A stretch of DNA of 64,000 nucleotides. Origin: Urmitella timonensis. Lineage in GTDB: Bacteria > Actinomycetota > Actinomycetes > Actinomycetales > Actinomycetaceae. This document shows positions 1 through 64,000 of the stretch, one piece after another. The notes under the pieces were generated by a model. The model was not told where the DNA came from, searched no databases, and was given only the letters and a program-made list of their open reading frames with translations. The position numbers and the translations under genes are program-made. The stretch lies in the NCBI GenBank assembly GCA_900120415.1, contig FQLW01000005.1, positions 1 to 64,000 on the forward strand, in the 5' to 3' direction. Within the stretch, counting starts at the first letter, position 1. Each line of letters opens with the position of its first letter.

Positions 1-1
1 T

Positions 2-2200
2 TGGCAGCCGGTTGAGCCGGTTACTGGTTCGGTGGAGTTTACTAAGGTTGATGCGCTTGGTAAGCCTTTGGCGGGTGTGGAGTTTACGGTTTCGCCGGTT
101 GCGGTTGAGGAGGTTAAGTGTTCTACTGCGGGTAAGATGCCGGGGGATAAGGATTGTAATCCCCGGGGTACGGGTAGGTTTGTGAAGCCGAATTCTGCGC
201 CGGTGACGGTGCGGTCTAATGATGATGGTTTTGTGAAGTTTTATGGTTTGCCTGCGGGTCGGTGGCGTTTGACTGAAAACGTGGGTGATGGTCATTTGCA
301 GGCCATTGAGCCGGTGGAGTTTACGATTACTCGTTGCACTGGTTCGGAGTGTACTAACTTGCGGGGGCTTAAATTGACTCTTGGCGTGGGTGGAAAGGTT
401 GTGAATGATAAGGGCCGGGTGTCTTTGTCGAAGTTGGGTGTGCGGGGCATGGCTGGTAAGGGTAAGGCTTTTGGTGAGTGGCAGCGCGGTGATGGCGTGG
501 TTAAGGCTGGTGCTTCTTTTAATCTTTATAAGGGTAAGGGAACTGGCGAGCTTGTTAGGTCGGTAACCACCGGGGGATCGGCTGCTAATGTCATCCTCGA
601 TAATCTGGATGTTAATCAGGTTTATACCTTGGTAGAGACTAAGGCTCCTGAGGGTTATATCAAGAATGGTGAGCCATTGTATTTCCAGGTTGGCGCGGAT
701 GGGCGGCTTTTGGACGCTGACGGTAATCTTTTGCTTGAGCAGCGTGAGTTGTTGGTTCCTAATGAGGAGTCGAAGAAGGAGTCTTCGATTGTGGTCACCA
801 AGGTTGACCCTACGGCCTCGGAGTCTGACGCGGGTGCTGGCCGGTTCCTTGCTGGCGCCGAGTTCGGGTTGTTTAAACAGAACCCGGATACTTCTTGGCC
901 GGATACTCCCTCTGAAACTAAGGTAACGAATGATGCGGGTCAGGTTGAGTTTACTGGTCTTGCTGGTGGGGTTTACCGGGTGAAGGAGCTGAAGGCTCCT
1001 GCCGGGTATTTTGTGGACCCGAATGCGCAATATGAGTTTGTGGTTGATGATTATCGGGCGCAGCAGTTTACTTGGACGGCGAATAATAAGCCTTCTCGTT
1101 TGCGGGTGTTTAAGTTTGAGCCGTTGGTTCGGGGGGTTTCTTCTGATGCCGCGGATAAGGTAGTGGCTGAGAATAAGGGAGCGGTTAAGCGGCCTGGTTT
1201 GGTTGCTGACACGTTTGATGTTGTGATTCCGCTTAAGGGCGCGAGTTTTACTCTCTTTGAGGAGAATGAGACTACCGAGGTGGCTAGCGGTCTTACTACG
1301 GGTGATGATGGTTTGGTGGAGCTGCCGGAGGGCGTGAAGTTGGATCCGGACAAGGTTTATAAGCTGAAAGAGGTTCAGGCTCCTAAGGGGTATGTGGCGA
1401 AGTCTAACGCGGTGTCGGTTAGGGTTTCTGATTATGCTTTGCTTGAGGGTTTTACTGGTTTGATTACTTTGGAGGTTCCTAATAGTAAGGACACTGGTAG
1501 GGTCACGGTTTCGAAACTATCGAAAGAAACTGGTAAGGCTCTAAAGGGTGCGGAGTTTACTTTGACCAAGCCCGACGGAACCAGGGAGACGCTTACTACT
1601 AATGAGGTTGGCCTCGCGACGTTTACGGGTTTGACTTTGGGGGCGAAGTATACGGTTCAGGAGACTAAGGCTCCGGATGGTTATCGTTTGGAAGAGGATA
1701 ACCCGGCATGGGAGGTTTCTCCTACGGGTGATAATCCCTCGTTTACGTTTGTGCGTTATAACCAGCGCGCCGAGGTTGAGATCGAGCTTAACAAGGTCTC
1801 GGATAAGGGCGAGGCAATGTCGGGCGTGGTGTTTAAGCTTTCCCGCGAGGGGACAAGCGGGCCGGCACAGGTTTTGACTACCGATAAGAACGGTATTGTT
1901 AGGTTTAAGGTTTTGCCGAATCAGAAGTATTCTTTGGTGGAGACTGCCACGGTGAGGGGGTATGCGTTGCTTCCTCAGCCGGTTGTTTTCATGGTTGATG
2001 GTTCGGGTAAGGTTAAGGTTATTTCTGGAAAGGGGAGTGTGAATACTGTTACCGGCGGGGATAGGTCCTTGACGGTTGTTAATTATCCCGAGGGACGGTT
2101 GCCTTTGTCTGGGTTGGCGGGGTCTTTGCAGGTGTTACTGGCAGGGGTCTTGCTGCTCGGGGTGGCTGTTGGGGTTACTTTATTTGAAAGGAAAAAGTGA
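2..2200 (+). CDS. SpaA-type multi-domain surface adhesin / pilus tip protein (5' end outside window)
   Basis: The frame is open to the left edge, so this is the C-terminal part of a larger protein. It is a string of Cna-B/SpaA prealbumin-like domains. Each closes with an E-box of the type Y-x-L-x-E-x-x-A-P-x-G-Y (YTLVETKAPEGY, YRVKELKAPAGY, YKLKEVQAPKGY, YTVQETKAPDGY), the pattern used for isopeptide-bonded domains. Cysteine pairs near the left end could form disulfides. The C-terminus has LPLSG, a hydrophobic segment and the basic tail FERKK, which is a sortase anchor. Its last ~145 residues are paralogous to those of the adhesin at 4695-7544. Its stop overlaps the start of the next pilin gene. 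By analogy with Actinomyces fimbriae the large upstream protein would be the tip or adhesive pilin; ligand unknown. Confidence 0.88.
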   Translation, partial: WQPVEPVTGSVEFTKVDALGKPLAGVEFTVSPVAVEEVKCSTAGKMPGDKDCNPRGTGRFVKPNSAPVTVRSNDDGFVKFYGLPAGRWRLTENVGDGHLQAIEPVEFTITRCTGSECTNLRGLKLTLGVGGKVVNDKGRVSLSKLGVRGMAGKGKAFGEWQRGDGVVKAGASFNLYKGKGTGELVRSVTTGGSAANVILDNLDVNQVYTLVETKAPEGYIKNGEPLYFQVGADGRLLDADGNLLLEQRELLVPNEESKKESSIVVTKVDPTASESDAGAGRFLAGAEFGLFKQNPDTSWPDTPSETKVTNDAGQVEFTGLAGGVYRVKELKAPAGYFVDPNAQYEFVVDDYRAQQFTWTANNKPSRLRVFKFEPLVRGVSSDAADKVVAENKGAVKRPGLVADTFDVVIPLKGASFTLFEENETTEVASGLTTGDDGLVELPEGVKLDPDKVYKLKEVQAPKGYVAKSNAVSVRVSDYALLEGFTGLITLEVPNSKDTGRVTVSKLSKETGKALKGAEFTLTKPDGTRETLTTNEVGLATFTGLTLGAKYTVQETKAPDGYRLEEDNPAWEVSPTGDNPSFTFVRYNQRAEVEIELNKVSDKGEAMSGVVFKLSREGTSGPAQVLTTDKNGIVRFKVLPNQKYSLVETATVRGYALLPQPVVFMVDGSGKVKVISGKGSVNTVTGGDRSLTVVNYPEGRLPLSGLAGSLQVLLAGVLLLGVAVGVTLFERKK

Positions 2201-3758
2201 TGAGTTTAAGGAAACGTTTGTTTGGTTTAGCGACCGCTCTAGCGGTCGGCTTGCTAGGCCTGGCAGGAGCAGGAACCGCCAGCGCTGATACTACTGTACT
2301 TGGTACATCTCAGCCGGATAAAGCGTCTTTGACGGTGCATAAGTATCTGGGTGCGACTACGAATTTGAACCATGATGGTACCGCGATTGAGTCTGATAAG
2401 CTTCCCAAGACGCCTTTGGCGGGGGTTAAATTCAAGCTCTACAAGGTTGAGAATGTTGATATTTCTACTAATGACGGCTTGAAACTGGCTCAAAAAATCG
2501 GGGAGACCCCCTGACTGCTGATGTAGTCAAGAACGGGATTAGTGTAGGAGGTACTACTTACACTCTTAAGGCTGCTACCCTGGCTGAGATGACTACCGGT
2601 GATGATGGTTCGGCTAAGTTTGCTGATGTAGAACGTGGTCTGTATGTCGTGGTTGAGGATTTGGCAGGCTCGACCAAGATCATGAACGGTCAAGTGGAGG
2701 TTAAGAAGGAGAAGATTACTCCGATTGCTCCTTTCGCGGTTACTTTGCCGATGACCAATCCTGAGGGTACGGCCTGGAATAGTGACGTGCATGTTTACCC
2801 GAAGAACCAGGAAAACGAACTAAATAAGACGGTTGTAGACAAGGGTGTTACTACTGGGAATACCTTTACCTATACTCTGTCTACCAAGTCTACTGGTGCT
2901 GATACTAACGGTGACAACAAGATGGATGCCGCTGATTTAGGGAATGTTTACGAAATCGTTGACGAGCTAAACAGTAATCTGAGCTATGTGTCGGCTGAGG
3001 TGAAGATTGGCGGAGCTGTGGCTACTGCTGACACCGACTACACTTTGACTAAGACCAGTGAGGGAAACCCGGCGAAAGATACAGTAACTATTGTTTTCAA
3101 GGGTGAAGGTCTTAACAAGATTGCAGCCGGTACCACGATTGAGGTAGTGCTGACAGTTAATCTGAATTCGGTTCCTGAAAACGGAATCACTCCGAACCAG
3201 GCTAAGCTCTACCCGAATAAGTGGTCTAAGGATAATGGTAAACCGGTTGTGTCTCCTAAGGTTGAAACCAAGCACGGCGATATCGTAATCAAAAAGGTTA
3301 ATAAAGATGGCGACGTCTTGCAAGGCGCTGTTTTCAGTGTTTACCTAGATAACTCAGCTAATAAGGATTGCTCCACTTATGGCAATCTTATTAAGACCTC
3401 CGAAGCTACCAATGCTGAAGGTTTAGTGAAAATCTCTGATTTGCAGCTGACTAACTTCATTGATGGCAAAGAGGTCTCTGAAGATAATCAGGTTCCTTAT
3501 TGCTTGGTAGAGACGACGGCTCCGGCTGGTTACCAGCTTTTGCCGAAGGCAATTCCTTTCAAGCTGACCAAAGAAGGCACGGTTAAAGATATGGCTGGCG
3601 CTATTACTGCCAACGCCGGGAACGCTACCACTATTACTAACTACAAGAACCCGGGTCTGCCGCTTACCGGTGCTCAGGGGATTCTCCTGGTGTCGGTGCT
3701 GGGCTTGATTCTAGTGTCCGCGGGCGTGGTACTAACCGTTAAACGCCGTAAGGACTAA
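2200..3758 (+). pseudogene. Fimbrial shaft (major) pilin, split by a -1 frameshift in a C-run
   Basis: Two reading frames together make one pilin. The first (ATG 2200, or GTG 2197, to the stop at 2512-2514) gives a Sec signal peptide ending near TASA and the first pilin domain. The second (open from before 2511 to 3758) carries the shaft-pilin motif W-N-S-D-V-H-V-Y-P-K-N with the lysine used for polymerisation, an E-box (LVETTAPAGY), a cysteine pair, LPLTG, a membrane segment and KRRKD. The frames meet at the five C's at 2507-2511: one additional C would read ...GETP-LTADVV... continuously. The domain set matches FimA/FimP-type shaft pilins of about 520 residues. As written, no full-length pilin can be made without frameshifting. 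The cause could be phase variation, recoding, real inactivation or a base-calling error. Confidence 0.85.
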
Positions 3759-3829
3759 CCAAACAGGTAAAGGATTACAAAAAATAGAGTAACCCCAACC
3801 CGTAACACTAAAAGAAATAACCCCCAACA

Positions 3830-3869
3830 GGTTTACCGCCCCCCCCCAACAAGGGAGGGGCGGTAAACC
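3830..3869 (+). terminator. Long hairpin downstream of the shaft pilin, possible terminator
   Basis: GGTTTACCGCCCC (3830-3842) is perfectly complementary to GGGGCGGTAAACC (3857-3869), with further C/G pairing possible inside the loop. It lies about 70 bp after the pilin stop. No T-run follows on the plus strand, so it is not a classical intrinsic terminator. U-less hairpins or RNA stabilisers are alternatives. Confidence 0.5.
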
Positions 3870-4492
3870 ATACCCCCCAAAAAACCAACAACACCCAAGA
3901 GAAGAATACAGACAGAACACCCCTGAACCAGCAGCCAAGGGAGGGGACAGGCAGAACCCACCCAACCAACAACAGCCGGGGGAGACCCGACCCGAACTAA
4001 CCAACCCCAAAAAAACGCGAGACAAGTAAAAACCGAACCACCCGCGCAAACCCGACAACCCACCCTCCAAACCCGAGCACGCCCTCCCGAAAACAAACCC
4101 CAAGCGGGGGAACGAAAAAACGTAAGCTACACCCGCAAACCCAGCACCCCGCCCTCCCGAAAACACCCCCCAAGCGGGGGTGCAGCCTTGAAGCCTAGCG
4201 GGTTGCGTCTGGTGGCAAGCGAAAGCGGGGTTGCTAAAACCTAACCCTTGCTAGCAGCTCGAACACCCCTCAACTAATAACAAAAGGGGCAGACCGGATA
4301 AGCGCCCCTGAACCAGCAGGAGCCAGGAGGAACGGGCAGAGCGCCCCTGAACCAGCAGCGCTGCCTCCCTTAAGCATTAGTTGCTTACTTCAGTGCAGGG
4401 GAGAGGAGCCAGGTGGCATTGCGGCTTTCAATGGTGGAGTTTCGCACAAAAAACGAACAAAAACTAACGAGGAAAAAGCTGACTGTGGTTCT

Positions 4493-4502
4493 CCCCCCCC
4501 CC
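4493..4502 (+). repeat. Poly-C tract (10 C) upstream of the second adhesin
   Basis: Ten consecutive C's lie about 190 bp before the GTG at 4695. Homopolymer tracts of this length slip easily in replication. In a promoter region they can change expression in an on/off manner. Confidence 0.7.
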
Positions 4503-4694
4503 TTAAAAAACCGGATGAGTAAATTTTAACTAAAATACCAGGTTGTAGGGGTTCTTGTGTTTCTTCCCTCAAATCTCCCGTTTTCTGATTCTGGCTTTTT
4601 ATTAGAGAACCGCAATGCTAAATTGGTTGCTATATAAATTGAATAATTAGACAAAAGACGCCAATTTTCCCTCCGATTATGTGATGAGGTAGCC

Positions 4695-7544
4695 GTGAAA
4701 CGTACAGGAAGTAACATAAACGGTCAAAACATTGACTCAAACGCTGCTGACCGCACAGCTCAACCCAATCAGCTTTCCGGTGCTAATCACGGCAACCCTG
4801 ACGATACCTACAGCGAACCCGTTAAAGCTCCCGCCTTTAATCGGCGTACCCTGGGGGTAGCCTCGGTTCTGGGGCTGCTGTTCTCGTCCCTGCTGGCGGT
4901 CACTTTGTTTTTCGCTTCCGCAGACAATTCCGCTTCCCAGTCTCCCAAATTTGACGCTAAAACAGTTTCCGAAAACACCATATTTGCGTTTGCTCAGCTA
5001 AAACCGGCAGAGTTCTCTACCGCTAACAGCTTTTACCATTCAGATCTAGACCCTGCTGATGTTTCCAGCAACCAAAAGTCAGGGGGGGCGTTGGCAGTCT
5101 CCCGCAATCAGAGAGTTGCTGAAACTTCCGCGGCTCAAAGTGGCTCTGCGAATAGCGTGCGCTCGCAATGCTCGGGCGCTGCTTGTACATCCCCCAGGCG
5201 TGCCCCGGTAGCTCCTACGGTGAAGTTGAAGTTGTTTAAGTTGGGGGTTGCGGATTCTAAGCTTGTGAAGAACTGTTTGTTTGCTAGAAAGGTTTGTTCT
5301 GCTGGCGATGGTGAGCTGGTTGCTGGTGCTAAGTTTGCCTTGTATAAGGGTAGTAGCGTCGATGAGGCTAATAAGGTTGGGGAGTATACCGTTGGTGAGG
5401 ACGGGGTTGAGATTTCTGGTTTGCAGAAGGGTGCTAATTATACGTTGAAAGAGGTTGAGGCTCCTGCGGGTTATGAGCTGAATCCTAATAACGTATCCTT
5501 GAATGTTAAGTCTGATGGTAGAGTCGAGCGCGGGAGAGGTAAAATCTTTGCGTACTTAGAGAATAACGAGTTCTACTTCCCGAACCTGAAGGCTGTGGAA
5601 CCTGAGGTTTCGTTGTTTAAGTTGGGGGTTGCGGATTTAGCGGTTTGTTCTTGGGGTTCTTGTTCTGCTGCTGATGGTGAGCTTTTGGATGGTGCTGAGT
5701 TTGCTTTGTATGAGGGGACTGGGGCTGATACGGAGCATCAGGTTGGTAAGACTTTTACTGTTGGCCAGGATGGTTTGAAGATTCCTGGTTTGCAGGTGGG
5801 TAAGACTTATAGCTTGCTAGAGGTTAGGTCTCCGGCTGGGTATGAGGCTAATGGTGCTAGGTACACGTTTGAGGTTGATGCTGATGGTAAGGCTAAGTAT
5901 CAAACGGATAACGGTTCACAGTTTTTTGTAGATAATAAGATTTATTTCCCTAACAAGAAAGCCGCGCCTCCTACGGTGACGGTTAGGTTGTTTAAGTTGG
6001 GGGTTACGGATCCTAAGCTTGTGAAGAACTGTTTGTTTGCTAGAAAGGTTTGTTCTGCTGGCGATGGTGAGCTGGTTGCTGGTGCTAAGTTTGCCTTGTA
6101 TAAGGGTAGTAGCGTCGATGAGGCTAATAAGGTTGGGGAGTATACCGTTGGTGAGGACGGGGTTGAGATTTCTGGTTTGCAGAAGGGTGCTAATTATACG
6201 TTGAAAGAGGTTGAGGCTCCTGCGGGTTATGAGCTGAATCCTAATAACGTACCCTTGAATGTTAAATCTGATGGTAGAGTCGAGCGCGGGAGAGGTAAAA
6301 TCTTTGCGTACTTAGAGAATAACGAGTTCTACTTCCCGAACCTGAAGGCTGTGGAACCTGAGGTTTCGTTGTTTAAGTTGGGGGTTGCGGATTTAGCGGT
6401 TTGTTCTTGGGGTTCTTGTTCTGCTGCTGATGGTGAGCTTTTGGATGGTGCTGAGTTTGCTTTGTATGAGGGGACTGGGGCTGATACGGAGCATCAGGTT
6501 GGTAAGACTTTTACTGTTGGCCAGGATGGTTTGAAGATTCCTGGTTTGCAGGTGGGTAAGACTTATAGCTTGCTAGAGGTTAGGTCTCCGGCTGGGTATG
6601 AGGCTAATGGTGCTAGGTACACGTTTGAGGTTGATGCTGATGGTAAGGCTAAGTATCAAACGGATAACGGTTCACAGTTTTTTGTAGATAATAAGATTTA
6701 TTTCCCTAACAAGAAAGCCGCGCCTCCTACGGTGACGGTTAGGTTGTTTAAGTTGGGGGTTACGGATCCTAAGCTTGTGAAGAACTGTTTGTTTGCTAGA
6801 AAGGTTTGTTCTGCTGGCGATGGTGAGCTGGTTGCTGGTGCTAAGTTTGCCTTGTATAAGGGTAGTAGCGTCGATGAGGCTAATAAGGTTGGGGAGTATA
6901 CCGTTGGTGAGGACGGGGTTGAGATTTCTGGTTTGCAGAAGGGTGCTAATTATACGTTGAAAGAGGTTGAGGCTCCTGCGGGTTATGAGCTGAATCCTAA
7001 TAACGTACCCTTGAATGTTAAATCTGATGGTAGAGTCGAGCGCGGGAGAGGTAAAATCTTTGCGTACTTAGAGAATAACGAGTTCTACTTCCCGAACCTG
7101 AAAGTACAGACAATCGATATTTCTCTAAACAAAGTATCCGATAAAGATACCCCCCTAGAGAACGTAAAATTCGATCTATACGAAGCCGATAACCCGAATA
7201 AACCAGTACAAAACATAACCACCGGAAACGACGGGAAAGCTAACTTAACGGTTACGCCCGGACGTAAATATCGGTTAGTGGAAACCCAAACATACCCCGG
7301 ATACGCCCTACTGCCACAGCCAATAGAATTCCAGGTAGAGGCGAACGGCACGGTAACAATAGATAAACAAAACGGAAACGTAAACACCGTAACCGGGGGA
7401 GACAAAACCCTGAAAGTAGTAAACTACCCCGAAGGAAAACTGCCCCTGTCCGGACACGCTGGTTCCCTGCAAGTATTACTAATCGGGCTAACCCTGTTAC
7501 TGGCGGCCGTGACCATAACCCTATTTGAAAGAAAACGAAACTAA
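4695..7544 (+). CDS. Repeat-containing LPLSG-anchored Cna-B adhesin
   Basis: 949 residues. GTG start preceded by GATGAGGT. A basic, polar N-terminus precedes a hydrophobic segment at about residues 53-74, which probably acts as an unusually internal signal sequence. After a Ser/Ala-rich linker come five near-identical Cna-B-like modules in A-B-A-B-A order (E-boxes YTLKEVEAPAGY in A, YSLLEVRSPAGY in B), each with a cysteine pair near its start. A final Cna-B module, LPLSG, a membrane segment and a basic tail (FERKRN) complete the anchor. The last module matches that of the adhesin at 2-2200. The repeat core uses T/G-ending codons while the 3' end uses A/C-ending codons, which suggests mosaic origin. 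It lies upstream of the sortase gene and should be its substrate. Ligand unknown. Confidence 0.88.
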   Translation: MKRTGSNINGQNIDSNAADRTAQPNQLSGANHGNPDDTYSEPVKAPAFNRRTLGVASVLGLLFSSLLAVTLFFASADNSASQSPKFDAKTVSENTIFAFAQLKPAEFSTANSFYHSDLDPADVSSNQKSGGALAVSRNQRVAETSAAQSGSANSVRSQCSGAACTSPRRAPVAPTVKLKLFKLGVADSKLVKNCLFARKVCSAGDGELVAGAKFALYKGSSVDEANKVGEYTVGEDGVEISGLQKGANYTLKEVEAPAGYELNPNNVSLNVKSDGRVERGRGKIFAYLENNEFYFPNLKAVEPEVSLFKLGVADLAVCSWGSCSAADGELLDGAEFALYEGTGADTEHQVGKTFTVGQDGLKIPGLQVGKTYSLLEVRSPAGYEANGARYTFEVDADGKAKYQTDNGSQFFVDNKIYFPNKKAAPPTVTVRLFKLGVTDPKLVKNCLFARKVCSAGDGELVAGAKFALYKGSSVDEANKVGEYTVGEDGVEISGLQKGANYTLKEVEAPAGYELNPNNVPLNVKSDGRVERGRGKIFAYLENNEFYFPNLKAVEPEVSLFKLGVADLAVCSWGSCSAADGELLDGAEFALYEGTGADTEHQVGKTFTVGQDGLKIPGLQVGKTYSLLEVRSPAGYEANGARYTFEVDADGKAKYQTDNGSQFFVDNKIYFPNKKAAPPTVTVRLFKLGVTDPKLVKNCLFARKVCSAGDGELVAGAKFALYKGSSVDEANKVGEYTVGEDGVEISGLQKGANYTLKEVEAPAGYELNPNNVPLNVKSDGRVERGRGKIFAYLENNEFYFPNLKVQTIDISLNKVSDKDTPLENVKFDLYEADNPNKPVQNITTGNDGKANLTVTPGRKYRLVETQTYPGYALLPQPIEFQVEANGTVTIDKQNGNVNTVTGGDKTLKVVNYPEGKLPLSGHAGSLQVLLIGLTLLLAAVTITLFERKRN
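5215..7101 (+). repeat. 756-bp tandem repeat (2.5 copies) inside the adhesin gene
   Basis: The unit start CTACGGTG recurs at 5215, 5971 and 6727, exactly 756 bp (252 codons) apart. The third copy stops after its first half, near 7101. By eye the copies differ at only a few bases, mainly at the start of copy 1 and at one Ser/Pro codon, so the duplication is recent or kept homogeneous by recombination. The multiple of three lets copy number vary without breaking the frame. Confidence 0.92.
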
Positions 7545-7571
7545 AAGGTCAAAGTATTATCTCTAAACACC

Positions 7572-7675
7572 ACCCTACTGGCTGTTTTGGTAAAACAGAG
7601 GACAACCCCATCTAAAGTCACGGCTCGTCCTCATAAGCGAAAATAGAGGAGCACCCCATAAACAGCCGGTAGGGT
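7572..7675 (+). promoter_or_regulatory. Structured spacer between adhesin and sortase: 16-bp stem with nested hairpin
   Basis: The arms 7572-7587 (ACCCTACTGGCTGTTT) and 7660-7675 (AAACAGCCGGTAGGGT) pair over 16 bp with a single G-U pair. Inside, GAGGAC (7598-7603) pairs with GTCCTC (7627-7632). The element starts about 27 bp after the adhesin stop and ends about 118 bp before the sortase start. It could be an attenuator, an mRNA-processing site or a small RNA. There is no long T-run directly after it. Confidence 0.5.
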
Positions 7676-7793
7676 TAGCGCTCCGCAAAACACTAGACAG
7701 CGATAAAAGTTTCCGTTCCATTAAGAACTGATTAAACTAAAGGAAGCGGTAATCACCTAAGAATATATACAGGTAGAAAGGAGGGGAGGAATC

Positions 7794-9110
7794 ATGCGGA
7801 AAATTCTAATCAGCGTACTGACCATAGTGGGCGCGCTGCTGCTACTTTACCCAGTAGTAGCCGTATTTGCCGGAAACATCCACATCGGAGATATCTCACG
7901 GCAGCAAGCACAAGAAATGAAAAAACTAGAAACTCAACCAGAAAAAGCCCAACAACTCCTAGAACAAGCCAAAAAATACAACGCCCGCATTCGCGGAATC
8001 CCCATCCTCGACCCCTACCTGTATCAAATGACCAAAACCGGGTCAGAAGAATACCAAGAATACTTAGCGACCCTCCCCGGAGACATCATGGCACGCCTAG
8101 TGGTGCCAGCAGCAAAAATCGACCTACCAGTACGGCACGGCACCGAAGATGACGCCATCGCGCGCGGAGCCGGACACCTATTCGGTACCGGACTGCCAGT
8201 AGGTGGAAAAGGAGTAAACGCGGTACTCACCGCCCATTCAGGTATGAGAACCGCCAGCCTATTTGACGGATTAACAGACGTAAAAGTCGGCGACATAGCC
8301 TACGTGCAGGTAGCCGGACAAAAGCTCGCCTACAAAGTAAAAGAAATCCACATTATTAAACCCACACAGCTAGAATTATTTGAAGCTCAAGCTGGGCGTG
8401 ACCTGCTAACTCTCTTCACCTGCACGCCCTACGGAATCAACACCCACCGCCTAGTAGTAACTGCAGAGCGAATCGCGTTAAACCAAGCCCCCCCAATGAA
8501 TGAAAGCGGGCCTACCTGGTGGGATGCTCTGCGTTGGTGGATGATAATCCCGATAATAATCTGTGCTATCGGCGGCACAATCGTGGTGCGGTATTTGCGG
8601 AAGAACCGTAAAGATAAGGATGCGGGTGAGGGTGATTCCGGAAGTTCTGGTGGGTCTGGTGGTTCTGGTTCGGCGGGGTCGGATGGTTCACCAGTGTTAC
8701 CGGGGTCGGGCGTGAGTGGAGAAGAATACGCCGGTTCTGGCAGCGCTGCCCAAAATAAAGAAACGCCCATGCCGAGCATAAAAGGCGATAGCGGCGCAGT
8801 CACAAAAGCCAGCGACACTATCGGTAAGACCGGCGAAACTGGCACAGCTACCGGCGAAACTGGCGAAGCCAGCGGCGAAACTAGCAACCCGGAAATAAAC
8901 GCACCATTAGCGGTCAGCGCAGCCAGTAGGGCAGTGACAGATACGAAAACGCCCAGACTAAGCCGCGTAGAACGGGCAAAAAAACTCCGCGACTCCAAAA
9001 AGCCCAGCCGGGAATATCAGCTTTCCCCCGCCTATGAAACAGACCAAAACCCACAGCGCCTGAAACAGCACGCCCCCAGCCACCGCAAAGAAAAAACCCT
9101 AACCAAATAG
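7794..9110 (+). CDS. srtC: Class C (pilin-polymerising) sortase with extended C-terminal tail
   Basis: 438 residues; ATG preceded by a strong GGAGGGGAGGA site. N-terminal membrane segment (residues ~4-26), then a lid motif DPYL at 73-76 as in class C sortases. The catalytic triad is His148 (TAHSG), Cys210 (TLFTC) and Arg219 (THRL). A second membrane segment (about 249-267) is typical of class C. It joins pilin subunits through LPxTG-type signals and pilin-motif lysines, so the three upstream LPLTG/LPLSG proteins are the expected substrates. Unusual is the tail after the second membrane segment: about 170 residues, Gly/Ser-rich, then repeated GETG units, then basic. That makes the protein much longer than the usual ~300 residues. 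Confidence 0.93.
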   Translation: MRKILISVLTIVGALLLLYPVVAVFAGNIHIGDISRQQAQEMKKLETQPEKAQQLLEQAKKYNARIRGIPILDPYLYQMTKTGSEEYQEYLATLPGDIMARLVVPAAKIDLPVRHGTEDDAIARGAGHLFGTGLPVGGKGVNAVLTAHSGMRTASLFDGLTDVKVGDIAYVQVAGQKLAYKVKEIHIIKPTQLELFEAQAGRDLLTLFTCTPYGINTHRLVVTAERIALNQAPPMNESGPTWWDALRWWMIIPIIICAIGGTIVVRYLRKNRKDKDAGEGDSGSSGGSGGSGSAGSDGSPVLPGSGVSGEEYAGSGSAAQNKETPMPSIKGDSGAVTKASDTIGKTGETGTATGETGEASGETSNPEINAPLAVSAASRAVTDTKTPRLSRVERAKKLRDSKKPSREYQLSPAYETDQNPQRLKQHAPSHRKEKTLTK

Positions 9111-9190
9111 ACCTAATCTAGCCCGACCCTGTAGCGCGCCCTATAAAATAGAAATCAATAGGCAAAGGCGCAGCGGAAAGGGCAAAAGAG

Positions 9191-10093
9191 ATGGCGGGAA
9201 AACCAAACATCATAGTTGGGGTAGACGGCTCGCGCGAAGCACTCCAAGCCGCCGAATGGGCCGGGGTGAGAGCAAAAATAAACAACGCCCAGTTGCAAAT
9301 TGTATGCGCATACGCTTTACCCTCATACACGGCAGCATCAATGGAAAGCGGATTCGCGGTAATAGACAACGATGCCATTCGCGCCAGCGCACAAACCGTA
9401 GTAGAAGAAGCGCTCACCCACTTAGCAAAGCTAGGCTACCACGCTGAAGGGCGGGTAGAGCCGGGTGACCCGACGGCGGTATTAGTGCAACTGTCGCAGC
9501 AAGCCGATTTGATAGTCGTCGGCACCAGGGGGACAGGGGGATTCGCAGACAGACTACTGGGAGCCACCTCATCCGCGTTACCTGCATATTCACGCTGCCC
9601 AGTAGTGGTAGTTCCCGCCAGAGACACCGATCAACAGTTCACGCCAGTAAAGAAAATCGTAATCGGGGTGGACGGTTCGAGCAGATCGCGCAAATCCTTG
9701 CGACGAGCCATTGAAGAAGCATCGCTCTGGGGCGCACAACTGACCGCCGTGGACGCGGTTCCGATGGCGTCATCGGCGGGAGTGCTCGCCTGGCTGCCCG
9801 CAACAGTAGACCGGGAAAGCATATTGCGGGACGTGCGCAACGAGCTAAAAGCCATATGCAAAGCAGAAAGTGCTGGTAGCGGGGTTGAAATCCATGCTCA
9901 CGCCCTGGACGGAAACCCGGCAGTACTGCTAACCGAATTTTCAACCGCCGTTGAGCTGGTGGTAGTAGGTACGCGGGGACGTGGAGGATTCGCCGGGGTG
10001 TTGATGGGATCCACCTCGCAATCAGTGCTGGCGCACTCGACCTGCCCGGTACTGGTTGTGCCCACCGGGGACGGTCGGGGAGCTGAAGAATAA
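9191..10093 (+). CDS. Universal stress protein, two tandem UspA domains
   Basis: 300 residues, made of two UspA-like halves. Both begin with the strand motif IVGVDGS / VIGVDGS. Both end with G-T-R-G-x-G-G and a following G-(A/S)-T-S...CPVVVVP / CPVLVVP stretch, the ATP-binding loop of the nucleotide-binding Usp subgroup. Probably cytoplasmic and responsive to starvation or dormancy-type stress, as for the mycobacterial double-Usp proteins. It stands alone, 81 bp after the sortase gene, with no obvious partner. The start at 9191 has only a purine-rich AAAGAG upstream. Confidence 0.9.
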   Translation: MAGKPNIIVGVDGSREALQAAEWAGVRAKINNAQLQIVCAYALPSYTAASMESGFAVIDNDAIRASAQTVVEEALTHLAKLGYHAEGRVEPGDPTAVLVQLSQQADLIVVGTRGTGGFADRLLGATSSALPAYSRCPVVVVPARDTDQQFTPVKKIVIGVDGSSRSRKSLRRAIEEASLWGAQLTAVDAVPMASSAGVLAWLPATVDRESILRDVRNELKAICKAESAGSGVEIHAHALDGNPAVLLTEFSTAVELVVVGTRGRGGFAGVLMGSTSQSVLAHSTCPVLVVPTGDGRGAEE

Positions 10094-10925
10094 TGGCTGA
10101 ATTTGTGATGGTTGTTTGATGGCTCTTATTTGGTGGCTTGCGTTTTAGGGGTTTGTGTTTTTGGGGGTTTTTGTTTTTTTGGGGGTTTGTGCGGAGCCTT
10201 GTCTGGAGCTGGAGCCTTGGGTGCTGAGGACTTTGAACCCAGATTAAGTTGGCGTGTTGGTCGCGCTGTGTTGGTAGCGCCGGGTGGGTAGTGCCTGGTG
10301 GGAGTAGGATTCAGCGGAGCTAGCGATTGAGGACGGCTGTGCCGCCTGGTTGGGCGTTGCTGCCGGGTTGGGGAGGGTGATTTGGTCTAGGGAGGGTGGA
10401 AATGTCGGTGTCGTGCCTGGAACTGCTTGTGGGGGTGTGCAAAATCGCCCTCCCGTGACAGTTTCACCCTCCTGATTAAGGGCTGACGGCTTGTTTTGGG
10501 GGTTCTTAAGCGTTTCGGGAGGGTGATTTGGTCTTGGGAGGGTGGAATGGTTGGTGTCGTGCCTGGAACTGTTGGTGGGGGTGTGTAGAATTGCCCTCCT
10601 AATGCAGAATCGCCCTCCCGTGACAGTTTCACCCTCCTGATTAAGGGCTGACCGCTTGTTTTGAGGGTTTTAGAGCGTTTCGGGAGGGTGATTTGGTCTT
10701 GGGAGGGTGTTTTTGTCAGGCGTGGGCGGTTTGAATGCTGATTCTTGTGCTGTTCGTGCTTTGCGGATGCTCATTTTGGCGCAAGGGTACTCCTTAGAAT
10801 CCATCAAAGCTAATAGCCGGGATGTTCCTATCCTCGTCCTCCCCGCGAACACGCCCTAACCTAAGCCCGTTTGCGTTCTCGTCCTAATCTTTCCTGCTCG
10901 TCGTCCTCACCCGAAAATATGCTTC
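10094..10925 (+). other. Convergent intergenic region with 19-bp arrays
   Basis: This lies between two convergent genes. 10094-10370 is G/T-rich low-complexity sequence with several GGGGGTTT runs. 10371-10700 is a tandem pair and a half of array units, described separately. 10700-10925 contains only a 45-codon frame (10722-10859) without a ribosome site. I find no convincing gene. Confidence 0.6.
10371..10700 (+). repeat. 19-bp phased inverted array, locus 1
   Basis: Forward GGGAGGGTG cores start at 10371 and 10390, then at 10517 and 10536, then at 10681 and about 10700: pairs exactly 19 bp apart. Reverse-complement units sit head to tail at 10587-10605, 10606-10624 and 10625-10643, again 19 bp apart. 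Forward pair plus reverse block forms a unit of about 146-164 bp that is itself tandemly repeated. The spacer contains the shared phrase GTGTCGTGCCTGGAACTG. Confidence 0.85.
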
Positions 10926-12176
10926 TCAAAGCCGGGAATACCTCCGGGCTCTGCTTTCCCCATGCGCAAGAATTAACTGCTTATCTAGCAGGGAGTTCAG
11001 CAATCGGATTGTTTTTGACTTGTCAAAGCCAGAACGTAAATCCAGTTCAGAACGTGAATAGTACCTACCCCGCAGCATGGAATTTAGTAGCAGTTCTTCC
11101 TGGGGAGACATCTGCGATAACGAACCAATAAAAGGTAAAGTAACCGTAATGGAGTTATCTAAAAGCTCAAATTTGGGAAGCTCTTTTTCATCACGATAGG
11201 ACTCGCGAATACGCAAAATACCGGTCCCGAACTTCTCAATCAGTCCCAGACGAAAGAAAACCTCCGCCAAAATCGGGTTCCTGAGCACAGATACTCGTCC
11301 TCGTAAATACTCTTCCTTTGAAAGCCCAGTCGGAAGACCTCCCGGAGAACACACCTCGACGCGATCAGGGAAAATACTAACCCGTAAGCGAGAATTAATA
11401 TCCCAAGTCCGGTGAACCAAGCCGTTAGCGATTGCTTCCCGGAAAGCTTCGCGCGGAACCAAATCTTTGGTGAATCGGGTCGCGCCCTCAATCTTCTCAA
11501 AGCGCAAATAACGATCGAAAACCTCCATAGCGGTGTCTAGCTGCTGTAGAACAGAAACGTGCTCGACAGTGGTGCGATCCAAGATTTCGTTAATGGAAGC
11601 ACCGAACTTGATGATGTCGATTCCGGGATAACTGTTCTTATCGGACAATATGGCAGCGGCACGGTTGAAACCATTCGTCCCCATTAACCCCAAGGTTTTA
11701 AGAACATCTATGCTGGTATCTGAAATATCTAGCTGATCGTGAAGAGCTGCGGATAAAGTCTTAAACTCCAGATTTTTCTCGGGGGAGTCAAGTTCTTCAA
11801 AGGAGAGGTTCTCTCCCTCTAACACCAGGCGATTCAGCTCAATCCTATCGACTTCGACCGTGGAGCTGTCGCTCCTGCGGTACGCTTTCCCGTTGTAAAG
11901 GTAGGGTTTATTGGGACCTTCCTGCACGTGAAGACGGATAGTCCTGTCCTTTGGGTTTATCTGGATAGAAAATCTGGGACGTGGGGTAACACAGTCATTA
12001 ATGCGGTTTTCGATTGCGAGACAGGTTTCATCTAGGTGTTCAAGACCGACCTTGCTTCCCGTGTCATCAAATCCAAACAGTATTTCACCGTCATGGAAGT
12101 TCGCGTAGGCGCTTACAATCTTGAGGAAGGTGTTGCTGACTCTTGATTTGAACTCCAAGAATGCGGATTCTCGCAT
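10926..12176 (-). CDS. AlbA/Schlafen-type ATP-binding transcriptional regulator
   Basis: 416 residues on the minus strand; ATG with GGAGG seven bases upstream. The N-terminal ~110 residues resemble the Schlafen/AlbA_2 domain (LEFKSR...ANFHDGEILFGFDDTG). A middle helical region follows. A GHKL-like ATPase segment at about 235-330 has IANGLVHR, VEVCSPGGLPTG and GLIEKFGTGILRI, the signature of the HATPase_c_4 group. The C-terminus (about 355-416) looks like a winged helix. Such proteins are common in accessory regions, often as putative transcriptional regulators, and some Schlafen-domain proteins act in defence; the actual target is unknown. A 9-bp palindrome upstream suggests autoregulation. 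It is a single gene with no operon partner. Confidence 0.82.
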   Translation of the reverse strand: MRESAFLEFKSRVSNTFLKIVSAYANFHDGEILFGFDDTGSKVGLEHLDETCLAIENRINDCVTPRPRFSIQINPKDRTIRLHVQEGPNKPYLYNGKAYRRSDSSTVEVDRIELNRLVLEGENLSFEELDSPEKNLEFKTLSAALHDQLDISDTSIDVLKTLGLMGTNGFNRAAAILSDKNSYPGIDIIKFGASINEILDRTTVEHVSVLQQLDTAMEVFDRYLRFEKIEGATRFTKDLVPREAFREAIANGLVHRTWDINSRLRVSIFPDRVEVCSPGGLPTGLSKEEYLRGRVSVLRNPILAEVFFRLGLIEKFGTGILRIRESYRDEKELPKFELLDNSITVTLPFIGSLSQMSPQEELLLNSMLRGRYYSRSELDLRSGFDKSKTIRLLNSLLDKQLILAHGESRARRYSRL

Positions 12177-12221
12177 ATTTGCCTCCTGTCTATGGGATTT
12201 ATTTTAGTTTGCGTGCAAAGC

Positions 12222-12251
12222 AAATGCAACGCAATCTAATGAGTTGCATTT
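12222..12251 (-). promoter_or_regulatory. Inverted repeat upstream of the AlbA-type regulator, putative operator
   Basis: AAATGCAAC (12222-12230) and GTTGCATTT (12243-12251) form a perfect 9-bp inverted repeat with a 12-bp spacer, 46-75 bp before the start codon. The centre-to-centre distance of two helical turns fits a dimeric repressor. That the neighbouring regulator is the ligand is an inference. Confidence 0.5.
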
Positions 12252-12787
12252 TCGTTGTAATTGCTTTGGGATGGGTGGGTTCTCGTTTCATTTACGTTCC
12301 GGATAAACGCGGTGAAACTTGAGCATGAAGCGCACTGGGTTTTGTTCCAGGAGGCGAGCAAGAGATGGAGGGTAAGCATGAGATGCGGGACAAACATGAG
12401 GGTGCGCACGCTCTCAGCGTGGAAAATCAGCTCGGATTGAAGCAATCGTTACCTCATGCTCGGTTCGGCTGGTTGTTACTGGGCGTCTTGCTCTCGGTTC
12501 CTTGTCGCGTCAATCTTGAGAGGAAGGTGGTGGCGAGGATCTGGTGGGGGCTGAGGGCAGCCGATTCGCCGATTCTCACGAGTAAATGCCTAAAATTATG
12601 CTTTTTAAGCATTTTAAGATTCGCCCTTGATTTTTATTAATTTAAATGCTTTAAGTTTATTTTTATTTATATAAAAGTTACTAAAGAAAAGCTAGTAACT
12701 GTTAAAAGAATAGGAAAATAAGTGCCTGAATTAATAGAGTTTGCGCATTTTTCGTCGTGTCTATTTCCGAGGCAAATTTTGCGAAAG

Positions 12788-12796
12788 TTATCCACA
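12788..12796 (+). other. DnaA-box-like sequence TTATCCACA
   Basis: This 9-mer is an exact match to the classical DnaA box and lies in an AT-rich pocket. A single 9-mer can occur by chance in 64 kb, and no cluster of boxes is seen, so function is unproven. Confidence 0.35.
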
Positions 12797-12995
12797 GGCT
12801 AGATTATAAAAGAGGTGCCGTTTTCTCATTAAATAACTCTAATACATAAGGGGTGTGTTGCGTAAATAGGGTGTGATGCTGTTTCTTAGTCCCTTTTTCT
12901 TCTGGGTGAGGGGGCTGGCGGTGTTTCCCGTTCCCTAGATTGCTCCGGTGAAATCGCTCCGCAGGGAGGGGGGGAGAAGAGTGGGGGGCGAAACT

Positions 12996-13157
12996 GGCTC
13001 AGGAGGGTGGAACTGTCTCGGGAGGGCGGAAGTGTCGGTGTTGTGGCTGTGGTGGCTTGTGGGGGTGTGCAGAATCGCCCTCCCCGGACAAAATCACCCT
13101 CCCGGTACAGGAACGCCCTCCGGCGCGGAGAAGGTGACAAAACACCCTCCCGCGCCG
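12996..13157 (+). repeat. 19-bp phased inverted array, locus 2
   Basis: Forward GGAGGG cores occur near 13002 and 13021. Reverse units follow at 13071-13089, 13090-13108 and 13109-13127, each 19 bp, with a further ACACCCTCCCGC near 13142. The spacer phrase GTGTCGGTGTTGTGGCTG resembles that of locus 1. Confidence 0.8.
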
Positions 13158-13308
13158 ACTAAGGGGGTGGGAGCCTGTGTAAGTGGGGGTCTCAGACTGG
13201 TGAACGTGATGGTAGTTGAGTGCAAAATGTAAAAAACTATCCATTTGTGTTGTAAAAGCTGTAATATGTACTTCAAAAGTTGAGGTTTGTATTTAAGGAG
13301 TGATTGAA

Positions 13309-13566
13309 GTGGCACAAGCAACTGTCAATTTTCGGATGGATGCTAGTTTGAAAAAATCTCTTGAAGCTACGTGTAAAGAACTGGGGCTTACGGCTACCAG
13401 TGCATACACCATGTTTGCTGCAAAGGTCGTGCGGGAGAAGCGGATACCGTTTGAGGTGTCTATTGATCCGTTCTATTCAGAATCCAATATGAAGCGTTTG
13501 CGCAGCTCAATAGCGCAGATGGACCGTACAGGCGGCGCTGTTCACGAGGTTCTGCCCGGTGATTAA
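13309..13566 (+). CDS. RelB/DinJ-family antitoxin
   Basis: 85 residues from GTG 13309, chosen because AAGGAG ends eight bases before it; an in-frame GTG at 13300 overlaps that site. The N-terminal TVNFRMDASLKKSLEATCKE followed by LGLTATSAYTMFAAKVV is the ribbon-helix-helix pattern of RelB/DinJ antitoxins, which bind their own promoter and neutralise the partner toxin. The C-terminal half would wrap the toxin. Its 3' end overlaps the toxin gene by 8 bp, so translation is probably coupled. Confidence 0.88.
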   Translation: MAQATVNFRMDASLKKSLEATCKELGLTATSAYTMFAAKVVREKRIPFEVSIDPFYSESNMKRLRSSIAQMDRTGGAVHEVLPGD

Positions 13567-13822
13567 GGCGTGGACAGATTATTCTTGGGAAGAATTTCAG
13601 TATTGGCTGAAGCAAGACAAGAAAACTTTAAGACGGATATTACAGTTAATACAGTCGATTGACCGTAATGGGTACAACTGTATAGGTAAACCTGAACCTT
13701 TAAAGGGAGACCTATCGGGGTACTGGAGCGCCCGGATCGATCAAAAGAACCGGCTGGTGTTCAAGATTGATGGCGAGGTATTGCGCATAGTGCAGTGTGG
13801 AACTCATTATGGTGACCTGTGA
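13559..13822 (+). CDS. yoeB: YoeB-type ribosome-dependent mRNA endonuclease toxin
   Basis: 87 residues, GTG start inside the antitoxin gene. Family signatures are clear: AW-x-DYSWEEFQYWLKQDKK, LIQSIDRNGYNCIGKPEPLK, LSGYWSARID and a C-terminal CGTHYGDL, where the conserved HY pair lies at the active site. YoeB cleaves mRNA in the ribosomal A site and is normally silenced by its antitoxin. Pairing with a DinJ/RelB-like antitoxin rather than YefM is a common mixed combination. The residues expected for catalysis are present, so I consider it functional. Confidence 0.92.
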   Translation: MIKAWTDYSWEEFQYWLKQDKKTLRRILQLIQSIDRNGYNCIGKPEPLKGDLSGYWSARIDQKNRLVFKIDGEVLRIVQCGTHYGDL

Positions 13823-13958
13823 CGCTTAACTCTGCTCATGACGCTTAACTACGCTCACGTCCTCCGCTTACACTGCCTACGCCTCCTCCCCCCCCTCCCA
13901 CTCCTCCCAAAAATCCCGAAATTCCCGCAACCGCCAGCGCTGCCCTAAACTGGAAACC

Positions 13959-15152
13959 ATGAGCCCAAAGCAGTCGATTTTTACTTCTGAATCCGTAACC
14001 AGTGGACACCCCGATAAAGTCTGTGACCGCATCGCCGACTCCATAGTCGATGCCCTGCTAGAACAAGACCCGGAAGCGCGGTCTGCCGTGGAAGTGATGG
14101 CTACCACTGGGCAGGTACATCTGGCCGGCGAAATCACCACTTCCGGATATGTAGACCTGCAAACCCTGGTGCGCGAAACCATCAACGAAATCGGCTACAC
14201 CTCCTCGGATATTGGTTTCGACGGAGATTCTTGCGGCGTGCTGGTATCTATCGACCGCCAGAGCCCCGACATTGCTCAAGGGGTGCAAGACTCGTGGGAA
14301 ACCCGCGAAGGATTAGCAGTAGATGCTTTTGACCAGCAGGGAGCCGGCGACCAAGGGATGATGTTCGGCTACGCCTGCAACGAAACCCCTGATTTAATGC
14401 CCGCCCCGATTTGGTTGGCGCACCGCTTAGCAAAGCAGCTCGAAAAAGTACGGCGCGAAAAAATCCTCGACTACCTGTGCCCCGATGGAAAAACCCAGGT
14501 GACGGTACGTTACGAGGACGGACGCCCGGTAGGGCTCGACACCATCGTGCTCTCTACCCAGCACCGGGCATCTGCAAACCTAAAAGACCTGCGCGAAGAA
14601 GTAAAATCCGCGGTGATTGACCCGGTTATCGCCCAGGTGCCTTGGGTTGAGGATAGTGATTTCCGCACCCTCGTAAACCCGGCGGGACGCTTCATATTAG
14701 GAGGCCCGGCCGCTGATACTGGCGTTACCGGCAGGAAAATCATTGTGGACACGTATGGAGGCATGGCGCGCCACGGCGGGGGTGCGTTCTCTGGAAAAGA
14801 CGCTTCCAAAGTTGATCGCTCCGCCGCCTATGCGACCAGGTGGGTAGCCAAGAACGTGGTGGCAGCCGGACTTGCAGATCGGGCGGAACTGCAGGTGGCG
14901 TACGCTATCGGCTCGGCGCACCCGGTTTCGATGGAACTGGAAACCTTCGGTACCGAAAAAGCGGATAAGACCCAGATTTTGCAGGCAGTCCGGGAAACTT
15001 TCGATTTGCGTCCGGCCGCTATTATCGACCGGCTTTCGCTGCGCCGACCTATCTATTCGCGCACCGCCGCCTACGGGCATTTCGGGCGTTCCGGGTTCAC
15101 CTGGGAAGATACCGATATGGCGCGGGAGTTACGCGCCAAACTAGGGGCGTAA
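13959..15152 (+). CDS. metK: S-adenosylmethionine synthetase
   Basis: 397 residues, the usual family length. It makes S-adenosylmethionine from methionine and ATP. Signatures: [12 protein letters not shown] (residues 16-27), [16 protein letters not shown], the lysine-containing GGGAFSGKD loop and the [14 protein letters not shown] helix. The upstream region is poor in recognisable signals. It contains an 8-C tract (13888-13895) and a duplicated TGACGCTTAACT after the toxin gene. No ribosome site is obvious before the ATG (AACTGGAAACC). No operon partner. Confidence 0.97.
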
Positions 15153-15675
15153 AACCGGCGAACAGGCTTGAAGGGCGTAAAACAAGCACACAAGGCTGGG
15201 AGCGTAAAAACCTGCGAACAAAGCTGGGAACATAAAACCGACGGGTAAATTTAAGACCGTAACTTGAGCTGCTCGCGCTGCTAGGGGATTAGCTCGGATT
15301 GCTGCTAGGAGTCTAGCTAGGGCGTACCCGTCACAATCTAGCTAGAATGAAGCCACCGCGGTCGAGATAGGACGCGCTCAGCGCGATTTACCTAGGACGC
15401 ACTCGCGCAGGGCGTGACCCTTGCTATGTCGAGGTGACGTGCGTCCTATCAAGGTTCGCCCCACAGTATCGGGACTCACTCGGTACAGGGCTTGGCCTGA
15501 TATGAACTAAAGCAAAAGGTGGTTATCCAGCGCTAACACACCCGCGAACCATAAAGCTCGGAATCTAGTTTTACCTGGGGCAACCTTGTTCCGCTAAGCC
15601 CTGAGGAAAACCTAATCGTGGTTTTGCTATAAGCAATTATAGAATCTGTACCGGAGCGAAAACACGGGAGAACTA
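15153..15675 (+). other. metK-secA intergenic region with short repeats and a long-range inverted repeat
   Basis: Directly after metK lie about three imperfect ~28-bp repeats built on GCGTAAAACCGGCGAACA...GGCTGGGA (15150-15245). CTAGCTAG occurs twice near 15312 and 15341. GATAGGACGC (15366-15375) is perfectly repeated in inverse at 15441-15450 around a 65-bp loop. The secA promoter is probably in the last 150 bp. No gene seen. Confidence 0.55.
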
Positions 15676-18453
15676 ATGTCTTTTTTTGAAAAAATCTTGC
15701 GAATGGGTGAAGGGCGCACCCTGAAGCGTCTTGACCGTAAAGCCAGCGAAGTACTCGCAAAAGAGGACGAATACGCTGAGTTAAGCGATGAAGAACTGAA
15801 AGACAAAACCGCTGAATTTAGAGACGCACTGGCACATGGAGCCAGTGAAGATGAAATTCTGGTGGATGCTTTCGCTACCGTGCGCGAGGCCGCCTGGCGC
15901 GTCCTCAAACAAAAGCCCTATCACGTGCAGGTAATGGGGGGTATCGCCCTCCATAATGGCAATATCGCCGAAATGAAAACCGGTGAAGGTAAGACCCTGG
16001 TTGCCACCATGCCCAGCTACCTCAACGCCCTTAGCGGCAAGGGCGTGCACGTTGTCACGGTGAACGACTACCTGGCCAGCTATCAAAGTGAACTGATGGG
16101 GCGGGTCTATCGCTTCCTGGGGCTAACAGTGGGCTGTATCGTCAATGGCCAAACCCCAACCGAGCGGGTAAAACAGTACCAGGCGGATATTACTTACGGT
16201 ACTAATAACGAGTTCGGATTCGACTATCTGCGCGACAATATGGTGCAGCGGGTAGAGGACATTGTCCAGCGTGGTCACAATTTCGCCATCGTGGACGAGG
16301 TAGACTCGATTCTTATCGACGAGGCCAGAACCCCGCTGATTATTTCCGGTCCTGCCCAAGGTGAAGCTGACCAGTGGTATAACAAGTTTGCTTCCCTGGT
16401 GACCCGCCTGGAAAGAGATATGGATTACGAGGTAGATGAAAAGAAACATACCGTGGGGGTTACCGATGTGGGAATCGCCGCTGTAGAGGACTTCCTGGGA
16501 ATCGATAACCTCTACGAAGCCTCCCATACGCCCCTAATTGGGTTCCTCAACAACGCGATTAAAGCAAAAGAGCTGTTCAAACGGGATCGCGACTATATTG
16601 TGCGCAACCGGGAAGTGCTAATCGTGGATGAACATACCGGTCGCGTGATGGAAGGTCGGCGCTACAACGAGGGAATGCATCAGGCCATCGAGGCCAAGGA
16701 ACACGTCCCGGTCAAAGCTGAGAATCAGACACTGGCCACCATTACCTTGCAGAACTATTTCCGCCTATACAACAAACTTGCGGGCATGACCGGTACAGCT
16801 GAAACCGAGGCGGCCGAGTTCATGAATACCTACAAGATTGGGGTACTTCCGATTCCGTCTAATAAACCGATGATTCGCATCGATCAGCCAGATTTGGTTT
16901 ATCCTTCCCGGCGCGGAAAACTCAAGGCGATCGTGGAGGACATTAAGAAACGCCACGAGAAAGGTCAGCCGATTCTGGTGGGCACTACCGATGTCGCCAA
17001 GTCGGAAGAACTTTCGATAATGCTGGATGAGGCCGGTGTGCCTCACAATGTGCTTAACGCTAAACAGCACGCCCATGAGGCGCAGGTGGTGTTCGAAGCC
17101 GGCCGCAAAGGCATGGTCACCGTGGCTACCAATATGGCTGGTCGTGGTACCGACATTATGCTGGGCGGCAATCCGGAACATATAGCTGACCAGAAGCTGC
17201 GTTCGCAGGGACTTGACCCGGAAGAAACTCCCGATGAATGGCGTAAAGCCTGGTCGGATGCTTTATCTCAGGCAGAGGCAGAGGTTGCTGACGAGCATGA
17301 AGAGGTCGTGGAGCTGGGCGGACTATACGTCCTCGGTACCGAACGCCACGATGCGCGCCGGATAGATAACCAGTTGCGAGGGCGTTCTGGTCGTCAAGGT
17401 GACCCGGGGGAATCCCGTTTCTACCTGGCAATGGACGATCCGCTAATGAAGAAGAATATGGCGGCGTTTGTTACCCGCTTTATGAATTCTTCCATGTATC
17501 CAGAAGATTTGCCTTTGGAATCCAAGCTGGTGTCAGGGCGGATTCAATCTGCTCAGCATCAAACCGAGGCTCAAAACTTCGAGATTCGTAAGAACGTCCT
17601 CAAATATGACGACGTAATGACTGATCAGCGTGATTTGATTTATCGGGAACGCCAAGAGGTTCTGCAAAAGGAAATTGATCTTGACGAGCTGGTTCCCTCC
17701 TATATGCGCAGCTTAATTAAAGAGGCAGTGTCTCAGGCTACCGCCGAGGGGGCTGATTCTAACGAATGGGATTTGGAGAAGCTTTGGAATAACCTGCGCG
17801 CCCTCTATCCGGTTCGGGCTTCGCTGTCAGATTTAAAGGACGAGGACGGCAATTTCTTGCATATCGCCGCCTCTGAACTAGAGGAAATGCTGCAAAACGA
17901 TATTGCCGATGCCTATGAAGAGATTCTGGATCAGGTAAACGAGAACCCGATTGCGATTGATCAGCTCGGTGACCAGCCGATGGCAGAACTGGAGCGCCGC
18001 GTTTTGCTGGCTACGGTGGATAGGCTGTGGCAACAGCACCTTTATGAGATGGACTACCTGAAAGAGGGGATTGGTCTGCGGGCTATGGGGCAGCGTGACC
18101 CCTTGGTGGAATACAAATCCGAGGGCGCGCTCATGTTCGAGAACATGATGGGGCAGGTGCGTGAAGATACTATTACCGGTATTTTCAATTTCTCTCACCA
18201 GTTCCAGCAGGTCTATGAGCAACAACTAGAGGCAGAAAAACAGCAAGAAGAGCAGGTTAAAAAGAAGGCTCTGGCTGAAGGCTCGGTAATGGGGGACACC
18301 GGTCATCAAGAATCCTCAAAAACTCTACCGGCGAACGCTGGAGAGTCTGAGCAGGGTGCGGCATTCGGTGGTGACGCTGCTCGGCAAGTGGCCGCTAATG
18401 GTGGTAATCGTGCTCAACGCCGCGCCCAAAAGAAAGCTAAGAAACGCCGCTAG
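15676..18453 (+). CDS. secA: Preprotein translocase ATPase SecA
   Basis: 925 residues. SecA drives Sec-dependent export at SecYEG and is needed for the signal-peptide proteins in this window, including the pilins. Walker A KTGEGKTL at residues 101-108; DEAD-type [14 protein letters not shown] near 212; the motif [17 protein letters not shown] in the second nucleotide-binding fold; [18 protein letters not shown] further on. The C-terminus is basic ([15 protein letters not shown]) and has no zinc-binding cysteines, as is common for actinobacterial SecA1. ATG start with a weak GGGAG upstream. The convergent downstream gene is Rv3235-like, the same neighbourhood as in mycobacteria. Confidence 0.97.
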
Positions 18454-18511
18454 TTTGTGGGGTTTGCACGGTCTGCGTCCTTATCGGATTTGAGGGTCTT
18501 TTCCGGTGTAT

Positions 18512-19135
18512 TTATCCGATTTCGAGGGCGCAGATTCGCCAGGTTTTTCCCCAGGGTTTTAGACGCATGGCTACTGCGCGTACCCGGGAGCCGTCATTGA
18601 TGCTGACTGCTACTTCTATTCCGTCAAATCCGAGGGTTCCTTCACCTACTCGCCGGTAGCAGATGCGTCGTACTTGAATCGGCTGGGGTAACGGATGGTG
18701 AAGTTCGCTGCGTGCTAATGCAAGAAAAGGTTTGCGCAGTTCGGCGGTAAACCAGTTGGCGGTTGCTTGTACGGAGCGTCTGCCAGAAAACACTTCAAAT
18801 ATGGTTTTTACTGCCGCGGCTACCCACGGTTTTATCTGAGGTAGAGCGCTGAGGGATTCGGCTTGTTTCGAGGTGGACAGTACTTCTGGTTTTACTTTTG
18901 ATGGGGGTAGGAGTGTTTGTACTTCAAGAGCTCCATATTTTGGGCTGAGGGGAATCTGGGGGAGTTCGGGACAGATTATCGCTACCGGTCCGGAGTTTGA
19001 TCCGTCTTGAGGGCAGATAGTAACTATTGGTTTTCCTGGTGGAAATAGTTCGCGGGCGGGTTGCTCGCTGTGTATAGGGCTGGCTTCTGCTGGCGCTACT
19101 TCCCGGAGGAAGGGCTGCCTAAGTGCTAGGATCAT
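18512..19135 (-). CDS. Rv3235-family protein
   Basis: 207 residues. The last ~110 residues match the actinobacterial Rv3235 pattern: a helical segment with EVFSGRRSVQATANWF, then VRRICYRR and a C-terminal strand pair VRAVAMRLKP...WRICALEIG. The first ~90 residues are Pro/Ser-rich and probably disordered. Function is unknown. In mycobacteria the family lies close to secA1, and here it converges on secA, so a link with export is suggested by position only. Family assignment is from recall of the pattern. Confidence 0.72.
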   Translation of the reverse strand: MILALRQPFLREVAPAEASPIHSEQPARELFPPGKPIVTICPQDGSNSGPVAIICPELPQIPLSPKYGALEVQTLLPPSKVKPEVLSTSKQAESLSALPQIKPWVAAAVKTIFEVFSGRRSVQATANWFTAELRKPFLALARSELHHPLPQPIQVRRICYRRVGEGTLGFDGIEVAVSINDGSRVRAVAMRLKPWGKTWRICALEIG

Positions 19136-19393
19136 GGGCTTGGTTTCCTTAAGTTGAGAAATTTCGGTCTCTAGTCCTTTAGGGGCGTTGGGGGAACAGG
19201 CATTATTGCCGGTTATCGCTTGCGCGTTATTAGAGAGCTAAATCACTCTTATCTGCAAGGCAAAAGTGTCCGCAGGGTCTGTGTAAAGCCGAGTATTAAG
19301 CAATGATTAAAGTGAGATTAGTAAAATTGGAGAAGTGTGGCTGTGGGTGGTGTTGATAGAGGTAAGTAAGAGGTTATTGGTTAGAATCAGTAT

Positions 19394-19996
19394 GTGCGAA
19401 TCTACCTCCCACTGGCAGCCAACGACCTTTTTGAGCCGCAGCTATATTCGCCCTATTGTTGGACGGGCAATCAGAGCTTTAGCAATCTTTGGGGGCTAGA
19501 TCCTCTAGATAGTGAGCAAGCAGAGGATATGGCAATGTCTATGGCGGCTATGGATTGCTTGGGGAAAGTTATCGAGGGCTATCAAGGTCGCATAGTTGCA
19601 GCCTTAGATGCAGATGTAAGTGAGCTAAATGGTCAAAACACTCCCGGGGTATTGGCGGTAAAAGACGCTTTTCCCTGGCAGCGCCTGGTCAGTGTGCATC
19701 TTGATTTAAGCGAAAATCTTCCCCTTTGTGAACAGGTAAGACGTGCGATTACCATGGCGCAAGCTAAAGCCTGGTGTCGCGGAGATTTTACTAGCACTCC
19801 CGATGGTTCAGCTAGTAATGAGCCGCTTGGGGTAAACGATATAGAGGCGGGGAAAAACACTGATATTACGGGCGCAGAAAATGCAAAAAGTACCGCCCAG
19901 GGGCTTGAGCTATGGCGGCAGCTGGCAGCAGAGCCGCTTTCTTGGTTTGACGCAAGTGAACTTGAGTATTTGCGTCGCTATCTGCGCGAATCCTAA
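19394..19996 (+). CDS. DUF6912-like hypothetical protein
   Basis: 200 residues, starting with GTG. The opening MRIYLPLAANDLFEP resembles an uncharacterised actinobacterial family that often lies near secA and Rv3235 genes. The C-terminus has WFDASELEYLRRYL. A low-complexity Asn/Glu/Gly stretch near residues 138-165 is probably a loop. No signal peptide, membrane segment or catalytic motif is visible. Not in an operon: 258 bp separate it from the divergent Rv3235-like gene. Confidence 0.65.
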   Translation: MRIYLPLAANDLFEPQLYSPYCWTGNQSFSNLWGLDPLDSEQAEDMAMSMAAMDCLGKVIEGYQGRIVAALDADVSELNGQNTPGVLAVKDAFPWQRLVSVHLDLSENLPLCEQVRRAITMAQAKAWCRGDFTSTPDGSASNEPLGVNDIEAGKNTDITGAENAKSTAQGLELWRQLAAEPLSWFDASELEYLRRYLRES

Positions 19997-20127
19997 GAGC
20001 GGCGAAGCGTCAAGTCCTTAGAGCGCCTAGATGCCAACTGATTAAAGTAACTAGCCGGCGAGAGTCTGGGGCTACCTGTTCCTAGAGTTGCCCCTACCTC
20101 TGTACCTTGGCGGATAGTCTGAGGAGT

Positions 20128-20556
20128 CTAACAGTCCCGCTCCGCTTCCTGGCTATATCCCTGGGCAGCTAAAACGCTACGTAACTGATGTATACTGTCT
20201 GCTAAATCTTCCTTAGAGGCGGGGTGGGCGTGTGCAAATTTGATGTCCTCCATCGAATTTGCCGGGATTAAGTGCAGATGCAGGTGGGGTACGTCAAACC
20301 CGGCGATGCTCAGACAGGAGCGCTCAGTGGCGAAAGCCTCGCGCTGGGCACGTCCAATAATTTGTGCCACTTTCATCAGATGTTGCAGTTCCTCAGTGGG
20401 AGCGTCCCAATAGTTTTCGACCTCCCGGCGCGGAACCAGTAATACGTGTCCCGGGGTGATGGGATTAATATCGGCAAAAGCGACACAAATATCGTCTTTC
20501 CAGCAAAAATGTCCAGGAATTTCCCCGGAGATAATGCGAGTAAAAATGGTGGACAT
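20128..20556 (-). CDS. HIT-family nucleotide hydrolase/transferase
   Basis: 142 residues. The histidine triad VPHLHLHLIP (residues 89-98) and the N-terminal IFTRIISGEIPGHFCWKDD pattern are those of HINT/HIT proteins, which hydrolyse nucleoside phosphoramidates or adenylated compounds. Length is normal. Minus strand, divergent from ftsZ with a 196-bp spacer. An alternative upstream start would extend into the ftsZ promoter area and is unlikely. Confidence 0.93.
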   Translation of the reverse strand: MSTIFTRIISGEIPGHFCWKDDICVAFADINPITPGHVLLVPRREVENYWDAPTEELQHLMKVAQIIGRAQREAFATERSCLSIAGFDVPHLHLHLIPANSMEDIKFAHAHPASKEDLADSIHQLRSVLAAQGYSQEAERDC

Positions 20557-20710
20557 ACTTCCTCCTCGGGTCGATACTTATATCTTTCATAATAGGACGA
20601 AGGCGGGCTGAGAATAGTTTTTGAGCAAAATCCGCAACACGCGCCGATAATACTTGCTGAACGAATCCTATTACGTAGGATTTTCGTTTGACCAAGAGGG
20701 CAAACAATAC

Positions 20711-20737
20711 TAACCCTAAACTAAAGGTTTAGGGTTA
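20711..20737 (+). promoter_or_regulatory. Perfect 11-bp inverted repeat in the ftsZ leader
   Basis: TAACCCTAAAC (20711-20721) and GTTTAGGGTTA (20727-20737) are perfect inverse copies around a 5-base loop. They end five bases before the GGAGGG ribosome site of ftsZ. As RNA it would form a strong hairpin next to the ribosome site; as DNA it could be an operator. TTGACC near 20689 may be a -35 element. Confidence 0.45.
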
Positions 20738-20752
20738 TATCGGAGGGCGACC

Positions 20753-22117
20753 GTGACAGTACCAGACACTAACCTGGCAGATATTAAAGTCGTAGGCATC
20801 GGCGGAGGCGGGGTAAACGCTGTAAACCGCATGATTGATTTCGGATTAAAAGGCGTTGAATTTATCGCCATTAACACTGATGCTCAGGCACTGATGATGT
20901 CAGACGCTGATGTAAAACTCGACATCGGTCGCGAAGAAACTCGCGGTCTAGGGGCAGGAGCCGACCCCAAAGTCGGTGAACGGGCAGCCGCCGATAACGA
21001 AGAAGAAATAAAAGACACCCTACAAGGCGCAGACATGGTGTTCGTGACCGCCGGTGAAGGGGGCGGAACTGGCACTGGCGGCGCTCCGATTGTGGCGCGA
21101 GTAGCCCGAGAAATGGGAGCACTCACTATCGGGGTAGTAACCAGACCCTTTGCTTTCGAGGGCAAACGTCGTCAAACCCAGGCAGAAGCCGGGGTAGAAG
21201 CGCTGCGTAAAGAAGTCGATACCATTATCGTGATTCCCAACGATCGCCTACTAGAAATCTCCGATCAAAACATATCAATCGTTGATGCATTTGCCGCTGC
21301 TGATGAAGTCCTCCACTCCGGGGTACAGGGCATAACTGACCTGATTACCACCTCCGCCCTCATCAACGTAGACTTTGCGGACGTAAAAAGCGTGATGAAA
21401 GGAGCAGGAACCGCCCTAATGGGGATTGGTTCTGCCACCGGCGAGGATCGCGCGATTCGCGCCGCCGAAGCCGCCTTTATGTCCCCGCTGCTAGAAGCCG
21501 ATATTGATGGAGCACTCGGGGTGTTGATGTTCTTCCAAGGCGGCTCAGATATGGGTCTAATCGAGGTACACCGCGCTGCCGATATGGTCAGGGAAATGGT
21601 ACACCCCGAAGCCAATATTATTTTCGGTGCCAACGTAGACGAATCCCTGGGCGACCAAATCAGAGTAACCATTATTGCTGCCGGATTTGATGAGCCTAGA
21701 ACCGCTAAAGGTAAAGCTAAAAGCGTGAAATCAGAACCGAGAGTTCCCGGCTCTGCCGCACGGTCTGAAAATACTTCCACCAGCGCTCCGGCGGTGAAAG
21801 AAACGCCGGTCAGCTCCGAGGACTCCACGCTCACTACCTCTATCCCCACATTTCCACGCCGAGCAGCCTTAAAAGAGGACGAACGCAGCGTTGGAGATTT
21901 ACCCCGAGTTAGCACCTCAGGTGGGGCGCACCGCTTACCGGTGACCCCTCCCTCCAGAGATGCTTTTAACCGCAACGAAGGGGGCAGCGGACGTAGCTAC
22001 CAGGATAACTTTGGGATAAATAACCGGAGCGAAGATGACTCTACGCTCACCGTGCCTCGGGTATTCGAGGACGACGAGCGCGAATCGGGACTGGATGTAC
22101 CCGACTTTATGCGGTAG
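20753..22117 (+). CDS. ftsZ: Cell division GTPase FtsZ
   Basis: 454 residues, GTG start with GGAGGG upstream. FtsZ polymerises into the division ring. Tubulin signature GGGTGTG at 103-109, nucleotide-binding [13 protein letters not shown] near 16-27, and the synergy-loop region are all present. A disordered linker (about 320-435) leads to the conserved C-terminal peptide DVPDFMR, the docking site for SepF and other partners. It heads a division cluster (pgeF, sepF, yggT, divIVA). The murein genes that usually precede ftsZ are absent here; a HIT gene lies upstream instead. Confidence 0.98.
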
Positions 22118-22123
22118 GTCGCC

Positions 22124-22870
22124 ATGTTTAAAATAGGCGGTGCACAAGCAGTTTTTACCAATCGGATTGGTGGAAAATCAACTGGAGCATATGCAACTCT
22201 TAACCTGGGAAATCACGTAGGTGATGACTTAGAGATAGTTGCGCAGAACCGGAGGATTGTAGCCGATGCAATTGGACGGAAAGTGGTTTGGATGCATCAA
22301 ACCCACTCCAATCGGGTGGTGCAAGTTCACCCCGGTTATACCGACGCTCCTGCCGAAGGGGACGCGGTAATTATTGATAGCCGGGAGTTCATTGAACTGG
22401 GTTTAACCACCCCCGCAGCGGCCGTAATGGTTGCCGATTGCGTTCCCCTACTGCTTTCCTCCGATGACGGATTGCTGGTAGCAGCTGTCCATGCCGGTAG
22501 AGCCGGGACAGTAACCGGAATTGTGCGAGAAACCGTAATCGCAATGCGCAAACTGGGGGCAGAAAACGGCAAAATATATGCTGCTATCGGTCCGGCAATC
22601 TGCGGAGCCTGCTATGAAGTTCCAGAAGCGATGCGCCGACACGTTACCGGGCACGTCCCGGCTGCTTGGTCACGCACTCGGGAAGGCAGTCCCGGTCTGG
22701 ATTTGAAAGCCGGAGTAATTTCGCAGCTTAGGGCGGCAGGAGCACGCATTACTTTTGTGTCTAAACGCTGCACCTTTGAAGACCGTAACCTGTATTCATA
22801 TCGGCGTGATAACGCTACCGGACGTTTCGCGGGGATTATTCTAGGGAAAACTAAACTTACTTCCGGCTGA
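22124..22870 (+). CDS. pgeF: PgeF/YlmD-family protein (laccase-domain, purine nucleoside or peptidoglycan editing)
   Basis: 248 residues, 6 bp after ftsZ and clearly co-transcribed. The family metal-site motifs are present: MHQTHSNRVV (residues ~46-55), ADCVPLLL, AVHAGRAGT and GPAICGACYEV. Members are described as purine nucleoside phosphorylases/adenosine deaminases and, for E. coli PgeF, as an editor that keeps L-Ser out of peptidoglycan stem peptides. Which activity applies here cannot be told. The position in the ftsZ cluster is conserved across Gram-positives. Confidence 0.88.
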   Translation: MFKIGGAQAVFTNRIGGKSTGAYATLNLGNHVGDDLEIVAQNRRIVADAIGRKVVWMHQTHSNRVVQVHPGYTDAPAEGDAVIIDSREFIELGLTTPAAAVMVADCVPLLLSSDDGLLVAAVHAGRAGTVTGIVRETVIAMRKLGAENGKIYAAIGPAICGACYEVPEAMRRHVTGHVPAAWSRTREGSPGLDLKAGVISQLRAAGARITFVSKRCTFEDRNLYSYRRDNATGRFAGIILGKTKLTSG

Positions 22871-22979
22871 ACTGTGCTTTTTTATTTGTGTTTTTCAAAA
22901 CACGCCGTGGCAATACTTCAAAAAAACCTTTACGACAATTAACGTTTCTATAGACCCGCATTAAAAGAAGGAGAACCTG

Positions 22980-23444
22980 ATGGGCGCTTTGAGGAAAACG
23001 ATGGACTATTTCGGTCTATCCGAACCGCAAGAGAACGAAGCTTACAGTGACGAGCTACAAAGCGAAGTTCCCGACTCTGAAGTCCCCGCCCCTCGTCCTC
23101 GGATAGTAGAACCAGCGGTGCGTTTTCCCCATGCGGTCAAATCTTCCGCAGAACCCGCGGTAGAGCTGAAACGAATCGTAACTATTCGTCCTACCACCTA
23201 CAACGAGGCTCAAAGCATCGGGGAAGCCTTCAAAGAGGGCACTCCGGTAATTATGAACCTGGGGGCAATGAATGACCTGGAAGCACGGCGAATGATTGAT
23301 TTCGCTGCCGGTCTTAGCTTCGCCCTCGATGGGGGAATAGAAAAAGTAACTAACCGGGTATTTTTGCTGTCGCCAAAGTCGGTGCAAGTAGACGAGGGCG
23401 CGTCCTCCCTGAGTTCCAAAAAAGACTTCTTTAATCAAAGCTAG
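22980..23444 (+). CDS. sepF: Cell division protein SepF
   Basis: 154 residues, ATG with GAAGGAG upstream. The N-terminal MGALRKTMDYFGL amphipathic helix is the membrane anchor of SepF. After an acidic/proline linker the C-terminal domain (about 65-140) has the dimerising SepF fold sequence with PVIMNLGAMNDLEARRMIDFAAGL. SepF tethers FtsZ to the membrane in actinobacteria, which lack FtsA. Cluster position between pgeF and yggT is typical. Confidence 0.95.
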   Translation: MGALRKTMDYFGLSEPQENEAYSDELQSEVPDSEVPAPRPRIVEPAVRFPHAVKSSAEPAVELKRIVTIRPTTYNEAQSIGEAFKEGTPVIMNLGAMNDLEARRMIDFAAGLSFALDGGIEKVTNRVFLLSPKSVQVDEGASSLSSKKDFFNQS

Positions 23445-23447
23445 TAG

Positions 23448-23753
23448 ATGGTTGCTTTAGTCTATTGGGTTGGTCAGATAGGTAGATTACTTCTTCAGCT
23501 CTACCTTTTGGCGTTAATAGTTAGGGCGGTGCTGTCGTGGGTTTTGGCGTTGAATCCCTCGTGGCGTCCTAGTAACTCGTTTACTCTGTTTATCTGTAAT
23601 CTGATTTTTGGGATTACCGACCCGCCCCTAAGGTTTTTAGGAAAATTCATTAAACCTTTACGGCTTGGGACTATCGCCCTAGATTTGAGTTTTATCGTAT
23701 TATTCTTGCTGGTCACAATCTTAATTAAGGTTTGGATTTTTATCGTTAGCTGA
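23448..23753 (+). CDS. YggT-family membrane protein
   Basis: 101 residues, starting 3 bp after the sepF stop. Two hydrophobic regions (about 8-30 and 75-98) flank a conserved loop with PLRFLGKFIKPLRLGTIALDLSF. The family sits with sepF and divIVA in most Gram-positives and is thought to act in envelope or osmotic functions, but no activity is established. Confidence 0.88.
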   Translation: MVALVYWVGQIGRLLLQLYLLALIVRAVLSWVLALNPSWRPSNSFTLFICNLIFGITDPPLRFLGKFIKPLRLGTIALDLSFIVLFLLVTILIKVWIFIVS

Positions 23754-23959
23754 TTTTTAGTTCTGCTGCAGAGTTAGAACCGCAGAAAAATACCTAAAAT
23801 GTTGCCGAAAGCCACAGATGTTACTATTGTTGAAGATGTGGAAGTTGAGCAGATCTCCGGTATGCTTGTTTCCAACTGCAACCTATAGCGCAGAAGTTCC
23901 CCGCGGCAGGTAAGATGCCTACCCTGGGAGAAAGAAAATAGATAACTGAGGTGACAGGT

Positions 23960-24766
23960 ATGGCTCTGCTGACTGCTGAAGATGTCCACTGGAAGCAATT
24001 CCAGGCGACCAAATTTCGCGAAGGCTACGATCAGGAAGAAGTAGACGAGTTCTTAGATGAGGTCGTAGAAACTATCGCGACACTTCAAGATCAAAATGCT
24101 TCCTTAAAAACCGAGCTAGATGAAGCTCGCCAACAGGCAGCTTCCGGTGGGGTAGCTCCCGCTTCCAGCGACAATAACGAAGAAGTTGCCGCACTCAAGG
24201 CGCAACTGGACACTGCGAATATGCAGATTGCTCAGATGCAAGCCGAAGTGCAGCAATATCAAGCTGCCGCTGCCGAGGGTAATCCGCAAGCTGGTGAACA
24301 AATCCAGGCGCTACAGGCTCATTTGGCGCAAACACAGCAAGAGTCTCAAGCAGCTTTGGCACAGTCCCAAGCCGAGACTCAGCAGGCAATCGCCGAAATC
24401 GAGCAGCTGCGTGAACAGTTGGCACAGGCAGAACAGAATATGCAAGCTGCTGCCCAGCCAGCCCCCGCTGAGCAGCCCGAAGACGCGACTTCCATGTTGG
24501 CTCTAGCTCAACGCGTACATGACGAATATGTCCGTAACGGTCAAAAGGAAGCCGACCAGATTCTGGAAGATTCCCGCCTCAAAGGTGACCAGATTGTACG
24601 GGAAGCAAACGATGAACGTCGTCGCGTACTAGAACAGCTAGAATCTGAACGGGCAGACCTCGAAGCCCGAGTAGACGACCTCAAAGCATTCGAGAATGAT
24701 TACCGCCAGAAAGTTCGCGAACATCTACATGCTTTAATAGGTCAGCTAGATGCCCAAGAGGCATAA
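23960..24766 (+). CDS. divIVA: DivIVA/Wag31 polar growth coiled-coil protein
   Basis: 268 residues from ATG 23960, preferred over GTG 23951 because TGAGGTG lies at the right distance and the resulting MALLTAEDVHWKQFQ start is canonical. The N-terminal DivIVA lipid-binding domain has KFREGYDQEEVDEFLDEV (residues ~19-36). A central Gln/Ala-rich region and a long coiled coil ending in the C-terminal DLEARVDDLKAFENDYRQK follow. Wag31 marks curved membrane and poles and directs wall growth. A strong terminator follows, closing the ftsZ-divIVA unit. Confidence 0.93.
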   Translation: MALLTAEDVHWKQFQATKFREGYDQEEVDEFLDEVVETIATLQDQNASLKTELDEARQQAASGGVAPASSDNNEEVAALKAQLDTANMQIAQMQAEVQQYQAAAAEGNPQAGEQIQALQAHLAQTQQESQAALAQSQAETQQAIAEIEQLREQLAQAEQNMQAAAQPAPAEQPEDATSMLALAQRVHDEYVRNGQKEADQILEDSRLKGDQIVREANDERRRVLEQLESERADLEARVDDLKAFENDYRQKVREHLHALIGQLDAQEA

Positions 24767-24806
24767 ATAGTTTGCTTATAGTCCCTTCCATATTGCCTGG
24801 AGGGTG

Positions 24807-24852
24807 AAAGTGGCGATGCCACCACCAGAGTGGTGACATCGCCACTTTTTTA
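24807..24852 (+). terminator. Intrinsic terminator after divIVA
   Basis: GTGGCGATG (24810-24818) pairs with CATCGCCAC (24837-24845), an inner CCACCA/TGGTG adds pairs, and TTTTTT follows directly. A-residues before the stem also allow some bidirectional use. Confidence 0.92.
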
Positions 24853-24910
24853 TTAAATTTAGGTATTACCCCCTAAAGTTAGATTTAGATTTAGCCGACC
24901 TGGGAAGAAG

Positions 24911-25444
24911 ATGAAACACCAAAAAAAGGGAAAACTGGCACCGCTTCTGGTCATATTTGCGTTCGTGGCCATCCCGGTGTTGATTATTGACCAAGCTACC
25001 AAGACCTGGGCGCTACGTACTCTGGAAATCGGGGCAGAACCCAAGCCCTTATTGGGGAACTTTATCGGTTTGCAACTGGTGCGCAATCCCGGTGCTGCTT
25101 TCTCCCTCGCGGAGAGTTTCACCTGGGTGTTTTCGCTGATAGCTCTGGTGGTTTTAGCAATAATTATCTGGAGCGGACGTAATATGACCGCTACTTCCTG
25201 GCAAATATCTCTTGGTCTGCTAGCGGGTGGAGCGCTGGGAAACCTGGTGGATCGGATTGCGCAGCCCCCAGGGATATTTCGCGGTCACGTCGTTGATTTC
25301 TTGAACTATCGCTCACTGTTTGTAGGTAATATAGCCGATATTGCGATAGTAGTAGCAGTAATATCCGTAGTTATTCTCGTGGTGTTAGGCGTTCCTTCGG
25401 TAAAGACGAATCATGCTTATAAGCCGGAGCGTGTGCGAGCCTAA
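24911..25444 (+). CDS. lspA: Lipoprotein signal peptidase (type II)
   Basis: 177 residues with four predicted membrane segments. It cleaves prolipoprotein signal peptides after lipid modification of the cysteine. Family motifs: IDQATKTW (26-33), VRNPGAAFSLA (57-67), GALGNLVDRI (107-116), and the catalytic aspartates in GHVVDFLNY (Asp130) and NIADIAI (Asp143). Ribosome site GGGAAGAAG. It is followed one base later by the pseudouridine synthase gene, the usual lspA-rluD pair. Confidence 0.96.
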   Translation: MKHQKKGKLAPLLVIFAFVAIPVLIIDQATKTWALRTLEIGAEPKPLLGNFIGLQLVRNPGAAFSLAESFTWVFSLIALVVLAIIIWSGRNMTATSWQISLGLLAGGALGNLVDRIAQPPGIFRGHVVDFLNYRSLFVGNIADIAIVVAVISVVILVVLGVPSVKTNHAYKPERVRA

Positions 25445-25445
25445 A

Positions 25446-26372
25446 ATGCGCGAGCACCTTTCAATCCGCCTTGGCGATTCAGTCTCTAAAATGCGTCTCG
25501 ACCAGGCAATTGCTGCGCAAGCGGGGATTTCTCGTTCTCTGGTTGCCAAACTAATAAAACAGGGCGATCTAAAAATAAATGGGCGTCGTCCTCGGAAATC
25601 GGATGAAGTTTTCGCGGGAGATCAGGTGGAAATCCTGTTACCGGATACTTCTGAAAAGAGCCTGGAAACTCCAGCTGAGCTGCCTATCCTTTATGAGGAC
25701 TCCGATGTAGTGGTGGTTAATAAACCGGTAGGAATGGCTGCGCACGCAGCGCCGGGATGGAAGGGAGCTACCGTTGTTGGCGCGCTCTTGGCAAAGGGCT
25801 GCCAAATCTCTACCTCGGGACCGAAGGAACGCTGTGGGGTTGTGCATCGCCTTGATGTGGGGACTAGCGGTGTCATGGTTGTGGCGAAAACGGAACTTGC
25901 TTTTGAGGCTCTCAAGCGGGATTTTCACGATCGCAAGGTACAAAAGATATATCATGCCCTGGTTCAGGGTTATATTGAACCAGCAGAGGGCACAATTGAG
26001 GCTCCGATAGGTCGCCATCCCTCCCGAGATTTTAGAATGGCTGTGGTTGCGGGGGGGAAACCAGCTATTTCGCATTATCGCACTTTAGAGCGGTTTTTGG
26101 GGGCTTCTCTGGTTCAAGTTCATCTGGAAACTGGGAGAACTCATCAGATTAGGGTGCATATGCAGGCGGTTCAGCACTGTATTGTGGGGGATCCTATCTA
26201 TGGAGGTAATCCGGTTCTGGCGAAGCAACTCGGTCTAGAACGCCAGTGGCTACACGCGGTCAGTTTGACCTTTGCGCATCCACGAACCCAAAAAGACCTG
26301 ACCGTTAATGCGCCCTTGACTAAAGATTTAGCAGTGGCATTAGAGATACTACGCGCTCAAGAGGACTGTTAA
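25446..26372 (+). CDS. rluD: RluD-type 23S rRNA pseudouridine synthase
   Basis: 308 residues from ATG 25446, one base after the lspA stop; an earlier in-frame ATG at 25413 would overlap lspA by 32 bp and is less likely. S4 RNA-binding domain at about 15-65, then the synthase domain with HRLDVGTSGVMVVAK (134-148), where Asp137 is the catalytic nucleophile. RluD modifies uridines of helix 69 in 23S rRNA. It could also be another RluA-family member, since target choice is not readable from sequence. Confidence 0.92.
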   Translation: MREHLSIRLGDSVSKMRLDQAIAAQAGISRSLVAKLIKQGDLKINGRRPRKSDEVFAGDQVEILLPDTSEKSLETPAELPILYEDSDVVVVNKPVGMAAHAAPGWKGATVVGALLAKGCQISTSGPKERCGVVHRLDVGTSGVMVVAKTELAFEALKRDFHDRKVQKIYHALVQGYIEPAEGTIEAPIGRHPSRDFRMAVVAGGKPAISHYRTLERFLGASLVQVHLETGRTHQIRVHMQAVQHCIVGDPIYGGNPVLAKQLGLERQWLHAVSLTFAHPRTQKDLTVNAPLTKDLAVALEILRAQEDC

Positions 26373-26451
26373 GCCTGATATTTGAAGTTTCCCGCCTGGG
26401 AAATGCCCTGTGGTTTTGGGTTTTTAGTGCTAGGGCGGTTTTGCGGGTCTA

Positions 26452-27390
26452 GGAGGGTGGAGTGGTTTCTGCTCTGCTGTGGTGTTGAGTTGGGAGGGTG
26501 GAAGTGTCTGGGGAGGGTGGAATGGTTGGGGGTGTGCTGGTTACCAGGAGTTTTGCTGGCAGAATCACCCTCCTGGTGCGGAATCACCCTCCTGATGTGG
26601 GACTATCTGTTGGGAATAGGTTTCTGTTGCTGGCTATGTGCTTTGTGGTTGCAGAATCGCCCTCCGGATACAAAATGACCCTCCCGGTACAAAATCGCCC
26701 TCCTGATTGTTTGGGTGATGCGGGATTTTGGAGGTTTTGACGGTCTGAGGAGGGTGGAGTGGTTTCTGGGCTGCTGTGGTGTTGAGTTGGGAGGGTGGAA
26801 GTGTCTGGGGAGGGTGGAATGGTTGGGGGTGTGCTGGTGAGCAGGGCTTTTGTTGGTGGAATCACCCTCCGGGTACAGAATCGCCCTCCGGATACAGAAT
26901 GACTCTCCGGGTGCGGAATCGCCTTCCGGGTTGTTTGGGTGATGCGGGATTTTGGAGGTTTTGACGGTCTGAGGAGGGTGGAGTGGTTTCTGGGCTGCTG
27001 TGGTGTCGAGTCGGGAGGGCGGAAATGTCTGGGGAGGGTGGAATGGTTAAGGGCGTGTTGGTTAGCAGGGGTTTTGCTGGTTGAATCGCCCTCCCGGTGC
27101 AGAATCACCCTCCCGGTTGTCTGGTTGATGCGGGGTTTTGCCGGTTTTGGGAGGGTGGAAGTGTCTTGGGAGGGTGGAGTGGTTAGGGGCGTGCTGGTTA
27201 CCAGGGGTTTTGCTGGTAAAATCGCCCTCCCGGTGCAGAATCGCCCTCCCGGTGCAGAATGACCCTCCCGGTGCAGAATGACCCTCCGGGTACAGAATCA
27301 CCCTCCTGATGTGGGACTATCTGCTGGGAATAGGTTTCTGTTGCTGGCTATGTGCTTTAAGCTTGCGGAATCGCCCTCCAGGTGCGGGAG
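26452..27390 (+). repeat. 19-bp phased inverted arrays, locus 3 (four consecutive units)
   Basis: Forward cores sit in exact 19-bp pairs at 26492/26511, 27013/27032 and 27149/27168, with singles at about 26452, 26750 and 26972. Reverse units run head to tail at 19 bp: 26653-26709 (three), 26858-26933 (four) and 27218-27312 (five, the best being AGAATCGCCCTCCCGGTGC at 27237-27255). The spacer phrase GTGCTGGTTACCAGG recurs between forward and reverse blocks. Larger units of roughly 180-300 bp repeat four times. A segment GTGGGACTATCTG plus ~50 bp occurs at both 26597 and 27312. Confidence 0.9.
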
Positions 27391-27404
27391 GATTTACAAC
27401 TAAA

Positions 27405-27451
27405 GCCTGTCCCCAGTAGTAGATAATGACAGGCGGTGCTGTTGGGGACAG
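27405..27451 (+). promoter_or_regulatory. comEA leader with two mutually exclusive hairpins
   Basis: GCCTGTC (27405-27411) can pair with GACAGGC (27428-27434). Alternatively CTGTCCCCA (27407-27415) can pair with TGGGGACAG (27443-27451). The left arms overlap, so only one can form at a time. The element ends 45 bp before the comEA start. A regulatory switch is inferred, not shown. Confidence 0.45.
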
Positions 27452-27495
27452 AAGAAATCTTGCCGAGGTAAGTCGCTAGGAAGTATTTTCACCCC

Positions 27496-28224
27496 ATGCC
27501 TGAGGAAAAACCAAGCTATACTCGTTCCCAATTCCTGCACGCTTCCCGCGCTGCACGCCAAGGAGAGCAAGTCCTAGAGCAAGCTGAAAAGCGATTACGC
27601 TCTGAACAAGGTGGGTTAAAAGCGCGACTTACGCCCTCACCGACAGTAGTTGCCGCTGCACTGGTAGCAATCGTGATTGTGGCAGTTATGGCGGGCTGGG
27701 CACAAGGCAAAACCCCGACCGCCAAGACCTCCTCACCCTCCTCCTTCCCCTCCTCTACGTCGATAAACTCCTCAGACGCTTCCCCAGTCGCGTCCTCAGC
27801 AGTGGCTGCCCAAAAAGTATTGGTGCACGTAGCTGGGAAAGTAAAGAAACCGGGGGTGGTGCGTCTAGATGCGGATTCACGCGTAGAAGACGCCATTAAC
27901 GCTGCCGGTGGGGTGCTTGCCAATACCGATGTGAGCGCTCTTAATCTGGCGCGAAAAGTTAATGATGGTGAACAGATTTTAGTAGGTGTCGAGGGCGCAG
28001 ACTCTAGTGCAAATGGTGAAACCGGGGAGACTGCGGATGGGGGAGGGAAAACATCGGGAGGAAATAGGAAAATTTCAATCAATCAAGCCACAAAAGAACA
28101 GTTAGAAAAGCTTCCGGGAGTTGGGGAATCTCTCGCGGAACGAATTATTGCCTATCGCAAGGAGCAGGGAAAATTTCAAAGCGTTGAGGATTTGAAAAAC
28201 GTGTCGGGAATAGGTGAGAAATAA
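27496..28224 (+). CDS. comEA: ComEA-like DNA-binding competence protein, truncated by an in-frame stop
   Basis: 242 residues: a short cytoplasmic N-terminus, one membrane segment (about 50-68), a Ser-rich linker, an SLBB domain (about 106-163, VLVHVAGKVKKPGVVRL), then helix-hairpin-helix motifs from INQATKEQLEKLPGVGESLAERII to LKNVSGIGEK. ComEA binds incoming DNA at the outer face of the membrane. After GEK there is TAA, but the same frame continues YAALADMISL to a second stop at 28254-28256, which is the expected ComEA end. So a sense codon appears to have become a stop, removing the last helix of the second hairpin. No clear ribosome site precedes the ATG. Confidence 0.85.
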   Translation: MPEEKPSYTRSQFLHASRAARQGEQVLEQAEKRLRSEQGGLKARLTPSPTVVAAALVAIVIVAVMAGWAQGKTPTAKTSSPSSFPSSTSINSSDASPVASSAVAAQKVLVHVAGKVKKPGVVRLDADSRVEDAINAAGGVLANTDVSALNLARKVNDGEQILVGVEGADSSANGETGETADGGGKTSGGNRKISINQATKEQLEKLPGVGESLAERIIAYRKEQGKFQSVEDLKNVSGIGEK

Positions 28225-28263
28225 TATGCTGCTCTCGCTGACATGATTAGCTTGTAGGCGGTC

Positions 28264-29856
28264 ATGAACAAGAAAGTCCTTGACCTGCGTTTAGCGCCGC
28301 CAGTATTAAGTGCCTGGGTGGGGGCGCTGCTGCTGCCAGCCCTACCACTTCAATGGATAGCGGTTATTAGTGCACTAGCCCTCGTTCTTAGCGCAGGGTT
28401 CTTAATCGCCGTATATAAAGGGCGCTTGGCAACATTGGGATTGGTATCGGCTCTAGCTGTCGGAGCGCTAGGTGGGGTAGGGATGAGCCTCACCCAGTCG
28501 GCTAGGACGCTAGCAGCTGATCCTTTAGCACGTGCCTGGCAAGGAAATATCGCGAATATTAAAGTGATAGCTCAGGTTGAGACACCACCACGAAAGTATG
28601 CGCCAGGCAGTAATCAGCAGATAGTCCAGTTAAAACTGCAAAAAGCGCAAATACAGGGTTCAGCCCCAGTTAATACCGGGTTGAAAATTATGGCATTCGG
28701 TAGCGGTATGCCTACTTATCCTCGCGGCACTATCCTGCAATCCGCGATAAAACTAGAAAAATCTCCTAGTAGCGCAAATCTGGACATCACAAATAATGGC
28801 GGGATAAGTGCTAATAGTTTGTTTGAAATTCGGGGACAACTATTGTCTACCCCCGTGGTTAGAGCCGGACCTGGCGGAGCGGCGGCCCTGAAACAAAAGT
28901 TCGCGACCCGGCTGGAAGAAAAACTGGCGGTAGTGAAATCCCCGGCAGCAGCAACGCTGCTGCCGGCCATGATTCTAGGAATCAGAGCTGATGCATCGGC
29001 AGATACCGAAGCGTTAAAAACTGCGGGGATTGTTCATATTACCTGCGTATCAGGGATGCATATCTCGGTTCTGATTTCCCTGGTGGCGCTGCTTAGCGCG
29101 GGATTTGCTAGACGATGGCGTCTGTTAATATGTGGAACTTTATTAGTCGGATATTGTCTACTGCTCGGGCCTTCCCCCTCGTTACTGCGCGCCAGTGTCA
29201 TGGGAATGGTTAGCATATTAGCCCTGGCAGCAGGGCGCGAACCTTGCTCATTTAGTTCTCTAGCAGCAGCGATAATTGGTTTACTTTTTTTTAATCCTGC
29301 TTTTGGTTCGGATATAGGTTTTTTGCTTTCAGTCAGTTCCACTGCCGCGATTATACTGGCGGTTCCCTTTATCGAGAGAAAAGTACAGAATCTAACTACC
29401 CCGTGGGGTCCTAGGTTTCCTCGCCCTTCATCAAAAATAATTGCTGGCAAGTATCGTGACTACCTGCAAAAGGTCTTTCAATCCTTCCTGAGCGTGGGGC
29501 TGGTTAGCCTGGTGGCACAACTAGCGTGTCTGCCGGGGCAGCTGCTACTTCGCCCCGGAATCAATACCTTGACCGTCCTCGCAAATGTAGCTATCGCCCC
29601 GGTGGTTACCTTGCTGATTTGGGGCGGCGCTATTTTAGTTTTCCTACCTCTACCTGGTTATTTGCTGGCTAGGATACTTGCTTTCGGGTGTGAGTGGGTG
29701 ATGGTTGTTGCCCGGGCTATATCCGCAAATCGCTTCGCAATTTTGCCTTGGCCACAAGGGATACCCGGCTTATTGGCACTAGGGGTTTTGGTGACAGGAA
29801 TAGTTTTTATTTGGCGCTGCTACTTTCCAAAAAGGGGTAAGAGATGGCAATGTTGA
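28264..29856 (+). CDS. comEC: ComEC/Rec2 competence DNA channel, short form
   Basis: 530 residues, strongly hydrophobic with about ten membrane segments. The competence-domain signature HITCVSGMHISVLISL (residues ~258-273) and the downstream PSLLRASVMG are present. An N-terminal OB-like DUF4131 region covers about 80-200. It would carry single-stranded DNA across the membrane. The C-terminal metallo-beta-lactamase-like domain found in the longer (~750 residue) ComEC proteins is missing; actinobacterial short forms exist. Begins right after the comEA remnant and ends 3 bp before holA. Confidence 0.9.
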   Translation: MNKKVLDLRLAPPVLSAWVGALLLPALPLQWIAVISALALVLSAGFLIAVYKGRLATLGLVSALAVGALGGVGMSLTQSARTLAADPLARAWQGNIANIKVIAQVETPPRKYAPGSNQQIVQLKLQKAQIQGSAPVNTGLKIMAFGSGMPTYPRGTILQSAIKLEKSPSSANLDITNNGGISANSLFEIRGQLLSTPVVRAGPGGAAALKQKFATRLEEKLAVVKSPAAATLLPAMILGIRADASADTEALKTAGIVHITCVSGMHISVLISLVALLSAGFARRWRLLICGTLLVGYCLLLGPSPSLLRASVMGMVSILALAAGREPCSFSSLAAAIIGLLFFNPAFGSDIGFLLSVSSTAAIILAVPFIERKVQNLTTPWGPRFPRPSSKIIAGKYRDYLQKVFQSFLSVGLVSLVAQLACLPGQLLLRPGINTLTVLANVAIAPVVTLLIWGGAILVFLPLPGYLLARILAFGCEWVMVVARAISANRFAILPWPQGIPGLLALGVLVTGIVFIWRCYFPKRGKRWQC

Positions 29857-29859
29857 AGC

Positions 29860-30828
29860 ATGGCGGAAAAATTGATGACTTGGCGAGACTGCACCTTAGC
29901 GCCTTTGGTGTTGATTCGAGGCCCGGAGAAACTGTTGATGGATCGAGCTGTTTCCCGCCTGAAGCAGTTAGGGCGTAACCAGGATTCTGCTCTAGCTATT
30001 ACCGAAGTGACTGCTGGCAGCTACCAGGCGGGGGCTTTGGGGTCGCTTACTTCTCCCTCTCTATTTGGGGAAGCTCGTTTGATTATCGTTCCAGATTTTG
30101 AATCCGCTGATGAAACCCTGGGGGAAGATTTAGCTACCTATCTGGCATCTCCGCAGCCAGATTGCTGGATTATTACCTGTCACGACGGCTCGAATAAAGG
30201 GAAACGCCAGGTAGATAAAATAAAAAAGGCGGGGGCGCGGGAAGTTAAAGTCGCGAAAATCAAAAATGCCCGCGACAAACTGTCTTTAGTGGTTGAGGAA
30301 GTACGCACGGTTGGGGGACGCATAGAGCCAGCCGGTGCGCAGTTGCTGGTAGATGCGCTTGGTGAAGATTTGGCGGAACTAATCGGGGCGGCTAGGCAAC
30401 TGGTTTCCGATTATCCGCAGGCGGTAACTTTGCAGGCAGTGCAACAGTTTTATGGCTCGCGGGTGGGGGCTAGCGGTTTTAATGTGGCAGATGCGGTAGC
30501 TGTCGGTAACTTGTCGCGCGCCCTTGTTTTGCTGCGGCAAGCATTTTCTTCCGGGGTAGAGCCGGTCGCGATTGGGGGTGCGCTCGCCCTAAAGTTCCGT
30601 AGCCTGGCGAAAGTAAGTGGTCGGGGAGTTAGTTCTGCCGAGTTGGGGATGGCGCCTTGGCAGGTGCAGAAAGCTCGGCGGGAGGTGCGCGGCTGGACTG
30701 ACTCGCAGCTGGCGGAGGCGATTAGGGTTATTGCCCAAGCTGACGAGGACGCGAAGGGCGCTAGTCGCGATCCTCAGTATGCGCTCGAGGCTGCGGTTAG
30801 GAAAATCTGTCTTTTACGGCAGCGTTAA
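29860..30828 (+). CDS. holA: DNA polymerase III delta subunit
   Basis: 322 residues, ATG 3 bp after comEC stop. The clamp-loader delta subunit opens the beta clamp. Recognised by the N-terminal LVLIRGPEKLLMDRAV, the WIITCHDGSNKGK region, the LLVDALGEDLAELIGAARQL helix and the C-terminal arginine-rich region typical of HolA. The comEC-holA order is conserved in many bacteria. No degenerate Walker A is needed for this subunit. Confidence 0.9.
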   Translation: MAEKLMTWRDCTLAPLVLIRGPEKLLMDRAVSRLKQLGRNQDSALAITEVTAGSYQAGALGSLTSPSLFGEARLIIVPDFESADETLGEDLATYLASPQPDCWIITCHDGSNKGKRQVDKIKKAGAREVKVAKIKNARDKLSLVVEEVRTVGGRIEPAGAQLLVDALGEDLAELIGAARQLVSDYPQAVTLQAVQQFYGSRVGASGFNVADAVAVGNLSRALVLLRQAFSSGVEPVAIGGALALKFRSLAKVSGRGVSSAELGMAPWQVQKARREVRGWTDSQLAEAIRVIAQADEDAKGASRDPQYALEAAVRKICLLRQR

Positions 30829-30855
30829 AGAGCGGGGAAAAAGTTAGGAGAATCA

Positions 30856-31257
30856 ATGGTAATGCAGCGTAAAACGAAGCAGCGGGACGCGATTATGGCA
30901 ATCATGGCTGATGAGACGGATTTTCGTTCTGCTCAACAGGTGCACACTGCCCTGGTGGTAGCTGGGCAAACCGTGGGATTAGCTACTGTTTACCGAAACC
31001 TGCAGGCTCTAACTGAGGCAGGGGAGTTGGATAGTTTACGTTCTGAGGACGGAGAAACCCTTTATCGGCGTTGCGCGAAGCGCCGTCACCATCACCACTT
31101 GGTATGTAGAAACTGTGGCTACACGGTAGATATTCAAGATGACCAGTTAGAACAGTGGATTGGCAAGATTGCTCGGCGCTACCGGTTCAGCGATATTGAA
31201 CATATGGCTGATGTTTTTGGGTTATGTGAGAGCTGCGAATCGAAACTTGAAAAATAG
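30856..31257 (+). CDS. zur: Fur-family metalloregulator, Zur/FurB-like
   Basis: 133 residues. Winged helix in the first ~75 residues with the recognition helix GLATVYRNLQAL. Metal sites: a His cluster HHHH at 78-81, Cys84/Cys87 (CRNC) and Cys124/Cys127 (CESC), the structural Zn tetrad of Fur proteins. The HHHHLVCRNCG segment fits the Zur group, which represses zinc uptake; Fur or PerR-like roles cannot be excluded. Start ATG 30856 after AGGAG; a second ATG lies two codons on. No zinc transporter is next to it. Confidence 0.87.
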   Translation: MVMQRKTKQRDAIMAIMADETDFRSAQQVHTALVVAGQTVGLATVYRNLQALTEAGELDSLRSEDGETLYRRCAKRRHHHHLVCRNCGYTVDIQDDQLEQWIGKIARRYRFSDIEHMADVFGLCESCESKLEK

Positions 31258-31383
31258 GGCGCGCGTCCTTTTCGTGGGGAAAGCGCTGTTGGAAAGGGTT
31301 TAGGTTAGCTTTATGAGGTGGGGTGGTTTTCAAGAATCAATACTCATAGGGAATTCATAGGTTATTCCTCTTAGTCTCATAAA

Positions 31384-31421
31384 TCGTTTCTTTAACTTGT
31401 AGGTATCAGTTAAAGAAACGA
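31384..31421 (+). promoter_or_regulatory. Perfect 14-bp inverted repeat before the His/Met-rich membrane protein
   Basis: TCGTTTCTTTAACT (31384-31397) and AGTTAAAGAAACGA (31408-31421) are perfect inverse copies with a 10-bp spacer, ending two bases before the AGGAGG ribosome site. Either a dimer-binding operator or a leader hairpin that blocks initiation. Confidence 0.6.
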
Positions 31422-31433
31422 GTAGGAGGAAAT

Positions 31434-32216
31434 ATGAGTTCCGAAAATGAACCTAAACCAGAGAATCTAAATGAGGCTAATAGTTCCGCGACGCCGAGTG
31501 AGAATCTGGAAAGTCAAGAACCGCAAGCAAATACGCAATCAGTTGAACCCGGTTTTATAGAACAAGAAAACCAGTCAGAAACTCATGCTAGTAGCGCGAA
31601 TGCGGAAATAACCGAAGAAATCCCGGCCCCAGAATTACCGGTTCCGCTTCCTATGGGGGCAGAAAGCCGGACTGCTCAGGGCGTTGCTACCGGGTCTATT
31701 TCAGGTAATGAGGACGAATCGACTGTAGCCGGGACCGAACGGACATTAACACAAGAATCTTTTAACCCGGCTAATTTCAAAGTCGAAAAGGGGAAGAAAT
31801 CGGGAGGAATTGCCAGATTGTTTCGTAAAACCTGGGTGAAAGTAGTGTCCTTGGTGGGGGCAGCGATTATTGTTTTCCTAAGCGGTCTGGGGGTGGGGAT
31901 GGTGATTCATAGTGGTGGAGGACATCCCCATATGCCGCCGGGACAGGGCAGGCAAATGGCTCCAGGCGAGCAAATGGATAGGCAGATGCGGCCGGGAGGA
32001 AAAATGACGCCGGGAGGTCCAAATCGGCAATTACCGCCGGGCGAATCAAATCAAAACGGACAAAATCCGCGGAACTTAGATAATCAGAATCAAAATGGTA
32101 ACAATCAAAATGATTCTCAGCAGCAAAGTGGCAATAATCAAAGCCCTCAAAACGGCGAAAAACCAGGAGAACAAAACAGTTCCCAAAATGGTGGCGCGAA
32201 TAGTTCTAACTCTTAA
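31434..32216 (+). CDS. Single-pass membrane protein with His/Met/Pro-rich exterior, unknown function
   Basis: 260 residues, ATG with AGGAGG. An acidic, Ser/Asn/Glu-rich N-terminus (~120 residues) precedes a basic patch and one membrane segment (about 137-158). Outside follows a short HSGGGHPHMPPG stretch, Met/Pro/Gly-rich repeats (QMAPGEQMDRQMRPGG) and an Asn/Gln-rich tail. His/Met-rich exposed segments often bind copper, nickel or silver, so metal sensing or buffering is a possibility, not a conclusion. It lies between a Zur-like gene and a two-component system (72 bp upstream of the response regulator) and has its own palindrome. I do not recognise a family. Confidence 0.75.
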   Translation: MSSENEPKPENLNEANSSATPSENLESQEPQANTQSVEPGFIEQENQSETHASSANAEITEEIPAPELPVPLPMGAESRTAQGVATGSISGNEDESTVAGTERTLTQESFNPANFKVEKGKKSGGIARLFRKTWVKVVSLVGAAIIVFLSGLGVGMVIHSGGGHPHMPPGQGRQMAPGEQMDRQMRPGGKMTPGGPNRQLPPGESNQNGQNPRNLDNQNQNGNNQNDSQQQSGNNQSPQNGEKPGEQNSSQNGGANSSNS

Positions 32217-32288
32217 TGAGGAAATCAGTAGTTTCGCTGGTTGTAGCGGAAAAATCGGGATTTCTTTAGCTAAAGGCATAATAAAAAC

Positions 32289-33041
32289 ATGGGAATAAAT
32301 AATAATCCTGAGCGCGCCAGCTCCCTGGCGCGCTCAGGTAAGGCGCCACGAATCCTAATCGTGGATGATGAAAAACTCTTAGCCGACCTGTTGGCACAGG
32401 CTCTCAGCGTGCAAGGCTGGGATACTTTCACCGCGAATGATGGCTTCCAGGCGGTGCAGATAGCTCGAAAACACTGCCCTGACGCGATTGTGATGGACGT
32501 AATGATGCCGGTCATGGATGGTATTGAAGCCATGGAGAGAATCCGTCAAGACTTCCCAGATATCCCGGTGTTGATGCTCACCGCCAAAGATGCTATCGCC
32601 GATAAAATCACTGGACTGCGTAGCGGGGCGGACGATTATGTCACTAAACCTTTTGATTTAACCGAAGTGGAACTGCGCCTTGAGGCACTGCTGCGCCGTA
32701 GCGGTTTCGCCGATGAAAATGGCGCCACTGAGCAGATTCTACGGGTGCGAGACCTGGAAATGAAAGTGGATAGCCGCCAGGTTAGCCGAGCGGGAAAGCC
32801 AATTGAGCTGACTAAAACCGAGTTCGAGCTCTGCCAGTTTCTAATGGAAAACTGCGACCGCGTAGTGAGTAAAGAACAGATTTTGGACACGGTGTGGCAC
32901 TTCGATTTTGGCGGTAAAGCCAGCGTGGTGGAGCTTTACATCTCCTATTTGCGCAAAAAGATTGATCAGGAGGCAGAACCACTAATCGAAACCGTGTGGG
33001 CAGTTGGCTACGTGATGCGTTCGGAGAGTAGGCGTGGCTAG
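32289..33041 (+). CDS. OmpR-family response regulator
   Basis: 250 residues. Receiver domain with acidic pocket (VDDE), phosphoacceptor Asp70 (IVMDVMMP), Thr and Lys of the switch (LTAKD, YVTKPF), then a winged-helix DNA-binding domain (about 155-248). The first ~19 residues form an unusual extension; a later start is possible but no internal ATG gives a better ribosome site. It overlaps the kinase gene by 8 bp, so the two form one unit. Closest in feel to TrcR/TcrA-type regulators of actinobacteria; target genes unknown, with the upstream membrane protein a natural candidate. Confidence 0.93.
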   Translation: MGINNNPERASSLARSGKAPRILIVDDEKLLADLLAQALSVQGWDTFTANDGFQAVQIARKHCPDAIVMDVMMPVMDGIEAMERIRQDFPDIPVLMLTAKDAIADKITGLRSGADDYVTKPFDLTEVELRLEALLRRSGFADENGATEQILRVRDLEMKVDSRQVSRAGKPIELTKTEFELCQFLMENCDRVVSKEQILDTVWHFDFGGKASVVELYISYLRKKIDQEAEPLIETVWAVGYVMRSESRRG

Positions 33042-34701
33042 GGGGCAGCGGGGATTAGCCAAGTTGTTACCTTCTCGCTCCCGCCGTCTTTCGCGCCGCC
33101 TACCGGTAATGGTGCTAGGCGTATCTTTCCTGGTAATTGCCGGGGTGGGAACTTTTGCGGGGCTGGCGCTGCGCGGGGCGCTCTATGAGCAACTCGACAC
33201 TTCTCTTAACCAATCGGTGAATCAACTCGCCCAGATTGCCCGAGCCGGTCAGGGAAAAGAGGTTTTAGGAACCCCGTTAGGAGGGGAAGAGAAAAATACT
33301 CCGCAGACAGATTCTTCCAAGACCCCTACCGAGGACGAGGACTCGCTGAAAGCCCATACTAAGGACGAAGCAGCGAACCGTATTTCTCGCCCCAGTAAAA
33401 TCCCGGATTCTATTAGGGGACAAGCTGAGGAAAAAAGATTTGAAAAACCCGAAGATACAGGTAGAGGTCGTCCCGGTCGAGATTTTCCCGGTGTAACTGC
33501 CGGTTCATTTAGCCTGATCTATCAAGCCGGTCAGGCTACCTCTTTATTGGTCGATCCGGGATCAGCATCGCGCCAGCTTTCCAGCACCCAGATAAGCCAA
33601 GTGTTATCCCTAACTCTCACTCGCCCTCAAAACGTTAGTCTGACGGATTTAGGGGACTATCGAGTATCGCAGCGCCAGGTCGATACCCCTGAAGGTATTG
33701 CCCGCATTGCCAGCGGGCTTCCTTTGCGGGAAGTAAACCAAACCCTACATTCGTTTATCCTGTTTTATGCTTTAGGGTCGCTCGCGGCTCTGCTAGGGGC
33801 CTACCTGTTGGCGCGATTCTTAGTCCGCCGCGAACTGCGGGATTTAACCCAGGTAGAAAAAGTGGCGCGCACGGTTGAGAACGTTAATCTAGAAAGCGAA
33901 AGTCACTTACCTACCCGGGTAAGGGACGAGGTTACCAGCAAAGATTCTGAGGCCGCCCAGCTTGGGCGTTCCTTAAATCGCGCCCTCGAACATGTGGAAT
34001 CCTCGCTGAAACTGCGAGAGAAAAGCGAAGCACAACTGCGCCAATTTGTGGCTGATGCCTCCCATGAACTTCGCACCCCGGTGGCCGCAATCAGCGGCTA
34101 CGCCCAGTTATTGGCGCGGCAAAACCTGGGTGAACAAGCCGGTGACGCGGTAGGGCGGATTGAGCGGGAAAGTCACCGGCTGGCGGATTTGGTTTCGGAT
34201 TTGATTTTGCTGGCACGCCTGGATGCGGGGCAAAATGCCCAGGTAGAGGAAGTTTCAATCGCGGGGGTGATAGTGGAAACTTTCACCAATATGCGTATCA
34301 CTCACCCGGAGCATCACTGGGAATTGGAGTTCGCGAAAGACTTGGCGGAAGTTACGGTAGTAGGCAGTGAATCCGCCCTCACCCAGATTATTTCTAATCT
34401 ATTAGCTAACGCCGCTCAGCACACCCCGGCTGGGACAAAAATACAGGTCAGTACCTATCTGGTGGCAGTGGATAAACTGCAAGTGCAAGTGGCAGATAAC
34501 GGGCAGGGGATAGATCCGCGGATTGCCGATACGCTGTTTAATCGTTTCGTGCGGGCTGATACTGCCCGCACTCCCGGCGAATCCTCCGGGCTGGGGCTGG
34601 CAATCGTAAAAACTTTGACCGAGGCATTGGGGGGCGCCGTCACAGCCGAAAACCGGGCGCCCTCGGGAGCCGTATTCACCCTCACCCTGCCCCGCAGCTA
34701 G
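33034..34701 (+). CDS. Sensor histidine kinase
   Basis: 555 residues. Membrane segments at about 24-46 and 239-262 enclose a ~190-residue extracellular region whose middle (80-155) is charged and low in complexity, so it is probably a flexible linker. HAMP at about 262-320, phosphoacceptor His344 in FVADASHELRTP, then a GHKL ATPase with N, G1 and G2 boxes (QIISNLLANAAQH, VADNGQGID, GESSGLGLAI). Pairs with the response regulator it overlaps. The signal is unknown. Confidence 0.94.
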   Translation: MARGQRGLAKLLPSRSRRLSRRLPVMVLGVSFLVIAGVGTFAGLALRGALYEQLDTSLNQSVNQLAQIARAGQGKEVLGTPLGGEEKNTPQTDSSKTPTEDEDSLKAHTKDEAANRISRPSKIPDSIRGQAEEKRFEKPEDTGRGRPGRDFPGVTAGSFSLIYQAGQATSLLVDPGSASRQLSSTQISQVLSLTLTRPQNVSLTDLGDYRVSQRQVDTPEGIARIASGLPLREVNQTLHSFILFYALGSLAALLGAYLLARFLVRRELRDLTQVEKVARTVENVNLESESHLPTRVRDEVTSKDSEAAQLGRSLNRALEHVESSLKLREKSEAQLRQFVADASHELRTPVAAISGYAQLLARQNLGEQAGDAVGRIERESHRLADLVSDLILLARLDAGQNAQVEEVSIAGVIVETFTNMRITHPEHHWELEFAKDLAEVTVVGSESALTQIISNLLANAAQHTPAGTKIQVSTYLVAVDKLQVQVADNGQGIDPRIADTLFNRFVRADTARTPGESSGLGLAIVKTLTEALGGAVTAENRAPSGAVFTLTLPRS

Positions 34702-34784
34702 TAGAAATTAAGTAGCTGTTGAATGCACACTGTCCAGATAATAAACTTGTTGCAGATGTATTAAATGTGACGGGAGGAAACGTT

Positions 34785-34910
34785 ATGTCCAGTACCTCTC
34801 CTAACTATCAAACCCAATCGGCGTTGGCTGAATCGGAAAGATTGCTTGCCAATCCTGATGCCCAGCGTTATGTAGAAGTTGAAGAAGCTCTAAAAGAACT
34901 TAAATCGTGA
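34785..34910 (+). CDS. Small hypothetical protein (41 residues)
   Basis: ATG 34785 is preceded by GGGAGGAAA at good spacing, which favours this start over the upstream ATG at 34719. The product MSSTSPNYQTQSALAESERL... ends in a charged, probably helical EVEEALKELKS. It lies 83 bp after the histidine kinase and converges on the next regulator gene. No family recognised; the clean ribosome site is the main support. Confidence 0.5.
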   Translation: MSSTSPNYQTQSALAESERLLANPDAQRYVEVEEALKELKS

Positions 34911-34926
34911 GCTACGAAAACCCCAG

Positions 34927-35547
34927 TTATAGCCAACCGGCGGCGCTAGCGGTTTGAGCAGCTTCGATTCTGCTTTTAGCTCCCAGCTTGGTCATTGCAC
35001 CGGAAATGATATTACGTACCGTACCGGGAGCTAGGAAAACTGTAGCCGCTATTTGCTCGATACTAGCCCCAGTTAAGGCACAGTTCAGAGTCTCGATTTC
35101 TCGCGGGGTTAAAGGATTAGGACCTTGGGCTAGGGCATCGGCAGCCAATTTAGGGTCAATATGTTTAGCTCCCGCATAGATATTGCGAATAATGCTCACC
35201 AGCTGATCCGCGGGGGTGTCTTTGACAATAAAACCGCTAGCTCCTGCCGCAAGCGCCCGGCTTAAATATCCGGGACGACCAAAAGTAGTTACTATCAGCA
35301 CTTTTGTGTCTGGAAAAGCCTGTTTGATTTCGCGAGTTAAATCCAGTCCGGAATCTGAGCCCATCTCAATATCTACCAACGCCACATCAACTGCCTGGCC
35401 ACTATTTTGTAGGGCGTGCAGCTGCTGTAACGCTGCCTGGTTGCTGTCAGCCTGCCCTAAAACTTTGAGGTCGTCCTCTAAACTAAGCAAACTGGCTAAA
35501 GCTTGTCGCACCAGGGTTTGGTCATCTACCAGCAGTAGTGAAATCAT
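34927..35547 (-). CDS. NarL/LuxR-family response regulator
   Basis: 206 residues from ATG 35547 (MISLLLVDDQTLVRQ), where receiver domains normally begin; the frame is open further upstream but that part would be an atypical hydrophobic extension. Phosphoacceptor Asp59 (VALVDIEM), conserved KDTPAD, then a LuxR helix-turn-helix (LTPREIETLNCALTGASIEQIAATVFLAPGTVRNIISGAMTKLGA). Pairs with the adjacent DesK-like kinase at 35664-36860, transcribed in the same direction just upstream. Confidence 0.93.
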   Translation of the reverse strand: MISLLLVDDQTLVRQALASLLSLEDDLKVLGQADSNQAALQQLHALQNSGQAVDVALVDIEMGSDSGLDLTREIKQAFPDTKVLIVTTFGRPGYLSRALAAGASGFIVKDTPADQLVSIIRNIYAGAKHIDPKLAADALAQGPNPLTPREIETLNCALTGASIEQIAATVFLAPGTVRNIISGAMTKLGAKSRIEAAQTASAAGWL

Positions 35548-35663
35548 GTTCCAATTATTCCATAGCGCTAGCTGAGTAAGTACGACAAGCATTAGGCACA
35601 ACAGTCGCAGTAGCGACAAATGGCTGGTTTTCGGCGAATACCTTAAATGAACTGCGCCGTAAG

Positions 35664-36860
35664 CTAGTGAGTATAAAGCGCAAGGAAGAATCCCTGAGGG
35701 CGTTTACGAGGATGTTTAGGGGGTAAAATCAGCTCATCTGCCCGAGTAGAAATCTCGGGGTCTATCGCTATTAGCTGCTCCCAAGCCGAGCTAAACAGGT
35801 TACCGTAAGAAATAACTGCTAGATTTTTGGCTCTGTCCTTAAGACCACAAAGACCATTACCGGTAGCATCGTCACCACTTGACCCAGCGTTATCGCTATC
35901 TGAAACTAGCTCCTGGTAACCTTTACCGTTATCGATTAAACAAACGCTTTTAGCGGTGCAGAGCAGCCAGGCTTTATCGGCGCCGGAATGGTGAACCAGA
36001 TTAGAGATTCCCTCGCGAATCATCCAAGCAGCCAGATTCTCGATTTCGGGCTTGATACTATCCAGGGCGCTAACAGAAAAAGTAATATTTGCTGCTTGGC
36101 AAAGTGCCCGTGCATTTTCGATTTCTTCAGCGATTACAATCTCGCGAGAAGCGCTAACCACCTGCCGCACATCCGCGAGAGCCTGCCGTGAAAGCTGCTG
36201 AACAGTGTAGAGAGCCGAGGCCGCGTCCTGATTCTTGCCTTGTTCCAAAAGCCGGGAACTGAGCTGAGCATTTAAGGAAATAGCCGTTAAGGTCTGCCCT
36301 AAAACATCATGCAAATCAGCGTTAATCCTGGCTCGCTCGCGCATTTTAGCCGCCTGTGTTTCACTAGCTGCCGCCAGCGTCCGGCGTTTTTCAGCCTCAA
36401 CGGAGCTGCGACCAGCAAAGCAGGCTAAAGAAGTAAAGATAGTTATCAGCACCGCCGACCAGTTGGTTATAGAGGGAGAGATAGCTACTTGCAGCATTGT
36501 CAGCAGATAAATTATCCCTAATGCGTAATAGTCAAGACGGGCAGGTAGTAAAAATATAGCTACCGAGCAAAGATAGGAAGCTTGAAAGGCTACCGGGGCG
36601 TTAATTCCAGCTATCCACCATCCTCCCAAATAGGTGGCGATTAGCCCGGCTAGAATAGCGATATTAAGCGAGGATAAACTGCGCGGACGATAGGGGATTT
36701 GTAGCCAAGCCGCCACGTAGAAGGCGCCAAACAGCATCATCAAAAAGAAAGCGACAAGGTAACTGATTTGTGGAAATCCTGCCGACATATAGTAAAGGGG
36801 CAGAATAAGAAATAGTAGGGGAGGGAAAGCGAAAGCCCAAGAGTCCCTATTTTTTAACAT
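35664..36860 (-). CDS. DesK-like sensor histidine kinase (HisKA_3)
   Basis: 398 residues; ATG with GAGGGAAT upstream. Five to six membrane segments in the first ~150 residues with very short loops, so the signal is probably sensed in the membrane. A coiled linker leads to HisKA_3 with His184 (RINADLHDVLGQTL) and a degenerate GHKL ATPase (REGISNLVHHS, LIDNGKGY, GNGLCGLKDRA). With the LuxR-type regulator and the upstream ABC-2 exporter it makes a module of the kind that often senses membrane-active peptides or antibiotics. The C-terminal ~30 residues run past the ATPase domain. Confidence 0.92.
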   Translation of the reverse strand: MLKNRDSWAFAFPPLLFLILPLYYMSAGFPQISYLVAFFLMMLFGAFYVAAWLQIPYRPRSLSSLNIAILAGLIATYLGGWWIAGINAPVAFQASYLCSVAIFLLPARLDYYALGIIYLLTMLQVAISPSITNWSAVLITIFTSLACFAGRSSVEAEKRRTLAAASETQAAKMRERARINADLHDVLGQTLTAISLNAQLSSRLLEQGKNQDAASALYTVQQLSRQALADVRQVVSASREIVIAEEIENARALCQAANITFSVSALDSIKPEIENLAAWMIREGISNLVHHSGADKAWLLCTAKSVCLIDNGKGYQELVSDSDNAGSSGDDATGNGLCGLKDRAKNLAVISYGNLFSSAWEQLIAIDPEISTRADELILPPKHPRKRPQGFFLALYTH

Positions 36861-36929
36861 ATTCCCTCATTTCCACCAGTCGCTAGTCAGTTTTGCTGGC
36901 ATTATCGGCGATAAAGTTCTAGGCGGTAA

Positions 36930-37814
36930 CTACGACTTTTTTCGTTGCAGTAACGCTAACACTATTCCCAATAGCAGCACAGTCCACACTGCTATATTCA
37001 AATAGATTTTCCACCCCAAAATAGTTTGATTATTAAATGTGGCTTGTAAAAGCTGATTATATCCCCACATAGGCATAAACTCACCCAGTTTTTGGACAAA
37101 CGCTCCCATCTGTTCTAAAGGAGTAAACATTCCCGAAAAAATAGCGATTAGTGACGAGCCACCTCCAACTACTCCTTGCGCCGCATCTGAGGGGATGAGC
37201 AGACCTGTTAATAATCCAAATACCGCTCCAAAAAGTGTGGAAATCACTAAAACACCTAGGGATAATATTAGAGCCTTTGCGCTCATGCGTACCCCGGTAG
37301 CGAACCCGTAGCTGTAAGTAATAATGGTCATTGCCAGGCAAGAAATAGCGGTCGCGATAACTCGGCCAGTGCCATACAACCGGGAAGTTATCGGGGTGAG
37401 GGCGATTTGTCGCGTCCAGCCGGTTGCCTGTTCGGTGCCGATACGGGCAGTGATACAGGCGGCGACAAATACTACCGAGTATTGACACATATTGCACATG
37501 ATGGAACCGGAAATGGTGGTTTCCCCTAAATCGATATTCGAGTATTCCTGCCCTAAACCGAAAATCGAGAAACAGGCAATCGGGATAAATGTAAACAGAA
37601 TTAAAGTAGCCGGGTGCACCCAAACAAAAAAGCAACGCCGAATAATTAATCCCAGATTCCGCCAGGACTTATAGGGGGATTGACTTTTAGAGGAGGCGGG
37701 AAAATCAAGCATTTTTAACATTTTATTATCGGTTTTTAGGTTTAGAGCAAAATCATTATTTTTCGACATGGTATTTCTCTTTTTTAAGGACGAGTAGGTA
37801 TTAGCAATAGGCAT
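36930..37814 (-). CDS. ABC-2 type transporter permease
   Basis: About 294 residues from ATG 37814, one base after the ATPase stop, with AGGAAG inside the preceding gene; ATG 37769 is an alternative. A polar N-terminus of ~60 residues is followed by six membrane segments with the ABC-2 permease layout (first segment near FVWVHPATLILFTFIPIACF). Exports drugs, peptides or lipids in partnership with the ATPase next to it. Substrate not inferable. The downstream DesKR-like pair probably controls it. Confidence 0.88.
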   Translation of the reverse strand: MPIANTYSSLKKRNTMSKNNDFALNLKTDNKMLKMLDFPASSKSQSPYKSWRNLGLIIRRCFFVWVHPATLILFTFIPIACFSIFGLGQEYSNIDLGETTISGSIMCNMCQYSVVFVAACITARIGTEQATGWTRQIALTPITSRLYGTGRVIATAISCLAMTIITYSYGFATGVRMSAKALILSLGVLVISTLFGAVFGLLTGLLIPSDAAQGVVGGGSSLIAIFSGMFTPLEQMGAFVQKLGEFMPMWGYNQLLQATFNNQTILGWKIYLNIAVWTVLLLGIVLALLQRKKS

Positions 37815-37815
37815 C

Positions 37816-38859
37816 TTAACGATTCGCTTCCTGGGTGATATGGGTAAAGGCTTCATCCAAGGATGCCCGGGTCAGGCTGAAATCGGCGGCTTCATCGAAT
37901 TGGACGAGGGTGCGTAACGCATCATCAAGGTCAGCCCCATCTATATGGATACGCTCGTTATCGAACCAGATATTCCAGTTTCGCCCTCCTTGAACTTTGG
38001 TGAGGGCGCGCTGAGCGTCGGTGCGTGAGGGCTCCGCTAATAAGGCTGATAGGTGCGAGCGGGCCAAGGAGCGAATCTTATCGGGACTGCCGCTGGCTGC
38101 CAGCTGCCCGTGATCTAGGATGGCTATATTGTGCGCGAAATCTTCGGCTTCCGCTAAATAGTGGGTGGCGAAAACAATAGTGCGCTTCTGCTGGGCTAGA
38201 TGGTGCATAATCTGCCAAAATGCTGCTCTCGCGTTTACATCCATTCCGGTGGTGGCTTCATCAAGAATAAGTAAATCCGGATTAGGCAGGAGCGCTAAAG
38301 CAAGTTTAAGCCGTTGAACTTCTCCGCCAGAACACTTTTTTATTTTCCGTTTGGCTATTTTATTCAGGTCGCAAAGCTCCATTAATTGCTCTATTGGCAA
38401 ATGTTTTGGCCAGGCTGCCGCTAGGAGTTGTAAAGCGGATTTAATCGTGAGTATTTCCGGAAAGGTACCGCTTTGCTGACTGACTCCTATCCTGCCGGAG
38501 CGAACGGCACGTAACGGATCAAAACCGAATACTTTAATGTTCCCGGATTTTGGTTTAGTGAGTCCGGTAGCTAAATCAATTAGGGTTGATTTTCCGGCTC
38601 CATTTGGACCAAGCAAGGCGGTTACTTTTCCGGCAGGAATAGTGAAAGTTATATTGTTCAGGGCGCGGGTTGCGCCAAAAGTTTGGGTCAGGTTTTGAGT
38701 CGCTATTGCCGGTTTTGGGGTAGGGGAAATAAGGGATTTATTTTCTCTACTGTTCCGGGTAGATTCGTAACTTTCTGCTATTGCGGCAGCATTTGTTAAT
38801 GGTTCTTTATCCACTACCTTTATGGAGGTAGATAGGTTGGGGTCTGCTTCTTCTTTCAT
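37816..38859 (-). CDS. ABC transporter ATP-binding protein
   Basis: About 347 residues from ATG 38859; an in-frame TTG two codons earlier is less likely. A ~50-residue polar N-terminal extension precedes the ATPase. Walker A GPNGAGKST, a divergent signature CSGGEVQRL in place of LSGGQ, Walker B LLILDEATTG, and the switch histidine in FATHYLAEAE are all present. DRA-like multidrug or antibiotic export subunit with an extra ~80-residue C-terminal domain. Forms an operon with the permease (1-bp gap). Confidence 0.93.
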   Translation of the reverse strand: MKEEADPNLSTSIKVVDKEPLTNAAAIAESYESTRNSRENKSLISPTPKPAIATQNLTQTFGATRALNNITFTIPAGKVTALLGPNGAGKSTLIDLATGLTKPKSGNIKVFGFDPLRAVRSGRIGVSQQSGTFPEILTIKSALQLLAAAWPKHLPIEQLMELCDLNKIAKRKIKKCSGGEVQRLKLALALLPNPDLLILDEATTGMDVNARAAFWQIMHHLAQQKRTIVFATHYLAEAEDFAHNIAILDHGQLAASGSPDKIRSLARSHLSALLAEPSRTDAQRALTKVQGGRNWNIWFDNERIHIDGADLDDALRTLVQFDEAADFSLTRASLDEAFTHITQEANR

Positions 38860-38966
38860 ACCCAAATTATCGCGGCTAATCTTCAGCTATACCATCAGGG
38901 TTTGTCACTTTTTAGAAATGATATTTGTCATTTTCCCTGTATAGGGCGATTTAAGGCGGATTGCTT

Positions 38967-39797
38967 TTAGTGAGTGCGGGCGCTAGCGATGGCGTGCAAG
39001 GCGATCGCCGCGGCTGTTGCCACGTTTAAGGATTCTGCCTTTCCCCACATAGGGATGGCAATAGTTTGATTACAGAGGGCGATTTCCTCGTTACTTAAAC
39101 CTTGGGCTTCGTTACCCAGGCAGATAAATAGGGGAGAGACGGTTACGTTATTGGAGGCAGTAAAGCTAGGTAAATCGACAGTCGCTTTACCGGATAATCC
39201 CACTAGGCAGCCGTCGTTTTCCTCGCTCAGCTCTGCTAAAGCCCCGAAGGAGGCACCGGAGTAAACCAGCAAGTGGAAAAGGCTCCCGGCGCTGGCGCGA
39301 ATAACTTTCGGGCTAGAAACATCAGCGCAGCCCGAAAGGGCTAAGACTCCGGCCAGGCCACAGGCATCAGCAATCCGAATTATCGTCCCAAGGTTCCCGG
39401 GGTCTTGTACTCGTGCACATACTGCCCAGGCGCCCTCTTTCAAAACCTCCGCGGACGGGAGTTCTTCGCTCGGGAGCGCTGAGAGGTCAGCTGTAGCCGC
39501 GATACCTTGCGCCGAGGGCGCGAATGACTTCATTACCGATGGGGCAACCGGATGTACCCAGCGGGTAATCCCTAAAGCCGTCCTCGCTACCTGGATCGCG
39601 GGGCAGGGAGCATCGGTGCACAGATAGACATCCCGAACAGCTTCCGGGCAAAAGCGCAGCAGTTCCGCGCAAGATTGCGGTCCTTCTACCAGGAGCAGAC
39701 CTTGTTTTAAACGAAAACTACGCCTAGACAGATTGACCAGAGTCCGCACCCGCTGGGAGCGAGGATTATCAATCGTGTCTAGGCGTAGATTAAGCAA
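38967..39797 (-). CDS. SpoU/TrmH-family RNA 2'-O-methyltransferase
   Basis: 276 residues, TTG start (no better ATG before the conserved N-terminus; AAGAAG lies upstream). An N-terminal substrate-binding domain has the FRLKQGLLLVEGPQS motif. The SPOUT domain has QDPGNLGTIIRIADACG, LFICLGNEAQGLSNEE and IPMWGKAESLNVATAAAI, the three trefoil-knot motifs that bind S-adenosylmethionine. Probably modifies 23S rRNA or tRNA; commonly found next to rplT, as here (23 bp downstream), so it may belong to the infC operon. Confidence 0.92.
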   Translation of the reverse strand: MLNLRLDTIDNPRSQRVRTLVNLSRRSFRLKQGLLLVEGPQSCAELLRFCPEAVRDVYLCTDAPCPAIQVARTALGITRWVHPVAPSVMKSFAPSAQGIAATADLSALPSEELPSAEVLKEGAWAVCARVQDPGNLGTIIRIADACGLAGVLALSGCADVSSPKVIRASAGSLFHLLVYSGASFGALAELSEENDGCLVGLSGKATVDLPSFTASNNVTVSPLFICLGNEAQGLSNEEIALCNQTIAIPMWGKAESLNVATAAAIALHAIASARTH

Positions 39798-39820
39798 AAA
39801 GCTAACTTCTTTTAGGGGAT

Positions 39821-40201
39821 TTAAGCAGCTGGAGCGTTTACGTCCTGGGGTAGAGCAGCTTTAGCTTTTTCTACCAGCTGATTAAAGGTGTCGATATCGT
39901 AAACCGCAAGTTCGGAAAGCATCCGGCGATCAACTTCGATTTCGGCTAGACGTAGACCCTGGATGAAGCGGTTGTAGGTCATTCCCTGAGCGCGGCAAGC
40001 AGCGTTAATACGCTGAATCCACAGTTTGCGGAAGTCGTTCTTGCGTTTGCGGCGGTCGTTGTAGGAATAAACGCCCGAGTGTAGCAGCTGTTCTTTGGCC
40101 TTACGGTACAGGCGGGAACGCTGACCCCGGTAACCAGAGGCGCGATCCAGTACGGTGCGACGTTTCTTCTTGGCATTAACTGCTCGTTTTACGCGTGCCA
40201 T
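39821..40201 (-). CDS. rplT: 50S ribosomal protein L20
   Basis: 126 residues, highly conserved ([43 protein letters not shown]). L20 is an assembly protein of the large subunit and in several bacteria represses its own infC-rpmI-rplT operon by binding the leader. It is third in that operon here, 21 bp after rpmI. Length is slightly longer than the 117-120 typical, with a short Ala/Pro tail. Confidence 0.98.
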
Positions 40202-40222
40202 ATCTCTTAATCCTCTCCTTGC

Positions 40223-40423
40223 CTACTTGTTGCCAGCCAACAGCTTGTTGATGCGGTTAGTGTCGGCGGGTGCTACCACCTGATCACGGCTGAGACGACG
40301 GGTCAGTTTGGAAGACTTGTGTTCTAATAGGTGGCGTTTGCCAGCCTTTTCCCGCATTAGTTTGCCACTTCCGGTTCTGCGGAAACGCTTTTTCGCACCG
40401 GAGTGCGTCTTCATCTTCGGCAT
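40223..40423 (-). CDS. rpmI: 50S ribosomal protein L35
   Basis: 66 residues: [20 protein letters not shown] opening and the [13 protein letters not shown] motif are diagnostic. Second gene of the infC-rpmI-rplT operon, 60 bp after infC. Ribosome site GGAAAAAA/AGAGAGG upstream on the minus strand. Confidence 0.98.
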
Positions 40424-40483
40424 CTTTTTTCCTCTCTACCGGCAAGCCGGTGGTTTTGCCTGCTTTTGTCTCTAGGACGAGCC

Positions 40484-41140
40484 TTATTTTTCGTTGTTAG
40501 ATGCGGCTTCAGCTTCCTGAGCTTCTTTAGCTTTTCGGGCTTTGCGGGCATCTTTAAGTTGTTGCCGGTTCATAGTTTCGCCACGTTTTTGATCACGGCG
40601 GCGACGCTGATCCGACTTGGTGTGGTGTTTACGTTTAGTGGGTGCAAGCACCATAGTCATATTGCGTCCGTCCTGGCGGGGCATAGATTCCACTATGGCC
40701 ATTTCGGTTACGTCTTCGGCTAAGCGTTCTAGGAGCTTAACCCCCATTTCGGGACGGGACTGTTCGCGCCCGCGAAACATAATCATGACTTTAACTTTGT
40801 CCCCGCCCTCTAGGAACCGCACTACGTGACCTTTTTTGGTCTCATAGTCGTGGTCGTCAATTTTTAGGCGGAAACGAATCTCTTTGAGCTGAGAATTTGC
40901 CTGGTTACGGCGAGCGTTACGAGCCTTTTGGGCAGCCTCATATTTGAACTTGCCATAATCCATTAACTTGCAAACTGGAGGCTTCGCCGTCGGCGCGACC
41001 TCTACTAAATCCAAACCAGCCTCGCTGGCCAGGTGTAATGCGTCCTCTATCCGGACTACCCCCACCTGCTCGCCACTGGGGCCAACTAGGCGGACTTCTT
41101 TCACCCGGATGCGGTCATTAATCCGTGTCTCGGTGCTGAT
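40484..41140 (-). CDS. infC: Translation initiation factor IF-3, probable ATC start
   Basis: IF-3 checks start codons and keeps ribosomal subunits apart. The conserved family N-terminus [20 protein letters not shown] is encoded upstream of the first ordinary start (GTG 41104), and begins with ATC at 41138-41140, five bases after GGAG. An ATC/ATT start is the known self-regulatory feature of infC, so I extend to it (218 residues). The N-domain ([20 protein letters not shown]) and C-domain ([41 protein letters not shown]) are complete; a charged C-terminal tail is added. First gene of the infC-rpmI-rplT operon. Confidence 0.93.
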
Positions 41141-41175
41141 AGCTGCTCCTTGCTTGAGATTTTTGGGAGCTAACC

Positions 41176-41288
41176 TAAAAATAAGAAAACCCCCACTTGG
41201 CTAGTGGAGGCAGCAAAATGCGCACAGACGCGTTAAGCATCTGTGCTTACCCGATACCCAAAAGCATCCAGGTGGGAAAACCTCCACT
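41176..41288 (-). promoter_or_regulatory. infC-rpmI-rplT leader with terminator/antiterminator pairing
   Basis: On the minus strand, CCTCCACT (41210-41203) pairs with AGTGGGGG (41197-41190) over 8 bp with one U-G, and TTTTCTTATTTTT follows: an intrinsic terminator ahead of infC. Further upstream, AGTGGAGG (41288-41281) is perfectly complementary to the same CCTCCACT, so it can act as antiterminator. A separate 7-bp stem GCACAGA/TCTGTGC (41246-41222) lies between. This layout matches transcription-attenuation leaders of infC operons controlled by L20 or translation status. The ligand here is inferred. Confidence 0.72.
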
Positions 41289-41403
41289 TTCGTACCAGTT
41301 TCCTGGTCGGTTACTAACTAATCTAGCAGACCAGCAGGCCTTGATGAAAGCTGAGAGCACTCCGATAGCCTTTGAACTTCCTCACAGCCGAGAAAGAAAA
41401 TCT

Positions 41404-41445
41404 GATAAAAAATGTCCGTGAGCCATAGCGGATGGCTCACGGACA
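41404..41445 (-). terminator. Intrinsic terminator of the TM2-domain gene
   Basis: Arms 41413-41426 and 41432-41445 (TGTCCGTGAGCCAT and its inverse) are a perfect 14-bp stem with a 5-base loop. On the minus strand it is followed by TTTTTTATC. Confidence 0.95.
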
Positions 41446-41479
41446 ACTGCTGGAAACTATTGGTTAAGTAGCTTTTAAC

Positions 41480-42085
41480 CTAGGAAGAAAGCGGAACTCC
41501 GCTTGCATCCAGCGACCAGGGAGTACCGGGCTTTGCAGTCAGGATTAGAATACCTTCGATTAGTCCCCAGATACCCGAGATAATCGCTAAGAATCCCAGA
41601 GAAAGCAGACTAATCAGCAGCTGCGCGATAGCTTTGCCGGTGTATCCAAGATAGAAATTGTGTATTCCAAGACCACCTAAGAAAATCCCCAGCAGACCGG
41701 CAGCCATCTTGGATTTTTGATCTTGATATGGCTGCGCAAGCGCCCCAGGGGTAGGGTAGCCACCGTTCATATTAGGTACTGGCTGACCAGGGTAAGGCTG
41801 CTGCTGGAAGTTGCCCGGTGCCTGCGGGTAAGGCTGCTGCTGGAAGTTGCCCGGTGCCTGCGGGTAAGGGCTGTTTTGAGGGGTAGCATAGCCATTGCCT
41901 TGCGGATTACCAGGATTATTAACCATAGGAGCGTGGTATTGATTCTCCTGAGAAGCCTGGTAGGGATTACCTGGGTTGTTTTCGTTACCAAAGTTCCCGT
42001 TGTTCATGCCTCCCTGATTTGGGGGTAGTGACTGACCAGATGGATTAGGGGAACTGGCTGGCTGGTTAGGAATATTGGAAGTCAT
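41480..42085 (-). CDS. TM2-domain membrane protein with Pro/Gln-rich N-terminus
   Basis: 201 residues. The N-terminal ~115 residues are Asn/Pro/Gln-rich and contain two copies of PYPQAPGNFQQQ from a 36-bp tandem DNA repeat. The C-terminal TM2 domain (about 125-190) has two membrane segments joined by the conserved GLGIHNFYLGYTGKA turn. The role of TM2 proteins in bacteria is not settled. It is a single gene closed by a strong terminator. Confidence 0.88.
   Translation of the reverse strand: MTSNIPNQPASSPNPSGQSLPPNQGGMNNGNFGNENNPGNPYQASQENQYHAPMVNNPGNPQGNGYATPQNSPYPQAPGNFQQQPYPQAPGNFQQQPYPGQPVPNMNGGYPTPGALAQPYQDQKSKMAAGLLGIFLGGLGIHNFYLGYTGKAIAQLLISLLSLGFLAIISGIWGLIEGILILTAKPGTPWSLDASGVPLSS
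41794..41865 (-). repeat. 36-bp tandem duplication in the TM2 gene
   Basis: Two adjacent 36-bp copies (AAGGCTGCTGCTGGAAG... on the plus strand) encode two identical 12-residue Pro/Gln-rich units. Being a multiple of three, copy number can vary in frame. Confidence 0.85.
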
Positions 42086-42240
42086 AAGTGTCCTTTAGTT
42101 TGAGGTATTAACAACTGGGTATAAGTTTACCGGTAAAAAACTCAAGGAAGCTCGGTAATCCAGATTTTCACCCATTTGGGTATTAGCCCTTAGCCCCCTA
42201 TTAGCCCTACTAGCCTGCTAATTCCAACCAAAGACGCGCT

Positions 42241-42277
42241 AGTAGGAAAAACGCCGCCTACTAAAAGTAGACGGCGT
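42241..42277 (-). terminator. Intrinsic terminator of rpmB
   Basis: ACGCCGCCTAC (42251-42261) pairs with GTAGACGGCGT (42267-42277) with one mismatch around TAAAA. On the minus strand TTTTTCCTACT follows. Confidence 0.85.
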
Positions 42278-42295
42278 CCAGTTTAACCTGGGAAT

Positions 42296-42481
42296 CTAGC
42301 GGGTTACCCGACCAGATTTTAGGCACTTGGTGCAAACATTCATGCGCTTGCGCATGCTACCAACAACGGCGCGCACGCTTTGAATATTGGGGTTAAAACG
42401 GCGGTTCGTGCGCCGGTGGGAGTGCGAAACGCTCTTCCCGAAACCGGGACCCTTCCCACAGATGTCACAGGTGGCAGCCAC
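42296..42481 (-). CDS. rpmB: 50S ribosomal protein L28
   Basis: 61 residues from GTG 42481 ([15 protein letters not shown]), chosen because AAGGAG lies upstream and this is the invariant L28 N-terminus; the frame is open 18 codons further but that part is not L28-like. Two CxxC pairs (CDIC, CTKC) make the zinc-binding C+ form, so under zinc stress a C- paralogue elsewhere might replace it. Divergent from the DAK2 gene and closed by a terminator. Confidence 0.96.
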
Positions 42482-42674
42482 GATAGTCTCCTTCAAGTAT
42501 TCTTTGAGTCTGGACATAGCCATCCAGAGTTTCACAACCCGACTAGATTAACTGATTTACCGACCAACAGCCAACTACCAGGTAGTTATTGTGCCGGGCT
42601 TCACTGAAAACTCGCTAGACTATGAGAGCGGGCATAGCAGCGCCCGCAACTTTTAGACCCCCAAGGAGGCAATA

Positions 42675-44612
42675 GTGGGCGAAGAAGAACCCTTAGCGGA
42701 TTTGTTTTCTTTCGCAGATTTCGCTCGTGCCTCACGCGCAAAACACTCAGGTGAGGTAGGAAATTCTTTCTCGTCCTCGAAACAGGAATATCTGCCCGCC
42801 CAAAGCGGGAAAACCAAAAAAGATAGCCCCGCCCAAAGCGAGAAAAAAGTCAAAACTGCCCCGCGTCCTCGCCAAAGAGAAAGAACTAAAAAAAACACTA
42901 ACAGTTATGAAACTACTGGCAGCACCGGACTATTGGATTTTGAAGTACCCACACTCCCTCCGAAAGTAGCGAAACCGAAGACAAAACGAAAACGAGAAAA
43001 CGTTGCCTCGGCGCTGGAATCCACAGAACGGCTAGACCTCCTGGTAACCGGCAGAAATATTCGACGTTGGGTAAAAATGTGTGCTGAGGTGCTCCAAGCG
43101 GGGCAAAGCGCCTTAGATGCTATGGACAGACTCAGTGAGCTGGACTCTGACACCGGTTCAAATGCCTTATTTACCTGGGATAAAGTCGCCTTGACGGTGG
43201 CTTCCTTACCCGTTAGTGCCGATAGGGATGCTAAATGGGTATTGGAAGCTATCGCCGATGCCGCCTTGGCGGGAGCTAGAGGCATGATTGGGATAGTGCT
43301 GTGCGAACTAGCCGACATTGCCGCTGGAATAACCGACTCTGCCGCCCTAAATCCGGTGCAGCTGTTAAAGGTGCTACGCTCTAGCCGCGAAGTCCCAAAT
43401 CGCTGTCTGCTGCCAGCAGTAGAAACCTTAGATCCACCAACTCTGTCAGGATTGATAGAAGATGTAAACGCGGAACTAGACACTCAACCGAAACAAATGT
43501 CGATTGAAGACATCCTCTCACGTGCTTGGCTATCCAGTCAGGTGGCGCTAGTAGAGGGAGCCGAAGAAAATCATGGGCGGCCCGATGCGAGAGCAGCGGT
43601 ATTGATGCTGTTAATCGCGGCAATGGTGGAAACCTACGCCCTAGAGAATCACCAAGAAGCCGGGGCGGTAAACACCAGTTTACAAATGATTAGCGATATG
43701 GTGCCCGCCTCTAATCAGCGCCTAGCGGCGGTTTCGCGTCTTAACTCCCTGGTACTTACCTGGCGTGGGCAAGCCGATAATCCCCGATTTGAACAGCTAA
43801 GAACCCAGCTAGAAGAAAACGGGGTATACGGGGCTATGACTGGTCGCGCCGATATGCTCGGGATAGGTTCCAGAATGCTGCTGGTGCGTACGCGACATCC
43901 CCGGCGGGTAATTGAACTTTTACCAGATAAAACGGGAATGATTTTGACCAGACCGCCGCTGCCGGTAACCTCAGAAAATCCCACTAACTCCAATTTGGTC
44001 AGTCTCGATTCCTCACGGGAAATCCGTCCGGTTAGACCGGCTGTTTTAGCCTATACTTCCTCGCCGGGATTAGTTGGGGACCTTGCCAACCTGGGGGCGG
44101 TCGTGGTGCTATCTCGCCAGGGAATTCCGCTAGAAGTGTTGCCGGTAATCGCGGAAATGGAACAAGAGGTAGTCTCAGTGCTGCCCTGTAATCAACTGGC
44201 GGCAGCAGAGCTTGCCAATCTGGTAAGACCAGCCAAAGATAAAGGAATTGAACTTTTGGTCGCACCAACCCAAGATGACCTGCAAGTTCTAGAGGTTACT
44301 CGCGCATTGACACAAGTGGTATCTTCGGCTATCGAACCGCCAGAATTGCTGCAATTGCAGCGTAGCCGGGCTTTCGATGCCTTAGCAACTCAACGCACCT
44401 GGAGCGTTGATACTAAAACCCCATTTGAACTGCTATCTTCTGCCGTTACCCCCACAGATATTCAAGCGCGAATCCTTATCGGCAGCGGAGAAGATCCTGA
44501 CATTATTTCCCGGGTACAAACCGCTTTTTCCCAGGGCTCTCCGGGAATACGCATCGAGCTGATTAGCGGCGGGCAAAGCGGAGCCACTTTAGTGGGGGTA
44601 CTTTCGCAGTGA
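42675..44612 (+). CDS. DAK2-domain protein (FakA/YloV-like), with long basic N-terminal extension
   Basis: 645 residues, GTG with AAGGAGG. The first ~115 residues are Lys/Ser/Pro-rich and probably disordered. Then comes a DAK2 (DhaL-like) helical domain from NIRRWVKMCAEVLQ with a degenerate LDSDTGSNALFTW in place of the usual PDGDTGTNM, and a C-terminal FakA-type region (PAVLAYTSSPGLVGDLANLGAVVV). FakA phosphorylates fatty acids bound by FakB/DegV proteins, but the altered metal/ATP motif leaves kinase activity in doubt. The rpmB-DAK2-recG arrangement is conserved in Gram-positives. Overlaps recG by 4 bp. Confidence 0.8.
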   Translation: MGEEEPLADLFSFADFARASRAKHSGEVGNSFSSSKQEYLPAQSGKTKKDSPAQSEKKVKTAPRPRQRERTKKNTNSYETTGSTGLLDFEVPTLPPKVAKPKTKRKRENVASALESTERLDLLVTGRNIRRWVKMCAEVLQAGQSALDAMDRLSELDSDTGSNALFTWDKVALTVASLPVSADRDAKWVLEAIADAALAGARGMIGIVLCELADIAAGITDSAALNPVQLLKVLRSSREVPNRCLLPAVETLDPPTLSGLIEDVNAELDTQPKQMSIEDILSRAWLSSQVALVEGAEENHGRPDARAAVLMLLIAAMVETYALENHQEAGAVNTSLQMISDMVPASNQRLAAVSRLNSLVLTWRGQADNPRFEQLRTQLEENGVYGAMTGRADMLGIGSRMLLVRTRHPRRVIELLPDKTGMILTRPPLPVTSENPTNSNLVSLDSSREIRPVRPAVLAYTSSPGLVGDLANLGAVVVLSRQGIPLEVLPVIAEMEQEVVSVLPCNQLAAAELANLVRPAKDKGIELLVAPTQDDLQVLEVTRALTQVVSSAIEPPELLQLQRSRAFDALATQRTWSVDTKTPFELLSSAVTPTDIQARILIGSGEDPDIISRVQTAFSQGSPGIRIELISGGQSGATLVGVLSQ

Positions 44613-46897
44613 ATAGAGACACTTCCCCAGGGGGAGGGGAACCCCTAAAGAAAATTCTAGGACGAGTAGCGGGAAAACTCGATAGCAAATTCGGGTTAAA
44701 AACTACTATTGACCTCCTATATTTCTTTCCGCGCCGCTATCATCAACTAGGTGAGCTCACGCCATTTGCGCAGCTAACTATCGGGGAAGAACAATCAGTG
44801 ATTGCTCAAATCGTAGACTCTAGCCGGCGGCGTACCCACGGTGGAAAATGGATGCTTTCCCTAAAACTCAGTGACGGTAACAACCGGATGGATGCGGTAT
44901 TTTGGGCAAAAAACCAGTATTTAATCAACTGGATGTCTGCGCAAATGCAGGTGGGGCAAACTAAACTATTCTCCGGCCGACCCAGCCTTTATCGAGGTAG
45001 GCTGCAACTTTCTCACCCCTCCTATCAGGAAGTCGATGATGAGAATTTGGACGTGGGCAATAACCAGCAGGTTCAAGCACAAGCTATGCGTCCAGAACCG
45101 ATATATCCCGCGAAAGTGGGACTGCCCACTTGGACCACCCAAAAGGCAATCGCGGTGCTGCTTGATGAGCTAAAAACAATTCCCTTACCAGATCCGCTCC
45201 CCGAGGACATTAGTCAAAAGCGGGGGCTATTAGAGCTAAACGAGGCTTTTGAAAAGATTCATCGCCCCCAATCACGCAAAGATTTCGCGCAGGCACAAGC
45301 ACGTTTTAGGTACGAGGAAGCCTTTATTTTGCAGGTGGCACTGGCTCAGCGTCGGGCGGAATTATCCGAGGACGCACCCTGCCTTAAAAAAATACCTGGC
45401 GGCTTCAGCGACCGGGTAGCAAGTTCACTACCCTTCACCCTGACCGCTTTCCAAAGCGAAGTCTTGGACGATATTTCGCAGCGACTTTCTTCCCCGCGCC
45501 CTATGAATCTGCTGTTACAAGGAGACGTGGGATCCGGTAAAACCGTAGTGTCGCTGCTAGCAATGCTGCGGGCATTAGATTGTGGGCGGCAAGCCATTTT
45601 TATGGCTCCCACCGAAGTTTTGGTGCATCAACATTTTTCTACCCTGTGCGCTCTGTTAGGGGATTTGGCGCAACCGGGTGGGTTTAACCTGCGCGGAGGG
45701 GAGGGCATACCTATCTATCGGCTTTCTTCTTCTCTTCCTAGCGGCGAAAAGCAGCGGACTTTAGCGGCTTTAAATCAGGGGCAGGCTGGTATTTTTGTCG
45801 GTACTCATTCCCTGCTCTCTAATCAGGTAGCCCCGACTTGCCCCGGAATAGTAGTTATTGATGAACAACACAAATTTGGGGTCAAGCAACGAGACAGGCT
45901 GCGGCAAAACGAAACTGGCACTGCTCATCTGTTGGTAATGACCGCAACCCCGATACCGCGCTCAGTTGCTATGACTTCTTTTGGTGACCTCGACCTACTC
46001 ACCCTCAAAGGTCTGCCACCTGGGCGCGCAAAAGTGGAATCTTATCGAGTGAACAGCGCTAATCAATCTTGGACGCAGCGCACCTGGCAACGCGCCAAAG
46101 AAGAAATCATGGCAGGTCATCGCGTATTTGTGGTGTGTCCCGCGATTAATCCGGGAACCGAAGAGACAGAAAACGGTTCCGATAACGAGGACGAGAGGGG
46201 AAATGTAACCTGCCTAAAAGGGGCGCGAACAGCAGGTTCCGGGCAGAACTGGGGTGAATCCCGGGTTCAAAACGAGAATAGAAAAATAGCTAACGTCAGT
46301 GAAACGGCTGCTCAGCTCAAAAACCTGCCCGCTTTAGCGGGCGTAAGAATCGGAGTATTGCATGGGCAAATGAGCGCGGAAGAAAAAGACCGCGCCATGG
46401 CAGATTTTATAAGCGGAACAACCCCACTACTGGTAGCTACCACGGTGATTGAAGTGGGAGTTGATGTTCCCGAAGCCACGATGATGGTGATTCTTGATGC
46501 TGACCGTTTCGGGATTGCGCAACTACATCAGCTGCGCGGACGTATCGGGAGAGGCAAACATGGGGGAGTGTGTCTAGTGTGGTCAGGAGTCGAAGCTCAA
46601 AGTCCGGCAGACCGTCGCCTAGAAGCATTTGTAAACACTACCGATGGTTTTGAACTTGCCGCGATTGACCTGCGTTTACGAGAAAGTGGGAACATTCTGG
46701 GGCAAAACCAGTCGGGACGTTCCTCCTCGTTAAAAATTCTTGATTTGCTAGCGGATGAGAAAGTAATCTCCCAGGCGCAAAAAGACGCGAAAAGTCTGAT
46801 AGCGGGCGATTCTCAGCTACGGAAACATCCCTATTTACAAGCGGCAATTAGCAGACGCATCAGTGAAGAAGAGCAAGAATATCTAGAGCGCGGATAG
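44609..46897 (+). CDS. recG: ATP-dependent DNA helicase RecG
   Basis: 762 residues, GTG start overlapping the DAK2 stop. RecG remodels stalled forks and Holliday junctions. An N-terminal wedge (OB) domain lies at about 60-140. Walker A GDVGSGKT is at 305-312, the DEQH box reads VIDEQHKFGVKQRDRL, then TATPIPRS, TTVIEVGVDVPEATMMVI, and RGRIGRGKHGG. An acidic, low-complexity insert of about 55 residues (around 510-565, starting TEETENGSDNEDER) interrupts the second helicase lobe after VVCPAINPG. Such inserts occur in actinobacterial RecG. Confidence 0.96.
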   Translation: MNRDTSPGGGEPLKKILGRVAGKLDSKFGLKTTIDLLYFFPRRYHQLGELTPFAQLTIGEEQSVIAQIVDSSRRRTHGGKWMLSLKLSDGNNRMDAVFWAKNQYLINWMSAQMQVGQTKLFSGRPSLYRGRLQLSHPSYQEVDDENLDVGNNQQVQAQAMRPEPIYPAKVGLPTWTTQKAIAVLLDELKTIPLPDPLPEDISQKRGLLELNEAFEKIHRPQSRKDFAQAQARFRYEEAFILQVALAQRRAELSEDAPCLKKIPGGFSDRVASSLPFTLTAFQSEVLDDISQRLSSPRPMNLLLQGDVGSGKTVVSLLAMLRALDCGRQAIFMAPTEVLVHQHFSTLCALLGDLAQPGGFNLRGGEGIPIYRLSSSLPSGEKQRTLAALNQGQAGIFVGTHSLLSNQVAPTCPGIVVIDEQHKFGVKQRDRLRQNETGTAHLLVMTATPIPRSVAMTSFGDLDLLTLKGLPPGRAKVESYRVNSANQSWTQRTWQRAKEEIMAGHRVFVVCPAINPGTEETENGSDNEDERGNVTCLKGARTAGSGQNWGESRVQNENRKIANVSETAAQLKNLPALAGVRIGVLHGQMSAEEKDRAMADFISGTTPLLVATTVIEVGVDVPEATMMVILDADRFGIAQLHQLRGRIGRGKHGGVCLVWSGVEAQSPADRRLEAFVNTTDGFELAAIDLRLRESGNILGQNQSGRSSSLKILDLLADEKVISQAQKDAKSLIAGDSQLRKHPYLQAAISRRISEEEQEYLERG

Positions 46898-46959
46898 ATG
46901 TAAACGCTGGTAATGCCGTAGTTTCTAGCTTGATACTTTGCTCGGGTTAGACTGACATC

Positions 46960-47574
46960 ATGATGAGAATAATAGCGGGCACTGCTAGGGGGACTCATTT
47001 AAGTGTTCCCTCCCGCGGTACGCGTCCTACCCAAGACCGGGTTCGAGAGGCAGTTTTTTCCGCCCTGCAAGCCCGAGGAGCTGTGGAAAATGCCTGCGTT
47101 CTCGACCTTTTCGCCGGTTCCGGAGCCTACGGGTTTGAAACCCTGTCCCGAGGCGCCTTAAGTCTCGACCTAGTTGATCAATCTCAAGAAGCAGCCAAAG
47201 CCATCAGAAAGAACCTGGCAGCCAATCCAGTTTTCAAAGAAGCCAAACTGTATGTGCAGCCAGCACTAGCTTTCCTAGCCTCTCGATGGGTGGGAGCCAA
47301 CCCTAATCCCCAGTGGGAACTGGTATTTATTGACCCGCCCTACGCTATGGAAAATGCGGAAATCCTGAAAACCCTCAGCAATCTGCACCCGCTATGCGAC
47401 CCGGACGCCTGGATAGTGGTAGAGCGCTCCGCCCGTGATGAAGCCCCGGAATGGGACAGGGAATTTTGGGAAGAACAATCCCAAAAAATCTATGGAGAAA
47501 GCATTATCTATTTCCTGCGTCCAGCCCTAAAAGATGTCCCGGAAAACGCTACAAATCTTCAAGAAGAAAAATAG
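46960..47574 (+). CDS. rsmD: 16S rRNA (guanine-966-N2) methyltransferase
   Basis: 204 residues; ATG 46960 or the next ATG. RsmD signatures are RIIAGTARG, RPTQDRVREAVFSAL, the SAM-binding VLDLFAGSGAYGFE and the catalytic DPPY. Lies between recG and coaD, the usual rsmD-coaD pairing. No clear ribosome site upstream. Confidence 0.95.
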   Translation: MMRIIAGTARGTHLSVPSRGTRPTQDRVREAVFSALQARGAVENACVLDLFAGSGAYGFETLSRGALSLDLVDQSQEAAKAIRKNLAANPVFKEAKLYVQPALAFLASRWVGANPNPQWELVFIDPPYAMENAEILKTLSNLHPLCDPDAWIVVERSARDEAPEWDREFWEEQSQKIYGESIIYFLRPALKDVPENATNLQEEK

Positions 47575-47635
47575 TTTACGTCCTCTTCCGCGTGGGACAG
47601 CGCATTAAGTGGCAGCTTGCGGGTATTTTGTAGCT

Positions 47636-48154
47636 ATGAGTACTGTTGTGTGTGTCGGCTCTTACGACCCTCTAACCTATGGTCATCTAGATGTTATCGA
47701 CCGCGCAGCCCATCTTTTTGACCGGGTAATCGTGGCAGTAGCGAAAAACTCAAAGAAAAACTATCTATTTGACGTAGCCGAGCGGGCTACATTTATCACG
47801 GAAGCAACCGAAACTCTAGCTAATGTCCAGGTAGTTACTTGGGCGGGGCTAGCTTGCGATTTAGCTGCCCGCTATCAGGCGAAAGCCCTGGTAAAAGGAA
47901 TACGGAACTCAACAGATACCGACAGTGAATTGACCCAGGCTTTCGCGAATCGACAACTATCTGGCATTGACACAGTTTTAATTCCGACTTCCCCCGAAAA
48001 CGCTTTGATTTCTTCCTCAGTAGTTAAAGAAATCGCAGCTTACGGCGGAGACGTATCCGGATTTGTTCCCCCACAGGTAGCTCAAGCCCTACAAAAAGCA
48101 TTTGCTGCGTCCTCGGAAAATAATCCAAGCTCAAACCCAAGTTTACCTCTATAA
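47636..48154 (+). CDS. coaD: Phosphopantetheine adenylyltransferase
   Basis: 172 residues from ATG 47636 (MSTVVCVGSYDPLT); an upstream ATG at 47609 would add nine residues that the family lacks. The adenylyltransferase motif is VGSYDPLTYGH (residues 7-17, His17 catalytic), and the C-terminal ISSSVVKEIA loop is intact. It catalyses the penultimate step of coenzyme A synthesis. Note Tyr in place of the usual Phe of GSFDP. A Ser/Asn/Pro tail of ~15 residues is extra. Confidence 0.95.
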   Translation: MSTVVCVGSYDPLTYGHLDVIDRAAHLFDRVIVAVAKNSKKNYLFDVAERATFITEATETLANVQVVTWAGLACDLAARYQAKALVKGIRNSTDTDSELTQAFANRQLSGIDTVLIPTSPENALISSSVVKEIAAYGGDVSGFVPPQVAQALQKAFAASSENNPSSNPSLPL

Positions 48155-48169
48155 ACAGAAAGGATAATC

Positions 48170-48859
48170 ATGGCTCCCCAGGAAGAAGCCCAGTATGCAC
48201 CCTCAGATGTAATCGCGGTATTAAACCGTCTGAGCGAAATGATTGAACAGGGGCGTGGTGTTCCCTTCTCAGCTTCGGTGATGATTAACCAGGCAGAGGG
48301 AGTGGAGCTGCTAGATAACGCTCGCGCCGCCCTACCCGCTGACCTGGTGAACGCGGACAGAATTGTGGCTGATGCTAACAAGGTTTTGGACGCTGCCGAT
48401 GAGGAAGCAGCGCAAACTATATCCGATGCTCGCGTTGAAGCAGAACAGGTAACTCGGGAAGCTGAAGAAGAAGCTCATAACACGGTTACGCAAGCAAATG
48501 CGCAAGCCGAACAGACAATTGCAGAGGCGAATCAACGGGCAGAGTCCACGATAAACCATGCTGATGCGCAAGCCGAAGAAACCATTGCCCAAGCTAATCA
48601 GCGGGCTGATCAGATACTTCAAGAGGCACGCCAGCGTGCAGACCAGCTAGTTTCTCAAGAAAACATCTATCGAGAAGCGCAGCAAGCAGCAAGGCAAACC
48701 GTTCAAGAGGCACGCCAGCAAGCCAGCGACTTTATGAACCAATCAGACCAATACGTAAATGAATCATTGGCGCAGCTTGAAGAGCTGCTCGGAGGGATTG
48801 CGGAACAAACACGCCAAGGGCGCGCCCAGTTTTCTCGCCAAGAACGTCCTCAGTTCTAA
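48170..48859 (+). CDS. SepIVA/Rv2927c-like DivIVA-domain coiled-coil protein
   Basis: 229 residues, ATG with AGAAAGG. After a short N-terminal region (DVIAVLNRLSEMIEQGRGVPF...) the protein is almost entirely a coiled coil with a recurring 15-17-residue pattern (ANAQAEQTIAEANQRAE, ADAQAEETIAQANQRAD). In mycobacteria the homologous gene lies next to DUF177 and rnc, as here, and SepIVA is a divisome and envelope-growth factor. Assignment rests on context and coiled-coil character more than on residue identity. Confidence 0.78.
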   Translation: MAPQEEAQYAPSDVIAVLNRLSEMIEQGRGVPFSASVMINQAEGVELLDNARAALPADLVNADRIVADANKVLDAADEEAAQTISDARVEAEQVTREAEEEAHNTVTQANAQAEQTIAEANQRAESTINHADAQAEETIAQANQRADQILQEARQRADQLVSQENIYREAQQAARQTVQEARQQASDFMNQSDQYVNESLAQLEELLGGIAEQTRQGRAQFSRQERPQF

Positions 48860-48914
48860 ACTGCCCAGCCTTGGCTGCTGGCGTTAAAAGACAATAGCGC
48901 CTAGGCTATGGGGA

Positions 48915-49505
48915 GTGAGAAAAGACAATAAAGCCGTAATTCCTTTGGAATTAACCGGGCTAGGTTCTGCTGAGGGAGACAGTAAAAGCTGGCAGGTAAC
49001 AGTAGACATTCCTACCGCTATCGGCACCGAAAATATGGCGGTTCGCGCCGGGCAATCACTGGAATTAGACCTGTTGGCGGTAGCTATTTCGGAGGGAGTT
49101 TCCCTCAGCGTTAGCGGTAGCGGTAGAGCTGAAGGTCAATGCGTACGCTGTTTGACGCCGGTAGAAAAGTCCCTGGAGTTTTCTCTAACCCGCATCTACT
49201 ACTATCCCGATGTGTTAGCGCGCCTCCTCAATGAGGTGAGTGACGACTCAAGCGTGTATGATGAGTTAGACGATGCCTATCAAGTTCGCTCTGATTCTCG
49301 CATAGACTTAGAACCACTTTTGATAGACGCAATCGTTCCACAAATTCCCTATTCGGTGCTCTGCACCCCAGACTGTCTGGGACTTTGCCCTGAATGCGGA
49401 ATTTCGTTAGCCGCCGCTGAAGAAGATCACCACCACGAGGTGATAGATTCACGCTGGTCAGCGCTAGCAGGGATATTTGATGAGCAGGGAAAGAAGAAAG
49501 AATGA
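48915..49505 (+). CDS. DUF177/YceD-family protein
   Basis: 196 residues, GTG start. The DUF177 pattern is clear: GRAEGQCVRCLTPVEKSLEF and a C-terminal CTPDCLGLCPECGISL with four cysteines that may bind zinc. YceD proteins are linked to 23S rRNA processing and are usually encoded beside rpmF. Here rpmF (L32) is missing between this gene and rnc, as in mycobacteria. Overlaps rnc by 4 bp (ATGA), so translation is coupled. Confidence 0.9.
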   Translation: MRKDNKAVIPLELTGLGSAEGDSKSWQVTVDIPTAIGTENMAVRAGQSLELDLLAVAISEGVSLSVSGSGRAEGQCVRCLTPVEKSLEFSLTRIYYYPDVLARLLNEVSDDSSVYDELDDAYQVRSDSRIDLEPLLIDAIVPQIPYSVLCTPDCLGLCPECGISLAAAEEDHHHEVIDSRWSALAGIFDEQGKKKE

Positions 49506-50221
49506 ACCGCGGTTCGCAAGATTTAGCGAAACTGCTATCTAAATGGGGGATAGAACTAGACCCCGAAATGGTAGTGCTGGCTTTAACCCACCGCTCTTTT
49601 GCACACGAACAAGACGGGCTACCCACAAATGAGCGTCTCGAATTCCTAGGAGACGCGGTTCTGCAACTGATAGTTACCGAACGCCTCTACCGTTCCTATC
49701 CCTCTCACCCCGAAGGGCATTTAGCCAAAATGCGCTCGGCCACCGTCTCCCAAGAACCATTAGCGTCCGTAGCTAGAAACATCGGATTAGGGGACTACAT
49801 TTTATTAGGACGCGGCGAGGAAAAAACCGGAGGACGAGAAAAAGACTCCATCCTCTCTGACACGGTAGAAGCCCTAATCGGAGCCACCTATCTTTGCCAC
49901 GGTCTGGAAGCTACCCGTGAAGTTGTAGAAAACCTGTTAAAAGATTTGCTTGACCACGCCCTAGAACGCGGTGCCGGAATGGATTGGAAAACAACTTTAC
50001 AAGAACTAACCGGGCAGCTAGGAGTGCATTCCGTAGAATTTACAGTCACAGGAACCGGGCCAGACCACAACCGCCGCTACAGTGCGCGAGCCGTGCTCGG
50101 CGAACGGGAAATAGGATTTGGAAAAGGACGGTCAAAGAAAGTGGCAGAACACGAAGCTGCCAGGCAAGCGGTCATGAACCTAAGAGACGAACACGGAATC
50201 ACAACGCCACTAGGTTTTTAA
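49502..50221 (+). CDS. rnc: Ribonuclease III
   Basis: 239 residues. The catalytic signature ERLEFLGDAVL (44-54) supplies the metal-binding Glu and Asp, with a second acidic pair in SILSDTVEALIGA. A double-stranded RNA-binding domain covers about 165-235. It processes rRNA and structured RNAs; the inverted-array hairpins of this window could be substrates if transcribed. Operon DUF177-rnc-mutM. Confidence 0.97.
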   Translation: MNRGSQDLAKLLSKWGIELDPEMVVLALTHRSFAHEQDGLPTNERLEFLGDAVLQLIVTERLYRSYPSHPEGHLAKMRSATVSQEPLASVARNIGLGDYILLGRGEEKTGGREKDSILSDTVEALIGATYLCHGLEATREVVENLLKDLLDHALERGAGMDWKTTLQELTGQLGVHSVEFTVTGTGPDHNRRYSARAVLGEREIGFGKGRSKKVAEHEAARQAVMNLRDEHGITTPLGF

Positions 50222-50279
50222 CCATTGACTTTAATATTTTGAGATCAAAAGACGACACTAAGGTTGAGGGGAATCAAAA

Positions 50280-51188
50280 ATGCCAGAATTACCAGAAGTT
50301 GAGGTTGTGCGTCGCGGCATAGAAAAACAACTAATCGGAGCGCAAATAAAAAACGTTAAAGTATTATTTCCTGGATCTTTGCGCGGACAGGAACCGAAAC
50401 GTTTCATAGAAGCCCTGGAAGGATGGAGTATTACTCATGCCGTGCGGCGCGGAAAATTTATCTGGTTGCTAGGCAAGGATAATACCGGGGAACAAACCCA
50501 GTATTCGCTGGTAATTCATCTCGGGATGTCCGGGCAGATTCTTATTAACCAACCAGGAATCGATATCTCCTCAAAAAATCGCGCACACCTGCGGGTAGCG
50601 ATAGAGCTAGTCGATGGACGCAAAGTTAATTTCGTAGACCAACGGACATTCGGACGGATGTTGGTTGAACCGCTAGTAGAAACCAAGGACAAGAAACCTG
50701 CCGGTTGGGGTGCTAACTCCTGCTTGATTCCCCGGCGGGTAGAACAAAACGTTGCTCGAGATGTGCTTGATCCGGGAGTAGACTGCCAAAAAATTATTGA
50801 CACTGTTCAAAAACGCAAGAGCTCCATCAAACACTCGTTGCTAGACCAAAAACTGGTTTCCGGAATCGGTAATATTTATGCAGATGAAGCTCTATTTGCT
50901 GCCAAGATGAGCCCCGCGCAAAGCGCTAATTCCCTTCCCGCAGAGCGAATCAAGGAAGTCTTTAGATGTGCAGGGGAAATCATGAAAGCTGCCATCAAAC
51001 AAGGCGGTACATCTTTCGATGAGCTATACGTAGATACCAGTGGCAACCCCGGCTATTTCGAGCAAGAACTAATGGTGTATGGGCGAGGCGGAGAACCCTG
51101 CAAAATCTGTGGCGCGACGCTAGAAAAGTTGCAGCAATCAGGGCGCAATGCCACCTACTGCCCCAAATGTCAGCCCCTAGATAACTAG
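50280..51188 (+). CDS. mutM: Formamidopyrimidine-DNA glycosylase
   Basis: 302 residues. MPELPEVE supplies the N-terminal proline nucleophile and Glu3. The helix-two-turn-helix with SGIGNIYADEALF and a C-terminal four-cysteine zinc finger (CKIC...CPKC) are intact. It removes 8-oxoguanine and similar oxidised bases. 58 bp after rnc, the common actinobacterial order. Confidence 0.96.
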   Translation: MPELPEVEVVRRGIEKQLIGAQIKNVKVLFPGSLRGQEPKRFIEALEGWSITHAVRRGKFIWLLGKDNTGEQTQYSLVIHLGMSGQILINQPGIDISSKNRAHLRVAIELVDGRKVNFVDQRTFGRMLVEPLVETKDKKPAGWGANSCLIPRRVEQNVARDVLDPGVDCQKIIDTVQKRKSSIKHSLLDQKLVSGIGNIYADEALFAAKMSPAQSANSLPAERIKEVFRCAGEIMKAAIKQGGTSFDELYVDTSGNPGYFEQELMVYGRGGEPCKICGATLEKLQQSGRNATYCPKCQPLDN

Positions 51189-51291
51189 GTATAGTTTTCT
51201 GAAGGATATATATTTTGGTGGCAACGCCCAGCAGAGCAAACTATTGTAAAAATAGTATTTATCTACTACCACGATTAGATAGAATCAAAAA

Positions 51292-51957
51292 ATGAGCATC
51301 CAACAGTCAAGGACGGAGGAACACCCCACCCGGGTGATGATAATTGACGACCACGAAATCGTGCGGCGAGGCATTGCCGACATAGTGGATCGAACCGTGG
51401 GAATGGAGGTTGTGGCAGAAGCTGGAACCGTTGAAGACGCGGTTCGTCGCGCTGAACTGGTTCATCCCGACGTGGTGCTGGTAGATTTACAAATGCCTGA
51501 TGGAACCGGTATTGACGTCATGAAACAGCTACGTGAGGTTTCACCCAAATCACTGGCTATTGTGCTCACCAGCTTCGACGATGATGATGCTTTAGCAGAA
51601 TCCCTACAGGCAGGGGCAAAAGCCTATGTGTTGAAAACCGTGCGGGGAGCAGAAATAACCGATGTTATCCGAGCAGTCGAAGGAGGACGGGTACTGCTGG
51701 ATGAACGCACAGTTACCCGCCGACGCGCCGGAAATGAAGACCCCACCGCTAATCTGACTCCCGCCGAGCGTAAAGTGTTAAACCTAATCGGTGAGGGGTT
51801 ATCTAATCGTGAAATCGGCGAGAAACTCGGGGTAGCGGAAAAGACTGTTAAAAACCATATCACTTCGTTACTGGCAAAAATGGGGTTGCAGCGGCGCACG
51901 CAGGTTGCTGCGTGGGTTGCCAGTCAGCGCAGTGCCGGTTGGCGTCATCAGTCATAA
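51292..51957 (+). CDS. Orphan NarL/LuxR-family response regulator
   Basis: 221 residues. Receiver with IIDDHEIVRRG, phosphoacceptor Asp65 (VVLVDLQMP) and LTSFDDDDAL. LuxR-type helix-turn-helix near residues 158-205 (LTPAERKVLNLIGEGLSNREIGEKLGVAEKTVKNHITSLL), as in DosR/DevR-like regulators. No kinase gene lies next to it, so the partner is elsewhere or it works without one. AT-rich promoter region upstream. The long repeat region begins directly after its stop. Confidence 0.93.
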   Translation: MSIQQSRTEEHPTRVMIIDDHEIVRRGIADIVDRTVGMEVVAEAGTVEDAVRRAELVHPDVVLVDLQMPDGTGIDVMKQLREVSPKSLAIVLTSFDDDDALAESLQAGAKAYVLKTVRGAEITDVIRAVEGGRVLLDERTVTRRRAGNEDPTANLTPAERKVLNLIGEGLSNREIGEKLGVAEKTVKNHITSLLAKMGLQRRTQVAAWVASQRSAGWRHQS

Positions 51958-52003
51958 CTGCCCCGTGCTTCCTCTCGTCTATGTTTCCGCTGTGGGGCTG
52001 ATT

Positions 52004-52190
52004 CGGTAAAAGCACTCCGGAGTTTTGACTTCCTTTGTAGAGGTGTCGCGAGGAGGAGGTTTTTGCCTCGCGCCCCGAAATCCGGAAAATGCTTTGGCAT
52101 TTTCTCGGATTTAGCGCCCGAAGCCTTCCCCTCGGCATAAAACCTCCTCCCCGCTTTCGCTAATTAGCCTGTCCCCCATATCTTTTACCG
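52004..52190 (+). mobile_element. CGGTAAAAG-bounded cassette 1 (187 bp)
   Basis: Begins CGGTAAAAGCACTCCGG and ends ATCTTTTACCG, a 9-bp terminal inverted repeat. Interior unlike the other cassettes and includes AATCCGGAAAATGC / GCATTTTCTCGGATT hairpin arms. Miniature-element-like; no transposase seen. Classification as mobile is inference. Confidence 0.45.
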
Positions 52191-52602
52191 CTCGCGCCTC
52201 TTTTGGTGACGTTTTGACCCTCCCGGTGCAGTTGCGCCCTCCCGAGATGGGAAATGTGGTCGTAATTGGGGCGGTTTGCCGGTATTGGGAGGGGGATTTT
52301 GTCTCGGGAGGGCGGAAACGGCGCGTACTGCTGCAATCGGGAGGGTGATTTTGCCTGTGGAGGGTGGAATGGTTGGGAGATTGATTAAAACTGCTGGTGG
52401 AGTTTGGTAAAATCACCCTCCAGAGACGTTATGACCCTCCCGATTGGGCGGTAGAGCCTATTTATTGGTCATTTTGCCCGGATTGGGAGGGTGTTTTTGT
52501 CTTGGGAGGGTCAAAGCGCTCCTAAGGTGAGCGTTATTTGTTGGATATATGCCTGGAAGTTGTGGGTGTGGGGGTTGGTCGTCTCCTGTGTCGGGGTTGG
52601 CT

Positions 52603-52669
52603 CGGTAAAAGCACTCCGGGGACCCCGTGACCTGCTGCGCAGGTTAAGCCCCGTTCGTATCTTTTACCG
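52603..52669 (+). mobile_element. CGGTAAAAG-bounded cassette 2 (67 bp)
   Basis: Same 9-bp terminal inverted repeat. Inside are two small palindromes: CGGGGACCCCG and ACCTGCTGCGCAGGT (52630-52644). The whole can fold into a three-armed structure. Confidence 0.5.
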
Positions 52670-52973
52670 GCCGCGCCCCTTGCGTGTTTGGAAGCTGTGG
52701 ATGCAGGAGGACAAACTTTCCCCCTGCTTTTCCTGTCATTACTTCCGCATATTTACCCGCCGCGCCCTTTTTTGGTGACGTTTTCGCCCTCCCGGTGCAG
52801 TTGCGCCCTCCCGAGATGGCAATTGTGGTCGGAATTGGGTCGTTTTGCCCGGATTGGGAGGGTGCTTTTGTCTTGGGAGGGTCAAAGCGCTCCTAAGGTG
52901 AGCGTTATTTGTTGGATATATGCCTGGAAATTGTGGGTGTGGGGGTTGGTCGTCTCCTGTGTTGGGGCTGGCT

Positions 52974-53040
52974 CGGTAAAAGCACTCCGGGGACCCCGTG
53001 ACCTGCTGCGCAGGTCAAGCCCCGTTCGTATCTTTTACCG
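52974..53040 (+). mobile_element. CGGTAAAAG-bounded cassette 3 (67 bp)
   Basis: Almost identical to cassette 2, with the same palindromes (ACCTGCTGCGCAGGT at 53001-53015) and the same flanks. Lies in the second copy of the larger repeated block. Confidence 0.5.
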
Positions 53041-53841
53041 GCCGCGCCCCTTGATGTTCCGAAATCCTACCCTTCGGCATAAAACTGCGCTCCGCATCTG
53101 CTTGGAAGAAACTTTTCCCCGCCCTTCTTGTCATTACTTCCGCATATTTACCGTCTGCGCCCCTTGCCTGTCTGAAAACTATGAGTGCGGGGGATAGTTT
53201 GTCCTCCTGCCCAAGAATTTGGAAAACGTGGCGGCGTTTTCCGAATTCTTATGCCCACCGCACCTACTCGGATCAAACTTTCCCCCGCCCCTCTGTCATT
53301 ACTTCCGCTTCTCTCGCTGACCCTGCCCTTGATATTCCGAAATCCTACCCTTCAGCATAAAACCGCGCCCCACCCTTCTGTCATTATTCCCACATCTTTT
53401 ACCGGCGTGCCCCTTTTTGGTGACTTTTTCGCCCTCCCGGTGCGGTTGCGCCCTCCTGAGATGGGAATTGTGGCAGGTATTGGGGTGGTTTGGCGGTATT
53501 GGGAGGGTGGTTTTGTCTCGGGAGGGCGGAAACGGCGCGTACTGTTGCAATCGGGAGGGTGATTTTGCCTGTGGAGGGTGGAATGGTTGGGAGATTGATT
53601 AAAATTGCTGGTGGAGTTTGGCAAAATCACCCTCCAGAGACGTTATGACCCTCCCGATTGGGCGGTAGAGCCTATTTATTGGTCATTTTGCCCGGATTGG
53701 GAGGGTGATTTTGTCGGTGGAGGGTGAAAGTGTTTCCCTGGTGGTTCTGCTTGCCTGGATATGTGCCTGAAAGTTGTGGGTGCGGGGGCGGTTTTGCCTC
53801 GCGCTTCCTCTCGTCTATGTCTCGCGTGTCGGGGGCTGGCT

Positions 53842-53971
53842 CGGTAAAAGCACTCCGGGGACCCCGTGACCTGCTGCGCAGGTTGGAGGGATTCTTGGAA
53901 TCAGTTGGAATGGGGACGTATCCGGTTTGCAGGTAATGATTTAGTGTTCGTCCCTCTCGTATCTTTTACCG
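53842..53971 (+). mobile_element. CGGTAAAAG-bounded cassette 4 (130 bp)
   Basis: Left part as in cassettes 2 and 3 up to the ACCTGCTGCGCAGGT palindrome (53869-53883), then about 65 bp of different sequence before the common CGTATCTTTTACCG end. Shows that ends are conserved while the interior varies. Confidence 0.5.
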
Positions 53972-54080
53972 GCCGCGCCCCTGGTGTTGTGAAATCTTGT
54001 CCCTCGGCATAAAATCGCCCCCCCCCGCACCAACTTGGACAAAACTTTTCCCAGTAGCTAATCAGGGAGGGGACAGAAAA

Positions 54081-55064
54081 CTAGGCGTTGATGCGAGAAA
54101 TGGCAGCTAGCTTGATTTCTTTTCCAGCACGGGGCAATGCCTCAACGCGACCTGACTGCGAGTTACGGCGGAAGATAACATCAGAAACCCCTGATAGTTC
54201 AACCGCAGTAACTACTACTGGCTCCGCGAAATAACCCTCGGCAGAGGGAGCAACCCCGGCATGAGGGAGCACCGAAACCTTCGTGCCAGCAGTCAAAATT
54301 AGACCCGGCTCAACCACACAGTCATCTCCCAAAGCAATACCGAGTCCCGAATTAGCACCCAACAAACACCGTTTACCTAAGGAAATCTGTTTACCACTTT
54401 CACCAGGAATAGTGGTTTCAGTAGCGGCTCCGCCACCTATGTCGGAGCCATCACCAATGACAACTCCCTGAGCAACCCGACCCTCAATTAGGCAAGCCCC
54501 CAAAGTACCGGCATTAAAATTCACAAACCCGGCATGCATAACCGTAGTGCCCGGTGCCAAATATGCACCTAAACGGACTTTCGCGCCATCGGCAATACGT
54601 ACCCCCGAGGGAATAATATAGTTCACCATCGGTGGAAACTTATCCACGCTGAGTAAGTGAATAGGATGTCCGTACTGCAAACGCATACGCATCCGGGTTT
54701 CCTCAAAGTCTTCAATCGAGCAAGGACCTTCCGTAGTCCACGCCACCGTTGGTAGACGAGCAAAAATACCATCTAGGTTGATGGTGTTCGGTTTCGCTAA
54801 ACGATGCGACAGTAAATGTAGACGCAGATAAGCATCAGCAGTAGAACGGGCAGACTCATCCAAATCAATAGTTACCACGGTGACGGTACGGCTAACGCCA
54901 CGCCCCTCATCACGCCCCTCAATCTGGCTGAGTTTCGCAATTAAATCATCATCAATAGGTTGAGGTTCCTCGCCTAGATAAGGACGCGGATACCAAACAT
55001 CCAAAGTTTGACCGTTTTCGCTGACGGTAGCCAGCCCTACTCCGCGTGCTTTTCGTTCATTCAT
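54081..55064 (-). CDS. dapD: 2,3,4,5-tetrahydropyridine-2,6-dicarboxylate N-succinyltransferase (actinobacterial type)
   Basis: 327 residues. It acts in the succinylase branch of lysine/diaminopimelate synthesis, which supplies peptidoglycan. The left-handed beta-helix hexapeptides are visible (VRIADGAKVRLGAYLAPGTT, VVIGDGSDIGGGAATE, CLLGANSGLGIALGDD), preceded by the actinobacterial N-domain with LRLHLLSHRL and MRMRLQYGHPIHLLSVDKFPP. Single gene on the minus strand; a 9-C tract (54018-54026) lies just beyond its stop. Confidence 0.95.
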   Translation of the reverse strand: MNERKARGVGLATVSENGQTLDVWYPRPYLGEEPQPIDDDLIAKLSQIEGRDEGRGVSRTVTVVTIDLDESARSTADAYLRLHLLSHRLAKPNTINLDGIFARLPTVAWTTEGPCSIEDFEETRMRMRLQYGHPIHLLSVDKFPPMVNYIIPSGVRIADGAKVRLGAYLAPGTTVMHAGFVNFNAGTLGACLIEGRVAQGVVIGDGSDIGGGAATETTIPGESGKQISLGKRCLLGANSGLGIALGDDCVVEPGLILTAGTKVSVLPHAGVAPSAEGYFAEPVVVTAVELSGVSDVIFRRNSQSGRVEALPRAGKEIKLAAISRINA

Positions 55065-55101
55065 AACTTAACCTTATCCTTTGGGCTTTGAATAGTATTT
55101 T

Positions 55102-55803
55102 TTACCATAAATTTGGCCAAAAAATCCCAAGTTCATTTAATAGTTTACGAGTTAATGGCAAAGAAATACCAATGATACCGTGAGGGTCACCTTTAATTGA
55201 GTCAATAAATGCTCCCCCTAAACCATCAATAGTGAATCCTCCTGCCACCTCCAAGGGCTCTTCACTTTCAGCATAGGCTCGCGCCTCGTCCTTAGAAATA
55301 TCGCTAAAGTAAAGGGTTGCTTCAGAATGCCCCTCAGCCTCTTTTTCAAAGCTAAAACCGTTTTCAGTGCGAAGTAAAGAAAGTGCACAGTGACCGGTAA
55401 ACAGTATCGGGCAAGCCCCAGAAAGCTCCCTGATTTGGGAGAGGGCACGCTCAAAAGTATGGGGTTTACCCCGCAGTTTCCCGTTCAGTAACAACATCGA
55501 GTCACACCCCACCACCACCAGGCGGTCACCGACCGAAATACGGGAAATCGCTTGCCGAGTCGTAGCCTCAGCCGGTAAAGATTCCAAGTCAGAAATACTG
55601 CTGATAGTTAATAAATCTGCTATTTTATGGGCTTTCGCGTGCGCCAATGCCGTAACCACCTGCGAAGGGGAAGCCTTACCCAGTCGGGCGCGCACCGCGT
55701 CCTCATCAATATCGGCCGCCCAAACCAAAGGGGAAATCCCCGCCCCAGTTAGGACTTTTACGCGCGCCGAGGACGCAGAGGCTAAAAGAAGTCGATCAGT
55801 CAT
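55102..55803 (-). CDS. maf: Maf-like nucleotide pyrophosphatase
   Basis: 233 residues from ATG 55803 (MTDRLLLASASSARVKVL), preferred over the ATG four codons upstream because the family begins here. The signature S-A-S-x-R, VVGCDSMLLLNGKLRGKP and a C-terminal GGFTIDGLGGAFIDSIKGD fit Maf/YhdE proteins, which hydrolyse non-canonical or modified nucleotides and affect division. Slightly long because of an inserted LLTISSISDLESLPAEA segment. Upstream of dapD in the same direction, 37 bp apart. Confidence 0.9.
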   Translation of the reverse strand: MTDRLLLASASSARVKVLTGAGISPLVWAADIDEDAVRARLGKASPSQVVTALAHAKAHKIADLLTISSISDLESLPAEATTRQAISRISVGDRLVVVGCDSMLLLNGKLRGKPHTFERALSQIRELSGACPILFTGHCALSLLRTENGFSFEKEAEGHSEATLYFSDISKDEARAYAESEEPLEVAGGFTIDGLGGAFIDSIKGDPHGIIGISLPLTRKLLNELGIFWPNLW

Positions 55804-56158
55804 ACTCTCTATCATAAGAAGATGGCGCGTGCGGGGGAGAAGGCGGGAGAGAGAACGAGCGGGATTACTAGGGAGAAGATGAGGGAGAAGGCGAGAGGGG
55901 TGTTAGCCAGAGATTGAGGGTGGTTTTGGAAGGAGACTGGAAGCACCACGGGAGGGAGAAGGCGGAAACAAAAAAGCAAGCCTCCTCTGAGCGGCAAAAG
56001 CAAAAGCACAGGAAAAGTCCCGAAAATAAAACAAATTCTCCCACTACGAAGACCGAAACGTCAGAAAAACTACGGAACACAGAAAAGACTTTCAAATAAA
56101 GTTACCGAAATACCGCGTCTGTTAGGAAAAGTGAGGTCGTTCACCTTAAGGTTGAAGA
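55804..56158. other. Purine-rich divergent intergenic region
   Basis: The plus strand is strongly A/G-rich over about 55826-56100 and carries GGGAGAAGGCG three times (near 55834, 55883 and 55953). Short frames on either strand reflect the composition. The promoters of maf and the cyclase must lie here, but no clear elements are visible. Confidence 0.5.
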
Positions 56159-57259
56159 GTGAGTGATTTCATGTCAGCTGCCCACCTCGCGCGAAATACC
56201 GTGATGCGTCCGGTATGGAAACTTATAGGGGGTGCACCCACTATGACCATGCGGGAAATGGCAGAACAATTAGGGGTAGAAATTGAAGTAGTTGATCGAT
56301 TTTGGACTTCCTGCGGTTTCCCTAAAGCTGACCCCGACACCTATATGTTCACCGAGCAAGATGCGCAAGCAATTAAAGAATGGAATCAAGAAGTCGGGGA
56401 GGGGGCACTCGCCCGCAATACGGTAACTTCTCTGCTACGCGCGCAATCATATATGGCCGATCGCCTGGTGTTGTGGCAACTAGAAGCAATCGTGGCTGAC
56501 TTTCAGGAACGAATGCAACTGGACGATACCTCTGCCCGTTTAGTCGTCTTGGACGAGATTGACCAATATATAGAGCTGCTGCAATCCCAACTGGGATATG
56601 CCTGGCGCCGGCAAATGGCATACCTTTTGCTCAACACCAACCGAGAAGTTGAAATGCGCGACGCGAAAGCCGCGGTATCTGATTCCTATCCTCTCGATCG
56701 TTGCATGGGATTCGTGGATATGGTTGCCTATACACGTCGCTCCTCAACTATGAGCGGAGCGGCGCTCGCGGATTTAGTGCAAAGTTTTGAAATGGCTTGT
56801 CGGGACGTGATAACCACTCGGGGAGGACGAGTGGTCAAGACCTTAGGGGATGCCGTCCTGTTTGTCGCTGACGATTTGCTAGTTGCCGCCGATATTGTGT
56901 GTGCCATGGTTGATTTCTTGAACTCTCGCCCCGAGATTTTGCCGGTGCGTGCTTCCCTGGTGCATGGGCGGGTGGTTTCGCGTTCTGGAGATATTTTTGG
57001 TCCCCCAGTTAATCTGGCTTCGCGCCTGGTTGATATTGCTCCTCGCGGGCAAATCTTAATGGATGCTACCTCGGCGAACCAGCTTCGCGAACTGGACAGA
57101 GAGGGACTGTTTACAGTCAAACAGGCAGAGACTGCCGACTTGCAGGGATTGGGGGAAGTGGAAGCTTGGCAGCTTACTCGCGGTAAAACTGATGGTGCTT
57201 CCAAACCTTTGATTCGTCGTACTATCTTAGAGATACTTCCAACGGTGGCAAAGGAATAG
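56159..57259 (+). CDS. Class III adenylate cyclase with N-terminal regulatory domain
   Basis: 366 residues from GTG 56159; ATG 56171 is an alternative. The first ~165 residues are helical with a MerR-like start (TMREMAEQLGVEIEVVDRFW), resembling the regulatory domain of mycobacterial Rv1264-type cyclases, where it is pH-sensing. The catalytic domain (about 178-340) has the metal aspartates Asp187 (GFVDMVAYT) and Asp231 (LGDAVLF), Lys227, and the NLASRL transition-state region. So it should make cAMP as a homodimer. No membrane segment. No cAMP-binding regulator is nearby. Confidence 0.9.
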   Translation: MSDFMSAAHLARNTVMRPVWKLIGGAPTMTMREMAEQLGVEIEVVDRFWTSCGFPKADPDTYMFTEQDAQAIKEWNQEVGEGALARNTVTSLLRAQSYMADRLVLWQLEAIVADFQERMQLDDTSARLVVLDEIDQYIELLQSQLGYAWRRQMAYLLLNTNREVEMRDAKAAVSDSYPLDRCMGFVDMVAYTRRSSTMSGAALADLVQSFEMACRDVITTRGGRVVKTLGDAVLFVADDLLVAADIVCAMVDFLNSRPEILPVRASLVHGRVVSRSGDIFGPPVNLASRLVDIAPRGQILMDATSANQLRELDREGLFTVKQAETADLQGLGEVEAWQLTRGKTDGASKPLIRRTILEILPTVAKE

Positions 57260-57319
57260 TAAAGCTAATATAAATCTGAGCCGCTAGCGCTAAAGAATTG
57301 TTTAGATTACCATGGAAAT

Positions 57320-58000
57320 ATGACTACAGTTTTACTTGTTGAAGATGATCCCGCAATCTCCGAACCATTGGCGCGCGCCCTAGGGCGTGAGGGATACGAA
57401 GTGCGTTCCCACGGTACCGGTAGGGGAGCTCTCGGCGACATTATCGGTGCTGATTTAGTGGTTTTAGACCTAGGGTTACCGGATATTGACGGTCTAGACG
57501 TAGCTCGGGAGATTCGTTCCCAAGGGTCGTCTCTGCCGATTCTGGTGCTCACCGCGCGCACCGATGAGGTCGATATGGTAGTCGGGCTAGACGCGGGAGC
57601 AGACGACTATGTAACCAAGCCTTTCCGCCTAGCGGAACTGTTAGCCCGGGTGCGCGCCCTTTTGCGCCGTGCCGGTAGTGACTTTCAAGATGACACCCTC
57701 GAAGCACAAGACATAAAAATTGATGTCTCTGCCCATCGAGCTTTCCAAGATGGGCGAGAGTTGCAGCTGACCGCTAAAGAATTTGATTTACTGCGGATAT
57801 TGATTAAAGAAGCTGGTAACGTTGTTTCCCGCCAAGTAATTATGCAAGAGGTGTGGGGCTCAGATCCCGCTGGCTCTACCAAGACCCTAGATATGCATAT
57901 ATCTTGGTTGCGCCGCAAACTTGGCGACGATGCTGCCTATCCTTATTACATTTCCACGGTGCGAGGGATGGGTTTCCGTTTCGAGACTGAACGAAAGTAG
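57320..58000 (+). CDS. OmpR-family response regulator
   Basis: 226 residues. Receiver with VEDDPAISE, phosphoacceptor Asp50 (VVLDLGLP), LTARTDEVD and YVTKPF, then a winged helix (about 135-224, ELQLTAKEFDLLRIL...GMGFRFE). Followed 6 bp later by its kinase. Length and order are those of a classical pair; regulon unknown. Confidence 0.94.
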   Translation: MTTVLLVEDDPAISEPLARALGREGYEVRSHGTGRGALGDIIGADLVVLDLGLPDIDGLDVAREIRSQGSSLPILVLTARTDEVDMVVGLDAGADDYVTKPFRLAELLARVRALLRRAGSDFQDDTLEAQDIKIDVSAHRAFQDGRELQLTAKEFDLLRILIKEAGNVVSRQVIMQEVWGSDPAGSTKTLDMHISWLRRKLGDDAAYPYYISTVRGMGFRFETERK

Positions 58001-58006
58001 CCAGCG

Positions 58007-59329
58007 ATGCGCCGCCGCGCGTTGCTAATGGTTTTCCAATCCGTCCTGGTATCTCTGACTCTACTCGGACTTCCCCTGGCGGTATTGGCTCCCTCCTATG
58101 TGTGGCAGTCGGCTCAAAGTGCTCAAAACGGTCAGGTCGCTACGTTGTCGCGTTATCTCGACCAGATTGGGGTGCATGACCTAGAGAGGATGCGCCAAGC
58201 GGTATCCCAATGGCAAAAGGTAAACGTTCCCGAATCCCAAATCACCATTGACCAGCGAGAAAAACGAATATATGATTCTGGTGCTATCGCTAACAGGTGG
58301 AAACTACAATCCCATACCCGCAGTGCAGGCGGTCTGTATATCACTATCCGCTCCTCCGCTGTTCCAGTAATCTGGTCCTCCATCGGAGCCGTCTGTGCAG
58401 TTCTAATCTGCGCAGCAGTGGCGCTCGGGGCAGGTACTGCTTTTGCGTTCCGGGGCTCTAGACGCTTGGCAGCGCCCCTAATCTATTTGTCTGCACAGGC
58501 AGAACAAGTAGGCTCAGGGGCAGTTCAAGCCCGGATTGAACCCACAGGGATTGAAGAAATTGACCTGGTTAGCGAGGAGCTTTCCCGCTCAGGAGAACGC
58601 ATTATCGGCAGAATCGCGAAAGAACGTCAGTTCGCTTCCGATGTCACCCACCAGCTGCGTACCCCGCTAACCGCGCTGTCAATGCGGATTGAAGAAATCG
58701 AGTATTTAACCGACAATGAGGAAGTAAAACACGAAGCCGAAGCCTGTCTAGAGCAAATAGAACGGATAACTCAAGTAGTTGGGGACTTGAAAGAACGTGC
58801 CCGACAAGCTACCCATGGCAATACTCAAGCCGTAAAAATAGAGGAAATTTTCCGTCAGCAAAAGGACGAATGGGCAGGTCAATTCGCGGCAAAAGGACGC
58901 GAAATTCTGTTTATTAACCAGGTGAATGACCGCTTACCCCTAGCCACGCCCTCCTCACTTTCGCAAGCGATAGCCACATTAGTAGAAAACTCCCTCAAAT
59001 ATGGGGCAGGTACAGTTACGGTTTCGACCCGCAAAGGAGTGTCAAAACGCTCGATTTTCGTAGAAGTTACTGACGAGGGCGAGGGCGTGAGCGAAGAAAT
59101 AGCTCCCGATATTTTCCGGCGGGGAGTTAGCGGTCATGGCTCTAGCGGAATCGGTCTGGCGCTCGCAAAAGACCTGATAGAAGCGGATGGGGGACGGATT
59201 GAGCTAACTAGCCGTAAACCGGTGATGTTCACGATTTCACTATCGGCAGTTTCAGAATCCATGTCCCCAGACCGTCTGCTCCCAGAAGGCGGTCTGGTAG
59301 TAGTGGGACGGCGGCACGGACGGCATTAA
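58007..59329 (+). CDS. Sensor histidine kinase
   Basis: 440 residues. Membrane segments at about 8-28 and 122-148 enclose a ~95-residue extracellular domain. HAMP follows, then His215 in FASDVTHQLRTPLTAL and the ATPase with TLVENSLKYG, VTDEGEGVS and GHGSSGIGLALAK. The TxHQLRTP form of the H-box is seen in actinobacterial MprB/PrrB-like kinases. Partner of the preceding regulator. Confidence 0.94.
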   Translation: MRRRALLMVFQSVLVSLTLLGLPLAVLAPSYVWQSAQSAQNGQVATLSRYLDQIGVHDLERMRQAVSQWQKVNVPESQITIDQREKRIYDSGAIANRWKLQSHTRSAGGLYITIRSSAVPVIWSSIGAVCAVLICAAVALGAGTAFAFRGSRRLAAPLIYLSAQAEQVGSGAVQARIEPTGIEEIDLVSEELSRSGERIIGRIAKERQFASDVTHQLRTPLTALSMRIEEIEYLTDNEEVKHEAEACLEQIERITQVVGDLKERARQATHGNTQAVKIEEIFRQQKDEWAGQFAAKGREILFINQVNDRLPLATPSSLSQAIATLVENSLKYGAGTVTVSTRKGVSKRSIFVEVTDEGEGVSEEIAPDIFRRGVSGHGSSGIGLALAKDLIEADGGRIELTSRKPVMFTISLSAVSESMSPDRLLPEGGLVVVGRRHGRH

Positions 59330-59351
59330 GGTAGCTAGCGCCTTTGGGTTC

Positions 59352-60626
59352 TTATTCAGAATCCATGAACCCGGCCGGATCCACAGGTGCCGTCAGTGGC
59401 ATAGGTAGCACCACCTGTTCATCAGGACGTGCCGCTAGTTGGGTGCGAATATAATCTTTGACGGCTTTGCGGGTATGGACATGATGTCCAGCTTTTTCTG
59501 ACATAAACCAGCGATGTTCTAACACTTCGTGGAAAATCTGGGCAGGCTGAAGTTTTGCTTGCAAATCATCGGGAATCGCGCTGATAGTGGGCAGATAAAT
59601 CCGATCCATCCAGGTGTTCGCCACCAGACGCAGCGGGGTTTTCTCAAGTTTTTTGCGACGCTGATAAGTCAAAATGTCGGTATAAATGCGTTTTGCCTGT
59701 TCCTCTTGAACTTCCAAACCAGTTAAATCTTTTACGCGACGCTGAAAATGCCCCGCCTCGACCACGCGGGGTTGGAAACGAAGAAAATCGCCGTCCTTGT
59801 CAGATTCAATATCAACCTGACCGATATCGAAACCCAGCTGCCCAAGTCTTTCCGCCCTCGCCCCAACCCGCCAAATCTCATCGGCGGGAATACGCTCAGA
59901 ACCGGTTAAATCATTCCATAAATCCTGGTAGCGCTGCTCTAGATAATCGCCGATTGCGGTAACGTCAATATCGGCGTTTACCAGACCCCCGGCCTGCAAA
60001 TCCATCAATTCTCCGATGATATTCATTGCACCCAAGGAAACATCGTATTCGCGAGACCGGTCGGACAGATTATCGTAAAAGCGTCCCGTTTCCGCGTCTA
60101 CCAGGTAAGCGGCATAGATACCCGCGTCCCGACGGAACAAAGTGTTAGACAAAGATACGTCCCCCCAATAAAAACCATTCAAATGGAGACGTACCAGCAA
60201 AACTACTAGAGAATCCAGAACCCGTTCCAAGTTATCCCTAGATAAATGCTTCGATAATAATACCCGGTAGGGGAGAGAGTATTGCAGGTGATGGGTGATT
60301 AAGGCGGCGGAAAGCTCTTCGCCATTCTCCTCAACCCTCCCGGCAACCACGGCGGCAACACTAACGGAAGGGAGTTCTTTTTGGTGCAGCTCCCGCAACA
60401 TCTGGTATTCGTGAAGCGCGTCCTCTTCCGGTATCTCTTTTACCGCGAAAATCGCCCCGCCAGCCTTAATGAAACGCACCACGTGACGAGAAATACCGCG
60501 TGGAAGCGCAGCCAATAAGTCGTTAGGCCAGTCCTTTAATGGTAGTGACCAGGGCAGAGAGGGAATCAGAGAATAAAAAGAAGAGGTTCCCGAGGTAGTG
60601 ACTCGCAGTTTTTGTTTACCTGGCAT
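59352..60626 (-). CDS. DUF4032 kinase-like protein
   Basis: 424 residues. Contains a lipopolysaccharide-kinase-like fold: a VKEIP lysine, ALHEYQMLREL helix, LVRLHLNGFYWGDVSLSNTLF as catalytic loop, and YLVDAETGRF as the metal-binding D. The C-terminal ~200 residues form the DUF4032 domain (KTPLRLVANTWMDRIYLP...VLEHRWFMSEKAG). Widely conserved in actinobacteria with no known substrate. Convergent with the kinase gene upstream and divergent from the Ser/Thr kinase gene. Confidence 0.88.
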   Translation of the reverse strand: MPGKQKLRVTTSGTSSFYSLIPSLPWSLPLKDWPNDLLAALPRGISRHVVRFIKAGGAIFAVKEIPEEDALHEYQMLRELHQKELPSVSVAAVVAGRVEENGEELSAALITHHLQYSLPYRVLLSKHLSRDNLERVLDSLVVLLVRLHLNGFYWGDVSLSNTLFRRDAGIYAAYLVDAETGRFYDNLSDRSREYDVSLGAMNIIGELMDLQAGGLVNADIDVTAIGDYLEQRYQDLWNDLTGSERIPADEIWRVGARAERLGQLGFDIGQVDIESDKDGDFLRFQPRVVEAGHFQRRVKDLTGLEVQEEQAKRIYTDILTYQRRKKLEKTPLRLVANTWMDRIYLPTISAIPDDLQAKLQPAQIFHEVLEHRWFMSEKAGHHVHTRKAVKDYIRTQLAARPDEQVVLPMPLTAPVDPAGFMDSE

Positions 60627-60736
60627 ATTTCCTCCTCTTACCTAACACCGGACAATTGTTTCACAAGTGGTTGGGTAAGTGCGAACGTGGTTAGCTAAAC
60701 TCGATTTAGGAACATTACGAAACAGGTGGGGAAAGC

Positions 60737-62575
60737 GTGGTCGAGCAGCAAATAGGCGGATACCAGGTTCTTGAAACCCTGGGGGCAGGGGGAATGGCTT
60801 CGGTCTATAAAGCCCAATCTGCCGATGGTCGCCTGGTTGCTTTAAAGTTCCTGCATCCGCAGATAGCTAATGATCCCACTGCCAGAAAACGCCTGGAGCG
60901 GGAAGCAGACGCGATTAACCGGGTCAGCTCCTCCGGAGTGGCAAAAGTTATTGAAGTAAATATCGATGGCGATACGCCCTATGTGGCAATGGAGCTGATT
61001 AAAGGGGTAACTCTGGCCGAGGACGTAATTAAGCATGGTACTTGGGACTTACCGGATTTGATTGACTTGGCAAAATGGTTGGCACGGATTTTACGGGAAC
61101 TGCACAGTGCCGGGGTTTTGCACCGGGATATAAAGCCGGCAAATATTATGATTGCGGCACAAGGACCGGTGCTTATCGATTTCGGAATCTCCCAAACTGT
61201 TGGTGAAGAACGGCTAACCGCTACCGGTTTGGTTACCGGGACTCCGGGATATATTTCTCCACAGCTGATTCACGGTGAAAATGCCCAGGAGCAAGATGAC
61301 TGGTGGGCATGGTTATGCGTGTTGCTCTATTGCGCAAGTGGGCATCCTCCTTTCGGGTCTGGACCTATTGAAGCAGTCCTAGGGCGAATCGGTGCGGGTC
61401 GCCCAGATTTGTCGGGGATTCCGGGACAGCTAGCAACCGTGTTTGCTGCCGGTTTTCAAGTAGATCCCGCCCTTCGTCCTTGCCCGCAGCAACTAATAGC
61501 GGCTTTTGAGGCGGTTAATAAAGGGGAAAATCCTACGTCCTATCTGCCAGTTACCTCCCCGGATTCGGTGGTGCTAGATAGCAACGATTCCGGTTTTGCT
61601 AACAACGCGGCTCTCCCTGGGGAGGAGCTCCTTGGGGAGGAGGCGGCGACTGCGCTTAGTGCTCCTGGCGGTGGCGCAGCGGTGGCAGGCAGGCAAAGCG
61701 TACTTCCCCCCAGTTACGCTCCGCGGAATAATCAACCGGTAAATGGGGTGGCTCTCGCTACAACCGCAGCTTTGTTAGATGAAAATAATGGGGACTATCC
61801 TGCTCCGCCTGCCAATAGTGGGGGACAATTACGGGGAAGGAACGAGGGCGAGCAGGTAAATCCAATAGGGGCAGGTCTAGGGGCGGATTTTCGGGCTCAA
61901 GGTCAAGATTCGCATTTACCTACTTTTGGGGACAGTCAAAGCGTAGCCGGGAATCTTTCTGGTTCAGCCGAGTGGCAACCCCGTTATATCCCCCACAAAT
62001 TACCTCTAGCCTGGTTGTCCTGTGTGCTATTGATGCTGGCGTTATGCCTGGGGGCAGGGGCAGTAGCTTTGAACCCAAACTCCTTGGTCAGAGGGTTAAA
62101 TTCTTACAGTTACGCCGTGGTTTTGATGGTCGCAGTAGGAGTTTTCTGCCTATTTGGAGTGTTCAGGGCGCGTTTGCGTGATGCGCAATTAGTTTCCGGG
62201 CTGCTTAAACCCCCGCGTGCAGCCCTTAAAACCCAACCCGTCCTCACTCCCTTAATAGGGGCAGCGCTAACTACCGTCATGGTGGGAGTAGGAGTGGCCT
62301 TGATAGGACAGTATGGGTCTCAGCCACTTATCGAGGTTGCCAACTCGGTGCTACCGGCGGGAATACGAGAGATGCCCGACGTGCAGCGCCTCTGGTTATA
62401 TTTAACGTATTCCCTGTTCACGGCAATCGTAGCGCTGTGTTCGCGGGCGTTTAGGGTAGGCTTCGGCAGTGCTATGCGAATGTTTAGCGGCCCGGTTAGC
62501 CGCGTGTTTTGGTTATTAGTAACGGTAGGGGCGGCAGCCACGGCGCAATATATGGTGGTAAATGGAAACTGGTAA
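60737..62575 (+). CDS. Membrane-bound eukaryotic-type Ser/Thr protein kinase
   Basis: 612 residues, GTG start. Kinase domain in the first ~260 residues: Gly loop LGAGGMASVYKA (15-26), Lys37, catalytic HRDIKPANIM (129-138) and DFG (148-150). The usual APE motif reads GYISPQ. A low-complexity linker (about 265-415) leads to four membrane segments in the last ~190 residues, rather than the single pass and PASTA repeats of PknB. So the sensor is probably membrane-embedded. Substrates unknown. Confidence 0.93.
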   Translation: MVEQQIGGYQVLETLGAGGMASVYKAQSADGRLVALKFLHPQIANDPTARKRLEREADAINRVSSSGVAKVIEVNIDGDTPYVAMELIKGVTLAEDVIKHGTWDLPDLIDLAKWLARILRELHSAGVLHRDIKPANIMIAAQGPVLIDFGISQTVGEERLTATGLVTGTPGYISPQLIHGENAQEQDDWWAWLCVLLYCASGHPPFGSGPIEAVLGRIGAGRPDLSGIPGQLATVFAAGFQVDPALRPCPQQLIAAFEAVNKGENPTSYLPVTSPDSVVLDSNDSGFANNAALPGEELLGEEAATALSAPGGGAAVAGRQSVLPPSYAPRNNQPVNGVALATTAALLDENNGDYPAPPANSGGQLRGRNEGEQVNPIGAGLGADFRAQGQDSHLPTFGDSQSVAGNLSGSAEWQPRYIPHKLPLAWLSCVLLMLALCLGAGAVALNPNSLVRGLNSYSYAVVLMVAVGVFCLFGVFRARLRDAQLVSGLLKPPRAALKTQPVLTPLIGAALTTVMVGVGVALIGQYGSQPLIEVANSVLPAGIREMPDVQRLWLYLTYSLFTAIVALCSRAFRVGFGSAMRMFSGPVSRVFWLLVTVGAAATAQYMVVNGNW

Positions 62576-62691
62576 GCGAGGAGTGGGGCGAGCGGATACC
62601 CAGATAAGCCTAGTGGCATCACTTGGCTGGGAGGAGGGCGCGTCCTCGTCTATGCTTGAAACAATAAACCAGGAAAAATGCGGAGAAAACG

Positions 62692-63615
62692 ATGACACAG
62701 AAAAAAGGAAAAATCCAAGCTGGGAAAGCTAAAAATTCGGCTCAGAACCAGAAAGCCCGGCAAGAAAAGCTCTGGAAACAAGTAGAGGCGCAACGCGAAG
62801 CCGCGCGGCGCAAACAGACAATGAAACGCGCACTGATTGCGCTGGTGGTGCTAGTAGTAGTGGCGGCGGTCGCCCTCGCCGGATACCTGATTGCACAGAG
62901 CGGAAATAACCAAGCGGCAGAAGCGCAGAACGGTAGCGGCGCAGTCATTTCCGGTCAGAGTCCAGAAAAAATAGCTGCCCTGTCGGGTAAAGAAGCAGTT
63001 GAGGCTGCCCAAGGGATTTTAGTTAGTGATAAGGGTGTGTATAAGGCAAAGACAGGCGTGCCCACGGTTGAAATGTGGTACTCCTATGCTTGCCCGGCCT
63101 GCTTAAATGTAGAAAAGCAAAACGGTAAAGAAATTTTGAAACTGGCTAAAGATGGGAAAACCAATCTGGTTTTACATACAGTGGTTACTCACGCGATTCC
63201 TTGGACAGTGATTGCGGGAGAGGCGGCGATGCAGGTTGGTGCCGAGCAGCCCGATAAACTGTTGGATTTCCATGAAAAGCTAATGGCAGTTGCCTGGGAA
63301 ACCATGTTTGCTAAAGGCGAGGAGCAAGGCTGGAAAGACCAAGGTCAAAACACAATTATGGCTGATGCCGGGCAATCTTTGGCGAAAATCAAAGAAATTG
63401 CTAAGCAACTGGGAATCAAAGATGAAGTGATAGCCACCTTTGCTGCCGATACTGAATCTAAGCGACTAATCGGCTGGCAACAGCAGTGGGCTGACGCCGC
63501 CGGAAAACAAACTAAACAGGTGGGAACCCCGATGTTTGCTTCCAATGGCAAATTGGTTGAAAAGCCCTTCAATAATGATGGTTCTTTGAATGAAGGGGCG
63601 CTGTTGGGTAAATAG
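62692..63615 (+). CDS. DsbA-like thiol-disulfide oxidoreductase, membrane-anchored
   Basis: 307 residues. A Lys/Gln-rich cytoplasmic N-terminus, one membrane segment (about 46-68), then an extracellular thioredoxin-fold domain with the active site CPAC at 134-137 (WYSYACPACLNVE) and the cis-Pro loop GTPMFASNG near the end. It resembles actinobacterial MdbA/DsbA proteins that fold exported proteins; in Actinomyces and Corynebacterium MdbA oxidises pilins. The cysteine pairs in this window's pilins make such a link plausible but unproven. No ribosome site better than GGAGAAAACG is visible. Confidence 0.9.
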   Translation: MTQKKGKIQAGKAKNSAQNQKARQEKLWKQVEAQREAARRKQTMKRALIALVVLVVVAAVALAGYLIAQSGNNQAAEAQNGSGAVISGQSPEKIAALSGKEAVEAAQGILVSDKGVYKAKTGVPTVEMWYSYACPACLNVEKQNGKEILKLAKDGKTNLVLHTVVTHAIPWTVIAGEAAMQVGAEQPDKLLDFHEKLMAVAWETMFAKGEEQGWKDQGQNTIMADAGQSLAKIKEIAKQLGIKDEVIATFAADTESKRLIGWQQQWADAAGKQTKQVGTPMFASNGKLVEKPFNNDGSLNEGALLGK

Positions 63616-63751
63616 CCGTTATACCTGTGGTTTCCGTAGGTTTCCAAGCCGGGATTTAGCTGCGGTTTTGGTCATCTACGGAAGTCATGGCAAACTAAAG
63701 GACGTGCCTTTTCGAAGGCGCGAGGGTGGTGCTGGTTGCAGCGCTTCCTAG

Positions 63752-63827
63752 GCCGACTTAGCTCAGTTGGTAGAGCAGCTGTCTTGTAAACAGCAGGTCA
63801 TCGGTTCGAGCCCGATAGTCGGCTCCA
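63752..63827 (+). tRNA. tRNA-Thr (anticodon TGT)
   Basis: Acceptor arms GCCGACT and AGTCGGC pair over 7 bp, followed by T and an encoded CCA. D-loop AGCTCAGTTGGTAGAGC, anticodon stem GCTGT/ACAGC with the 7-base loop CTTGTAA (anticodon TGT), and T-arm TCGGTTCGAGCCCGA are all standard. A possible integration site for mobile DNA at its 3' end. Confidence 0.97.
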
Positions 63828-63838
63828 GGCGAGAATGG

Positions 63839-64000
63839 TTATTGTCGCGCAGCTAGGATTTGGTTGCGAGCCTTTACAATTCGGCAGGCATTTTCACCAC
63901 CCGAGCGAACGGAGGCCTTTTTTCCCATGGGTCTATAGGTGTTGCCTATGAACTTTTTTCTAGCATTCTCGGCAGATAGTATATTTTGTACACTCATGTT
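63839..64000 (-). CDS. Possible 3' end of an unidentified gene (open to right edge)
   Basis: A minus-strand frame is open from the window edge down to a TAA at 63841-63839, passing an ATG at 63997. The 53 residues after that ATG are rich in Lys/Arg (ENARKKFIGNTYRPMGKKA, CRIVKARNQ). It could be the C-terminus of a larger gene or chance. No family recognised. Confidence 0.3.
   Translation of the reverse strand, partial: NMSVQNILSAENARKKFIGNTYRPMGKKASVRSGGENACRIVKARNQILAARQ

Follow-up and report, generated by a model that had tools for sequence, protein, structure and literature searches.

Recurring pairing of a putative nuclease gene with differing repeat arrays in actinobacteria suggests a self-spreading DNA element of a kind not yet described

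The intergenic region between rluD and comEA in Urmitella timonensis (G000, the source genome) contains a composite array of 19-bp units, which raises the question of what kind of element such arrays represent and what reads them. The array lies within the 64,000 nt stretch of DNA that was analysed, called the window in the following, and the neighbouring rluD has its best named relatives in Actinomyces and Schaalia. An earlier reading made from the letters alone (the sequence-only reading) had proposed an undescribed array element that is probably read by a DNA-binding protein. This proposal held, and the candidate for the protein is an AbiEi-like/Vsr-like nuclease; throughout the genus, the gene for it lies between the same arrays.

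Organization of the 19-bp arrays

By scanning with a position weight matrix (PWM), we delineated the composite array at positions 26451..27380, with 26 units in facing blocks. Its four modules are convergent, with a left arm on the forward strand and a right arm of inverse units on the reverse strand. Module 1 consists of two GGGAGGG-type units 19 bp apart (26492..26529) facing two inverse units (26562..26598), and is followed by three inverse units at 19 bp distance (26654..26714, reverse strand). Module 2 has two units in its left arm (26789..26826) and four inverse units, two of them degenerate, in its right arm (26859..26933). Modules 3 and 4 begin with two units each (27013..27050 and 27149..27186), facing two inverse units (27083..27119) and five inverse units arranged head to tail (27219..27312), respectively. 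A single inverse unit (27368..27386, reverse strand) marks the right end. All coordinates quoted in the sequence-only reading were recovered, namely the five units from 27219, the three from 26654 and the four from 26859, as well as its inverse pairs 26492/26511, 27013/27032 and 27149/27168, to which the missing pair 26789/26808 could be added. Its description of forward blocks facing reverse blocks applies to the window and genome-wide, where the arrays are likewise tandem and facing.

Four further array clusters lie in the window. The first (10371..10719, PWM scan) has 10 units in the order ++(46)--(62)++(65)--(62)++, where the numbers in brackets are distances in bp. The second (13001..13151) has 6 units near the metK-pilin spacer, which is array-bearing in congeners; the third (52206..52893) has 14 units, including two dispersed elements of the form '--(62)++', and the fourth (53420..53736) has 10 units and is a near-copy of 52206-52528. 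All clusters were intergenic wherever checked, and long arrays show secondary duplications with periods of 216-297 bp. Between two of the arrays lies a gene with AlbA_2/Schlafen-like and HATPase_c_4 domains (10926-12176), which is conserved in the congener G002.

The 19-bp unit is composed of the core GGAGGG[T/C]G and a conserved TG at positions 13-14. In the matrix of 367 units, position 0 is mostly G, positions 1-6 read GGAGGG (fixed by the way the units were collected), position 7 is a pyrimidine and position 8 is G (89%), followed by A/T at positions 10-11, T at 13, G at 14 (92%) and a pyrimidine at 15. The claim that one and the same unit occurs in both orientations stood for the core and the TG step, which forward and inverse units have in common, but not for the remainder of the 19 bp, which differs. 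Two patterns matched the window 15 and 24 times, compared to ~0.3-0.5 matches expected by chance, and a PWM score of at least 12 was reached by 68 units vs 0-2 in shuffled sequences. These are organized arrays and not simple sequence.

The spacing between units is sharply quantized. Plotting the distances between cores revealed a clustering at exactly 19 bp throughout the source genome, with 114 '++' and 100 '--' neighbours (214 same-strand cases), while convergent neighbours are mostly 45/46 bp (or 26, 35, 65 bp) and divergent neighbours 62 bp apart. The congeners show the same values plus 65 (46 + 19), 81 (62 + 19) and 35/54 bp, which indicates that the units stay in a 19-bp register even when one of them is absent. 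The period proposed in the sequence-only reading as strict is, however, not universal, as '++' gaps of 33 and 41 bp recur too.

Several interpretations could be set aside. A CRISPR array would have identical repeats with unique spacers of fixed length, but here the units are contiguous at 19 bp and no spacer exists. A coding repeat was likewise rejected, in line with the earlier reading on both points, and so was a known RNA family, since an Rfam search of the window yielded a tRNA only and no match of the arrays to a described RNA family. The suggestion of very long RNA hairpins failed in a covariation test, as did that of a long DNA hairpin: the variable bases of facing units were less complementary than those of shuffled pairs. 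In convergent facing units (e.g., within 26492-27312), one unit has AA and its partner TT at positions 10-11. This rule held in 26 of 28 AA/TT cases in the source genome and in 13 of 16 in the congeners, the cases being mutually non-independent, and was not seen in divergent pairs. The AA/TT step of facing units thus lies on the same strand, so that a hairpin would have A-A or T-T mismatches at a fixed place. The rule may bear on the mechanism.

Distribution in the genus and differences between matching sites

A search for the 19-bp unit in the source genome (2.14 Mb) and its relatives yielded 131 tandem pairs in the former, compared to 0 for the reversed control pattern, in dozens of intergenic clusters across the chromosome. 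The genus comprises six species with genomes of 2.0-2.3 Mb. In the five congeners the arrays are present in low number, with 2-7 pairs each. In four of them most lie within a single ~60-kb region, whose counterparts in the source genome are window 10-14 kb, contig 1 592-607 kb and contig 2 84-107 kb. Only 4 of 207 other family genomes gave matches, with one or two GC-rich, chance-like hits each. The 19-bp arrays are restricted to the genus. We found no array match in IMG/VR, a phage collection and a plasmid collection, which speaks against phage-derived content.

The gap between rluD and comEA measures ~1.1 kb and contains the array in the source genome, whereas in all five congeners it is a short spacer free of repeats. 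From this comparison the array is most simply explained as an insertion gained in the G000 lineage, with parsimony favouring gain over loss. A minimal dispersed element of the form '--(62)++', ~119 bp in length, occurs at many sites, and isolated dispersed elements fold more stably as single-stranded DNA than shuffled sequences (z -2.3 to -4.3).

Tandem units spaced at about two helical turns resemble replication iterons, and the sequence-only reading had drawn this parallel. That the arrays serve as iterons or as a partition centromere is nevertheless extremely improbable. They form dozens of dispersed intergenic clusters in one chromosome, none of which is tied to an origin gene, no plasmid matched them, and the absence of the rluD-comEA array from the congeners would be ill-suited to an essential site.

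The largest array (L075:13390-15462; G000 C5:1215391-1217462) has 73 units with a 216-bp higher-order period and gaps of 33 and 26 bp, and is located close to genes for an aRib-repeat surface protein and the ribosomal protein S7. Contig 2 of the source genome ends (at 107175) ~0.26 kb past a long array at C2:106.9 kb, suggesting that arrays probably break the assembly. At the conserved metK array locus of congeners, a large cluster of LRR/SpaA-type adhesin and pilin genes adjoins the array (L186:11098-19928).

The flanked gene and its predicted protein

In all six genomes of the genus, arrays of the same 19-bp unit lie to either side of one single-copy gene. This gene is located at C2:101680-102747 in the source genome and shows 64-70% identity between species. 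In G005, which has the lowest number of arrays among the congeners, a frameshift interrupts it (L196 / G005:C5:149569-150632), reflecting either a decayed gene or a sequencing error. The other array-adjoining genes considered as partners (AlbA_2/ATPase at 10926-12176, AAA ATPase, NlpC/P60, LRR pilin-like adhesin, ribosomal S7 and others) were set aside, as among those annotated none was seen with arrays on both sides in every congener.

Judged from profile matches, the protein combines an AbiEi-like N-terminal part with a C-terminal part of the Vsr/EDxHD/DUF559 nuclease type. AbiEi models of PADLOC matched 16 of 27 family members (best e-value 2e-10), and its methyl-directed restriction endonuclease (REase) models matched family members too. 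In a Pfam scan of the same 27 members, 17 matched the Vsr-type REase MTES_1575, 14 matched DUF559 and two matched RAP, while Y1_Tnp was not found. The G000 protein itself matched AbiEi weakly and MTES_1575 with 20.9 bits, which is under the Pfam cut-off of 38.2, so that both domain assignments rest on the family. In the alignment of 27 rows, E233, Q251, D265, E276, G279, K282, R301 and G309 are invariant and D278 nearly so. The pattern of a Vsr / PD-(D/E)XK active site can be recognized in these residues (E233, Q251, D265, E276-x-D278-G-x-x-K282, R301), and the alignment with PvuRts1I agrees. A PDB profile search gave weak matches to PvuRts1I (0.006) and to a mobile-intron endonuclease (0.08), in which the active-site residues were aligned. 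A single-sequence AlphaFold model of the homologue in L086 was too poor for use (pLDDT 45).

Looking for a linked AbiEii toxin at the G000 locus, we found two longer open reading frames beside the gene, which gave no hit or an AAA ATPase, and no gene was consistently linked to the nuclease gene. Searches of viral contigs for homologues returned a fragment only. A further possible reading is an anti-phage function, in which the arrays would be decoy, storage or self-marking sites that keep the nuclease inactive until infection. A nuclease joined to a DNA-binding domain is a common layout of defence systems, and the matches to the PADLOC AbiEi and methyl-directed REase models would fit. We nonetheless regard a defence role as improbable, given the lack of a consistently linked partner gene, the lack of array matches in the viral, phage and plasmid collections and the proliferation of arrays far from the gene.

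Gene-repeat pairing across the phylum and comparison with known systems

DUF559 / 'AbiEi family' proteins are encoded by common, often multi-copy genes of unknown role in actinobacteria. Homologues with about 19-37% identity were identified in 109 other family genomes and, in the phylum, in 110 of 396 genomes. We sampled 64 family loci (63 distinct) and 29 phylum loci. Tandem motif copies 18-24 bp apart lie beside the gene in 28 of 63 family loci, compared to 1 of 64 control genes, with dominant periods of 19-22 bp and the motif on both sides in 21 loci. Among identical 8-mers in the flanks of family loci, the histogram of spacings peaks at 20 bp, with 295 cases and none in the controls. Comparing the 350-bp flanks on the two sides of each gene with one another and requiring agreement in at least 18 of 20 bases, we found matching flanks in 57% of family loci (36/63) and 59% of phylum loci (17/29), but in only 1.3% of control genes (3/239). 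At ~40% of the homologue loci the tests used detected no repeat match between the flanks.

The typical layout of homologue loci is [->-> <-<-] gene [->-> <-<-], with a different motif each time; examples are CTGGGAACGT (19 bp), CGAACGCGCA (20), TCGCGGCGTG (21), AACCGGCGGA (22) and CGAGGTCCGC (23). The motifs differ from locus to locus and even among paralogues within a genome, as in G094, where two paralogues have different motifs and the arrays include AACGTCGAG and ACCGATTGAG, each beside a paralogue. The cognate repeat is dispersed in G094 (255 tandem pairs vs 8 for the control) and in G162 (389 units vs 0), and copies of the array without a gene occur at several places in G018. In the latter genome the whole cassette, consisting of the gene and both arrays, lies between topA and tmk. 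The corresponding sites of its closest relative G033 (flanks 91-93% identical) and of G052 contain neither gene nor arrays, which indicates that the gene and both arrays come or go together. The flanks at the compared sites are too diverged to define exact insertion junctions or target-site duplications.

This recurrence of a gene with its own repeat, across the phylum and with unrelated repeat sequences, argues against the view that recombination has expanded the arrays as satellite-like intergenic repeats (REP-like structural, terminator or nucleoid sites), with the gene merely among them. The stable single-strand hairpins of isolated elements and the secondary duplications in long arrays would agree with such an origin, to which we assign a low probability, similar to that of a defence role.

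Somewhat less remote, but still unlikely, is that the repeats are autoregulatory sites of an AbiEi-like regulator and the dispersed arrays its regulatory targets or passive amplifications, so that nothing would be mobile. AbiEi proteins autoregulate via two to four 23-bp inverted repeats in the promoter (PMC7319586), with which the repeat length, the facing arrangement and the upstream position agree. However, repeats were found downstream of the homologue gene as often as upstream, three genera have hundreds of copies at unrelated intergenic sites, the complete cassette comes or goes as one piece together with both flanks, and the nuclease residues are invariant.

The sequence comparisons establish the pairing of gene and repeat, its lineage specificity, the genome-wide dispersal, and differences between otherwise matching sites, at which arrays or a whole cassette are either present or absent. 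From these patterns, the 19-bp arrays probably serve as recognition ends of an undescribed mobile element and also represent its non-autonomous dispersed copies, which the Vsr-like nuclease would spread in trans. In this explanation, the gene sits at one vertically inherited locus in the genus, and the arrays have proliferated in the source strain. The autonomous form would be a cassette of ~1.3 kb with the arrangement [-> <-] gene [-> <-], and each protein lineage would have its own repeat of ~19-24 bp. The AbiEi-like part may read one unit per monomer, tandem units may load monomers side by side, and facing units may bring two complexes together across the spacer, as AbiEi does on pairs of 23-bp inverted repeats. 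The nuclease would then cut or nick at facing arrays, and repair or strand transfer would copy the array elsewhere, leading to spread in trans. Such a process could be transposition, homing-like gene conversion or another one.

We suggest a gene-plus-dispersed-repeat element with a real chance of representing a new class of mobile elements. The wider proposal, an actinobacteria-wide class in which an AbiEi-like/Vsr-type protein mobilizes both its own gene and, acting in trans, hundreds of copies without a gene via lineage-specific facing arrays of ~20-bp repeats, is more tentative, and we consider it somewhat less than evenly probable. If true, it would imply a transposition or homing chemistry not previously assigned to the Vsr-type enzyme fold. 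Full-text searches of open-access PMC retrieved no description of repeats beside DUF559/MTES_1575 genes. The sequence-only reading had named membership in a larger known mobile element as the outcome that would overturn it; a larger mobile element is indeed the probable context of the arrays, but no description of that element was found.

The closest parallel is the REP/RAYT system (REPtron), in which one gene is enclosed by inverted repeats and the same repeats are dispersed in facing doublets and clusters, the repeat type follows the gene type, and one gene copy can serve many repeats (PMC2817692). The present element shares these traits: its gene is likewise flanked on both sides (in 6/6 genus genomes and 57-59% of distant loci vs 1.3% of controls), with repeats in facing doublets or clusters genome-wide. 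However, RAYT belongs to the Y1 HUH transposases of the IS200/IS605 group, and REP units are palindromes of 20-40 bp, often with a GTAG head (PMC2817692). The flanked gene encodes no Y1 HUH tyrosine transposase; the matches of its product are to AbiEi and Vsr/DUF559 models. Instead of a palindrome with a conserved tetranucleotide head, the repeat is a bipartite 19-bp motif without palindromic symmetry, tandem and facing. The element thus works like REP/RAYT but is not a member, as enzyme fold and repeat type differ.

Characterized AbiEi proteins bind pairs of 23-bp inverted repeats (PMC7319586), and the AbiE (type IV) toxin-antitoxin system resembles the element in the AbiEi-like N-terminal part and in facing repeats of similar length. 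The differences are that a fused nuclease takes the place of the antitoxin domain and apparently also of a linked AbiEii toxin, and that repeats occur genome-wide as well as to either side of the gene. With EDxHD / Vsr-like homing endonucleases such as I-Bth0305I, the element shares a related nuclease domain, by a weak profile match, and a free-standing, sporadic gene. Homing endonucleases recognize one long unique site, which is disrupted by the inserted gene, whereas in the present element repeated sites persist to either side of the gene. An autonomous cassette with non-autonomous copies that share its ends is also known from insertion sequences with MITEs, but the present element has no transposase of known kind and each end is itself a facing array.

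The tie between the gene and its flanking and dispersed repeats provides a testable role for DUF559 / 'AbiEi family' genes, and the pairing explains a large class of unexplained intergenic repeats. The many natural pairs of protein and site, with repeats of ~19-24 bp, could allow a recognition code to be learned. Should the nuclease prove to move the repeats, the element would represent a second route to the REP/RAYT lifestyle, based on an unrelated enzyme, and a likely cause of rearrangement and assembly breaks in such genomes.

In Actinomyces culturomici (L086:15387-16404), the upstream flank of the nuclease-gene homologue resembles a transposase gene end and is free of arrays. Direct repeats of 42 bp (CGTGAAACCC...), which may be a doubled unit, flank the homologues in L237 and L239.
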